A stretch of 64,000 nucleotides of DNA from Owenia fusiformis. Taxonomy: Eukaryota > Annelida > Polychaeta > Sabellida > Oweniidae. Position numbers and translations under genes: made by a program. The notes under the pieces are model-generated. The model did not search any database, was not told the origin of the DNA, and was given only the letters and a program-made list of their open reading frames with translations. The stretch is taken from positions 663,318 to 727,317 of the forward strand of contig CAIIXF020000012.1 of the NCBI GenBank assembly GCA_903813345.2, read 5' to 3'. This document shows, one piece after another, positions 1 through 64,000 of this stretch. Position 1 is the first letter of the stretch; every line of letters starts with the position of its first letter.

Positions 1-3000
1 TGACAAAATGAGAGCCTTAGTGTCATTACTTATTGAACAGCCTATATAAGAGCCATTATGGAGTTATTGTTTGTAAAAAGGGTTCTGTCTGATTTGTCTT
101 CTCTATTATTGTACTGTACAGTATGCAGTATATTAACAAAAAAGTAAGAATTCAAAATGCCTAAAAGTTAATCAAGAGAGTTCCTTATTTCGGCTTTGTG
201 AACTAATAAAGCATGGTACATGTACTGTTATAATTTTGTTAATAAGATAAGTTGTTTGAATTTTTTTTTTTTCCATATCAGTCCTCAGCGACAACCAGCA
301 CCTGTTGACCCGAAACAGCAACTTAAAGAACGCCACTTCCAAGAGCAGCAATCAAAGTTGAAGCATTTTCACAATATAAGCAGTAGTCATAGCGATGCAA
401 GTAAGATGATCGAGGCCATAGTCGGCAAAGTTGAAAGCCCTCGGGACAGATCCGGGTCACAAAATTCCACGCCAAGAGAAGGTGGGTGTTGATTTTGTCA
501 CTTTTTCACAACTTGACAAATGGCAATATTTACAAGGTTTTGAAACTAGTAATTTATTCCAACTAATTTTACTATTTATTTCATCATAATAGTCTGTTTG
601 TATAAATGTTTAATCCAAACTATTATCAATAAATTATACAAGGTTGTTCAATAAGATCATGTAATCTTTTAATCTTATTGATTTTCAATATTTTTTTATG
701 AGAATTTCACAAAAAATAAGGCATTGGGAGATAAATATCTATAGATAACTGTGTTATGATATATCAAAAGTTATGGTTGCTATGGTAACTTGTGTTTTAG
801 TAAATTGTTTGGTATTTAATGTTACAGAGGCACAGGAAGTTCAAATAGCTAATGAGGCTGATGATTTTGGCGACTTCCTTTCCGGTCCTAGTATCCCAAC
901 CTCAGCTGTGGCTCCACCTATACAGGACACGAATGCAGGAACTAATGTTGTTGGCCAATCATCTACTCAAGCTGTCCAGGATCCCAGTATGGAAAAACCA
1001 TCAGATAAAAAGGGTAAATAATAATTCCTTTTTATTATCAACTTCAATTTTAAAAAACTTATGCAATGTTTTCCATAAGTATGATATCTGAAATGGCAAT
1101 ATTTTATACAGCACTAAGAATTAGACATTGACTTTTCGCTACACAATTATTAATAAAAATGTCAATAATTCACAAAGATAATATTTAATATATTCTCAGA
1201 GGATAAAATTGACAAAAATAATGATATTGTTGACTATATCAAGTCATAAACTGTTTGGATTAATTATTATACAATTTTCAGATCTAAGATCGATGATGCT
1301 TGAATGTTCCGATTTGAGTGTGCCAAATAAGGCTAAAGGTTTTGTGAAGCCGGCATTAAGCGAGGTCCAACCAAAACATGTTAAACACCAGACATTCCAT
1401 GAAAGCAAGGCAGCAAAGAAATGGGATTACAACACGACAGAAAACCTAAGCGACCTCTTTGTTCTGGAAAGTAAGAACTTTATTATTCAATCACTGCTCA
1501 CAAGTGGCAATAATTAAACAGTTTTTGTGATCAAGGTACTACATGTGGGCCCATTGCTGTTTTAGTCTTAGTTCATCACTACCAAGACAAATTACAATTT
1601 CCAGAACTGTCATTTATGGAGTTCGTTTGGTCACATAACCATATTGACAAACAAATTTAACGACCAATCAGATAACATATGGAATACCCCAGTTTATTCA
1701 AGTTTCAGATAATTAATTTCAACATCGTCCAGGGGGGTCTTGATTGTGCTTTCCTATCGCCACCTCCCTCTTTAATGATATGCAAAATAAGGAACATTGA
1801 TAATCACTTATTAATTTTATTCCTTGTTTCAGAACCAATAGAAAGTGCCCCTGTTGTTGCAAAACCTGAACCCAAGAAGCCCCATGCTGCAGTGCCACCT
1901 AGTGGTCCCCCTAAATGGCTCATAGAGGGCACTGTTCCAATAGTTTATGAGCATGTTTACGAGGCCTCATTGAAGTAAGTTTACTGAATATTTATATTTA
2001 AGCCAGGTATCTAAGGGACCAATGCAAAGTTCAATGTAGGAGAGCTAACTAGATTTTGATTGTTAACTCTCAGACACCCCCCTCCTCCCCCTGTTAACTA
2101 AATATGAGAAATGTTGATCCTCATTTATTTTTGTACAATCTTTCTTTATTGATCGAGCTACACATTGAAAATAGCAATTACAGCATAGTGAGTCACCAGA
2201 ATTAGTGTCTTATACAAGGGTTGATCAAAAAGTTTGAGCATCCAACACCTTCTATTATAAAATCTAGAGCCAACGGTAAGGAACTTTTTGATCGACCCTT
2301 GTATGTCATTATTTATGCAAAGAACGCTTGGTTAGGTCACTGTACATATGGGGTACATATATGACAGTATCAACTTCTACAAATTACCCCATCCAAATGT
2401 AAATTTCAGGAAATGTATTTTCAGTACAGTAAAACCTGTAAATGGAACACCTTTGGTTGGGTAATACAACTTCACAAAGTTACACAGGTGAGGTGTTCCA
2501 TTTATGGAGGTGTTCCACCACAGGTGTTACTGTATTTGGACCAAAATGGTATTTGAAATATGTTAAATATCAGCAATTACATTACTCCCTTTAAAACATT
2601 ATTTGATAGTTATTTCTCATATCAATAAATACCTCACCAATGAACTTGTCTGAAATTATTTACTTTTAGGGATGATAAGATAGACACAGGTCTTGTGTAT
2701 CCCATCTTGTTACGTAGTGGACTACCTCGGGAAGCACTTGGCCATATATGGGCACTCGCAAACAAAGAGACCCCTGGGCAACTGAACAAACAGGAACTAT
2801 TTATGATTATTGCATTAATAGCTGTAGCACAGGTTTGTTCTGCTTTACCAATTTAGGATGGTACTATTTTAGTAAAAAAGAATATGGGGTTTAAAATGTG
2901 AAATGTTCACACCATCAATGCATGTGTACTCAATCTGTTTCAGGAGGCTATTGTTCATCTAAAAAATTAAAAAATTTAATATTGACATCTCTTTTACAGA

Positions 3001-6000
3001 ACAATATAAATGTGACAACAGTTGATATTCTCGCAAGGTGCCCTCAAGCCCCTGTTCCAAATCTTGGACAGCATGCTGCCCCAGCTGCCAGCAGTGTGCC
3101 CTCTAGTGGGGCCCCTGTTAACATGTCAATGGTTAGTGGAATGGATACTAGTGGTGCACCAAGTTCACAAATGGCTAACGCTTTTCCACCACACAGTATG
3201 CCCGCTTCTCAATCTGGAATACTCTCAACAGCTATGCCAGCTGCACCATCAAACATAGCTCCAGGGCAACCAGGTACAGCTCCAGGGCAACCAGGCATAG
3301 CTCCAGGGCAACCAGGCTTAGCTCCAGGGCAACCAAGCATAGCTCCGGGGCAACCAGGCATAGTTCCAGGGCAACCAGGCATAGCTCCAGGGCAACCAAG
3401 CATAACCCAAGTGCAACCAGGAGCTCCAGATGATGATGATGATTTTGCAGATTTCCAAGCAGCCCCAACTCCCACTTTGCATCAATCAAGTGAGTGTACA
3501 TATACACCATACATGTACATGTACCTTTTACATGTACATTTTACATGTACCTTTAACATGTACATTTTACATGTACCTTTTACATGTACCTTTTACATGT
3601 ACATTTTACATGTACCTTTTACATGTACCTTTTACATGTACATTTTACATGTACCTTTTACAGGGCGTTCAGTAAGTAAAGCTAATTTTGCTCTCAAACT
3701 TTTATTTTTTGTCATTTATCTTTCAAATTTTCAGTGAAGAAGCATTCGACATTTTTCTAACTACCCTGAAAAATTAAATAAGATATGATGAATAATAGCA
3801 AAACAATGGTTGTCATAGTAACGTGAATACGGGTTCTGCGGAGCAATTTCTTACTTTAATAAAAGTGTTATAATGCAATGAAATTGATTAAGATTAATGC
3901 TGCATATGTCTTTGTTTGCTATGGCTGAAAGTCACGACAAACATAACAACATTCACAAATATGATACCATGGCAACAGTAGTCTATGACATCACAGACAG
4001 ATGATACAACAGATGGAATGATTCAGAATGATCCATCAGACACTGCTCCATGACATCATCAAAATCATGGCTGCCAGGATTGCCAATGGAAGCAAAATGA
4101 ACAATGAAATGAAACAACAATTGAGAAGTAGCATTAGATACAATGTGTTGCTAGGGAAATCCAAGCAGGATACCATTAGGGATATCCAAAAAGCATATGG
4201 GGACAGTGTGCCTAAGTACACAATCTACAAATGGTATCAGAAATTCCAAAAGGGGAGAAAAGCAACAAGTGATGAGCCAAGGTTTGAAAAATGATCTGCG
4301 TGGTAAGATCCACGCAAATATCCATGAGCTTCAGAATGCTGTTCAATGTTCGCTGACAAAGAACTTTCCAGATGGCTTCCACAGGATATATCAGAAGTGG
4401 ATAGAACGACATCAGCTGTGTGTGAAAGCTAAGGGGAACTACTTTGAACATGAAATAGAATGCGAACTTGAAAGTAGAAATGTGGAGTAGCCACAGAACT
4501 ATGGTTGAAATATAGACAGGACAGAAACTAACGTTAACAAAATCTACTATGCTGTGAACTTAAAAAATTGCTCCGCAGAACCCGTATTCGCGTTACTATG
4601 ACAACCACCATTTTGCTGTTATTCATTATATCTTGATCATGTTTTCAGGATAGTTAGAAAAGTGTCTGATGCTTCTCCACTGAAAATTTGAACGATGATA
4701 GACAAGAAATAAAAGTTTGAGAGCAAAATTAGCTTTACTTACTGAACGCCCTGTACATGTACCTTTTACCTGTACATTTTACATGTACCTTTTACATGTA
4801 CCTTTTACATGTACATTTTACATGTACATTTTACATGTACCTTTCACATGTACCTTTAACATGTACATTTTACATGTACCTTTTACATGGACATTTTACA
4901 TGGACATTTTACATGCTTGATGTTTTGCTTATGCTTTGGTAAAGAAACATATGGTGACTTTGAAATATCACCCATTAGGTTAGACTTAGACAAAATACTA
5001 CTTTTGCAGGCTGTGATGCTTTGTGCTTTTAGCTGGATAGCATAATAGTTAACATGGCTTTAGAATATACAAAGTAATCTGTAATTTGAGACACCTCCTA
5101 CAGGATAATTTGGGAGCCGCATTGTGCATTTATTAATAAGGATACGGTGTAATATAAAAAACACAAATTATTATTCCTTTCATACTGTTACCTTCTACAG
5201 ATAAAGAGTTATTTTCTATTTTAAGGTTCCTTTGGAGATTTCACACAAGTTTCTTCTGGTGCAAACACCCAACCTCCAGGATCAAGTATTCCACCACTAG
5301 GTACAACTCTGCAAACTCAAACAAACACATTTCCAAAGATTTCCTCTGAGTCGGATCTTCTTGGTGCTGAGGATAAATATGCATTTCTTCGCAGTATGGA
5401 TTCTAGTAAGAACTATTTAATAATAGTGAGGAGACGTAGTATGGTTCAGGGTTGGTTGGGAAATTTTTTTTAAAATGAATAAAAAGAAAATTGGCACAGT
5501 ATAGTTTACAGGGTTAGTTTGATCAAAGAAGTAGAAGCGATAGCGAATATAGGGGAAAGAAGCATGCCAACGTTTCCCTAAGGGTTCCTAATTTTTTCTG
5601 AAAAATATATCTAATCTAATATTGAAGTTATTGAGTATTTAAGATGCAGAAATGTTCAAATTCATATAGAAATGCCCTCTAGGTTTGACTTTGATGTTGA
5701 GTACAAAAAACTATCAAAAATTCATCTAAAGTGGTCTTGTCCCCTCTGCAGAGACATTCTGTTATTTATTGTCATAACACCACAAGGATCACCATTAAAA
5801 TAATTGCCAAAATGTGTATTCTGTTACAGGTCCCCCAGCACCCAAACAACCAATAGATGGCTCTGCTACATTGCCGGAAATACCAAAACTTGCGCTGGAT
5901 TCTCCAGTTTCCAAAACTAGTCCTGAGAGTCCAGATGACTTCGCCAATTTTGAGAAATATTCAGAAGCGGTCATCAAAGGAAATTTGGATGTGTTGAAGG

Positions 6001-9000
6001 GGTCTGATGTTGATTCCCCTCGAAGTGTAGAAAGTGATGAAAATGAAATGTTTAAACGTATAAAACACGAGAAACTTATGCAAAAGAAAATGGCTGCCTC
6101 AACGGCTTCGACAGAAGACTGGGCAGACTTCCAAACTTGCGACATTCCAGAACCAGCGGCTAAAAAAAGCGAAGTGCCAAAATTTGATAAAATGTCAATA
6201 TTGCAAAAGTTCAACGAACCCCCTCCAAAGCCTATAAAATTAGACCAAGCAGAGGATGATGTTAACCCCTCCACAAGTGATCAACAAGACGATGACGATT
6301 GGGCAAATTTTGAAAGTGCACCCCCTGTTCCTCCCATTTCAACTAACAACCTCACCATCACTAGAAAACAGAAATATCCCAAAATGGATGATGACCAATC
6401 CAAAGTGGAAAATAACTTCTCCAGTAATAATGACAATTCTGATTTTGGTGCTTTTAGTATGGTGCCTCCTCCAATGCAGAGTCAGTCATCACCACCTAAA
6501 ACTCGTAGAATGTCATCTAAAACTCGCCTTCCAAGCTTGGACGATGACAGTCCTATGTTTGAACCACCCCCATTTGAACAAGAAGGTGAAAGTCACACAG
6601 CTGGAGTTTTTGGCGATTTCTTTTCGACTGATCCGGATGCTCAACCTAATAAACACCTGGAGGACATGTTTGAACCAAAACCAAAACCCAAAAAACAAAT
6701 ACCTAATCGAAATACAACGAAACCTGAGAATCAAGTTGATATGACTGAATTTACTTCTCATTTACATACAAGCGCTAGTGGTCCTGAACTTTATAATCTT
6801 GATACTGTTAAGCTTCGGAAAGATGGCGCTGGGGATAGCCAATCAGTATCTAGTTTAGAGCTTCCTCCATTCCATAACCAATCAAAAGCCTTAAAAGAAG
6901 ATAACCAATCAGTGTCTAGCCTTGAGTTCAAAACAAAAGTCTCGTCAAAAGAGGGTAGCGTGGATAACCAATCAGTGTCCAGTTTTGAGTTTCAAGATCG
7001 TAAACCAAGTATAAGTCAGGACAATAAATCTGTTGGAAGCTTGGACTTCAAAGGGCCTCCTGATGAAGCGACATCTGGTGTAGAAAATGGAAACTCTGAA
7101 GCAGACGACAATTTTGGAGATTTCAGTGTGGCACCCCCTCCTTTACCAGGTAAATCAGTTATGATATTATCCTGTCTTGGAGACCAATAAAGAAATAGTT
7201 TAGCTAAAATACAAAATGAAGTATGTTCCGAGAAATGGTATTTACTGGGTATAGGGACAGATATTCACTAGGTAGAGGTGTTCATTAGGGAGAGGTGTTC
7301 ACCTGAGACAGGTGTTCACTAGAGAAACGTATTCACTAACTGACATTAACCTTTAAGGGAACAACTTATTTCCGAAAATCCACCAAAAATTCCATTAATA
7401 ACACATATTGTACAAAAAGTCATCTTCGCTTGTTTAATTCATGTGTGTAACTGTGGTTTTAGTGTTGCCAACTGGGGCCCCAAAGTCTGCTACTGAAGTG
7501 ATGAGTGAGTCTGGACCACAGATTGGTGTAGACAGATACAGTTCTATAATGCATGATGTACAGGTAAGGTGACAATGTTATAGATTGGTGTAGACAGATA
7601 CAGTTCTATAATGCATGATGTACAGGTAAGGTGACAATGTTATAGATTGGTGTAGACAGATACAGTTCTATAATGCATGATGTTCAGGTAAGGTGACATT
7701 GTTATAGATTGGTGTAGACAGATACAGTTCTATAATGCATGATGTACAGGTAAGGTGACAATGTTATAGATTGGTGTAGACAGATACAGTTCTATAATGC
7801 ATGATGTACAGGTAAGGTGACAATGTTATAGATTGGTGTAGACAGATACAGTTCTATAATGCATGATGTACAGGTAAGGTGACAATGTTATAGATTGGTG
7901 TAGACAGATACAGTTTTATAATGCATGATGTACAGGTAAGTTGACAATGTTATAGATTGGTGTAGACAGATACAGTTCTATAATGCATGATGTACAGGTG
8001 AGGTGACAATGTTATAGATTGGTGTAGACAGATACAGTTCTATAATGCATGATGTACAGGTAAGGTGACAATGTTATAGATTGGTGTAGACAGATACAGT
8101 TCTATAATGCATGATGTACAGGTAAGGTGACATTGTTATAGATTGGTGTAGACAGATACAGTTCTATAATGCATGATGTACAGGTAAGGTGACAATGTTA
8201 TAGATTGGTGTAGACAGATACAGTTCTATAATGCATGATGTACAGGTAAGGTGACAATGTTATAGATTGGTGTAGACAGATACAGTTCTATAATGCATGA
8301 TGTACAGGTAAGGTGACAATGTTATAGATTGGTGTAGACAGATACAGTTCTATAATGCATGATGTACAGGTAAGGTGACAATGTTATAGATTGGTGTAGA
8401 CAGATACAGTTCTATAATGCATGATGTACAGGTAAGGTGACATTGTTATAGATTGGTGTAGACAGATATAGTTCTATAATGCATGATGTACAGGTAAGGT
8501 GACAATGTTATAGATTGGTGTAGACAGATACAGTTCTATAATGCATGATGTACAGGTAAGGTGACAATGTTATAGATTGGTGTAGACAGATACAGTTCTA
8601 TAATGCATGATGTACAGGTAAGGTGACAATGTTATAGATTGGTGTAGACAGATACAGTTCTGTAATGCATGATGTACAGGTAAGGTGACAATGTTATAGA
8701 TTGGTGTAGACAGATACAGTTCTATAATGCATGATGTACAGGTAAGGTGACAATGTTATAGATTGGTGTAGACAGATACAGTTTTATAATGCATGATGTA
8801 CAGGTAAGGTGACAATGTTATAGATTGGTGTAGACAGATACAGTTTTATAATGCATGATGTACAGGTAAGGTGACAATGTTATAGATTGGTGTAGACAGA
8901 TACAGTTCTGTAATGCATGATGTACAGGTAAGGTGACAATGTTATAGATTGGTGTAGACAGATACAGTTCTATAATGCATGATGTTCAGGTAAGGTGACA

Positions 9001-12000
9001 TTGTTATAGATTGGTGTAGACAGATACAGTTCTATAATGCATGATGTTCAGGTAAGGTGACATTGTTATAGATTGGTGTAGACAGATACAGTTCTATAAT
9101 GCATGATGTACAGGTAAGGTGACAATGTTATAGATTGGTGTAGACAGATACAGTTCTATAATGCATGATGTACAGGTAAGTTGACAATGTTATAGATTGG
9201 TGTAGACAGATACAGTTCTATAATGCATGATGTACAGGTAAGTTGACAATGTTATAGATTGGTGTAGACAGATACAGTTCTATAATGCATGATGTACAGG
9301 TAAGTTGACAATGTTATAGATTGGTGTAGACAGATACAGTTCTATAATGCATGATGTTCAGGTAAGTTGACAATGTTATAGATTGGTGTAGACAGATACA
9401 GTTCTATAATGCATGATGTACAGGTAAGGTGACATTGTTATAGATTGGTGTAGACAGATACAGTTCTATAATGCATGATGTTCAGGTAAGGTGACAATGT
9501 TATAGATTGGTGTAGACAGATACAGTTCTATAATGCATGATGTACAGGTAAGGTGACATTGTTATAGATTGGTGTAGACAGATACAGTTCTATAATGCAT
9601 GATGTTCAGGTAAGGTGACAATGTTATAGATTGGTGTAGACAGATACAGTTCTATAATGCATGATGTACAGGTAAGGTGACATTGTTATAAAGGGATGTA
9701 GTTTTAGTTTAATCTGTATGTGGCTTAGATCACAGATGAAGATAAACCATTTGTTTGAGAGAGTATGTGTCAGTGGAAATATAAAAAGTCAAATTCCTAT
9801 TCAAAATTCTTCCTACATGCTCAATGTTTAGGAAAAGGATGGGAACTGTAATAGGAAGTATATTCCTCAATGGGCTACTGATCCTTTTTAAAATTTACAT
9901 TTTGACAGAGGAGAGGTATTCAACTATACACTAAATATTTGAATCATTCTTTCTCTGCTTAAGCTGTTCTCAGAATGTCCATTCAGTTTTTAGGCACAAA
10001 ACTCATTCCAATTTGCTTTTTCTCTATTTTGTGTGATTTATATAACAAAAACACAACTGTGCATTAAGATCCTTTTTTATAAATTTATCTATTCATTGTA
10101 AAAAGAATACAACCAAGCTTACATGTCATGGTGGCTGTACCTTGTGATGTACAGTTACAATATTAAGTATTCAATCAATAATAATTCAATATAATAATAT
10201 AAATAAAATGCCAAAACAGAGATACAATAGAAAATGAAGATAAATGTTCAATACAATTGAAATTTTCTCTGATGCATGTTGTGTAGGTCAAGGATGGAAA
10301 CTGCAATGGAAAGTTTCATGTATCCTTAAAGTTGTGAACATTACAATTTTATCCCACCAAACGTAGTTCCAGAGGGATATAGGGAAGCCGTCCATCTGTC
10401 TCTCTGTCTGTCCATCCATCTGTTTATTTGTTTGTACATCTGTCCGAGCAATAACTCAAATACCGATTGATGGATGGGTTCAAATTTCATAGGCTAATGC
10501 CCCCAGGAGAGAATTTTCAAGATGGCCACTGAATAGTCTAGATGTGAGTAGAAATAATCTTGATTTACGTCATTGAAAATTCAATCAAAGTGATATTATA
10601 TTTGAAATCTACTTGTAAAATTACATCAAGAAATGTGGTTACAAAAATTGTTTATCAACTTTGAAAAATGAATTTTCTTTAAAAATGTGACTTCTTAGTC
10701 GGGGAGATTCCCCATAGACCCCATGTTATAAAATCACAAAAAGCTGTTCCTCTATTACATGCATTTTTTCAAAACATATCTTGTACACACAAAATATCAT
10801 AGTACTAAAATATTAGTACTTTAAAAAGTATTAGTATTTCAAAAAGGCCTTAGTTAAATGTCCTGTTTAAGAACCCCTATTCTAACTTTCGAAAATGGAT
10901 TCTAGCAATACTATCCAACAGGAATCTACGTGTTAAGATTCAATCAACTTGAGATCTTCTGAGAAAATGTGGATTTCAGCAAGGGTGCATTGATTTAATG
11001 TGGTGACATATATATGATGGTATCCCAATGCCAAGTCATTGGTCAATGGTGTATGTCCCCATGTTGAGTCAAAACACCCTTGCTAAAATCATTATTTTCT
11101 CAGAAAAATTCAAGTTGATTGAGTCTCAACAAGTAGATTCATGTTGGATAGCTATATTTCTAGAATCCATTTTTAATAGATAGAATAGGGTTCTTAAATA
11201 GGACATTGGACTTGCTTTTTAGAACTTTTTGTTAGTATATGTTTTAGATAAAACATCCAACAATTTTTATACATTTTTACTTATATACATTTTGTATATA
11301 TTTTTAATTATGATTATACATTTTGTATACATTTTTACTTATACATTTTGTATGCATTTTTACTTATACATTTTTAATTATACATTTTGTATACATTTTT
11401 ACTTATACATTTTGTATACATTTTAATTATATGCAAATTTGGATTCACATTCTTTTTTTATATTTTCATAGTTTAACTAAATAATTACATGTATAATTTT
11501 GGTCTTTAAAGACTTATAAATACATGTGAACATATTGGATGAGAAAAAGTCTCTATATGTGTGCTAACTCCTGTTAACGCCTAAAAGTGGGACATGGTTC
11601 AGGTTACATGTAAACTAACACAAGAATGGATTATTATTTTATTTCAATAATTTAGAGCACCAAGTGAACCATTGATAATTGATACTCACACTGATATTGT
11701 ATATTTAGTGGTATTTAATCCGAGTGGTTAATTTGACGAATGGTCAAATTTTATCATTTTCCTAATGACAAGAAACTTCCCTTTAGATAACATTATGAGG
11801 ATAATATTTCTGACTTTTCATTTTCCAAACCTGGAAAAAATTAGGCAATAGGCAGATTAAGTGATTAGGTAAAATTAGCACTTATACAGTACATCTTAAC
11901 AAAAACCATCAGATTTGGAAACATTATAGGTGATTCAAGATGCATTGAACAGATATCTTTAACTACTAGTATTATTCAAAGCATATATCTTATTCCCTAT

Positions 12001-15000
12001 TTTTTACCATGTTCAGAAAATTAAATGTCTGACAAATTATCTTTATAATGTTATCCAATGGGAAGTTTCTTGTCATTAGGAAATTAAAATTAGGAAAATG
12101 ATAAAATTTGACCAATCGGAAAATTAACCACTCGGATTAATTACCACTTATACAGTATTATTCAAAGCATATATTTTATATTCATTGCTATGTATCTTAT
12201 ATTCCCCAAATGCATGCATTACTATTGTTGATATGTATTTTGTAATGCATAAAAACAAGAGGATGTAGAACATAATCCTTGTTTTCTTACCCTTGATGTC
12301 AACTAAGTCAGGTCGGACATCAGGATCACATAAAATAGTAGAAAAAGCCTATCAGTTCCATTGTATGAAATGATATGCTTGAAACCCCAAAGGCTAAATA
12401 AAACTTTTGTTCATTTGCTACATCAACTGATTTTATCATACCATGCAATACTAGCAAGGGAGAGTAATGAACTGGTAATATACATAACATACAAATCAGC
12501 CGTACTATCAAGCTCCATGGGATTTTAGCAAAACAAACTACATGCCAAAAGAACAAAACGCATGTAGAAAATATGGTAAGACAAGTATAATAGGGAGGCA
12601 TATTTAATTCGCTATACATGTATATTATAATATGAAAGATAAACATTGGAATATACAGTATACCCATGAGTATAAACAGGCACCGGTATAGACTTTTAGC
12701 ACAGCATGACCTTTCTTTTGTTACACACTCATTTCCCATTTCTGGAATTTGCTCTGATACGCTGTATATTCGTAATGCTATACCTTTGCAATTTTCTGTT
12801 TTAGTACGTGCGTCTGATAAGCTGTTACTATGGACAGATAATTTCTTTTTTAACTTACATAAAACCTTTGCAAATGCCTCTCTCTGGGCAGTCAAATAAC
12901 CTTTGATGCTATCACACTTCATATTTTTTTATGCAAATTGGCACTATTTAATTTGATGTGTCTTTATTTATATATATATGACACTTTTCATTTACTAGAC
13001 TTTTATAGCAATTCCTTAAATACCATATGTAATTGCTGGTGACAGATATTAAAATTGCAGAATTAATGAAAATAAATTAAAATATAGGCCTATACCTAAT
13101 ATAATGATTTCCACAGTTAAATTGACTATTCACAATAAGTTTTATGGAAATATTTCATATTTTCAGGGATGATTCTTTGTACAAAAATCTTGAACTGATA
13201 GGCTTTTGGGCATTTTGGGTAAATGTTAAGGAGGCCATTTTAGATTTCTGTCCTCAAATCTTGTCTGAAGTATTGTTTACAAGTTTTCAGGTGAACCATT
13301 CAATGGATTGATTTCAATTTTTCAGGGATGATTTTCTGATGAAAATCTTGAAATGATAAGTTTTTGGGCATTCTTTGTAAATGTTAAGGTGCCATTTTGG
13401 ATTTTTTGTCCTAATATCTTTTTTGTAAAGTTTTGTGTGTGCCTTTTCAGGTGAACTGTTTGATGGATCCATTTTAAATTTTCAGGGATGATCCTTTGTA
13501 TGAAAATGTCAAAGTGATTAGCTTTTGGGCGTTCTGGGTAAATGGTAAGACAGCAATTATTGATTTTTTGTCCTAAGATTTTGTCTCTTCAACTGATTAG
13601 TGTTGGGCATTTTGGAGGAAAAGTCTACAGGATCAGGATCACCCATTGGTACATGTTATACATGTTTGTGTTCTTGTCTCATAGTATTATTCACATATAT
13701 TTTGAATTCATCGCTATGTATCTTATATTCCCCTAAGGCATGCATTACTATGTTTGATACGTATGTTGTAATGCATAAAAACATGATGATGTAGTACATA
13801 ATCCAGAACATAATCTTTGTTTTCTTACCCATAGTATCATTGGGATAAACTGCAGCTGAAATGGAAAAGAATGTCAGTTCTATTGTATAAATGGATATGC
13901 TTGAAATTCCAAAGATTAAATAATACTTTTGTTGATTTGCTACATCATCAATTTCTATTTCTATAACACCATCCATTACTAACCAGGGATGGTAATGAAA
14001 TGGTATCACCCACATAATTCTAAGTAGCAATGGTACATATATCGAGAGCATCCAGGACAATGGGGATTTCGAACAAAAAAGCACAAAAAAGTAAGAAAAT
14101 GGGAGGAACATACCCATCAAAATCTTATAAATGCAAATACTAGTAGAGTGATTTAAATTGACTATTTCAATAATATGGAAGAGATATGATGCAGGCCAAA
14201 GAATAGCTGCAGTAATAAAGAAAATTAGTGGACCCATGCAACCGAATAGACAATTGACACAGCGACACTCCTTTTTTGTTTCAAGACTTTGCTTTGATAT
14301 TGGTTCAGGAATCTGGTCTGGTACAGTTTCAGGAATTTGCTCTGATACGCTGTATACTGTCTGTTTACTTTGTACAGATAATTTATTTTTTAACCTACAT
14401 AAAACCTTGGCAACTGTCTCTCTCAGAGTAGTCAAATAATCTTTGATGCGATCACACTTCATATTTTTTCATGTAAATTGGCACTATTTAATTTGATGTG
14501 TCTTATGACACTTTTCATTATTTACAAGACTTTTATCTGTTTATAGCAATTCCTTAAAATCAAATGTTGACCTTTGTGCTAGTGAAAGTGTGTGTGATAA
14601 TGATTTTGATTTCCACACTGTTAAATTGACTACGTGTATTCTCAATAAGTCTTTGTATAGGCTGTTTACCTAATTTCATTTATATGTTTTAGGCCGTAGC
14701 TCTATACTTATTATATTTAGGTATATGTTCAGTCTTAAAGTGGTGTAATGACCCTCGAAAGCAAGATGCTACTACAGTCTCGGCTGTACTGGCTAGCTCC
14801 TTTGGCTAAAGCAGTAGAGTGTCAGACTTGTGAGCGGAGGGTCCCGGGTTCGATTCTTGTACGGGGCATTGAATTTAGCACACTCCCTTTCATGTCTAGT
14901 ATCTAGCTCGTTACACTACAGCTTCAGGGTCACCCAGGGTCGTTACAGTACTATATTCCCTTATATATTATGTGCTCTGCTCTGCAAAAATCCAAGTTAT

Positions 15001-18000
15001 GTCTCAGTGTTATAATGTTGTCTGGATAATCCAAGTTATGTCTCAGTGTTATAATGTTGTCTGGATAATCCAGGTTATGTCTCATTCATGTCATTGTTCT
15101 GAATTATGTCCTCTAAATCATCCAATGAAACACTCGGGCTAATGGCAATATGTTTATGTTATGTTTGTTTATTGTTTCCAGAATAAGAAACTATTCTTGC
15201 AGAAACTGTTCTTACAGATATAATGGAGCATCAATTGTCCAAATCTATAATCATATTTTCAATTAATCTGTTGTTTTATTTGCTCATGCATAGATGCGTT
15301 TATTCCAATTTTATGTGGTTTTTTCAGTTGTAATTTCTTCTTTCCCACTGCAAATGTTGTACTATGAAATTATTCTGTATATTTAAGCATATACTTTTAG
15401 GTATATTTAGGTATTTTGTCCAAATCCTACAAAATAATGTAGCTAAAAGTCTATTGCGCAGTATCCGTTTACTATGGTTACTATGGTGATGCTGATGAAT
15501 CAATATGAATACCTAGACGCCAGACACCTGCAGATAAAATAAACAACCAGTTTTTTATTTTATTAAATAAGCATTGGCAAGTAGAGAGATATGACAAGGA
15601 CAGGGAATTATTGCATGAAACAAATACGTCGATAACTTAAAAAGTGAATTGAATAAGGTTATTCACATTTTAAGAGAAATACCATGAAATAAGCAAATAC
15701 TCATTGGGTCTGTTTTACAAACGGGAATTTTTTTATGTTTTACCTGGAGGTTCAGAAGTTCAAGGTCATTGCTAACCAATGAAATTAGAGAATAAAACAA
15801 GGATGTAAACACAAATATTGTTGAATAGAAAAACTATCATCCATCATTATCAATTAGACCAAATTTATAAACAGTGTAATATGAAATGATACACCTGGTT
15901 CATTCTGTTTAGCTTAAAAAGCTGCACAAATGAGAGCTTCAAATAAATTGCATAATTTGTCCTAAGGTTTCAATATACCATTGGAAATGTAAGAATCTCA
16001 GCTTTATGGATGTGACTTGTTTTTGTTTTTTACTTCATAAATGTGACCTGTTCGTCGATGCTCTTTGGTTACAAAGTTGAATAATATTCCCTTTCAATAA
16101 AAAGGGTATAGTGATAAAAGAAATAATAATTTTTAAACCATAATTTTAAGTTGAATGTCCATACTAACAAATGTAATGATCTAAGCAATATAGCAGTAGG
16201 CCTAGTATGTTTGACCTTTGAAGTTTGCCTTTTACCCAGAGGCCTAAAAATATATTATAAAATGCATATTTCTATATATAGATGACATGAATTTGTTTAA
16301 TAATCTGGTTTGTGTCACTGATTTGGGATTAAATGTACGTATTCAAAATGATTAAAATATGTTTTGTTTGTTGGGATTTACTACTCCCTTGAGTTGCCGA
16401 TTTATAGTAGAAATATGGTTTGTTAAATATTTAATAGAGTGCCATCACAATAATTTCCACACAAAAGGTACACATTAATACACATTAATATTATGCATAT
16501 TTTTATATAATTCTAGGATCAGGACAGACACGCTGTCGAATGGGAGAAGTGTCTAATATAATGAATATATTATAATTCTATTTGTCTAATGATATATGTT
16601 AAAGATTTAATAGAGTGCCATCACAATAATTTCCACACAAAAGGTACACATTAATACACATTAATATTATGCATATTTTTATATAATTCTAGGATCAGGA
16701 CAGACACGCTGTCGAATGGGAGAAGTGTTCATTATGTACATATTAATATATTCTAGGATCAGGATAGACACACTGTTGAATGGGAGAAGTGTCTAATATA
16801 ATGAATATAATATGATTCTAGGATCAGGACAGACATGCTGTTGAATGGGAGAAGTGTCTAATATAATGAATATAATATAATTCTAGGATCAGGACAGACA
16901 TGCTGTTGAATGGGAAAAGTGTCTAATATAATGAATATAATATGATTCTAGGATCAGGACAGACATGCTGTTGAATGGGAAAAGTGTCTAATATAGTGAA
17001 TATACAGTAAAACCTGAGTTAGTGAACACATCTCTCTAGTGAACACCTATTAACAGTGAACGTTTTTATTTGGCAAAATCTTTTTCTCCCATTGACTCCC
17101 ATGTTAAAGTGCAATCCTATAGTGAACACCTACCAACTATGAACAGTGAACACTAAACCCTGGCAAAATCAATTGAATTATCCTGTCTCTAGTGAACCTT
17201 GAATCAGATATAAGATTTCTCGCGGATTTTCTGCAACTGCCTTATCAGAGTTAAGCAGTTTATATTTATATTACCTGCCAAAAATAATTAAAAGGTCAAT
17301 TTGAGATCTTGATCTCTTCTATTGAAACAGGTGTGACTAATTATAATTCTTAATAAGCTTTGTTTTTGTTACAAAGGATATGCGTCTGGGATTGATTGCT
17401 TGGAGATAATCTGGCTAACTATTATTACCTCTATCTGCTAAGTCCCAACTTAATCTTTTTTCTCATCCCGTCAATTTAAAAAAACGATTGGATCAAAATT
17501 ATAATTCATGATCATTTCACTATTAACTGCATCTATCATGTCTATCATAATTCAATAAAGTCCTTTAACTGACTCAAATGTCTCAAAAATTCCACTATTT
17601 AAAGGACCATCTTGATGAGATAAAAAGAATTATATAGAGATAAAATTTGACAATAAAAGGATGAACCATTCAGATGACAGTCAGTCTAAAATAAGTCAAT
17701 TTGTATATATACTTAATACACGCTTGAGTGTCATGGGTTAATATGGGTAGAAAATACAATTTAAATTTATTATTGAAATATGAATATGTTTTAATTCTTT
17801 TTAAGACTCATTTTAGTTTGATAAAATGTGCTGTTTTAACCAACATGGAATTGTGGATATTTTTCGATTACATGCACCTTAATGTAAGAGTGCCACTGTT
17901 AAAAGAGTGTATATCTAAATAAATAAATAAATAAATATTCCCTCCTCTCTTTTAATAGCTGGTCTCTTTATATAATACGGCAAAATGCCGCGAAATCAAA

Positions 18001-21000
18001 CCATTGCTGTAGTGAACACCTACCAACAGTGAACATTTTTTCTTGGCAAAAAATTGTTCACTATACGCAGGTTTTACTGTAATATGATTCTAGGATCAGG
18101 ACAGACATGCTGTTGAATGGGAAAAGTGTCTAATATAATGAATATAATATGATTCTAGGATCAGGACAGACATGCTGTTGAATGGGAAAAGTGTCTAACA
18201 TAATAAATATAATATAATTCTAGGATCAGGACAGACATGCTGTTGAATGGGAAAAGTGTCTAATATGATGAATATAATATAATTCTAGGATCAGGACAGA
18301 CATGCTGTTGAATGGGAAAAGTGTCTAATATAATGAATATAATATGATTCTAGGATCAGGACCGACATGCTGTTGAATGGGAAAAGTGTCTAATATAATG
18401 AATATAATATAATTCTAGGATCAGGACAGACATACTGTTGAATGGGAAAAGTGTCTAATATAATGAACATAATATAATTCTAGGATCAGGACAGACATGC
18501 TGTTGAATGAAAAAGTGTCTAATATAATGAATATAATATAATAATAGACAATAATAATATAATATAATGAATATAATATAATTCTAGGATCAGGACAGAC
18601 ATGCTGTTGAATGAAAAAGTGTCTAATATAATGAATATAATATAGTTCTAGGATCAGGATAGACATGCTGTTGAATGGGAAAAGTGTCTAATATAATGAA
18701 TATAATATAATTCTAGGATCAGGACAGACATGCTGTTGAATGGGAGAAGTGTCTAATATAATAAATATAATATGATTCTAGGATCAGGACAGACATACTG
18801 TTGAATGGGAAAAGTGTCTAATATAATGAACATAATATAATTCTAGGATCAGGACAGACATGCTGTTGAATGAAAAAGTGTCTAATATAATGAATGTAAT
18901 ATAATAATAGACAATAATAATATAATATTATGAATATAATATAATTCTAGGACCAGGACAGACATGCTGTTGAATGGGAAAAGTGTCTAATATAATGAAT
19001 ATAATATGATTCTAGGATCAGGACAGACATGCTGTTGAATGGGAAAAGTGTCTAATGTAATGAATATAATATGATTCCAGGATCAGGATAGACATGCTGT
19101 TGAATGGGAAAAGTGTCTAATATAATGAATATAATATAATTCCAGGATCAGGATAGACATGCTGTTGAATGGGAAAAGTGTCTTATATAATGATGAATAT
19201 AATATGATTCTAGGATCAGGACAGACATGCTGTTGAATGGGAAAAGTGTTTATATAATGAATATAATTTAATTCTAGGATCAGGACAGACATGCTGTTGA
19301 ATGGGAAAAGTGTCTAATATAATGAATTTAATATGATTCTAGGATCAGGACCGACATACTGTTGAATGGGAAAAGTGTCTAATATAATGAATATAATATA
19401 ATTCTAGGATCAGGATAGACATGCTGTTGAATGGGAGAAGTGTCTAATATAATGAATATAATATGATTCTATCTAGGATCAGGACAGACATGCTGTTGAA
19501 TGGGAGAAGTGTCTAATATAATAAATATAATATGATTCTAGGATCAGGACAGACATACTGTTGAATGGGAAAAGTGTCTAATATAATGAACATAATATAA
19601 TTCTAGGATCAGGACAGACATGCTGTTGAATGAAAAAGTGTCTAATATAATGAATGTAATATAATAATAGACAATAATAATATAATATTATGAATATAAT
19701 ATAATTCTAGGACCAGGACAGACATGCTGTTGAATGGGAAAAGTGTCTAATATAATGAATATAATATGATTCTAGGATCAGGACAGACATGCTGTTGAAT
19801 GGGAAAAGTGTCTAATATAATGAATATAATATGATTCCAGGATCAGGATAGACATGCTGTTGAATGGGAAAGGTGTCTAATATAATGAATATAATATAAT
19901 TCCAGGATCAGGATAGACATGCTGTTGAATGGGAAAAGTGTCTTATATAATGATGAATATAATATGATTCTAGGATCAGGACAGACATGCTGTTGAATGG
20001 GAAAAGTGTCTAATATAATGAATATAATTTAATTCTAGGATCAGGACAGACATGCTGTTGAATGGGAAAAGTGTCTAATATAATGAATTTAATATGATTC
20101 TAGGATCAGGACAGACATGCTGTTGAATGGGAAAAGTGTCTTCAAAGCTGCTGTGATGTCATCACTAACGCAAACAGCACGTTCAACTCTGTAAGCAGTA
20201 GTGCAGTGTGCAGTGAAATTATTGGTTCTGAACAAGGAAAGGCATATCTAATTGGTGAGACCCAAATATACCTCTAACTAATTTGTATAAGGATTTCACT
20301 AAACCCTAAATACATGTTCTTTTCATTACTAGAAACTCCTTTCACCATAAAATGACTTTAGACCACAATTTTCATTAAATGAAAATATGCCCATTTACCT
20401 GAAAATATGCCCATATACCTGAAAATATGCCCATTTAACTGAAAATATGCCCATTTAACTTTGTACTTCATTGCCTTCCAGGAATAGTAGAGATATACAG
20501 GGTGGTTTGTAAGATCAACTTGGCTATAAAGATGTTTGCTATCCACAATGACAATCTATCGATGGTCCTCAAGAATATAGACCTAAACTGGAACAACCTG
20601 ACTGCATTCATTGCAGGCAACCCGATAATGGTAAGATTTGAATATAGACCTAAACTGGAACAACCTGACTGCATTCATTGCAGGCAACCCGATAATGGTA
20701 AGATTTGAATATAGACCTAAACTGGAACAACCTGACTGCATTCATTGCAGGCAACCCGATAATGGTAAGATTTGAATATAGACCTAAACTGGAACAACCT
20801 GACTGCATTCATTGCAGGCAACCCAATAATGGTAAGATTTGAACACTATGCGTAGGTTTATCTTGGATAAATCATTCTAAATGTGCAGAAAAACTAATAT
20901 GAAGCAATAACTCAAATACTGTTGGCCCAATTTTGTTCATATTTTGTACAAATATGTCCTATTGGAGTTGAAGTTCTGCTCAAACGTGTCAAAAGCAGAT

Positions 21001-21959
21001 TTTCAAAATGGGAAAATGGCGGCCATTTTAGAGCAGATTTTTCCAGTAATTTAGGTACAATATATTAAACTGTAATAGCAATACGTTTTAAATCTAGAAA
21101 GTTATATAGGACATAGATAAAGCTAAAAAATGTAGATACATTGTATTTAAGAAACACATGGCAGCCATCTTGAAAAATACGGCATTTTACACGCTATTTT
21201 ACAATTTTTGCTGTAACTTGAAAAGTAGTGGAGCAATTTTGTTAAGTGATGACAGTGACAGTGTAACCCTATGTAATTCAATTCAATTCAGTTTTCAATT
21301 CAATTTATTAAATTAAAAATCAATCATACAATGTTTCATACAATACATGAAAACCCACGGGGCGTATACATTTCATGGCTCATTCATATTTGATATGTGA
21401 ATACTCATAAGCATGGCACTGTCTTATGACATTTTGGCCGCCATTTACCTGAACTTGTGTGCAATTTTGTTCAAATTTTACATGTGCCTATTTAAAAGCA
21501 TATTACCCTTTCTTATGACAATTTGGCAATTTGACAGTGAGCGACCATTTTGAAAATGGTGGCCATTTTATGTGTGTTATTTTTTACAAATTTTGCCATT
21601 ACTGAAAAAGCAGTGGAATGATTTTGTAAAAATTGCAGCCATGGCTGTTCATTGGGATTTGCTATGCATTGGCGTTGCTGTTATCTAGTTCTGTAATTAT
21701 TTTCCATCTGTTCCAGCCTCCAGCTAGTTCCCTTGACTTCACAGCCGGCATAGTGCGACCAGGGGACGATGAGGCAGACAAGAAGGCATGCGGTGTTTGC
21801 TTACTAAACGTGGACTCTAGGAGCAAAGCCTTTGATAAGGCAAATGACTGTCATAAACTTACATACGGAGGCAAGCAGTATCATGCTCCCTGTGCTAACT
21901 TCTGGGTGAATTGTGTGGACTCTATGCTCCCTTCTCTGCCATTGCCTCAACTTATATGA
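1..21959 (+). CDS. SYNRG: Gamma-synergin (AP-1 accessory protein), 12 exons, 5' end missing
   Basis: Gamma-synergin binds the ear of the AP-1 gamma subunit and works in clathrin coats at the trans-Golgi network and endosomes. Exons, all with AG/GT borders and matching phases: 282-481, 828-1013, 1282-1470, 1833-1974, 2670-2832, 3000-3489, 5226-5405, 5830-7149, 7463-7563, 20104-20254, 20482-20630, 21717-21959 (TGA). They join into about 1170 residues; the human protein is about 1300. The 1833-3040 exons give an EH domain (VYPILLRSGLPREALGHIWA). Acidic-phenylalanine ear-binding motifs recur: DDFGDF, DDDDDFADFQ, DWADFQ, DDDWANFE, DNFGDF. The last exons carry the conserved C-terminus, including ACGVCLLNVDSRS and YGGKQYHAPCANFW. 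The first exon enters in phase 2, so earlier exons lie upstream of the window. Identity is strong; exon borders rest on phase and family resemblance, not on transcripts. Confidence 0.93.
2215..2301. mobile_element. Short TA-flanked MITE in a SYNRG intron
   Basis: The 87-bp segment is a near-perfect palindrome. Its left end CAAGGGTTGATCAAAAAGTT mirrors the right end (reverse complement CAAGGGTCGATCAAAAAGTT). TA flanks both sides, as in Tc1/mariner target duplications. It has no coding content. Confidence 0.7.
2427..2532. mobile_element. Short Tigger-like MITE in a SYNRG intron
   Basis: This 106-bp segment starts CAGTAAAACCTGTAAATGG and ends with CAGGTGTTACTG, flanked by TA. Inside are inverted copies of the GGAACACC / GGTGTTCC motif. 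The CAGTAAAACCT end is typical of pogo/Tigger-type elements; related fragments recur near 7.2, 17.0, 35.9, 41.4, 43.3 and 45.7 kb. Confidence 0.6.
3258..3421 (+). repeat. SYNRG: Coding 21-bp minisatellite in SYNRG exon 3000-3489
   Basis: About eight 21-bp units encode a seven-residue repeat, APGQPGI with variants (T, L, SI, VPGQPGI, TQVQPG). It keeps frame and ends just before the acidic DDDDDFADFQ motif. The length is likely polymorphic in steps of seven residues. Confidence 0.85.
3494..3660. repeat. TACATG-rich array, left half
   Basis: Degenerate units of about 12-13 bp (TTTTACATGTACC and ACATGTACATTT) follow the donor of exon 3000-3489. The same array resumes at 4754, so the mariner element landed inside it. 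Confidence 0.85.
3661..4753 (+). mobile_element. Internally deleted mariner-like transposon
   Basis: The element is 1093 bp, flanked by TA. Its terminal inverted repeats are long: the outer 47 bp (from CAGGGCGTTCAGTAAGTAAA) match perfectly and similarity continues for about 195 bp. Inside, 4028-4294 encodes an N-terminal helix-turn-helix segment ending with IYKWYQKFQKGR. A second frame to 4490 encodes a mariner-like C-terminus (RIYQKWIERHQLCVKAKG, then YFE). The catalytic DDE core between them is missing, so this is a non-autonomous deletion derivative. It sits in a SYNRG intron in the same orientation as the gene. Confidence 0.85.
4028..4490 (+). pseudogene. Mariner transposase remnant (N- and C-terminal parts, catalytic core lost)
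   Basis: The first frame (4028-4294, 88 codons) holds the DNA-binding part, with the WYQKF helix and a DEPR linker motif. It stops at FEK. The C-terminal piece lies in another frame after it and runs to the stop at 4490. A full mariner transposase is about 340-350 residues; only about 150 are represented here and no catalytic aspartates are visible. Confidence 0.75.
4754..4918. repeat. TACATG-rich array, right half
   Basis: Continuation of the 3494-3660 array on the other side of the mariner insertion, with units such as ACATTTTACATGTACC and diverged ACATGGACATTTT units at the far end. Confidence 0.85.
6830..7060 (+). repeat. SYNRG: Imperfect peptide repeat in SYNRG exon 5830-7149
   Basis: Four copies of a serine-rich motif, consensus DNQSVSSLEF, are spaced about 19-29 residues apart: DSQSVSSLEL, DNQSVSSLEF, DNQSVSSFEF and DNKSVGSLDF. 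The copies are diverged, so this is an old protein repeat and not a young DNA array. Confidence 0.7.
7522..9690 (+). repeat. SYNRG: 62-bp array of exon end plus splice donor, 35 copies
   Basis: The array begins inside exon 7463-7563 and runs 2169 bp, 35 copies of 62 bp. Each unit has the last 42 nt of the exon (codons for IGVDRYSSIMHDVQ), the donor GTAAGG and 20 more nucleotides ending ATAG. Copies differ at only a few sites (ACAATG/ACATTG, GTACAG/GTTCAG). Every unit thus repeats a complete 5' splice site. Reading through a donor meets TGA at once (CAG GTA AGG TGA), so only the first donor gives the normal exon. Confidence 0.97.
10357..10530 (+). mobile_element. Helitron-like element, diverged 5' fragment
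   Basis: The segment starts TCCCACCAAACGTAGTTCC and has the same GGGATATAGGGA motif, CCGTCC/CTGTCT microsatellite and GCAATAACTCAAATACCG block as the fuller copies at 27129 and 31154. It lacks the 3' end. It lies in the large SYNRG intron. Confidence 0.55.
10532..10745 (+). repeat. Dispersed repeat, copy 1
   Basis: About 210 bp, from GAGTAGAAATAATCTTGATT to the segment CGGGGAGATTCCCCATAGAC and beyond, recurs with small changes at 55708-55918 in the same orientation. No coding potential and no clear ends are visible; class unknown. Confidence 0.7.
11229..11430. repeat. AT-rich TATACATTTT array
   Basis: Low-complexity units built from TATACATTTTGTATACATTT and TTTTTACTTATACATTTT, about 200 bp. 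The open frame across it is a by-product of composition. Confidence 0.7.
11695..11892 (+). mobile_element. MITE of about 200 bp, copy 1
   Basis: The left end GTGGTATTTAATCCGAGTGG and the inner motif CCTAATGACAAGAAAC match an inverted copy ending at 12157 and another at 47152. It closes with GCACTTATACAGTA. No coding content; superfamily not determined. Confidence 0.6.
11985..12157 (-). mobile_element. MITE of about 200 bp, inverted copy 2
   Basis: Reads on the minus strand as TACTGTATAAGTGGTAATTA, then the same inner motifs as the copy at 11695. The two copies form a potential hairpin about 460 bp long just downstream of the antisense membrane-protein gene. Confidence 0.6.
12326..12922 (-). 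pseudogene. Multipass membrane protein, truncated paralogue of the 13656-14462 gene
   Basis: This intronless frame of 198 codons lies antisense in the large SYNRG intron. It begins MKCDSIKGYLTAQREAFAKV, very like its neighbour. A basic cytosolic-looking start is followed by about four hydrophobic segments (near residues 77-103, 110-135, 138-163 and 172-197). It stops after GFFYYFM. Similarity to the neighbour continues past that stop in another frame (GKKTRIMFYILLFLCITKYI, around 12230-12291), which means the 3' end has been broken by a stop plus a frame change. It could still encode a shorter protein. I do not recognise the family. Confidence 0.6.
13656..14462 (-). CDS. Unrecognised five-pass membrane protein, intronless, nested antisense in SYNRG
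   Basis: The 268-residue frame has a basic N-terminal third (MKCDRIKDYLTTLRETVAKV) with a small repeat (SEQIPETVPDQIPEP). About five hydrophobic segments follow, roughly at residues 74-100, 108-130, 133-153, 181-207 and 214-242, and a short hydrophilic tail. The start fits its paralogue, because both N-termini and the 80-100 bp upstream of both ATGs are conserved, including GGCACTATTTAATTTGATGT. That conserved leader is probably a shared promoter or 5'UTR. It is the intact member of a tandem duplication about 1.5 kb apart. Function unknown; there is no signature of a known transporter or receptor that I can name. Confidence 0.6.
   Translation of the reverse strand: MKCDRIKDYLTTLRETVAKVLCRLKNKLSVQSKQTVYSVSEQIPETVPDQIPEPISKQSLETKKECRCVNCLFGCMGPLIFFITAAILWPASYLFHIIEIVNLNHSTSICIYKILMGMFLPFSYFFVLFCSKSPLSWMLSIYVPLLLRIMWVIPFHYHPWLVMDGVIEIEIDDVANQQKYYLIFGISSISIYTIELTFFSISAAVYPNDTMGKKTKIMFWIMYYIIMFLCITTYVSNIVMHALGEYKIHSDEFKIYVNNTMRQEHKHV
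14463..14560 (-). promoter_or_regulatory. Conserved upstream region of the intact membrane-protein gene
   Basis: The sequence just upstream of the ATG matches that upstream of the paralogue (12923-13020), including GGCACTATTTAATTTGATGT, ATGACACTTTTCATT and ATAGCAATTCCTTAAA. Conservation of noncoding sequence next to both starts suggests it was duplicated with the gene and may hold the promoter; no core element can be named. Confidence 0.4.
14795..14950 (+). mobile_element. tRNA-derived SINE-like sequence
   Basis: From 14796 the sequence folds roughly like a tRNA: the 5' arm GCTCCTT pairs with the 3' arm ACGGGGC at six of seven positions, a D-arm-like TGGCTAAAGCAGTAGAG follows, and the B-box GGTTCGATTCT is near-canonical. 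The anticodon and T stems carry mismatches and the sequence runs on without a terminator. It looks like a SINE head and not a working tRNA gene. Confidence 0.5.
14990..15080. repeat. 45-bp repeat, about 2.5 copies
   Basis: AATCCAAGTTATGTCTCAGT followed by GTTATAATGTTGTCTGGAT repeats twice and breaks down in a third copy. Confidence 0.8.
15080..16437. other. SYNRG: Intron of SYNRG without recognised features
   Basis: AT-rich intronic sequence. I see no exon, RNA gene or clear element, only scattered short homopolymers. Confidence 0.6.
16438..17004 (+). repeat. SYNRG: Acceptor-plus-exon-start array, left part
   Basis: About six copies of the exon-20104 edge (TTCTAG then GATCAGGACAGACA). The first two sit in a larger duplicated block of about 174 bp beginning GAGTGCCATCACAATAATTT. 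Copies here are more diverged (CACGCTGTCGAATGG) than those further right, as expected for the old edge of an array. It is cut off by the Tigger-like element. Confidence 0.93.
17005..18079. mobile_element. Tigger/pogo-like element inserted in the acceptor array
   Basis: The element is 1075 bp with ends CAGTAAAACCTG and CAGGTTTTACTG, flanked by TA duplications. Subterminal GTGAACACC-type motifs are present at both ends in opposite orientation. No transposase frame is visible, so it is non-autonomous or decayed. The class follows from the end sequence and TA target. Confidence 0.7.
18080..20103 (+). repeat. SYNRG: Acceptor-plus-exon-start array, right part, about 31 copies
   Basis: Units of about 65 bp contain a pyrimidine-poor ATTCTAG acceptor, the first 38 nt of exon 20104-20254 (codons for DQDRHAVEWEKC) and an AT-rich spacer (AATATAATGAATATAATAT). 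A higher-order block of about eight units is itself duplicated: 18711-19400 and 19476-20103 share the same variant order, including the AATAATAGACAATAATAATA insert. Using any upstream acceptor would read TGT CTA ATA TAA and stop. Confidence 0.96.
20573..20841 (+). repeat. SYNRG: 67-bp array of exon end plus donor, four copies
   Basis: Units start GAATATAGACCTAAACTGG and end with the donor ATAATGGTAAGATTT; copies begin at 20573, 20640, 20707 and 20774. The first overlaps the end of exon 20482-20630. Copies are almost identical (one CCCGATAATG to CCCAATAATG change), so the array is young. Confidence 0.96.
20903..21688 (+). mobile_element. Helitron-like element, 5'-truncated copy ending at CTAG
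   Basis: It opens at GCAATAACTCAAATACTGTT and carries the repeated block found in the other copies (AAAAGTAGTGGAGC, GGCCGCCATTT, TATGTGAATACTCATAAGCA). It ends with TTCATTGGGATTTGCTATGC, a GGCGTT motif and CTAG. It finishes 28 bp before the final SYNRG exon. A nested AT-rich piece (about 21275-21370, with AATTCAATTTATT and ACCCACGGGG) interrupts it. Confidence 0.6.
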
Positions 21960-21974
21960 TGTCATATAGCTATA

Positions 21975-23385
21975 ATGTGTGGTATAACATGTAATATGTG
22001 GTATTGATATGTGTGGTATTACATGTAGTATGTGGTATTGATATGTGTGGTATTACATGTAATATGAGGTATTGATATGTGTTGTATTACATGTAATATG
22101 TGGTATTGATATGTGTGGTATTACATGTAGTATGTGGTATTGATATGTGTGGTATTACATGTAATATGAGGTATTGATATGTGTGGTATTACATGTAATA
22201 TGTGGTATTGATATGTGTGGTATTACATGTAGTATGTGGAATTGATATGTGTGGTATTACATGTAATATATGGTATTGATATGTGTGGTATAACATGTAA
22301 TATGTGGTATTGATATGTGTGGTATTACATGTAGTATGTGATATTGATATGTGTGGTATTACATGTAATGTGAGGTATTGATATGTGTGGTATTACATGT
22401 AATATGTGGTATTGATATGTGTGGTATTACATGTAATATGAGGTATTGATATGTGTGGTATTACATGTAATATGAGGTATTGATATGTGTGGTATTACAT
22501 GTAATATGTGGTATTGATATGTGTAGTATTACATGTAATATGTGGTATTGATATGTGTGGTATTACATGTAATATGTGGTATTGATATGTGTAGTATTAC
22601 ATGTAATATGTGGTATTGATATGTGTAGTATTACATGTAATATGTGGTATTAAAATGTAGTATTACATGTAATATGAGGTATTGATATGTGTGGTATTAC
22701 ATGTAATATGAGGTATTGATATGTATGGTATTACATGTAATATGTGGTATTGATATGTGTAGTATAACATGTAATATGTGGTATTGATATGTGTGGTATT
22801 ACATGTAATACTAGTATGTGGTATTGATATGTGTGGTATTACATGTAATATGAGGTATTGATATGTGTGGTATTACATGTAATATGTGGTATTGATATGT
22901 GTGGTATTACATGTAATATGAGGTATTGATATGTGTGGTATTACATGTAATATGAGGTATTGATATGTGTGGTATTACATGTAATATGTGGTATTGATAT
23001 GTGTAGTATTACATGTAATATGTGGTATTGATATGTGTGGTATTACATGTAATACTAGTATGTGGTATTGATATGTGTGGTATTACATGTAATATGAGGT
23101 ATTGATATGTGTGGTATTACATGTAATATGTGGTATTGATATGTGTGGTATTACATGTAATATGAGGTATTGATATGTGTGGTATTACATGTAATATGTG
23201 GTATTAATATGTAGTATTACATGTAATGTGTTGTATTAATAAGTGGTATTACAAGTAATGTGGTATTAATATGTAGTATTACATGTAATATGTGGTATTA
23301 ATATGTTAATACTTAGTATTACATGTAATATGTGATATTTATATGTGGTATTACATGTAATATGTGGTAATACAGGATATAATGT
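21975..23385 (+). repeat. SYNRG: 34-bp array just after the SYNRG stop codon, about 41 copies
   Basis: Consensus ATTGATATGTGTGGTATTAC then ATGTAATATGTGGT. It begins within 20 bp of the stop codon. The first AATAAA downstream is at 24143, so the array probably lies in the 3'UTR unless a variant signal such as ATTAAA near 22645 is used. Confidence 0.95.
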
Positions 23386-25300
23386 GAATGAAGAGCTATA
23401 AACAGTAAAACTTGTGAAGAGTCCTGTGTGACCAACTAAATTATTGCTTAAGGAAGCCCTGTAAGTGGAAAACCTCCTGAGTGGAATACTTTTAGAGGTA
23501 TCTGTTCATTTAGTAGTCTGATATGATATAATGGTATGATGTATAGGAGTATGATATAACATAATGGTATGATATGTAGGAGAATGATATGATGTGATAT
23601 CATATCTTGTGATGTTATAATATACATGACGTGATATATGTCCTGTTTATTATATGATGTCATTTCATGGTAATAGTGATGTACATGATATGATATATTG
23701 TGAAATGATTCCAGAGAATATGATATATTGTGATTTAATATGATCTAGTAGTGTATGTGGGACATATGAGAAATAGTATTTTACAAAATGATAGGCATGA
23801 AATTGTCTTAATATTTCATGAAATAGGGATGACAGATTAATCAAAATACATCCCAGATACTTAATTTTCATAGCAGAGTAGTACTTCTAGGTTTACTGGA
23901 AATGTCTATAATTTCAAATGTGGCGCTTTTAGTAACATTTTTGATGAAATCACATGCACTTGCAATACTTGGTATTCCTACTCTATGTGGTACAAAGACA
24001 ACTACTATATTAATACAGAATGCAGTATTGCGATTTGGGATATTGCATTTGAAGTACAATTAAGTGCATTTCAGTAGAGCAATGTATGTTACATAGGGGC
24101 AGAATACAAATGGGTGCTTTGCAGTACACTATGTTGTATATTAATAAAGTATAGCCTATTGCAGTATGGTACTGTTAAAGTACACAATTGAGAGCATGTA
24201 AATGTTTAGTTTATGTACATCTTTGTGTTCATAGTTGGGAGGTGTGCAATAAATATCAAGTACATAGAAGGAGTTTGTTTGTCAGTTTATGATTTTGAAA
24301 TCAGTTACCTTTATTCAACCTCAAGTAATTTAGCAAATGTGACCCAGGCATTACAGTAAAATTTTAAATACTCTAGGAGCTAGCAAACATTTATAAGACA
24401 TCTCGAGTACAAAAGGTTTCAACTTTGAGGCCTGTAATTAGTAGATGTGGGTCTAGCATCCCCAAAAAGGCAACTCTTAAGTGACAAATTTGGGGCTACC
24501 ACCAGGGGGCGCTTTTTGAAATGCCCCTAAAATTAGTTTTAAATGACATCTCGAGTACATCAATGAAACCTTTGTCAAAATGTTCCTTTGGACCCTCTGA
24601 AACATTATGAGTCCTTAAGAGTAGCCAATTTTGGGGTTTAACCCATTTCTGAGTGAGTTAAAGGTCACCATGGATACAGCTAAACACAATCAATATGCTG
24701 TATCAGAGCCTTGAGAACTATATTTGATATTCTAATATATCCATAAAATATGTAAGAAGACCTTTCTAACAAGCGATTATACATCAATCTATGACAACTG
24801 AATCCAGAGATATTGGACTTTTTGTCTCAATTTTGATCCGAAAATGTACATTTTTAAGTCTCGTCTAATTTGCATTCGTAGCTTCAGGTAAAAGGTGACA
24901 GCTTAAACAGCTCAAAATAGTATTCCAAGAACATTTTCAAGGTTTGTGTAATATTGTAATACAACTTTTATAATGATGAATCACTATTTTGTAATTTAAG
25001 TATGACGTTATAGTGCCCTACCCCTTCAAAAAAGAGGAAAGCAGGCATAGTCAATGTAATCATTTTGCAGCATTAAGTTGTAAACATGTAGCACTAGAAA
25101 GTGAATCAATGCATCCAAAGCATCTTCATATGTTGCTTTACATTGTAATTTATGTCTTACTAAAATATTGGATTCTTCACATTTTATATGTAAGTTTTTG
25201 ATATAGTGCCTCTCTTAAAATGAAATCAGTGGATAAAGATAAATATAAATGTTTCTATTTTTACATTAACTGTTTCAATATGGTCATTTGATTGCTTATT
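23386..25300. other. Region downstream of SYNRG without recognised genes
   Basis: Contains short ATGATATGATATAATG-type low complexity (23515-23740), AATAAA motifs at 24143 and 24247 that may end SYNRG transcripts, and no coding frame of interest. Confidence 0.6.
24143..24148 (+). promoter_or_regulatory. SYNRG: Candidate SYNRG polyadenylation signal
   Basis: First canonical AATAAA after the SYNRG stop codon, 2.2 kb downstream. Position alone supports it; a second lies at 24247. Confidence 0.3.
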
Positions 25301-25469
25301 TTTTAAATTCAAAGTAGTCACAAACCAGGGGTACAATTACTCCCGGGAAATCCTTCGACCACCATGTTGCCCACATGACACAACCCTCATGTTTGATGCC
25401 CGATCATTTTTTCAATTTTTTATTTTTGCGCAAAATTCGTTTTTCACGTTAATGCCAAGATACCCGGGT

Positions 25470-25620
25470 TTAGCGCGCGCGTACTATAACGTCACTATAG
25501 CAACGTTTTGACCTTGAACTAACAGGATAAAGGAACGCGCTGCAGTGTCTGAACGGGTCACGACAATGCAGCCTTTTTGCACGTTTTATGGACAATCTTC
25601 GGTATTTTTAAGGTAAGTTT
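25470..25620 (+). promoter_or_regulatory. CpG-rich promoter-like patch and possible first exon
   Basis: Within AT-rich DNA this patch holds GCGCGCGCGTACTATAACGT with a CRE-like half site, and further CpGs. An ATG at 25566 opens 16 codons (MQPFCTFYGQSSVFL) that end at an excellent donor, AGGTAAGT (25611). No downstream exon of matching phase is certain, so the gene is hypothetical. Confidence 0.3.
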
Positions 25621-25934
25621 AAAACGAGGAGTGCCACTGGAATCCTGAGATTCATAGCTTTGACGTGGTATGAGAAAAGATCCATAAATATTGCAATTTC
25701 TTACTGATCGAGACTCTCAAACTTTGATGAATAAAAACAGGTGCTTTTCCTGAGACCCAGCGTCTTCTTAATTTTCAGTACTTTGCTAGAAGGTTAGAAA
25801 TTTTTTCTTTGGTACACATTTGGAGCACATAACAGGTATACTTTTGAGCAACTTTGAAAATTATTCATCAAATTTTGACGGAATTATCAACCAAAGTGTT
25901 GGCGGATTTTGGTGTCATTTGCAGTTCAAATTGT

Positions 25935-27055
25935 TAGTTTTCAGCGTCTCTAGATAAGGGATTTTGAGGAAAAATTGTGAAAAGCTTATTTCTGAGGGTT
26001 CATGAATACAGGTCAATGTGTGTGTAATATCTAAGCATAACTCTTGGTAGATTTTCTCATCCATCGCCATTTGTACCCCCCGAGACCTCAAATGTGGGTC
26101 CCTAGTCCAGTTCGGATTGTTCGATTTCCTTATATGGTGTTTAGACACCATATGAACGATTATTTCCGAAGGTTCATATATTCAGCTTAATGTGTGTTAA
26201 ATAGCTAAGCATAACTCCTGATAGATTTTCTCATCCATGGTCATTTGTACCCCCGGGACCTCAAATGTGGGTCCCTAGTCCAATTCGGATAGTTCAATTT
26301 CATTATATGGTGTTTATACACCATATGAAAGATTATTTCTGAAGGTTCATATATTCAGCTTAATGTGTGTTAAATAGCTAAGCATATAACTCCTGGTATA
26401 TTTTCTGATCCATCGCCAGTTTTACCCCTGAGACCTCAAATGTGGGTCCCTAGTCCAATTCGGATAGTTCGATTTCCTTATATGATGTTAATACACCATA
26501 TGAAAGATTATTTCTGAAGGTTCATATATTCAGCTAATGTGTGTTAAATAGTTAAGCATAACTCCTGGTATATTTTCTGATCCATCGCCAGTTTTACCCC
26601 TGAGACCTCAAATGTGGGTCCCTAATCCATGTAATCTGGTTTGGATTGTTTGATTTCCTTAAATGGTGTTCAGACACCACTTGAAAAGTTTATTTCTGAA
26701 GGTTCATATAATCAGCTTAGTATGTACGTAATAGCTAAGCATAACTCCTGGTATATTTTCTCACCTATCGCCATTTGTACCCCCGAGATCTCAAATGTGG
26801 GTCCCCGACTCCCCAGTCTGGTTTGGATTGTTCAATTTCCTTATATGGTGTTCAGAGTTCAGACACCACTTGAAAAGTGTATTTCTGAAGGTTCATGTAT
26901 TCAGCTTAATGTGTATGTAATAGCTAAGATAAACTCCACGTAGATTTTCTCATCTATCAACATTTGTACCACCACAAGACCTCAAATGTGGGTTCCTAGT
27001 CCAGTTCAGATTATTTGATTTCCTTATATGGCGTTTAAACACCACATGAAAAGAT
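25935..27055 (+). repeat. Tandem repeat of about 175-190 bp, six to seven copies
   Basis: Units contain GAAGGTTCATATATTCAGCT, TAGCTAAGCATAACTCCTGG, GACCTCAAATGTGGGTCCCT and a terminal palindrome TGGTGTTTAGACACCA. Spacings are 173, 175, 181 and 189 bp. Near-nucleosomal length is typical of satellite DNA. Confidence 0.9.
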
Positions 27056-27128
27056 ATAATAATACAATATATGACAATACATGTATTATATGAATTCAAA
27101 CTCATTTTATTTACTAGTTCACTAGTTA

Positions 27129-28301
27129 TCCCATCGAACGAAGTTCGGAGGGATATAGGGAACGCCTCCGTCCGTCCGTCCGTCCGGGCAATAACTCAAA
27201 TACCGTTGGCCCGATTTTGTTCATATTTTGTATAAATATAGCCTATGGGAGTAGAAATTCTGCTCGAAAGCCGATTTTCAAAATGGCCGCTCATTTCAAA
27301 ATGACGGCCATTTTAGTGACGATTTTACAGTAATTTAGGTGCAATATGTAAAACTGTAATAGCAATATGTTTTAAATGTAAAAAAATTATAAAGGACAAT
27401 AATAATGCTACAAATGTAGATATTTAAGAAGCACATGGCAGCCATCTTGAAAAATGGCGGCCTTTACTTGTCATTTTACGATTTTTGCTGTAACTCAAAA
27501 AATAGTGGAGCGATTTTGTTCATATTTGGTATGTCAATACTATAAGCATTGCACACTGTCTGAAGACACTTTTGGTAGAAGGCGGCCATTTTCCAAAATG
27601 GCCGCCATTTTAATGTATTTTACTATAACTCGAAAAGTAGTGGAGCGATTTTGTTCATATTTGGTATGTGAATACTATAAGCATGGCACTCTGTCCTATG
27701 ACACTTTTGTTAGAAGGCGGCCATTTTGAAAAAAATTTTGAAAAATGACCGCCATTTTAACATATTTTACTATAACTCGAAAAGTAGTGGAGCGATTTTG
27801 TTCATATTTGGTATGTGAATACTATAAGCATGGCACACTGTCCTATGACACTTTTGGTACAAGACGACCATTTTGAAAACTGTCTATTTCTAATGACACT
27901 TTTGGTAGAAGATGGCCATTTTGAAAAATGGCCACCATTTTAACGATTTTACTATAACTCGAAAAGTAGTGGAGCGATTTTGTTCATATTTGATATGTGA
28001 ATACTTTAAGCATGGCACATTGTCTAATAAAACTTTGGGGAGTAGTCGGCCATTTTGAAAAATGGCCACCATTTTTATATGTGTTATTTTACAAGTACGT
28101 GTGCGATTTTTCAAATATTTTAGAGGTGGCTTCTTAAAAGCATATTATTTCTTCTGATGACAACTTGGCTAGTGAGCAACCATTTTGAAAATGGTGGCCT
28201 TTCTGGTGTGTTGTTTTATGATATTTGCTATTCGTTTGTAAAAATGCCAGCCATTTCTGTTCGATGGGATTCGCTACGCTTTGGCGTTGCCGTTGTTCTG
28301 G
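27129..28301 (+). mobile_element. Helitron-like element with tandem core, fullest copy
   Basis: It starts TCCCATCGAACGAAGTTCGG, then a (CCGT)n microsatellite, then a core of five to six units of about 145 bp (AACTCGAAAAGTAGTGGAGC, GGCCATTTTGAAAAATGGCC). Near the 3' end TTCGATGGGA inverts the 5' terminus. After it come a short ACGC-TTTG-GCGT hairpin and the terminus TTCTGG. A TC start, CTRR end, 3' hairpin and subterminal inverted repeat fit non-autonomous helentron-type elements; the tandem core and microsatellite recall molluscan 'pearl' elements. No Rep/helicase frame is present. Confidence 0.6.
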
Positions 28302-28442
28302 TTTTATTTTGTATTTTATTGGGTCTAAATTGATGGGTGCAACATTGATAGGTGCAACATTCATTCAAATTACACATATAAAAGCTTTTTATACCTTCTA
28401 AATGATCAATATTATCAATAATGTACACTTATTTTCTTCCAG

Positions 28443-28557
28443 CTACCGAGTGAGAATGGACATGTAGCAACCATGCCTCTTTACCTGTTGACTCCATCTT
28501 TGAATGTTATGCCAATGATTGAGATCTGCCATGTTGCAGAAAAATGTGATTTTCGAG
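28443..28557 (+). CDS. Candidate isolated exon
   Basis: TTCTTCCAG precedes a frame open throughout (it includes PLYLLTPSLNVMPMIEICHV) that ends at CGAG/GTATGT in phase 1. The other two frames have stops. Its peptide looks protein-like but I do not recognise it. It may belong to a gene beginning near 25.5 kb, or be chance. Confidence 0.3.
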
Positions 28558-28589
28558 GTATGTACACAATGTTAGATAAATCGAATGTA

Positions 28590-28723
28590 CAGCGTGTCAA
28601 ATAAATATGATAGATAGTTTTACTGTGCTAAGGAACAATTCAGATATCATGCAGACAAAAAAGTTATCCAACATTATGTGGATCATAAAGTTAAGGGGGA
28701 GAACATATTTATTTGATACCCTG
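28590..28723. mobile_element. 134-bp TA-flanked MITE
   Basis: Ends CAGCGTGTCAAATAAATATG and, inverted, CAGGGTATCAAATAAATATG, each next to TA. Its right TA (28724-28725) is also the left TA of the next element. Confidence 0.75.
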
Positions 28724-28725
28724 TA

Positions 28726-29346
28726 CAGGGTGTCCCGAAAGTATGGGGGCCCCCTAGGCGGACATATACCAATGTCTTCATAGTATGTGTCATATATCAT
28801 TTTAAAGCTTATCCAAACTTACATTAATTTGCCAAGTATCATGGTTCAACTCACAAATGGTAAATAGTTACAGGCATTTCAAAACTAAGTGTTTAGCTAA
28901 ACATATAGTTCATTTCAGTATCCTGGTAACAGCCCTGACCTGAATGTGACCGAAAATATGGGAGCTATTGTCGACAAAAGGATGGATATTGAGTTCTAAA
29001 AAGAGGAAGTTGAGGGTAGATACTCCAGGGAAACTCTTCTAGAATGCTTTAAAAACATTTTATGAGGATAAAAAATGCCAAATCCCTATTTGAAGCACGT
29101 TTGAGGTTATATATGGAAAGCATTGCTGCCATTAACATGGCTTAGGGACTCAGGGAGACACACCGACTATTATTTTGGTGTAAAACTGACTTTAATTTTT
29201 TTAAACTTTTTCCCATTTTGAGTTCAACTGTGATACTTGGCAGATCGGTGTAATTTTGGATGATCTTTCAAATGATATATGGCACATACTATGGAGACAT
29301 TGAAAAATGTCTGCCTAGGGGGCCCCCATACTTTCTGGACACCCTG
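28726..29346. mobile_element. 621-bp mariner-like element with decayed transposase end
   Basis: Terminal inverted repeats exceed 100 bp (CAGGGTGTCCCGAAAGTATG against CAGGGTGTCCAGAAAGTATG), with TA at both sides. Inside, around 28920-28985, a frame reads PGNSPDLNVTEN, matching the PDLNPIEN region holding the last catalytic residue of Tc1/mariner transposases. Stops follow, so it is dead. Confidence 0.8.
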
Positions 29347-29654
29347 TATATTAAATGCCCATATAAAGTTCCAGTCACTTTAGCTTAGAGCTTAGGCTTT
29401 ATTATGCGTGTAGTACTCCAATACTAGACCAATGTTTTCGAAATGCGGTATGTGAGGCCTTTCAATTTAATTTCAAGAAGACTTACTTAATACATGTACT
29501 AAATCCTGCTCTTGTGTATGTTTCATGAGATTTTATCCAAATTTTTTTTTTCCTGTGACACCTGAATACTGCCACACCATCATTATTAAATATTATTTGT
29601 ATACATGTACTAGTAGAATATGTAATTTCTTATATCAAATTCAATTTATTTCAG

Positions 29655-29788
29655 TTATGCTGACATCTACGTGCGTACTCTATACATACATCTGTGTGAA
29701 TGGGAATGTATGAGACTGACTCCTGAGGGAAATGCCTCTGTTGTAGAGCTGCATCTCGGTCTTCTACTGACTACTACGCTGATAAGGT
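29655..29788 (+). CDS. Candidate isolated exon
   Basis: TTTATTTCAG precedes 134 nt that stay open in one frame (with YADIYVRTLYIHLCEWECMR) up to AAG/GTAATT. The phase does not match the candidate exon at 28443 directly: joined to it, the frame gives VMLTSTCVLYTYICVNGNV and a stop at 29713. Unknown product. Confidence 0.28.
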
Positions 29789-29789
29789 A

Positions 29790-31026
29790 ATTTCAAGCTT
29801 ATATTTTAATAACATGAACACTCCTTGTAATCATCGGTAGAGTTTTGGTCAATAATGATGTTGTACTTATATAACCAAGCTTAACTGAGATTTTAAATGG
29901 CAAACAATGCAATTAAATGCTCCAGAAAATAAAATAATGGAAATGTATTCAATATATTACGGCTTATGGAAAAATTTCAATTGATTTTCTTTGCAAATAT
30001 CAATGTCTCTAACAATCTATTTAATAACGAACTGCAATGCATAAAAATAGATTCTATGATTATTTTAAAGCTATACAATGATAACAAACAACCCCAATAC
30101 TTTTTCTTGATATATAAAAACCTAAAAATGTTGATTAAGCAATATTATATAATATTATGAAACAAGTTCAACACATCTAGAAATTACCATAGAGTCACCA
30201 ATAGCCATTCATATTTTAGGAATCATTTTGTCGGAAATTCTATTATCTTCCTGATGATATATAGTTTATGGATTTATGGAACACATCAGCAGATATTACA
30301 AAATCAAAATCAAAAATGTGGACTTTTTTGGTCTACCCTGTACATGTGTGAGATGTGTACTATATTTACTAGAGTGTGCCATAAAACTATTTTAAATCCT
30401 GTAACTTCAATTTTGTACCCGTAATGTGTACTAGGCCTGAGGAATGAACCAAGTCAGTTGCTAATGCTGACACACCATCCTTAATAAATGTTCTTATTTA
30501 GAATATATAATTTCTAATATTAAATTGAATTAATTTCCCAGCAAATAATTTAAAGCTATAAAATATGTAATAAAATACTGATGATTACAAGGAACTTCGT
30601 GTTTTTTTATTTTTTTTAACCATAAATATAAAGGGGCTACCACTAAAAATCACTAAAAACAATAATTTCTAGATTATATTTAATAAATTAAATGAAAAAT
30701 CTTGGTCTGTTTTACTTGGTCTTCCAATATTTTCTATGACTTTCTTTTACCCTACATATGTTAAATAATCTTCATTTGCTTTCAGATAACAACACATTAT
30801 GCTCCATTATCCCTCAGGTATCAGGGAACTGGGGAATGAATAGATGACAGGAATCTCCCGAAAATCAAGAAGAAACATATTCACAGTATCATCCTAAATA
30901 CACCTTGGATAAAAAAAATATCAGCTACTAGTGTAGCATATGTAACACTTGGACTTAGAACAATATGATTTAAAATAAACATCAAAGTGACAAAGAAGAG
31001 ATGTAGAACTGAAAAAAGAGCTCTAA
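29790..31026. other. AT-rich stretch without recognised genes
   Basis: No coding frame with family resemblance. A possible small exon (30786-30840) follows TTTGCTTTCAG but is too short to support. Confidence 0.5.
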
Positions 31027-31028
31027 TA

Positions 31029-32300
31029 CAGGGTGAGCCAAAAAAGGTAACCAAAACAAATCTTAATAACTCAGTCACCCTGCATGGGTTGAGTGTCATA
31101 TTTTGCACAACAAGCCTTGTCCAATGTATTGGTATACCAAGTTTCAGTGGTTATCCCATCGAACGAAGTTTGGAGGGATATAGGGAACGCCTCCATCCGT
31201 CTGTCCGTCCGTCCTTCTGGGCAATAACTCAAATACCGTTGGCCCGTATATGTAAGATTGTAATAGCAATATGTTTTAGATGTAAAAAAATTATATAGGA
31301 CATTAATAAAGCTAGAAGTGTAGATATTAAAGAAGCACATGGAAGCCACCTTGAAAAATGGCGGCCTTTACTCGTTTTTTACGCTTTTTGCTGTAACTCG
31401 AAAAGTAGTGGAGCAATTTTGTTCATATTTGGTGTGTGAATACTAGAAACATTGCACACTGTCTAAAAACACTTTTGATAGAAGGCGACCATTTTAAAAA
31501 ATGGCCGCCATTTTGAAAAATGGCCACTATTTAAGCGTATTTTACTATAACTCAAAAAGTAGTAGAGCCATTTTGTTCATATTTGGTATGTGAATACTAT
31601 AAGCACACTGTCACACACACTGTCACAGACACTTTTGGTAGAAGGTAGCCATTTTGAAAAATGGCCGCCATTTTAATGTATTTTACTATTACTCGAAAAG
31701 TAGTAAAGCGATTTTGTTCATATTTGGTATGTGAATACTATAAGTATGGCACATGGTCTAATGACACTTTTGGTAGAAGGCGGCCATTTTGAAAAATGGC
31801 TGCCATTTTTGCTATATACTTTGTAAAAATGCCATCCATGGCTGTTCGATGGGATTCGCTACGCTTTGGCATTGCCGTTGTTCTGGTTGTATCTCTAGTG
31901 GTCATGATTTTATGGCCATTTTACAAAACATGCCATAAAATATGGGCGTCAAGTCTGGAGGCCAACTTGAACGGATTGGGCGTAGTCTTGTTCACAACAC
32001 AAGCATAAACATTTTGTTTTATGGCTCTCATCTTCCTTCTTATCTCTTGTTTCAATGTTTCAAGGGTTGTTAGTGTAGAAAAAATAGACCCAAAGATAAA
32101 AAGCTGGTGGGATTTATGTCCAGTCAGTCATTTCAGCATTTGGACCATGTTTTGTAGATGACCATAAAATTGTGACTATAAGGGACAGACCAATGACATT
32201 GATTAAGGTTTAGTTGTGCCAAATATGATTTTGAACCCATGCTGAATGACTGAGTTATTTACATACATTTGTTTGGGTTACCTTTTTTTGGCTCACTCTG
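31029..32300. mobile_element. TA-flanked transposon carrying a nested helitron-like copy
   Basis: Ends CAGGGTGAGCCAAAAAAGGT and, inverted, CAGAGTGAGCCAAAAAAAGG, both beside TA, with similarity running about 80 bp (also GACTGAGTTATT against AATAACTCAGTC). No transposase is recognisable. The helitron-like copy at 31154-31886 sits inside, so this element is the older. Confidence 0.75.
31154..31886 (+). mobile_element. Helitron-like element, nested copy
   Basis: Starts TCCCATCGAACGAAGTTTGG, has a CCGT-rich microsatellite, a core of three to four tandem units with GGCCGCCATTTTGAAAAATG, the inverted TTCGATGGGATTCGCTACGC near the end and the CTGG terminus. Shorter core than the 27129 copy. It is preceded by GTTA and followed by TTGT. 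Confidence 0.65.
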
Positions 32301-32302
32301 TA

Positions 32303-34045
32303 TGTTATAATCTTAGTTTTCCTTGAATAAAGTGTGAGATACATATATAACCCAAATATATTCTAGAATTGAAACAATATAAGTAAAGATTGTTTGTTGC
32401 TTGATCTGATTCTACCTTTACCTATGTGAGGAATAATCAAAATAAAGAAAAATAAAGAAGTGGAACTTTAACCTTAAAAACATGTAAAATGATTGTTTTT
32501 ACACTTACATTATAACAGAGATATAGTGACAATGACAACTAACAAGATAGTAAAATCAGCTTGTACAATCAATACGATAATCAAAACCAAAGTGCTGCCA
32601 AGACTTACACTCCCCTTCAAAAGTTTGGCTTTAATTTGAACAACTGCTTGGGCTGGAAATCTAAACTGATATAATTTCCTAGTATAGCTTCATTTTTTCT
32701 CATTTTATATACAAAAGATTGCAAATTGATGGCAAATTAAATTCATTTTTAAAAATTGTCATCCAGATGTAAACCAAAAATGTTTTAACAAACGTTATTT
32801 AAAAAAAAATTTGATATAATTTTTCAAGTTTTATAAAGTTATATGTCTCCAAAGTCAAAACTATGCTTTTTCAAGAAACATATCCCTTTAGATAACATAT
32901 GAGGCATGAGAATATCCACAAATTGAACTTAAGACTTAGCTGGTAAACAATGGCACCCTTATTTAAAGTGTTCTCATTGCTTATTTAAAGTGTTCATTGC
33001 ATGTTATGTTAAAAATCAAGCATAGAGTAATCTAATAGGGAAGTTTGCAAAACTTGGGGTGGAGTGTAGATTGATAACCTGAGAATAAAGGGCGGATCAG
33101 TTAAATACTAGTATAGGAAAAATCAGCATATACTCATCCAGAATAGTAATAAGTTACATCCTTTGATATTTCACTTTTCATTCCAAAGACTGGAGAGACC
33201 AATGGATCTATCTAGTTCATACTCCTTTATCCCCGGTAAAAACGTCATATTCACACTAGACGAAAACGCATCTAATGGACAACCCTATTGTAAAAAAACG
33301 AACCTGACGGCAAACGAAAAGTCTGTCCGATAATGTACGCAATTGATATTTTTCGTCGTGTACCTTGATTATTATGATGAATTTCATTCATGTTATCGCG
33401 ATTGTGATTGTTTCCAATATATTACAGTATGTTTTGGCCGATTCAACCTAAAGAACGTACTTCTAATTCTCCGTCAAAGACCAATACAAAATGCCGGAAA
33501 ATCGAAAAATAATTTTGTTATTGGCTGGATGAAGAACACTAGGAGACGAATACTATTATTATTTAGCGAAAAAATAAGCTTATGATGTGGGCTTTCTGAA
33601 TCAAAAAAGATTGAAATTATTTTTTCATGTTAAAGGGGTCTAATTTATCGTTAAAGTAAGTGTTGTCAATGTAAACAAACATGTCGGCGAATTCGATTTC
33701 TCGTCTTTAAACAATGATATTTGTGTAATAGTTGAATACTATATTACGAATGTTAATGATTTAGAAACCCAATTTCAATAGCTCCATGCTCGTATATAAC
33801 ATTCTATATATCTCCCAATAATAATGAAATAAGAAGTAATTTTCTCAAGGGTGCTACAATTTTTTCGAGAATCCAATGGATCAATCTTGATACGCGCGAG
33901 GTTATCACGTCACATCTTGGTGGGCACTATCGTGGACGAAAGATCATTGTCCAAATCGCTCTAGTTTGCGACGTTAAACACAGAAGAAAACTCACCCCTG
34001 TCACAAACATTTCTGTTTTGACTATGGTTCCAAACATTTAAAATT
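32303..34045. other. Intergenic region without recognised genes
   Basis: A 33343-33585 open frame shows no family resemblance. Base composition rises slightly around 33200-33960 with more CpG, but no exon is convincing. Confidence 0.5.
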
Positions 34046-34073
34046 TTACTGTAGTAAGATTTTCACTATAATA

Positions 34074-35847
34074 TTGGAGATGTGTTTTATAATATTGGGG
34101 ATGTGTTTTATAATATTGGAGATGTGTTTTATAATATTGGAGATGTGTTTTATAATATTGGAGATGTGTTTTATAATATTGGAGATGTGTTTTATAATAT
34201 TGGGGATGTGTTTTATAATATTGGAGATGTGTTTTATAATATTGGAGATGTGTTTTATAATATTGGGGATGTGTTTTATAATATTGGAGATGTGTTTTAT
34301 AATATTGGAGATGTGTTTTATAATATTGGGGATGTGTTTTATAATATTGGAGATGTGTTTTATAATATTGGAGATGTGTTTTATAATATTGGGGATGTGT
34401 TTTATAATATTGGAGATGTGTTTTATAATATTGGAGATGTGTTTTATAATATTGGAGATGTGTTTTATAATATTGGAGATGTGTTTTATAATATTGGAGA
34501 TGTGTTTTATAATATTGGGGATGTGTTTTATAATATTGGAGATGTGTTTTATAATATTGGGGATGTGTTTTATAATATTGGGGATGTGTTTTATAATATT
34601 GGGGATGTGTTTTATAATATTGGGGATGTGTTTTATAATATTGGAGATGTGTTTTATAATATTGGAGATGTGTTTTATAATATTGGGGATGTGTTTTATA
34701 ATATTGGAGATGTGTTTTATAATATTGGAGATGTGTTTTATAATATTGGGGATGTGTTTTATAATATTGGGGATGTGTTTTATAATATTGGAGATGTGTT
34801 TTATAATATTGGAGATGTGTTTTATAATATTGGAGATGTGTTTTATAATATTGGAGATGTGTTTTATAATATTGGGGATGTGTTTTATAATATTGGAGAT
34901 GTGTTTAATAATATTGGGGATGTGTTTTATAATATTGGAGATGTGTTTTATAATATTGGAGATGTGTTTTATAATATTGGGGATGTGTTTTATAATATTG
35001 GAGATGTGTTTTATAATATTGGGGATGTGTTTTATAATATTGGGGATGTGTTTTATAATATTGGAGATGTGTTTTATAATATGTGTTTTATAATATTGGA
35101 GATGTGTTTTATAATATTGGAGATGTGTTTTATCATATTGGGGATGTGTTTTATAATATTGGGGATGTGTTTTATAATATTGGGGATGTGTTTTATAATA
35201 TTGGAGATGTGTTTTATAATATTGGAGATGTGTTTTATAATATTGGGGATGTGTTTTATAATATTGGAGATGTGTTTTAAAATATTGGAGATGTGTTTTA
35301 TAATATTGGAGATGTGTTTTATAATATTGGAGATGTGTTTTATAATATTGGGGATGTGTTTTATAATATTGGGGATGTGTTTTATAATATTGGAGATGTG
35401 TTTTATAATATTGGAGATGTGTTTTATAATATTGGGGATGTGTTTTATAATATTGGAGATGTGTTTTATAATATTGGGGATGTGTTTTATAATATTGGGG
35501 ATGTGTTTTATAATATTGGAGATGTGTTTTATAATATTGGGGATGTGTTTTATAATATTGGAGATGTGTTTTATAATATTGGAGATGTGTTTTATAATAT
35601 TGGAGATGTGTTTTATAATATTGGAGATGTGTTTTATAATATTGGAGATGTGTTTTATAATATTGGGGATGTGTTTTATAATATTGGAGATGTGTTTTAT
35701 AATATTGGAGATGTGTTTTATAATATTGGGGATGTGTTTTATAATATTGGAGATGTGTTTTATAATATTGGAGATGTGTTTTATAATATTGGGGATGTGT
35801 TTTATAATATTGGGGATGTGTTTTATAATATTGGGGATGTGTTTTTA
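34074..35847. repeat. 21-bp array, about 84 copies
   Basis: Unit GATGTGTTTTATAATATTGG plus A or G, differing almost only by GGA/GGG. Single variants are TTTAAT (34906), a 14-bp shortening at 35080, ATCAT (35132) and TTTTAA (35276). Because 21 is a multiple of three, frames of up to 614 codons run through on both strands; they are artefacts. The right flank holds GAGGTGTTCACT motifs as in Tigger-like ends. Confidence 0.97.
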
Positions 35848-38123
35848 GAGGTATTAAACCAAAGAGGTGTTCACTTAGTAAGGTGTTCATTTGTAGAGCT
35901 GTCTACATAGAAGACAGGATTTAACATTGGAGATGTGTGTTTCTCCCTAAAGAGGTGTTCATGTTAAACAGGTGTTCACATGGAAGGTGTTTTCTGAGAG
36001 AGGTGCTCTTATTATAGAGATGTTCACTGAAAAAATCTCCGGCGCTTGTATACAGAAGCGCTCGGTACGAAGAGCATTCATTACGTCAGATTCACACATA
36101 TCTAGGCAAGGTGGCGTCCGATTCCAGCCAATTTGAACATAGTATTCCATATCAATGTGCTACGTTATATAACCAATAACGCACTCATTATATGGTTGCC
36201 AAGGTGACAACTGGACTCACAGATTGAAATTGATGCTTTGCCAATTTGACCTGAAAATATGTTCTTTAAATGATTTCGTATCTTTTAAGTGACATGGTAG
36301 AAAATATCTTGCAATGTGTAAAAAGAATTTAAACCCAAGACTCAATGCATTGTGGAATGACAATTCATTTCAGGCGTTGTTTCCTACAATTATCACTCAA
36401 TGCTGTGCATCTCGTGCAAATTTTGGAAAACAACATCTTCTAGGAATAATCATTCCACATTGCACTGAGTCCGAGGCTTAAATCCTTAAACCTTGTTCCA
36501 GTGTGTCATTGGAGTCTATATTTCTAAGTTGACCAAACGTGATAAGCCCAAGTTGCACAATTAACGAATCAAACCCACGCCGTGCAGTTCGAGTGAGTAA
36601 ATGTATAATAAAGTGTTTTCCGTATTCTCCAGCTGAGGCGAAAACATTGTGATCGATTTCCATTCGGTTCTATAGCTAGTACCCGCATTCACATCCTCAG
36701 CAATATTAGCTACCGATCTATAATATTAAACATTCTGCAGCTTCTTGCAGAGCTAGAACTGAAGCAATATAAAAACAGTACATCATTGATCATACTGCTG
36801 CTGGTTCATTTTCCGAGGTACGATATCAGTAACTATTTAGATAAAACGCTTGGAGTAAAGATTCTACATCGCATTGCAAGGTACGTTTTGGTTTTAATGT
36901 ATTTACCTAATTGTGTACGTTTGGAATATGTATTTACGTATTTGGTTTAATGTATTTACGTATTTCACGTTTGGAGTATTTGTTTACGTATTTATGTACG
37001 TTTGATTTATGCCTTTTGAGTGCCTTTGGGGATTGTTCTGATACACGTTACATATGCATCTTTCTAGGTCTGTTTCTGTGGCATTGTCACGGGCAAAGGT
37101 GATTATCTCTACAGGATTAAAGAACCCTAATTAGAGGAAATATAACATAAGATGATAGATCTCAAAACACTAAAATCCGAGCTCTCCTGGATCACCTAGT
37201 ATTATGCAAATAACAGAGGTCCATACAAATAATATGGCATCTCCTGGTCGAGAAGAAATGAAATGACATCATGTTGTTTGTTGATTTGTTTAATTGTGGT
37301 TTCATGTATTGATTTGAGATACTTCTGTTTCTGGTTTTATTAGGGAATCCGATATCAGATCTAGAATCTACAAAATGTATATGTATTTATAGACACAGCC
37401 ATAACAGTTTTTACTAATCGAGTAGTTGGGAAATGTGGAAATAGCTTACTTCCTGCGAAAGCTATTTGGATTTGAAAATCTAACATGGCTCTCGAAGTGA
37501 GTAAGAAATAGCCACATAAATTATGTATCGATAGCCGAGGAGAGTAGTAGTACATCCAGCGTCTGTGAATGAAATGATATGGGATGACTTTACAAGTCAT
37601 GCCGAGGATCAGTGATATTGATGCGTCTTCGGAATAAATGGTTTGACATCACTCTGCACCAAAAGTTGAAATATGCATATAACAGGTCCCAAGGCCGGAT
37701 TGGACCGACCTACTAAAACGGTCGATCATTTGCACAACCGACCGAACATATCAATTTTTTAACACAGCCAAAAATTATTCAAACCATTTCAGCTAAAGAA
37801 GGTCCAATATGTTTCTAAAGTAGATCTGTAAAACTGAAAATATCACTTGACATCTCCTGCAACTCATTGCACTCATAGAATCATGTATGTACTTGAAAAA
37901 ATATCCATGCTACCATAATGTAGTGCTTCTAGTGCTGGATAATTAGTGGAAAATCATAACATTCATTTTTTCCATGATGGTGGGTGCCTGGCTTTTGACT
38001 CCAAGATTGACTTTTTAAAAGAGACAGAACACAATAAATCAAACGTTTTCGCCATCTTGAAAAACAGAAATATATCCTTTCTAATCTTGTCTGCGTATTT
38101 ACAACTGATTCGTATATTTTAGA
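35848..38123. other. Intergenic region upstream of the stress-protein gene
   Basis: Starts with degraded GTGTTCAC motifs (35860-36030), one with ATTGGAGATGTGTG at 35925, resembling the neighbouring array unit. The rest shows no coding frame I can support; the promoter of the gene at 38124 should lie here. Confidence 0.5.
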
Positions 38124-41093
38124 ATGTCTTCGAGCGAAGCCAACGTGGTTGCAATTGCAATTGACGCAAGTGGAAATGCGAACGAAGCCTATGAATGTAA
38201 GTATTTGTTCACATTTGACGACTTAACGCGAAGAACTACATGTATCTGCAGGCTTTATAAATGCGAGTATATAAAGAGTACCTACACTGACTAAGCTTGC
38301 ATTTGCATTGGTCGGCTGACGGTTTAACGTACCTACTATTTTATGACCAATTAATTCAAATATGAATGGAATAGTGGCAGGTACAATTCATATTTAAATG
38401 AGTTGACCATTAAATAGTAAGTTAATCTGTCAGTAGTCAGTTGAATTCGCGAATGCTATATAAGAAACAGGACTACAACACATCGATAAGTAATAAGCAT
38501 GGGAAATGATTGACATTGACAATTGATTTCCTTTCAACTTTTTAGGTGAATCTACGCACCTTCATGACAATTTGAACAATTAATTGTATTTTTTCATAAG
38601 TCATTTTCCGAACTTATATAATAACTTTCTTATACCACTGTTGTAAATAAGCAAGAGCAAATAGATTAATAAAACAGATGCTAAACGGCAATGGCTATAA
38701 CAATAGATTTACTTCTTGATCGTAAAAAGAAATGGATTTATATACTACTTATGATTTTAGGGTACTTCAAGCACATCCATGGAGAAAAGAACACAGTTGT
38801 CTTAATACACGTAGTGGAAACGCCCAGTCTACCTACACTGTCACTTACAGGTACGTCACTTCCGGGTCTTGGTTGTATGGGGACTAAAAACGATGGGACC
38901 CTGTCAATGGTGTGATAAGATGAATATCTCAGTCCAGGGTTTAATGGTCACATTCCATTGGTTGTTTATACAATTGCCTTATATACAGGGTTCCCAAGAA
39001 GTCCCTTTACAATTCCAATTTAACAAAGTCTGTGAGGGAGACTTGACGGACACCCTGTATTATTTCCACGTTCCCTTTTATGGGATTGACCAATAAGGAA
39101 CCAGTAATTTAATGGAAATGAATGGAGGGGAACATTAATCCCTTAACCTGGTCCCTATACTACGGTATGGTGAAATTCGTAACTGTCACGCACCCGAGTG
39201 TCTTTGCAATTAACTGTGCTGAGATTTCGATGTATTTTGCCTATATAGCCTCTAACTCTAAAACATTTACATATTCATTCATGCATACCCTTGTAAAGGT
39301 GAAAGTCCTACAAGTGATATTCAAACCAAGAAAAGATATAAGTTCAAGATGCAAAAGCAAAAAGACTATCGCTGATTTCACAGAACATCATTGCACGTAA
39401 AATTCAATTTTTACACATTCATACATTTCCACATGTCCCTTAAAAAGGCCCACTATACTTAATTTAGAAGAAAAAAGAAAAATTAATCATTGAAACATGT
39501 TATTCACACACTCGCTCAAATATGAAACAAAGTTTGATTTGCTTTAATATTGGACCAAGAAAAAATAACTCATAAAGAAAAAAGCATTTGAAGTTCAGAG
39601 ATCATTATTAGTGCACGCACGTGCTAAACAAAATGCATGTTTAAATTACTTTTGATTAAAAAGATGGCGACACTTCTTTAGAAATGAATGTATCATGTAA
39701 TACAAACAACTTTGCCATCTTTCTATGACACTGATAAAAACTTGATATATAAAGCTTGAAAGATCGAAAATATTTTTTGATTAATTATTGTAAGCTTTGA
39801 TGTGGTCCGTTTGAGCTGTTGTTGGTGTCAAATGAAAGATAAGGATCTTATCAATACATTGGACATTCTATAAAATGCAAATGTAAGTTTTTATTTTGCC
39901 CCAAAACATTGAAAATATGCAAAGTGGGCCTTTAATGAGGATCAATTAACATGTCGATTTGTAAAAGTGTTTCATGGTCTCGCATTGTGTGCATGTTCCA
40001 TCCTACCCAACATTATTTTATGTGTTATTTCCATTTTATTTAAATTCAAATCTATTTTATTTTTGCTTCCTGCTGCTATGTCCATCTATATCAGGAGGTG
40101 AGGGTTTTAATTATTCTATTATATGAGTCGTTTATACAAAATGTTATTAAAACAGAACATGCTTTCAAATTCAGTATTAATTATGGGCACAAAACGAATA
40201 ATTATCAAATTATGTTTAGATAGATCTTGACAATCATTTTACATTTTGAAGTTCAGCATTGACTGATCAAACAAGTGTTTGTTTTACTTCATCAATCAAT
40301 CAACAAACAAACAAACGAATAATCAATCAATCAACCATTAACTAATCAAAATACAAATCAATATCAGCAAATAAGAGATTTTTAAATTAATCTTATAATG
40401 TAAATCAACCAATAACAATATTATAATCCATTCACCCCATCACTCAATGATACAATTCTTTTCATTAGAGGGACTAGCTCCACCAGTGCATGAATGGGAA
40501 CGCATTTTAACAGAACAAAGAGAGAAAGTCACCAAACTTGAGAACAACTATAGCTCCGATCTGCTACAAAGAAAGGTAAGGCCTTGTGTTATATAGTGCA
40601 AGTATATCTGAAATACCATGGCCAAACTAAAGACTAGCGCTTTGCAGGCTTTTTGAGTCGAGCATCATCTTGCATTTACGTCACAAGACGTAAGGATGGA
40701 AACCCTTTCTTGGTGGGTCCTAATAATGATTTAAAAATATCAATTGTAATTTATGAAATGTGAAATTTATTAAACATCTGACCATCTTGGGTTTCTAATT
40801 GGGTGTAAAATTTGCATGATTAAAAATCGAAATCGACTATGCGAAACGATGACTCGTTCCATTTGAACATTTACGTGTTCCTTGATTTTCAGGTAAAGCA
40901 CAAACTGTGTTTTGTAACTGGAAACCCAGGGGAACAGATAGTTGCCACGGCACTAAAAGAGGGCGCTTCAATGATTGTAATGGGTACAAGAGGTCTTGGA
41001 ACAATCAGACGAACATTTTTAGGAAGTGTATCAGATTATGTTCTCAACCACGCCAAGATACCAGTGATCACAATCCCTTGTAAGGGTGATTAG
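38124..41093 (+). CDS. Universal stress protein family (UspA domain), four exons
   Basis: Exons 38124-38196, 38761-38850, 40469-40575 and 40893-41093 (TAG) join in matching phases into 156 residues, the usual length of a single-domain USP. The start MSSSEANVVAIAID gives the first beta strand with its acidic residue. Then come WYFKHIHGEKNTVVLIHVVE and an exon with a helical segment (HEWERILTEQREKVTKLENN). The C-terminal MGTRGLGTIRRTFLGSVSDY fits the ATP-binding pattern G-2x-G-9x-GS. USPs are small cytosolic nucleotide-binding proteins; those of invertebrates are often stress-induced in expanded families, but the ligand and role of this one are not known. Candidate polyadenylation signal AATAAA at 41247. 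Borders are inferred from phase. Confidence 0.92.
38989..39058. mobile_element. Possible 70-bp TA-flanked palindrome remnant
   Basis: CAGGGTTCCCAAGAAGTCCC at the left and GACGGACACCCTG at the right, each beside TA, in the second intron of the stress-protein gene. The ends resemble CAGGGTGTCC elements; the match is weak. Confidence 0.35.
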
Positions 41094-41383
41094 TTTTTTA
41101 ATGTTAAAAAGATGGCAGCACACATTAAACTATGCTGAACGTATCACGCAGGGGGAGCGAATGTGCACAAAAGTCAGGTTTTAAAATACAATCATAAGAT
41201 TAAAAGATATCACTATTATATGTCTTGTATACAGTAGATTAGTATCAATAAAATACAACTTGTAGTTAGTTGGATCTGTTCAGGGTCTCAAATTCACCTT
41301 GGTCTACTTGACTCATGAATGCTGTGAAGACCTACAAGTACATGTAGCCATAACATGAACCTCTGTAACATTTAACCTGTAAA

Positions 41384-41633
41384 GTGGAACACCTCTTCAA
41401 GTGGAACACCTCTTCAAGTGGAACACCTCTTCAAGTGGAACACCTCTTCAAGTGGAACACCTCTTCAAGTGGAACACCTCTTCAAGTGGAACACCTCTTC
41501 AAGTGGAACACCTCTTCAAGTGGTACACCTCTTCAAGTGGAACACCTCTTCAAGTGGAACACCTCTTCAAGTGGAACACCTCTTCAAGCGGAACACCTCC
41601 TCAAGTGGAACACCTCTTCAAGTGGAACATTTC
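41384..41633. repeat. 17-bp array, about 15 copies
   Basis: Unit GTGGAACACCTCTTCAA. The first copy follows TTTAACCTGTAAAGTGGAAC, the typical start of the Tigger-like MITE seen at 2427, and an inverted GGTGTTCCACTTAC lies at 41690. The array therefore seems to have grown from the terminal part of such an element. Confidence 0.93.
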
Positions 41634-41699
41634 CAAGTCACTTTATACATTAACTTGATGCAACTACATTTTAATAGATACCTACGTAAGGTGTTCCAC

Positions 41700-42549
41700 T
41701 TACACACGTTTGACTCTATCTGCATTCAAAATGTATTTCAGTTACCCTGTAGAAGTTCTTGTAAATTGTTGTATAGTCAGACACATATTTAGTCCTGTTT
41801 GTACACTATATTATTAACATATTGTTCAATAATAATGATGTTATATGTTCACATTATGTCTTACTTATTTATTAGTAGCTTTTTAAATATATAAAATAGT
41901 AATTACAAATACAATACAGTAGATATAAAAATATTTGATTTTCTTTTACAAATGTGCAGGTTGTTGGGTCAACATCCATTTTCAGAAATATAAAAGACTA
42001 ACATGCTGACATGAAAAACAGCATACGAGGGGCATTTGAAAAGTTCGTTTCTTTATCCTCTAATTTTTATATTAGATAACCATAATGATGTTTGATACAA
42101 TTAAATCAATTCTATTAAATTAAATATTTTATTTTGATACAAAATGATCGTAAGCATTTTTTTAATAATAATAATGACCATTTTGCAATAGCAGGCAAAC
42201 CTCAAAGAATATGCGACAACACAATTCAGCACAAGAACACAATTCAGCAAAACTGAATGAACAAAGATATGCCTCCTATATACTTTGCAAAAATTATGCT
42301 AATTTTATTAAAAATCATGATTTCAATAGAATTTCTGACACCCTAGAAAACAAATGAAAACGACAGCAAATATGAATATTATCATTTTAACATGGAGACG
42401 ATAACAAAATTCATCAAAACAACAATTTGTTTAGAAGAGTTTAAGAAAATATCCGGATGCCTGCTGATCATTCAAACCCCTGTCTGTACAAGTTAATGCT
42501 TTGTTGGCAAGTATATTCCCACCCCTTCCCCCATGGCATCTAATGCCTT
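41700..42549. other. Intergenic gap between the stress-protein gene and PEX12
   Basis: No gene seen. A TACGAGGGGCATTTGAAAAG segment near 42027 looks like a solitary mariner-type end. The complement of AATAAA at 42304 could serve PEX12. Confidence 0.5.
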
Positions 42550-45500
42550 CTATCCATCTGGTAGGTAGAGTTTTACTAAATGTTCCGTCTCTGTTGGGTA
42601 TGATGTCACTGGACACTTGTGGTTTTGTCTCACGTATTTGTAGATACATGGGTAGCAAAAGACAAATCTGAAACAAAGCACGTATTGCAGTGGAGTCCTT
42701 AAAATGACTACAATTTTAGTGAATCTTTATCCAAAAACTAATGAATTGATCGAACTATTCTACAATGCCTTGCAGATTTATGATATCAAAAAGGCATAAT
42801 AATGAACTAAATTGAACACATGTCAATATTTTGTGAGCACCCTATTGTATTGTCCGATTCAACACTATATTTAATATAGAATGTCCATCACTCACCCTGA
42901 TGTTGACAAGACTGTGTCATTTGTACGCTTTCTTTGACAAAGTGGACACAATGAAGGAATTCTGGGTAAAGCCGCATGTACAGTTTTCTGGAAAAAATTC
43001 AAAACAACCAAATGGCATAACTACACATACATTGTGACAACGTACTGTAAGTTGTACATACAGAACATTGTGACAACATACATTGTGACAACATAATAAT
43101 GTGTTTTGATCAGAGAATCTAGAATCTACAAATAGAACATATAAAATAAATTATAATAGATTCTGAGTGCAAAACAAATAATGAACAACTCATTAAATAA
43201 CGTAATGAAAATAAACAAACACAAATTAACATGGATTGTATAGAAATTTCAGTTTCTGCTATCACAAAGTGAATTTTGAAAATAAACACCCAGAATCTTA
43301 TGCTTACAGAAATATATCAATTACAACACTAAAACCTCTATATCCAAACACCTCTCTAATCTGAACACCTCTCAATATGAGCACTTTTTGTCTCATTTTT
43401 TATTTTGTCATAAATTACTGTAGATCCGTCAATTTAAGTAGCGTCAAAATAAGTGTATCTACAGTACCACATTAAAGAAAATATTTTGAAATGTAAAAAC
43501 CTACAAATCGAAACAGTTTTGGTCAGTCCTGAGATGATACTTCATCCTAGGCAAGTCCCATTGATGTTCCGATGATTTTACTGTATTGTAATTCATCAAA
43601 TAAAAGAAACATTGAAGATACCTTTGGGGAATTTGGCACTGGGAGGGCTGTGAGAGAAGTTGCATTACGGTCACTGGAATACCACCAATCCAGGAACTGA
43701 ATGAAGAACACCCCAACTGAGAGACTAGATGAGAGTCCAATTGCAAAACCTCCTAAAATTTTCCTGAGGAGAATTGGTATTCTTTGTGGGAAACTGAAAA
43801 CAAGCAAAAATGATCCAATAAAATATTTACATGTATCGTCAACTTATCTGCCCCATAGTCATGGGTGGGTTCTAGTTTTCTAGAGGGGGCTTTAAATTTC
43901 AATGCAGCTCAAAATTCTGCCAAAAAGGTAGTTTAATTATAAAGACGATTTATTGAAACATTTGACCAAAATATGCAAATCTGATTTGATTCTTTTATTT
44001 AACCGAACTGAAGATAATAATAAAATGGTTTAAAATTTTGTGAAACCATCATCTTAATGATAACATGTAGGAAAAATGCACAAACATTTCCTCACCTTAT
44101 GCCTAGAAGAAAATGCACCAACATTTTCCTACCTTATGCCAAGAAGAAAATGCACCAACATTTCCCTACCTTATGCCTTCTAAAGTCTTGACTGATCTTT
44201 CCCCTTGATGATGTGCCAGGTCAAACTCATCCATGTATCTCAGTTTAACTCCAGCCAGCTTCAACAAGGGAGAATGAATTTCAACTTTTCCAAAGATGTA
44301 TGCCATTTGGTAAGCAAATACAGAAGTCTCCCATGTCATGTGTAGATATGGATACACAGTGAGAAAGAGTCTCTTCAGCTGATCAAAGTATGTCTGAAAA
44401 TATTGCAGGAAATGTGAAGGACATATGAAATATTTGAAACAAGCCAAAATGTATTAATATGAGCTGTACTGCTTTATATACTGTACGCCTTTATATTTCT
44501 TACACAATTAAACCACAAAAAATCTAGTCTAAAAGTCTATGGTCTGACTAAGTCATCTCAATGCTTCAAGTATGGTGACATGTCAAACTTAGATAATCAT
44601 TGGCAAGGATTTCAAACCCTAAGTCTTGCATCAAGTTTGTGACCCCTCTTATGAATAAATGAGATTTGTTGAAGAGGGGGTTGTCACAAGGGCTTGATGC
44701 AAGACTGAACCTACCTTAGATCCTATAAGACCATCAGCCACTTGCTGTCGCAGGGATTCAAACATATTATCAAACTTCAACTTACAGTACTACCACCAAC
44801 CTACCTTGGATCCTATAAGTCCATCAGCCACTTGCTGTCGCAGGGATTCAAACATATTATCAAACTTCAACTTACAGTACTACCACCAACCTACCTTAGA
44901 TCCTATAAGGCCATCAGCCACTTGCTGTCTCAGGAATTCAAACATATTATCAAACTTCAACTTACAGTACTACCACCAACCTACCTTGGATCCTATAAGT
45001 CCATCTGCTGCTTGCTGTCTCAGGAATTCAAACATATTATCAAACTTCAACTTACAGTACTACCACCAACCTACCTTGGATCCTATAAGTCCATCTGCTG
45101 CTTGCTGTCTCAGGAATTCAAACATATTATCAAACTTCAACTTACAGTACTACCACCAACCTACCTTGGATCCTATAAGTCCATCTGCTGCTTGCTGTCT
45201 CAGGAATTCAAACATATTATCAAACTTCAACTTACAGTACTACCACCAACCTACCTTGGATCCTATAAGTCCATCTGCTGCTTGCTGTCTCAGGAATTCA
45301 AACATATTATCAAACTTCAACTTACAGTACTACCACCAACCTACCTTGGATCCTATAAGTCCATCTGCTGCTTGCTGTGGCAGGGATTCAAACACATTAT
45401 CCAACTTCAACTTACAGTACTGCCACACAACCTACAGTATATGATATAAACCATGGAATTCAATTTATATTCAAAATGGATGATTCAAACACATTATCCA

Positions 45501-47079
45501 ACTTCAACTTACAGTACTGCCACACAACCTACAGTATATGATATAAACCATGGAATTCAATTTATATTCAAAATGGATGAACAATATGTAAATTCTAGGT
45601 TAGGACATAACATCCATGAAATTTAAAATCATTAAAATGTATTCAATTAATACAATAAACAATGAATAATAATTTGATGATATGAGGTTTCAATTTGCAG
45701 TAGAACCTGTACATAGTGAACTCCTTTGTAGTCGCAAGAATTGTTCACAAAATGGAGGGTTTTTATTCAGGTGTCCAGAGAGTTTGTTTGAAAAAAGTGT
45801 TCACTATAGATAGGTGGTCACAAGGGTGTGGTGTTTAACTGTTTAATTTTAGAATTGTAATTCATGATATATTGCAAAAATTAAGACTTTGAAGCACAAC
45901 TTAACAAAAAATTTCAAAATCATTTCAAGTATTTATTTTATTTCAATCAGAGGGATGATATACTTTCAATCAAAAATCAATATAATTTATTTTAATGATT
46001 TATTTACCAAATACAATAGAGATTTCCCAATGGAGAACGAGCCTGCACTGGAAGTATCTGATGCATTACTAGCAGATTCATTTGAAGACATTGCAGGAAT
46101 ACGCTTCATTCCATAGAAATTCTCAGCAAAAGAGCCACCTGCAAATATGAGAGGTGCGAATATTAGAGGTACAGGAATATGATTCAAGACACTCCGGTTG
46201 TTAAGGAGGATCGGAATGATCACAAAGGAGGATCGGAATGATCACAATTGGTTTGATATAATCACACAATATGTATACTTTTGGAAAAATCTTATTTCCT
46301 ACAAATCAATATTGAGTGCTATTTTTTATTTTACAGTGGCAGTTGAAATAATGTGAGTCTCAACTGTTGGAACATTTTCAAAGCTTGGTGGAGGGCAACA
46401 TCCGTACCATATTTCCTAAGGTAGTGATTTTGAAGAACAATGTCAAGTATGGAATAAAGCTCATCATTGTATGCATAGAGCCAACCAAATCTTCCAGGAT
46501 TACTTTCAGCTAGAATCTACAAATAAAAAACAAGGCATTAACAGGCAAAATGCCACCACCTACCATTTGGTACATTTCTGAAATGGGTGTTTTCTTGTTC
46601 AAGACCTCATCATGTTCCTTTGGTGATGCATTAATTTCATTTGCACAATGTCCAAGGACCAGAAGTATTTCTTGTCAGAAGAAATGAATCAAAGAACTCA
46701 GGTACTCGTGGTAGCACGCCTTAAAAAGACTGCATAATAACAACTCTTCATCCCAGGTTAATAGTGTTTGTCTTCCTGTACTATACTCTAGAGTTGTATT
46801 AGACATATATTATTTGTTTTGCAGTAAAAAAATATAGAGTGATTGAACATGCTGAAAAAGTGACAAATTGAGCAAAATGAGTATGGAGATTTAGTAACTA
46901 ATAAAGAAATATCAAAGGTCCATTAAAACAAGTGACAATAAAATTTGATAGCTTACCCTTGAGGCATGTTTCAGAGCAGGTCTTATAGAAGTCATCAGAT
47001 TTTCTTGTGCAAGAACATCAAATATTGTTGGTTGGTCTTCAGCAGCAGCTGTTGTCAAATGTGCTGCAAACTCAGCCAT
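42550..47079 (-). CDS. PEX12: Peroxin-12, peroxisomal RING E3 ligase component, eight exons
   Basis: PEX12 is a peroxisomal membrane protein that forms a ubiquitin ligase with PEX2 and PEX10, recycling the PEX5 import receptor. Exons, reading leftward: 47079-46957, 46516-46408, 46138-46008, 45431-45345, 44393-44170, 43793-43622, 42987-42896, 42667-42550 (TAG). Phases all match; the product is 351 residues against about 359 in humans. It starts MAEFAAHLTTAAAEDQPTIF. Conserved blocks include NPGRFGWLY, FAENFYGMKRI, HSPLLKLAGVKL and SLSVGVFFIQFLDWWYSS. The C-terminal atypical RING has CPLCQRKRTNDTVLSTSG, FCYPCIYKYV and HKCPVTSYPTETEHL. The exon 45345-45431 is amplified in the following intron. 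No defect is visible in the joined frame. Confidence 0.95.
44170..44393 (-). CDS. PEX12: PEX12 exon 5 (single exon, part of the PEX12 entry)
   Basis: Encodes TYFDQLKRLFLTVYPYLHMT to the KTLEGI end and directly follows the amplified exon in the mRNA. Acceptor TATTTTCAG, donor AAGGTAGGG. Listed separately because its acceptor must pair with one of eight near-identical upstream donors. Confidence 0.9.
44711..45431 (-). repeat. PEX12: 90-bp array made of a whole PEX12 exon, eight copies
   Basis: The right end is the true exon 4 (acceptor ATACTGTAG, then VVWQYCKLKLDNVFES). Leftward, seven more copies of 90 bp end in ADGLIGSK plus donor GTAGGT. Each unit is the 87-nt exon plus about 3 nt: the donor runs straight into the start of the next exon copy (GTAGGTTGGTGGTAGTACTG). 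Reading past a donor gives V-G-W-W-stop. The two leftmost copies read ESLRQQVADGLIGSK, nearer to the vertebrate SLR than the FLRQQ of inner copies. Confidence 0.95.
45384..45582 (-). repeat. PEX12: Duplication of PEX12 exon-4 start with upstream intron, two copies
   Basis: About 98 bp (from ATTCAAACACATTATCCAAC through GTATATGATATAAACCATGG to AAAATGGATGA) is repeated directly at 45384 and 45482. The outer copy holds a second acceptor and the first half of the exon but no donor, so it is a decoy exon start. Confidence 0.9.
45695..45845. mobile_element. Tigger-like remnant
   Basis: GCAGTAGAACCTGTACATAG and later GTGTTCACTATAGATAGGTG are the opposite-facing terminal motifs of the CAGTAAAACCT elements, in a PEX12 intron. 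No intact right terminus. Confidence 0.5.
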
Positions 47080-47151
47080 TATGGTTTACCTTTAAAGTGT
47101 AGCTAAGCATTATACAAGAAATTGCTGCATTAGATGGGGATCCAGGGACAT

Positions 47152-47359
47152 ACTGTATAAGTGGTGTTTAATCCGAGTGGTTAATTTTCTGAATGGTCAA
47201 AATTTATCATTTTCCTAATTATAAATTTTCCTAATGACAAGAAACCTCCCATAGGATAACATTATAAAGACAATATTTCCGACATTTAATTTTCCTAACC
47301 TGGCAAAAATTAGGAAATAGGCAAATTAAATGATTAGGCAAAATTACCACTTAACCAGT
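47152..47359 (+). mobile_element. MITE of about 200 bp, copy 3
   Basis: TACTGTATAAGTGGTGTTTA, ATCCGAGTGGTTAATTT and CCTAATGACAAGAAACC match the copies at 11695 and 11985. Ends near TTACCACTTAACCAGT. It lies about 70 bp upstream of the PEX12 start codon, so it may sit in the promoter. Confidence 0.65.
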
Positions 47360-47740
47360 GAATCATTCTGATACTCACCACATTTGTCTATTTTGAGAAA
47401 TATGCTCTGATTTAGTAGATTATATTATTTCGGGACCTATCATCATCACCAGATGGGAGGTGTGCAACATTTTAATCATTCCACTGTCATTGCCATTAAT
47501 TGTAAACTGTCCCAAGTGTTATCATCTCAATTAGTTTTATGACCCCAAGTAGGGTGAGATGAACAATCTCTGTTTAGAATTGCATAGCTTTTAAAGTGAT
47601 GTGATTGGTAGAGCTTCACTCCGGCTATGCCGTCCTATGATACGCGTGGTCAGTTGATCTCTGTAATTTATTTAACATAACATTCTAAGCCAAACTGTAC
47701 ATGTATGGGCTAAATCAAAGGTAGACTTGAACTAACTTAA

Positions 47741-48340
47741 AGGAATATTCCTGGCCAGACCATTTTTCTTCTAATATGGTAGCTATAACCATATATATAC
47801 TTTCCATATTTAGCAAAACAGGGAAAAATGTTTTGATATGGTCAATATTGATCACTTGAAAATGTAGTGCCAAATTCCAGTAGGCTGCCATCTTTTAATA
47901 TTTCACTCAGGAAGTGATGTCATCGACTCTCAACTTTGCATATAACAGTATAAGGAGCTATTAAGAATTACAAAACCAGCTGAATATTCTTTTTCAATTT
48001 TGTCTATGATTTAATCCTTCTAAAAGTCTCTTCTTTTATTCTAAGCTGACAAGCTCTGAACATATTTGTGCGCATAAAGTAAGGATCACTCATCTAGAAG
48101 TGATATTGTGCTATTTTCCTATCCTGTTATATGCAAGGTCATGAAAGTTGAGAGTCGATGACATCACTTCCTGAGTAAAATCTTAAAAGATGGCAGCTTA
48201 CTGGAAATGAGCACTACATTTTTAAATTATCAATATTGACTATATTAAAACATTTCCCCATGTTTTGCTAAATATGGAAAGTATATATATGATTATGGCT
48301 ATCACATCAAGATAGAAAAGGTTTGGCCAGGAATGTTCCT
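47741..48340. mobile_element. 600-bp foldback element flanked by TTAA
   Basis: The arms are inverted over about 210 bp: AGGAATATTCCTGGCCAGAC against AGGAACATTCCTGGCCAAAC, and GGAAGTGATGTCATCGACTC against the mirror-image segment near 48160. TTAA stands at 47737 and 48341, the piggyBac target. No coding content. Confidence 0.75.
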
Positions 48341-48344
48341 TTAA

Positions 48345-50225
48345 GGCATTCTAGAAAGGAACTAATAGAGGTTCTCATGATGCAACCAAATGCAACCAAC
48401 CTAGCAAATGATCAGTTAAATAAACTGATCCGTCAAGTAGACAGTACTATATGATACTGCTTTCAACACTCAAAAAGTCAAAAGTGACGTCAGAACTTTG
48501 CCCCGCATATCCATGACACTGGTTACCTTAGTAACCATTACTTTGTTAATACTAATTCTATTGTCTTGGAATATTCACAGAATAAAGGCAGATTTATATA
48601 CCTTATGTTGTGGAAGTTTCATGAAGAAAAAGCAAACAGAACAAAAGTTATAGCAAAATTAGCAATACTTAATGAACGCCTGTACAAGAGCTCCCATTTA
48701 TGATTGGTTAAATGTTTGGCACGAGAAGAAAAATTAGGATAAATAAAAAAAATGTTGCCATGTTATAAGTACAAGATTCTCCTGGTATGCATAAAGATAA
48801 CACTTCAGGGAAAAATATAATTTTTGTCACCTCAAAATGGCTTATTGGTCAGATAATGAACCAAATCAGAGAATTTAGAATTGATCCTCGCACCACCTGT
48901 CGTAAGTGAATAGGCGATCTAAAGGATGTCCGAATTAGAAATTCAAAAGCTGCCATTTTTCCCGTTTCAGATTTTGAATCGCCAGATTTGGTCTTATTTC
49001 ATAACAAAAAATTCAAAACACACATAAAAGGTGATCGTGATATTAGTATAAACCTTTTGATAGTGCCGATTATGAATTTATAGCAAGTGGTAATGCCAGT
49101 GAATAACGACATCTCAGGGTGGAGGTCAGATTTTTCTGATTCAAGATGCCTAACCAGGATTATTCTATAGGATAACTTCCCATTATCCATGCACATGATG
49201 TATAACAGTAAAACACTTGTTTTGTATCACATCAGTGTATAATATTGATCTGAAATGAGGGAAACGTACACAATAATATATCATTATGCATCTTTCGCAG
49301 ATCTCAACTGCCCTGTCAACCCTCACTCATTAGGCGTGATTGTCACGCATTTGCTGGAAAAATAGAAATCACGCATCAATTTAGCGTGTATGATCAAATA
49401 TCGTGCAAATCACGCATTTTGTTGATATTTTTAAAAATCGTTTTTTGTGAAATGCCGATACGGTAAAAACCGAACGGCGAAAAAAGCGAACACATTCCGT
49501 TCGGACTTTGCACGCGAGTGCCGTTTGTGTCACGCAAAAAATCACGAAAAATTTTAGGTGTCCAAAATCTGCCAGTGTTCACTGAAGCTGTCCAAAGTTT
49601 GAAGGAAGGTGTTCAACATTTGGAAGTCACTCATTTTAGATGGTCCCAAATTGACAGCCCTGTCTCAAGTCATACATCAATGCCAATTCAAATTCCAACC
49701 TTTGACAAGTCAATTATCACCCATCGACTTTTTTTTAAAATAGTTTTTTAGATATTGCCAACAATAATGTTGAGGTTTCTACATTATACACAATATGTTT
49801 AATTAAATAAACACCTTTTAATATAATTAGAGTGTATTCAAGTATGCACATACCTAATTATCGCTGATTTATCACAAAATTCAGATATTTTGCTGCATTT
49901 TAAGTAGTGCGTGTTTTCCTCCCTAGGTGGCAAAAAATAGTGCCTATATCAATCCGCAAAAACTGTTATTCGCATTAATGCGCTTTAACAGTAAAATTGA
50001 TTAATAAAACCAATTTTTATAAATATAATCGAATATCATACATGCTTTTTCAACAGCTGCTTGAACTCGTTGCCTGATTTGATTTAGAACTATCTGTGGT
50101 TGTCAATGCGCAATGATCTATTGTTTGTAGAGAGAGTGAATAGGTTAATAAATTTTATATTCGAAATTTGATATAAAAATGTCAAATAACTCATCAATCA
50201 TGGTTTAACAGTCATCAAACTCTCT
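48345..50225. other. Intergenic region upstream of the LIAT1-like gene
   Basis: No gene seen. At 48640-48690 ATAGCAAAATTAGCAATACT and TGAACGCCTGTAC resemble one end of the mariner at 3661. Around 49345-49545 a segment is rich in TCACGC/CGTGA words. Confidence 0.5.
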
Positions 50226-53200
50226 ATGGAGGGTAAAGCAACTGTTCGGACAACCTCCAAGAAGACTGTCAACTTAGTGGACAAATCAAAACGATCTGGA
50301 AAACGTCGGAAAAAACACCGGAAAAGACCAGATTCCAACAGCAACACAGACACAAAAGTTTCTTCCAGTGCCAGCTCAAGGGAAGGACACGTTCGACTTG
50401 AAAATGATGAACGAACAGTCACTGACATCCCTGGTAAGCTTAAATATGAACAGTTATATAAATATCCTTGCCCCCTGGATTGATACATATGCATGTACCA
50501 CCACTTTTTTTGTTTTTACGAAAAAGAATGATCCCACTGAGCGTTTTCCACAGGTAGCTTCAAAACAGGGTTTAGGGCAAATTGTGTAAAAGATTGACCA
50601 TATCATGTGTAAAAGACTGACCATATCATGTGTAAAAGACCGACCATATCGTGTGTAAAAGACTGACCATATCTGTGTAAAAGACCGACCATACTGTATC
50701 ATGTGTAAAAGACCGACCATATCATGTGTAAAAGACAGACCATATCATGTGTAAAAGATCAACAGTAAAAGACATTGCAGCCTTACTCATTTATATAATT
50801 CTATTTTGAACATGTTCATGTCAATCATATGGTCATTTTAGAGTAATGTTTGGTATTTTTCTTTTTCGTTGAGAAGATGATTATTTTGAAGGTAGACACT
50901 TAGATAGTAAGATCCCAGAATATGGATATGATTATTCCAGTTCAGTACAAAATATCCATAGACTGTTTTCTAAATTCTAATAGACTAGTATGTGTTTTAC
51001 AGTGCAGTTGAATACTATTTTTTCATAAACAAACAAATAAACACTGTTAAATTCATTTAACATGATTAAATTATAAAAATGGAGAGTTGAAGTCAAAAAT
51101 TTCATTCAAATAAACATCAAGTGTAAAATCATCAAGGGATTCAAAAAATGTCCTTTCAAAAATTTGTCTTTCTTTAAGAATGAATGTTTCTCTGCTATTC
51201 TTTAATGATTTGGTTTGACATTGTAAGCTGAAGTGTAAGATAAGATTAAAAGTCTGTACGACTACCCTTGATTTATGTTCAAATACACACACTCTTCCAT
51301 ATTAAATATCTTGAAAATAATGAAATTCATGAATAGGTCTCAAGCCAATGGTTTGCACACTTGTTCCTTTTAGTAAAGAATGAATAGGTCATTATATAAT
51401 TCTATAGAAAGTCTCGTTAAACTTGAACTTGCAGTTCTGGAGCAACAATCTAGTGAATCAACATGAAACAAAATGACATTGAAGTGCCCCGAGGGATGGA
51501 CCAATATAAATCAAGGAAACATTTTCACAAGGGACAGACAAATATAGAATATCTTTCTAAAAAAGAATAATAATGCATAAAATCATTTATCCCCAATCTT
51601 TTTTCAAACTAAAAAAAACAAATTTTTTATGCAGCGTCCAGAATACAAGTAGCTCTTTAAAATTCAGGCACCAGCTTTAGGCATATTCATAACTGAGAAA
51701 GGTGGGTTCCTTCAAATAGAACTAATGGTTGTTCCTTCACTTTCACTTGTTTGCTTTAAGATTCAAGAAGCAAAGTCATTGTTGACCTTTTCAATTTCTG
51801 AGGCATAGAGACTTTACACATGTATTGTGAGACTTTGTTTGATCTCCACAATTGAGATCAATATATCTAACCTTAATTCATAGACTAATATAGAGATGAA
51901 ATAAACGTTGCAACAAGTGACGATTAAAACATTTCGTAGCGATGTTCATATAGTGACATTCCTGAAGAGAGAATAGTGAGAATTCAGCTTTATTTTGTTG
52001 TTTTTATGATTTTGTTGATTTTATGATACTTTAAACTGAAACTTGGAAAACATTGACTCAATGTGATGAAGGATTATTATATATTGAATTTGGAATTATT
52101 GTACTGTACACTCTATAATCCAAAATCTCTATGATAAACATTAGATGCATGCGTTAACATGACAGGAATAGTTCAAAAGTCCAACTGACTGGATTGAATT
52201 ACCAAATGAATTAAGAGAGCCTAGTAGAATTAATTATAAAGGTAGGTAGGCCAACAAATAATTTGTTTCATGACACTAATTTATCAATTTAGTTAAACTG
52301 GTGAAACAATTGTTATTGATGTTAGGACTTCAACTACCCTTTTCAACTGTATTTTGAGTTTTCCTCTCTAATAGAGAGCTTTATAGTAAATACATATTGC
52401 ATGTAGTTTTTTTATTACTTTATTTGCCTGTAGTTAAACAGAGTTTAGTATCTGGGTCACTCAGTACATATGTATTTACAGTTTTTGTATAAAAACCATG
52501 TAAAATCTAAATGTCTTTTTAATGAGAGTTAAAGTCTCAATTGTATTTTATTCATAAACTTTTGCATTTACAATGAATAAAATTATTTATAATTTTGTGC
52601 TTCTAGTTGCTGATGAATCTGACAGTTCTTCAAACAAAATGAGGAAACACAAAACACCTTCCAGTACTAAGTCAAAGAAAACAAAATCTCCAAGGTCACC
52701 AACTGTGACATCACCATCTCAAGGTCAAAAGGTCAGGTCACCTCAGAGTAATGTTTCATCATCATCAGACAGTCGTGTTGGGTCCAGAACTGAACCTACC
52801 GAAACACAACAAACAAATGCTCAATCTGCAAATAAAAAATCTCACAGAAAATCAAAAAAGTCATCACCGTCAAAACAGATTAGAAAGAACACTACACAAA
52901 CGACAGTGTCAACTTTGAAATCAGGTGAAAAGGGCTTGTCAAAGTGTTTATCTGCAGTGACGATTAATGTCCAACAAAATACCATTAAACCTAGTATGAT
53001 GCCTTCTAGCAAGTCCTCTGGTGCTGTGAATTCAAGACCACCCAATAGTCAAATCTCAACTACCGCAAAATCAGTTTTATCAAATCAGCGAAAAACTAAA
53101 AATGAAAGTTTACGATGGGACAATGCCTTAGATGATGAAGCTCTTGAAATTGAGCGAATAAGAGTTTATAAATTGAACAGACGGAAAAGGTATCTAGCAG

Positions 53201-53340
53201 AGGCTCAAGCCAAGGGAATCAGCTGGGCGAGTCCTTTGAGTAGTAGTAGTAGCGCAGGGTCATCCCCAGTGCAAGGGGGTAGTGACCATATTGCGATTGA
53301 TGTATTGACTTCACCGCGCGCACATGAACTAGTCATGTGA
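50226..53340 (+). CDS. LIAT1-like protein, two exons
   Basis: Exons 50226-50433 and 52607-53340 (TGA) join in phase 1 into 313 residues. The N-terminal part is very basic (SKRSGKRRKKHRKRPDS) and the middle is Ser/Lys-rich and probably disordered. Near the C-terminus lies the only conserved-looking block, SLRWDNALDDEALEIERIRV followed by YKLNRRKRYLAEAQ. I recall a similar block in LIAT1 (human C17orf97), which binds the arginyltransferase ATE1; the lysine-rich stretch also fits. The match is from memory, so the name is tentative. The first exon is translated from MEGKATVRTTSKKTVNLVDK; an upstream ATG in frame was not seen. Confidence 0.65.
50585..50762. repeat. 23-bp array in the LIAT1-like intron
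   Basis: Unit GTGTAAAAGACCGACCATATC plus AT, about eight copies with C/T changes. Confidence 0.9.
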
Positions 53341-53625
53341 TGTAATTTAAAGGTGCAACAATGATGAAAAATGAGATAAGATTTAGGGTTACTAGATGCT
53401 AGTTGAAAGTATTACATAAAAATTGTGACCATTTTGTAATATCTTTCATATTATTCCATGTCATGACACTATTTTCACTTCATGTTTACCATTATTTGAT
53501 TTTTGAGTTTATTTTGCAACTTGTAAATTGCATTTTTTGAAATCTGGATGCCTTTTTCAGTACTAATCAATTTGGAGATTTCTGCTTATTAAATATTTCA
53601 TTTTCTTGAATTCTCTTTTTTACAG

Positions 53626-53880
53626 AAACAAAAGTTGAAAGGAAAATCAGAATTGAAATGAAAATCAGAATTGAAATGAAAATCAATTGTAATGAAAATC
53701 AGAATTGAAATAAAACTCAATTGAAATGTAAATCACAATTGAAATGAAAATCAGAATTGAAATGAAAATCAATTGAAATGAAAATCAATTGAAATGAAAA
53801 TCAGAATTGAAATGAAAATCAATTGAAATGAAAATCAGAATTGAAATGAAAATCAATTGAAATGAAAATCAGAATAGTTT
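53626..53880. repeat. GAAATGAAAATCA array, variable unit
   Basis: Alternating AATTGAAATGAAAATC and AGAATTGAAATGAAAATC units, about 15 in all, in the likely 3'UTR of the LIAT1-like gene. An AATAAA is present inside at 53709. Confidence 0.85.
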
Positions 53881-53884
53881 CTCA

Positions 53885-55335
53885 TAAAAGATCACTTCCA
53901 AGATTTTACACTCCATTCTTTGCCACAACTTTAAATTTAATTTCTCACAATTAATGCCAAGTGATAGCTTTCAATTAAGCTATATTTTATCTACAATTTA
54001 TTTTATGAGCCAGAAACGTGAGGCAGCATAGGTCTTGAACAAATGTGTCGCACAAAAAATCTCAGTGTCTTATTTTGCTAATATTTAGAGGTTTAGAAAA
54101 TGTGTGTGATGAATTTGTTTTGGCTACAAATCTCAACTCCGTGATTTTTAACATGGGAGAGTGTCTTCCACATGATATTTTGTATATCAGCCTCTGCCTG
54201 CCTTTATTTGTACACAGAATACATGTAAGCCTTTTACACATATTTTGGAAGTATTTTGTGTAAATTAATATTCAAGTGCTTTTGTTTAATACAAACTGTA
54301 TCTACATTCTACATGCATATATTGCATAGAAACTAATTTTATAAACTGTACATTTATATCAATGAAATATATCTATTAGAAAAAATATATCTGAGATATA
54401 TGTTTTACCTCTATTGAATGTCCACGGTTTTACCAACAGTATTAGACAATAGTATGCCTTATGTTATGTGTACCCTTGATATTATTAATTCTACAGGGTG
54501 TCCCAAAACTTATTCCACGACAAATAGGAAATACCTCTGAGAGTGTTGAAGGAATATTCTAAAATTAACATCTGATGAGCAATTACTATTATGGACGTCT
54601 GAAAGTTTCATCGGGTAACTCCATTGAGTTTTAGAGAAATGCTTGTTCTGTACCATCCCCCACTTTTCCCATTTCAGTAGCAAGTTCATAACTGGCTCAT
54701 TTAGAGCATGTCATCTGAAATGTCAATTAATTTACAAATTCTCTTAATCATGTGAAAAGTTCAGCTTTTTCAATGAAGGAAGAATTATTCCCATTTTTCA
54801 TTTCTGTTCAGAACAATTTTTGACATCTGGTATATTGCTCAGTTGCTCAGTAAATTTTCCTCCCTTCCCACTGAAAATGTTGTTTGTGCTGACATCTTTC
54901 TTTGGGTTTAAAGTTATTCAACATCTGATTTTGCCTTAGAATTACGTACCACTTTTCTGGTCTGGGTTTTGGACAAACACTAGTATTGCAGTGTCTTCGA
55001 ATAGTAAGTTGCAGTTGAAGAAGAGCACTGCCATGGAGCATGGGTTTTGATTTTTGAAACAAAATATTTTGGAAAAAACAATAATAGATGGATTTCATTA
55101 AGCATGTACTTATTGCTCTTCAGAAAAAGTATTGACAGAATTAAAACAAAACAGTTTTATCCTTTATGATATTTATATATACATAAATATTATAATATAC
55201 ATTCTTATATTACTATGTTAAAGTTTAAAAAAAGATTATGCAGGTATGCACTTACATGTATCACAATCATATAACTATAACTACATGATATTTTGTATTA
55301 CATGTACAGATATTTGCATGTCATAGGCCTTATAA
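53885..55335. other. Intergenic region; solitary transposon end at 54495
   Basis: TACAGGGTGTCCCAAAACTT at 54494 is a typical mariner-type terminus, but I find no inverted partner within 1 kb. No gene is supported. Confidence 0.5.
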
Positions 55336-55371
55336 ACATGTGTGTTAAGTTTCTTTATACTTTTCAACGTT

Positions 55372-55680
55372 TACAAGCATGTTTACATGTACAAACATGT
55401 TTACACATTCACACTTGTTTACACTTACAAACATGATTACACTTACAATCTTGTTTATGCTTGCAATCATGTTTACACTAACAAACATGTTTACACGTAC
55501 AAACATGTTTACACATACACACATGTTTACACATACACACATGTTTACACTTACAAACATGTTTACACATACATACTTGTTTACACTTACAAACATGTTT
55601 ACACGTACACACATGTTTACACTTACAAACATGTTTATACTTACAGACATGTTTACACAAATACATACATGTGTATCAAA
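55372..55680. repeat. 18-bp array, about 17 copies
   Basis: Unit CATGTTTACACTTACAAA with CGTACA and CATACA variants. Frames run through it on both strands because 18 is a multiple of three. Confidence 0.9.
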
Positions 55681-55707
55681 TTAACATTCATATACATACA
55701 ATAACCA

Positions 55708-55918
55708 AGATGCGAGTAGAAATAATCTTGATTTACATCATTAAAAATTAAAAATTCAGTCAAAGTAATATCATATTTGAAATCTACATGTAAAATTACA
55801 TCTAGAAGTGTGGTTTTAAAAAGTGTTTATCAACTTTAAAAATTAATTTTCTTTGAAAATGTGACTTCTTGCTCGGGGAGATTCCCCATAGACCCCATGC
55901 TATAAAATCACAAAAAAT
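55708..55918 (+). repeat. Dispersed repeat, copy 2
   Basis: Second copy of the 10532-10745 repeat, sharing GAGTAGAAATAATCTTGATT and CGGGGAGATTCCCCATAGAC with about 10 percent differences by eye. Confidence 0.7.
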
Positions 55919-56589
55919 GAAATATCTTTTCTTTTAGTGGACAGATAATATTTTGCTTTACTGGACATATTTTCATTAGTATAAGTATCAGACATATAAG
56001 GGTTATATGAAAATTGAGCCACCTAAATTGATAATATTCAAGTTTAAGGGAACTTTCTTATATACCTGCCATGTTAATTGACCCGAATCAGCCACCTGGT
56101 GGTGAAACTGGTAATTACCTACTCGCATTTGGGTAATTGCAAACACATGTGTCCACTTGACATGCACGTTTGCACTTAAAGGTTGCCTAATAATCTGAAT
56201 TAAAAATCACATCTGAGCAATTAATTGTTTATATGCATATATTATAAATCATTAATTAGATTCTAATGATTGTTTCTGTTTCGATGTGTGGTACTCTCTA
56301 TATTGGCAATAGTGTCTAATTTGACACATGGTCATACCAACCACAACATATACCCCCTCCCCCAACAGCCACCCTCCAACTGGTGCCCCTCCCCACAGTG
56401 CCATATTAATCAGATAATTCTTATTCCCAGTGTGAGCAAAGTGTTATATTTATATAAAACATATATGTGACCACCCATCAGGCCACCCATATGGCTGGAC
56501 TAAATTGGCAAATATTCCTAAAACAAGTGACAGATAATGGATTTTTTAACCAATTTTTATAATTTATAGTTTATGGCACTCGTCATGCA

Positions 56590-57895
56590 TTTTCAGACCT
56601 ATGAGTTGCTGATACAAACATTGTCTGACCTGTGAGTTACTAATACAAACATTGTCAGACCTGTGAGTTACTGATGCGAACATTGTCAGACCTGTGAGTT
56701 ACTGATGCAAACATTGTCAGACCTGTGAGTTACTGACACAAACGTTTTCAGACCTGTGAGTTACTGATACAAACATTGTCAGACCTGTGAGTTACTGATG
56801 CAAACATTGTCAGACCTGTGAGTTACTGACACAAACGTTTTCAGACCTGTGAGTTACTGATACAAACATTGTCAGACTTGTGAGCTACTGATACAAACAT
56901 TGTCAGACCTGTGAGTTACTAATAGAAACATTGTCAGACCTGTGAGTTACTGATACAAACTTTGTCAGACCTATGAGTTACTGATACAAACATTGTCTGA
57001 CCAGTGAGTTACTGATACAAACACTGTCAGACCAGTGAGTTACTGATACAAACTTTGTCAGACCTGTGAGTTACTGATACAAACATTGTCTGACCTATGA
57101 GTTTCTGATACAAACATTGTCTGACCTATGAGTTACTGATACAAACATTGTCAGACCTGTGAGTCACTGATTCAAACGTTGTTAGACCTGTGAGTTACTG
57201 ATACAAACATTGTCAGACCTGTGAGTTACTGATACAAACATTGTCAGACCAGTGAGTTACTGATACAAACTTTGTCAGACCTGTGAGTTACTGATACAAA
57301 CATTGTCTGACCTATGAGTTTCTGATACAAACATTGTCTGACCTATGAGTTACTGATACAAACATTATCAGACCAGTGAGTTACTGATACAAACATTGTC
57401 AGACCTGTGAGTTACTGATACAAACTTTGTCAGACCTATGAGTTACTGATACAAACATTGTCAGACCAGTGAGTTACTGATACAAACTTTGTCAGACCTA
57501 TGAGTTACTGATAGAAACATTGTCAGACTTGTGAGTTACTGATACAAACATTGTCATACCAGTGAGTTACTGATACAAACATTGTCAGACCTGTGAGTTA
57601 CTGATAGAAACATTGTCTGACCTGTGAGTAACTGATACAAACATTGTCTGACCTGTGAGTAACTGATAGAAACATTGTCAGCCCTGTGAGTTACTGATAG
57701 AAACATTGTCAGACCTGTGAGTTGCTGATACAAACATTATCAGACCTGTGAGTTACTGATACAAACATTATCAGACCTGTGAGTTACTGATACAAACATT
57801 GTCAGACCTGTGAGTTACTCATAGAAACATTGTCAGACTTGTGAGTTACTGATACAAACATTGTCATACCAGTGAGTTACTGATACAAACCTTGT
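56590..57895. repeat. 31-bp array, about 42 copies
   Basis: Unit TCAGACCTGTGAGTTACTGA followed by TACAAACATTG. Variants (CAGTGAG, CTATGAG, TAGAAAC, TCTGACC) recur in blocks, showing higher-order duplication. Confidence 0.95.
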
Positions 57896-58454
57896 GAGGT
57901 AAAGGTATACATAACGTTTAAAGCCATTTTATTTTTTGCATAGCAGTCACAAAATAGTTTTGACATCAATTTCTCTTAAGTCTGAATATACATATATGTC
58001 AACACGCCTACTTCACTTTGTCTGCCAATTGTATGCTTTTCTCATTCAGAATCTCATTTTCAAATCTCAAATAGCATGTATAGTACTTATTAGAGGCAGA
58101 CATTTTGCTATTCTGTTGATTGGTGTTTAATTTATAAATTCCAAAAGAATGTTCCCTGCTCTGAGGGCCCTGATAATAATAGTTTGCTGGCACAAAGGCT
58201 ATTATGGCTAAATATATGTTTTTTATGTTTTCTGGTACTCCGTGGTGTGTTTTTTCACTGAATCCCAAAGCAGTATTGTAGTGCCATTAATGCTTTATAT
58301 TTTGTTGAGATGTTCTTTTCACAGTATTTTGTTCATAAATCACACTGAATTAGCCGGTTTGTTGATAAATAATTGTAATTGAAGATATTTATATGTTGCA
58401 TTGTGATCATGTCTTGAATAAGTTAAGTTCACGTTTCTAATTTGCATATGTTGG

Positions 58455-61400
58455 TTAGTGGATCCCATTTGCGTATCCATTAACGACCGCAGCTCTGTAT
58501 GTTGTGTTACCATTAGAGTCAGTGGTGATGTCCTTTTTCACTTTGAAGTTAATGATTTTATCTCCATTGTCAATGTCATTGTCATTGATGTGGTGATCTC
58601 TATTAACTGTGGTTCCATTATAGTTCAATGATGTCACATTTACCAGTTTCGTTGTGGTGAAAGTTTTTGCTTGGAGTTGGACTGCGGTTTTAAACCATTT
58701 GCGTCCTAAGCTGGAGTTGTTGTCGAGCGTTGAGACGAATGTGTGAACTGGGCGTTTAGGATACACATACATTCTGTCAGCGAACGACCTTGGCCTTACT
58801 CTTGGCTCATACTCCACGGCGCTTTTGAAGCGTTTCCTGCTACTGTTGACGTAACAAAACAGTTTGTCTTGGAACTCTATTGGAGTAAGAGTGGGTTCAA
58901 AATTGACGCTGGAGACGAACCGTTTCCCGGGAACGATTTCACAGAAGCTGGCAGAATTTCGTTCAATGTAATCATCCGTGGATCCAACGCTTATTCGCTC
59001 CTGGAAATGGACAGGGGTGATGCTGGCCGACCCCCTTAAGTACTCGGGGACCTCGGACGCTGACCCCCTTTGGTGAATGGTTGTTGTTAATGAAGGCATG
59101 TTATTATCGATATCCACCCCTAGGTCGTCTATTGAGTTATCCCCGTATCCCCCCGTATATCCGTTACTTAACCCTATCTGCCCCTCGGTATACACTTGTG
59201 ATAATAACGGCTTTTCACCCTCGGCAAGTCGGTTTTCAACGCTCAATGTACTGCTGAATGTTCCCTTGTGGGTTGACCTTATGGGTTTGTGAGGTTTCGT
59301 TTCCTCAGGGCTGTCGAACACCAACGTTTCTCCCTGGAAGAATAAATATCACAAAAATATTATTTAAGATTTCCAGAATCGTTGTTATATTTTTTATTTA
59401 TTAAGTAGTATCAATTAATCAGCAATAGAACGCTATAGAAACAAATTAATATTTCATTGATTACCAATTGATTTATGAACCCATTGACACATTTACCCAT
59501 TGGCGCTTAATAATAAGTAAGTTATCTTATGAATTTAATTTCACCTTAGGTGTGTCATCAAAATCACGACTTTTTCAACTTTTAAAGCTCAATAAAATAC
59601 ATTTCAAGTTTTTAATATCGGTTTTATTAGTCTCCCTCCCAATGTGCTACTCTCAATCCAACTGAAATTGGGTTTAACCTTAACTTGTTTAACATTAACG
59701 TACGAAAATTCGACCTTATGCAAATATACGAGGGGTGATCAATAAGTAATGGACGCTTTTTTACACGGATGCTTTTATAGACCAATACCTTCGATTTTCT
59801 TACCAGTGATACATCATTCAATTATCTATCAACTCTGGTGATTTGAAAACAAAACATGTAATATATTTTGATATATCTTTATTTCCGCGAAAGCGTCCAT
59901 TACTTTATTGGTCACCCCTCGTAGAAACACAATGTACATTTTATATTGCAAATAACCCTTTTCCAAAATGGAAAACCAGCATCCACAAATGTAAGTAACC
60001 TTTATCATATATCCTCTAACCTATAATGCCAATTTGATTAGTAACATCCATCACCAATTTGATATTCAATTATTGAATTTGTTACGTTGTTCGATCATTC
60101 AGTCATTGGATATATATATATATACACTCCTTTACATAAGTTTGGCAGCAAGAACTCCCCGTTTGAATTATTTATCTGGCTATTTTGTAATTGGTGAGAA
60201 TTTAAAAAATCACCGTTGTAGATTTCCGAACTTTTAACTTATAAAGGGCTTTATAAGAGGAATTCGCTATCCAATGAAAACTTCTGACTGCCAACCTTAT
60301 GGAGGGGAGTGTAGTTTGTTTTCCAAGATCACAAGGTTATTCTATCAAAGAACACGCGGATAATCCGATAAGCCAACAGAGAAGAGAAATGTAAAGGTGG
60401 TCTACATTAAAATATTTTATTTATTTAGACGTGTATATTCGCGTCCTGAACATAGCAAATTAAATAATAGTGTTTGCAAATACTTTCTTGCTAAACTCCG
60501 GTGTTTGATTTCATTTCCCATTTTGTGTTTGATGTTGAAAATATCTTGTAGTCGTTGTTTTCTAAACGTGTGATCAAATGGATAATTTTCAAATATTCTG
60601 ATACCTGACAGTGACACCTTTTGGAAGAATTGACAGTCTATTCTTTAAATGACATCACTTGCAAAGGTTGACACTATCATCATAGTAACCAGGCATAATA
60701 AATGATGTCACGATATTGTACGTGATTACGTTCGTAAGCCTGGTATCGTGTAATAAAAGATCAATAAGGAAGATACGGGTACGAGTTAATTAATTAGCCA
60801 AAACATATTTTATATGATCTAATAAAATGAAATGATTAATGTTATATTTTAGGCCAGCGTGCTCTTACCTCAGTCAATTATTTATCACATATTTGGCAAA
60901 ACTTCCGTGACCGACGTTCAAGGTTTAACCTATTCAACCATTATATTTAGACCATGTGAAAAATCACGATGATAATGTAAACACACTTACTTCCTTATAG
61001 CAAATATATTTAAAAAGATACATGAGACCCTTGAATAAACGTCGATAATTTCAAAAACTTACCCAGATGTTTCTTTCTCAACTACGAACATAAGTAACTC
61101 TAAGTCTCGATCAATCGTTCGTTACCCAAAGTTCGATACATTTATGATTCATATATACTTTCTTACAATAATCTCGTCAGTCAATAATTTAAAGTTAAGT
61201 ACTTCATCTAACCCCTTATGTAAATGAATAACTAACCAAGAGAAGGCGTAAAGCTCCACTTAAACGTCTGCTTCATTCAAAACGACCATCAAAAATATTT
61301 TATTCAAGGCTTTATCATGCTATTTTATATCAAACGTTTATATCTTTATGTAGTTGAGGTTTTATACATGTGGTATAGTAACATACAAGTATACTATGCT

Positions 61401-62063
61401 CCGATTGTTCAAATGAATACAAAATTGTAATTCGTGGTATTCAATAAAAGTACGTGATTTTTAAGTCTTCTATTGTTGCTTTTGAGATCGTGTTTCTTGA
61501 CATATTTGCTGCCCACATTCAATGGATTACCCATTTCAAAAGTATGACCCACTTCAATTTTAGCTCCTTTGGTATTTCCAATGTTAGACTTCTAAGGCGT
61601 TTCATTATAACATATCATGTTGTTTTTTTAAATTTGGGTATATGTGGACACAGTGGTTGAACATCATGAATCAATTAATATTGCTTTCATTTTCCTCATA
61701 ATCATCTCATATATTATTCCGGGATCAGGCCTTTTATACTAAACGGTGAGCAACACCAGAAACGAGCGTTCGATTTGCTAAACGATATGCGTCACCCTTT
61801 AACAGAAATATTAACGTTTTCATAGAAATACTAGTTTAATTCGTAATTTGTGGTCAAATCGTCATCTTCAGATTCGTTCGATCTACACTACGGAGCTTTG
61901 ATAAAGCAAATAACAGTTTACCACCAGAAGTTGAATAAATAAGATCTTTGCTCATGGTATTGTTCATCGAATGGTACATAATATTTCACCATAACATATG
62001 ATATGTAAGAGAAACGAGAGAAACAATACTTACGGTCATAGTGGAATCATCATTAGCCGCCAT
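58455..62063 (-). CDS. Unrecognised 302-residue protein with internal repeats, two exons
   Basis: Exon 62063-62034 encodes MAANDDSTMT and ends at donor GTAAGT; exon 59333-58455 follows acceptor TTCTTCCAG in the same phase and ends in TAA. A 2.7-kb intron separates them. No signal peptide or membrane segment is seen. Roughly four imperfect repeats of about 30-35 residues share an aromatic and basic core: GKRFVSSVNFEPTLTPIEFQ, RKRFKSAVEYEPRVRPRSFA, VHTFVSTLDNN and RKWFKTAVQLQ. The first half is acidic and Ser/Thr-rich. The start is chosen because the ATG context GCCGCC is good and the splice phase fits. I cannot name a family; it looks like a real gene because the frame is long, higher in CpG than its surroundings and joins cleanly. 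Confidence 0.7.
59729..59921. mobile_element. 193-bp mariner-type MITE
   Basis: Ends CGAGGGGTGATCAATAAGTA and, inverted, CGAGGGGTGACCAATAAAGT, with TA on each side. About 30 bp of inverted repeat. It lies in the intron of the unrecognised gene. Confidence 0.8.
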
Positions 62064-62160
62064 TTTATTTCGCTTCGGAGCGTTTCCGCGTAAATGAAAC
62101 GCTCCGTCGTGCATGTAAGAGCGTTTGGGTTATACACCGTGAGGATACTAGTGTACACAT
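62064..62160 (-). promoter_or_regulatory. 5' leader with a perfect stem-loop
   Basis: An 11-bp inverted repeat, CGGAGCGTTTC (62076-62086) and GAAACGCTCCG (62096-62106), with a 9-nt loop, lies about 12 nt upstream of the start codon at 62063. In RNA it would be a stable hairpin at the start site; as DNA it could be a palindromic factor site. Confidence 0.4.
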
Positions 62161-64000
62161 AAATGTTATAATTAAACCTGTACATTGATTTTGAAATATC
62201 AGTTGAATTAATATTTTTTCATGGGGAGGCGGTAATAGAATCTGAAACAGGTCCTTTACCGGGATAATAGTTTCAATAATGCAGTAGCAGGTTTCGTGTA
62301 ATTGGTGGCAAAATATACTTTTACATGATACTGTCCCCTCCATAAGTTTGGCAACCTTAGCTCCCCATTGAACTACGTGTTAACGCCTATTTATGTTTGA
62401 ATTTTTATCTACATAACCTGCGAGGGAAATACTTATAAAATTGACGGAAATATAACTTGACTTTATTCCCAAAATAAAAATTAAACTGTTGTATTTCAGG
62501 AATATGTATTTTTTCTTCATCATGTATGATTTTCAATAACCCCACAGGCACCACTTTTTTTAGCTAAATCCATCGGGAAACTTTGCCACGCTTAATTTCA
62601 AAATAACGGAGATGTTATCAAAATTGAGCAATATTGGCACAAAAACGTTTCTAGATTCATATAAAGAATGCATCATCATACAACACTAATTGGTATATAA
62701 ACAACATCTACTGACTTGGTCTGATAATGTAATATAAAGATTTTAACTGTTGTGTGTCAACCTTTCTTCTGTATGATTCCATTGGATTACATTATGAAAC
62801 GTGTACCATTAAAATGATACATGTTTCTAACGTTATGCTGAAAATAATATAATTGACATCACCCATCCTTTCGCAATTTAACATTTTTTCAAGGATAGGG
62901 CACTTTAAACGTTTGTTAAAAATATTTTCAATTGTTCAGTAATTAAAATCTTTATATTGCAATATCGGGAAATCTAAATTTTAGGGAGATTTTGGACCAC
63001 CCTATTATAGGTATATTGAAAATGGACAAGAATGGGTAAATCTTAAAACACAATCCGATTGGTATTTAGAATCGACAATGGCAACCTACAAACGGACATA
63101 TCGATGGACAAATTGTTTTAGAATGCAACTCTACGTGTATAGTGATAGACTCGGCGGGGCGTAGTGGAAAATGACGGGACGTATTGGTCAAATTTGAAGA
63201 GATGTGTGGATGATTTAGAAACTGCTGCGTTTGATGCCCAAAAATCAAGACGTAGCGATGGAAGGTTGTAATGGGAGTCCATTCTGAAATTATGGGCGAG
63301 AATGGGTAAAAGACTGGCGAGATAACTTGACTTACAGTTGAAAGTTATGAAAATTTGCTTTATCTCACAGCTGGGGACCAAAACGCCGCTAAAACGAGGT
63401 ACTTTGTACACGAAAACAATGTATCGACTGAAAGGTATTTCTGTGAAGCTTTGTACGGAACAAGTTTGAAGAAAAACGGTGAAGTGTGAGACTCACAATC
63501 CTTGATTTTCAAACACTGGGGTAGGTTTTAAATTCAAATTAACGGTTTTTCGGGACGGAGTGGTTTCGATACGTCCCGAAGAGATACTACCGCGTGATAC
63601 CCCTGATCCTAATAATGAGCCGAAATACTCATTATACTTTACCTACCTTAACTGGCAAATACTTTTCAGTTGACGGCTCCTTCGTTGATTGTTCAACGAT
63701 ATCACACTTTTTTATAAGATTGGCTTCAGAATCGAATTTCGCCACGAGACTTAATTATCTTTTCAATTCAATGAAATAGGTTTGACATTAGGCTATGGGA
63801 CACGATGTCAGATGCCCTCGATAGAACGGTCATATCTTAGTTTCGTGAGTTCCGACCGTTATATATTTTTAAGCAGATGTAAGACCCATAGTCAGGAGAT
63901 CGTGGAGTTGATATGTAAAGGGCATATCACTTTCTAACCTGGTCAATTTTATCAGAAAATATAATTTTATCTATTATAAGTGAAATCGAAATTGGTACTG
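62161..64000. other. Right end of the window without recognised genes
   Basis: Composition becomes richer in CpG around 63040-63600, but open frames there (for example 63118-63411 on minus) show no family resemblance and no clear splice pattern. Confidence 0.5.

Follow-up and report, generated by a model that had tools for sequence, protein, structure and literature searches.

The stretch of DNA analysed here, 64,000 nt of the annelid Owenia fusiformis (G000:C12:663318-727317, in an assembly of 498 Mb; hereafter the window), contains one intron that begins with an array of donor sites and ends with an array of acceptor sites. The locus raises the question of which of these sites serve the gene, how the two arrays came to be there, and whether they stand alone in this genome. 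The host gene lies on the plus strand at the left of the window. We presume it to be SYNRG; a match to the EH domain in an early exon and sequence features typical of SYNRG fit that naming, and the gene is called SYNRG-like below. The coordinates of its arrays, and of others in the window, are collected in Table 1.

Table 1. Exons, arrays and an inserted element in the window (position 1 is the first nucleotide of the window; TRF, tandem repeat program output).
Feature	Position	Strand	Details
Upstream exon, SYNRG-like gene	7463..7563	+	open frame; TTTTAG on 5′ side, GTAAGG on 3′ side
Intron with an array at each end	7564..20103	+	12,540 bp; sole frame-keeping pairing of 1,260
Downstream exon	20104..20254	+	frame open up to next donor at 20255
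Donor array	7520..9690	+	35 copies, 62-bp unit; TRF 35.0 copies, 98% matches
Acceptor array	16510..20141	+	36 copies, 65-bp unit; acceptor + 38 nt exon start
Inserted element in acceptor array	17003..18081	.	~1.08 kb; 17-nt inverted ends, 94% complementary; TA at both edges
Donor array, next exon of SYNRG-like gene	20573..20843	+	4 copies of 67 bp; TRF 4.0 copies, 99%
Donor array, PEX12-like gene	44708..45435	-	~8 copies of 90 bp; TRF 8.1 copies
Acceptor duplication, PEX12-like gene, exon of the 90-bp donor array	45385..45580	-	two copies, 97 bp; TRF 2.0 copies, 100%
Donor array, PEX12-like gene, later exon	44073..44178	-	~3 copies of 37 bp; TRF 2.9 copies

At the left end of the intron, each donor unit consists of the last 44 nt of the exon followed by the first 18 nt of the intron, copy 1 being the exon's own end, and GT is intact in all 35 copies, in agreement with the original prediction of about 35 donors. 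The right end, as also predicted, consists of tandem copies of an acceptor with its exon start; the exonic length of 38 nt holds, but there are 36 copies rather than about 37. AG is intact in every one of these: the proposed acceptor, TTCTAG, is borne out as far as CTAG in 32 copies, while the other four have CCAG. In four copies, a single base pair is deleted from the exonic sequence (a 1-bp deletion). The first exon-start copy is found at 16517 and the last, the functional one, at 20104; position 16438, formerly taken for the start of the array, falls in older intron sequence, which occurs a second time about 176 bp downstream. Donor unit and acceptor unit have nothing in common beyond a 7-bp chance match, and they do come, as had been proposed, from unrelated sequences.

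Every pairing of a donor with an acceptor was translated, and a single one out of 1,260, donor 1 with acceptor 36, keeps the frame; joined in silico in this way (7563 to 20104), the upstream and downstream exons give one continuous protein reading. With donor 1, the 35 upstream acceptors lead to a stop at codon 15 (29 acceptors), codon 9 (four), codon 18 (one) or codon 29 (one), so that the expected stop within 15 codons occurs in 33 of the 35. The “must” of the original prediction, on use of the last acceptor, is a reading-frame argument: this acceptor belongs to the sole frame-keeping pair, and it is from the reading frame alone that we infer use of the outermost donor and the outermost acceptor.

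The acceptor array is heterogeneous along its length. Its divergence is greatest far from the exon, copies 1–3 having 3, 5 and 4 mismatches to the 38-nt exon start and copies 34–36 none, although the gradient is uneven. A block of ten units (about 760 bp) occurs twice, from 18710 and from 19470, with few differences; the functional acceptor is unit ten of the second block and differs from its partner unit at two positions, so that the exchange extended to the functional end of the array. Between copies 6 and 7 sits the inverted-end element, and part of the array is therefore older than this insertion. Elsewhere in the SYNRG-like gene there is an open frame (4022-4294) that may be likened to the helix-turn-helix region of mariner-like transposases.

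Counting periods of at least 25 bp, the window holds 16 array clusters, or 15 when the split acceptor array is taken as one, and five of the 15 are on splice sites. In the array of the next SYNRG-like exon, the 67-bp unit joins 58 nt of exon end to 9 nt of intron start, the exon's own end being at 20630. The PEX12-like gene has a Pfam Pex2_Pex12 match in an exon neighbouring the one with the 90-bp donor array. Uniqueness of the SYNRG-like array was ruled out by these further arrays in the window and by those in the sampled genes described below. The window also contains repeats of other sorts. At 56588-57895, near a FAM101-like gene, a 31-bp unit is repeated 42 times and, read on the minus strand, includes a motif resembling an acceptor; an exon was sought at the end of this array and none was seen. 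At 34067-35845, a 21-bp unit is repeated 85 times and leaves several frames open on both strands. A coding repeat of eight 21-bp copies (3254-3421; APGQPG-like) is in frame within a SYNRG exon and keeps the frame, unlike the junction arrays, which break it.

When the whole assembly was searched with the two unit queries, in a search that ignores very common words and thus gives lower bounds, at least 36 and 35 matches were obtained, all of them inside the SYNRG-like locus. Related copies dispersed in the genome, by which a mobile element or introner would be recognised, were not seen for either unit in this lower-bound search.

For other genes, loci were sampled by protein family, blind to arrays, from the best-scoring matches only (30 myosin, 30 kinesin, 20 TCP1), 236 kb in total. 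The myosin sample comprised 24 regions (85,645 bp) with 18 arrays, the kinesin sample 26 regions (88,755 bp) with 16 and the TCP1 sample 18 regions (61,652 bp) with 14. We judged 18 of the 48 arrays to span an exon end (five myosin, seven kinesin, six TCP1), mostly by eye, and two more to be borderline, with little exon or no GT in their units (kinesin C7:28062563 and TCP1 C11:140870). Most arrays have few copies, and the splice site is lost in the decoys, that is, the non-functional copies, of C10:4882710 and C11:140870. Clear examples include 17 copies at the start of a kinesin exon (C10:6043502) and arrays at the acceptors of KIF2-like and KIF3-like exons and at the donor of a KIF5-like exon; protein names more specific than a Pfam family are presumptive. 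At G000:C2:23266000-23269700 (L091), a 159-bp unit that joins an acceptor to 127 nt of kinesin exon start, more exon than in any other of these arrays, is repeated about 18 times; this array came from the match table and is excluded from the 48. Myosin array L022:2031-3237 (G000:C4) has ten copies of a 122-bp unit comprising nearly a whole exon with short intron pieces, some copies containing TAG and the end of the array lying beyond the locus limits, while myosin array L033 has two open frames. Junction-spanning arrays are common in the Owenia fusiformis genome.

The same searches gave some observations on the gene families themselves. On C9 (G000:C9:37986009-37994334), 12 separate, unevenly spaced matches to myosin head positions ~18-84 lie within 8.3 kb; this cluster looks like a large set of alternative muscle-myosin exons and not a mirage, the term being explained below. 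A muscle myosin fragment scored 229 bits against entries presumably from scallop, while human myosin-7 and an entry presumably from squid each gave 205 bits. The erythrocruorin linker family, that of the annelid haemoglobin linker, is matched three times, in a cluster on C6 (best E 5e-7). A weak search of the assembly for a GFP match gave none, which does not imply absence. GC content lies at 31–37%. Taken together, these observations speak for an annelid host and do not support amphioxus.

Across the genome, a pattern of three spaced donor octamers was matched 411 times and its reverse 64 times. The pattern serves well for finding arrays but is weak as a statistic, since its matches crowd into a few large arrays and the list of places is confined to the first ones. 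Single octamers outside arrays were equally frequent (7 donor, 8 reversed, in 264,471 bases). Among the donor-octamer matches listed, there are seven places, on C1-C3: four run into an exon-like open frame (L034, L036, L038 and L039), L035 lies in the intron just downstream of an exon, and at L037 and L040 no exon was seen. At L036:1407-1601 and G000:C1:53780640-53784944, an exon whose frame stays open for long is accompanied by a donor array in which a 48-bp unit recurs dozens of times within some 4 kb.

Whether exon–intron junctions are preferred sites was assessed with 263 splice sites placed automatically from the family matches, the expectation being obtained by rotating the sites within their regions (5,000 trials). 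Plain coverage of splice sites by arrays, at 2/90 in myosin, 2/96 in kinesin and 6/77 in TCP1, is not higher than array coverage of all bases (8.5%, 6.0% and 8.4%, respectively). Since a functional site can only occupy an edge copy, sites covered by the edge unit of an array were scored, a choice made after the plain-coverage result. On this scoring, 10 of the 263 sites were covered against 4.2 expected, and 10 or more were reached in 30 of the 5,000 trials; roughly 4% of these sites (95% interval 2–7%) lie in an array edge. TCP1 drives the excess (7/77 against 1.8; 0/5,000 trials), which is absent in myosin (1/90 against 1.0) and kinesin (2/96 against 1.5). Arrays are perhaps enriched at junctions; they are so dense throughout the genome that a good part of the junction arrays is what chance would produce.

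We also compared the exonic parts of decoys with the functional copy. In a first set of 13 arrays (one without changes; mismatch limit 20%), 36 of 67 changes were synonymous against 18.4 expected, the excess lying mainly in those shared by several decoys (21/31 against 8.1), with 9/19 against 5.3 among singletons and 6/17 against 4.9 among those fixed in all decoys. In a second set of 12 arrays (two without decoys; mismatch limit 25%), the excess was not replicated (19/66 against 19.0). Arrays L013, L022, L033, L039, C7:28062563 and the PEX12 37-bp array were left out because the frame or the functional copy was uncertain or because very little of the unit was exonic. As the first set was picked for clear frames, we do not rely on its excess, and that decoys inherit exon variation is unproven.

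Minisatellites across exon–intron borders have been described from amphioxus as “mirages”, with units given as 10–72 bp in Adh3 and 150–160 bp in globins, and with globin haplotypes of 6 and 3 units; RT-PCR suggested normal splicing (PMC3087553). PGBD5 is added as a mirage gene, with troponin C cited, in PMC3902484. The Owenia fusiformis arrays resemble them in several ways. Their units span the border at 5′ and 3′ ends, here with 44 nt of exon and 18 nt of intron at the donor and 38 nt of exon at the acceptor; they are of minisatellite size (62, 65, 67, 90, 97 and 37 bp); many copies carry AG or GT, with 35 GT and 36 AG in one intron; and, as in the amphioxus description, copies diverge and are homogenised in blocks (PMC3087553). 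The ten-unit block duplication, a recent one, would lend indirect support to a length instability of the mirage type, between haplotypes or in the soma. The present intron differs in being arrayed at both ends, with 35 + 36 copies against the 6 and 3 units given for globin, and in its annelid host; it is read here from the sequence of one assembly. In the open-licence literature searched, we found no report of mirages outside amphioxus. Earthworm metallothionein genes are comparable in being annelid genes with intronic minisatellites and with exon duplications missing from the transcript, but their monomers average about 180 bp, and the description at hand does not state that they span splice sites (PMC12783039). 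The SYNRG-like intron is a genuine case of this known kind, of unusual size and with an array at each end. The original prediction was right about one intron, two arrays and an outermost pair, and overlooked both their wide occurrence and the amphioxus precedent.

Arrays such as the SYNRG-like ones are most likely minisatellites of the mirage kind, in which a junction duplication expanded into the intron and was tolerated through use of the outermost site. The starting event would be a local tandem duplication across the exon–intron junction; slippage or unequal exchange would then expand the unit into the intron, independently at each end. The spliceosome would pick the outermost donor and acceptor, in keeping with exon definition, and all other copies would be removed with the intron. 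Because the outermost site would be the one used, the arrays could persist as tolerated passengers, while selection on the mRNA would purge arrangements that use a decoy. Such an origin is supported by the single viable pairing out of 1,260, the block duplication reaching the functional acceptor, the matching of the units, in the lower-bound search, at their own locus only and a comparable structure in other genes (18 of 48 arrays, four of seven donor-pattern places), as well as by the amphioxus precedent with RT-PCR suggesting normal splicing (PMC3087553).

The apparent edge excess at junctions (10/263 against 4.2), which TCP1 alone of the three families shows, is not predicted by chance and tolerance only. 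It could mean that junctions are true hotspots, either because duplication begins more often there (e.g., through co-transcriptional breaks) or because exon-anchored arrays persist by exchange with a conserved copy. The 411 against 64 octamer triplets, with single octamers outside arrays even at 7 and 8, and the synonymous changes of the first set (36/67 against 18.4) point the same way; the excess is, however, missing in myosin and kinesin, the octamer matches come in clumps from a small number of large arrays and the second synonymous set is at expectation, and we regard hotspots as a possibility on the doubtful side.

The decoys might instead be functional, recruiting splicing factors or tuning the splicing or expression of the gene, as retention of GT in all 35 donors and of AG in all 36 acceptors could suggest; the donor copies are about 98% alike, so that this conservation may merely reflect recent spread, and with few copies in most arrays and the splice site lost in the decoys of two of them, such a role is improbable. 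Misassembly that made the arrays or inflated their copy numbers has to be considered where a single assembly is the source, but copies with their own variants, a nested block duplication, an inserted element and a like anatomy in many unrelated genes make it very improbable. Tandem alternative exons, some of them spliced in, come to mind from myosin array L022, where nearly a whole exon is repeated, since muscle myosin genes are expected to contain mutually exclusive exons, clusters of which, too, repeat exon sequence in tandem within a gene. In those clusters, however, each copy is a whole exon that has its own pair of splice sites and keeps its frame open, whereas the units of the SYNRG-like intron hold one splice site and 1,259 of the 1,260 pairings break the frame; this explanation is scarcely credible for it.

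Beyond the mirage-kind origin itself, we put forward, as a tentative proposal with less than even prospects, that in a non-chordate, here an annelid, minisatellites preferentially arise or find refuge at junctions (at a few percent of splice sites), that some exon ends exchange with untranslated decoys and so evolve in concert with an intronic array, and that the spliceosome reliably takes the outermost of dozens of equal sites. The SYNRG-like case probably lies in a phylum for which there was no earlier mirage report among those we found, and their being common in an annelid would mean that mirages are not an amphioxus oddity. They bear on the growth and origin of introns, and they will cause errors in gene prediction and in splice mapping from short reads. 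The main value of the SYNRG-like intron is as a ready-made test: with dozens of near-identical rival donors and acceptors and one viable, outermost pair, it sets exon definition against intron definition in a natural experiment, in which choice of the nearest pair across the intron predicts use of the innermost sites and exon definition predicts use of the outermost.
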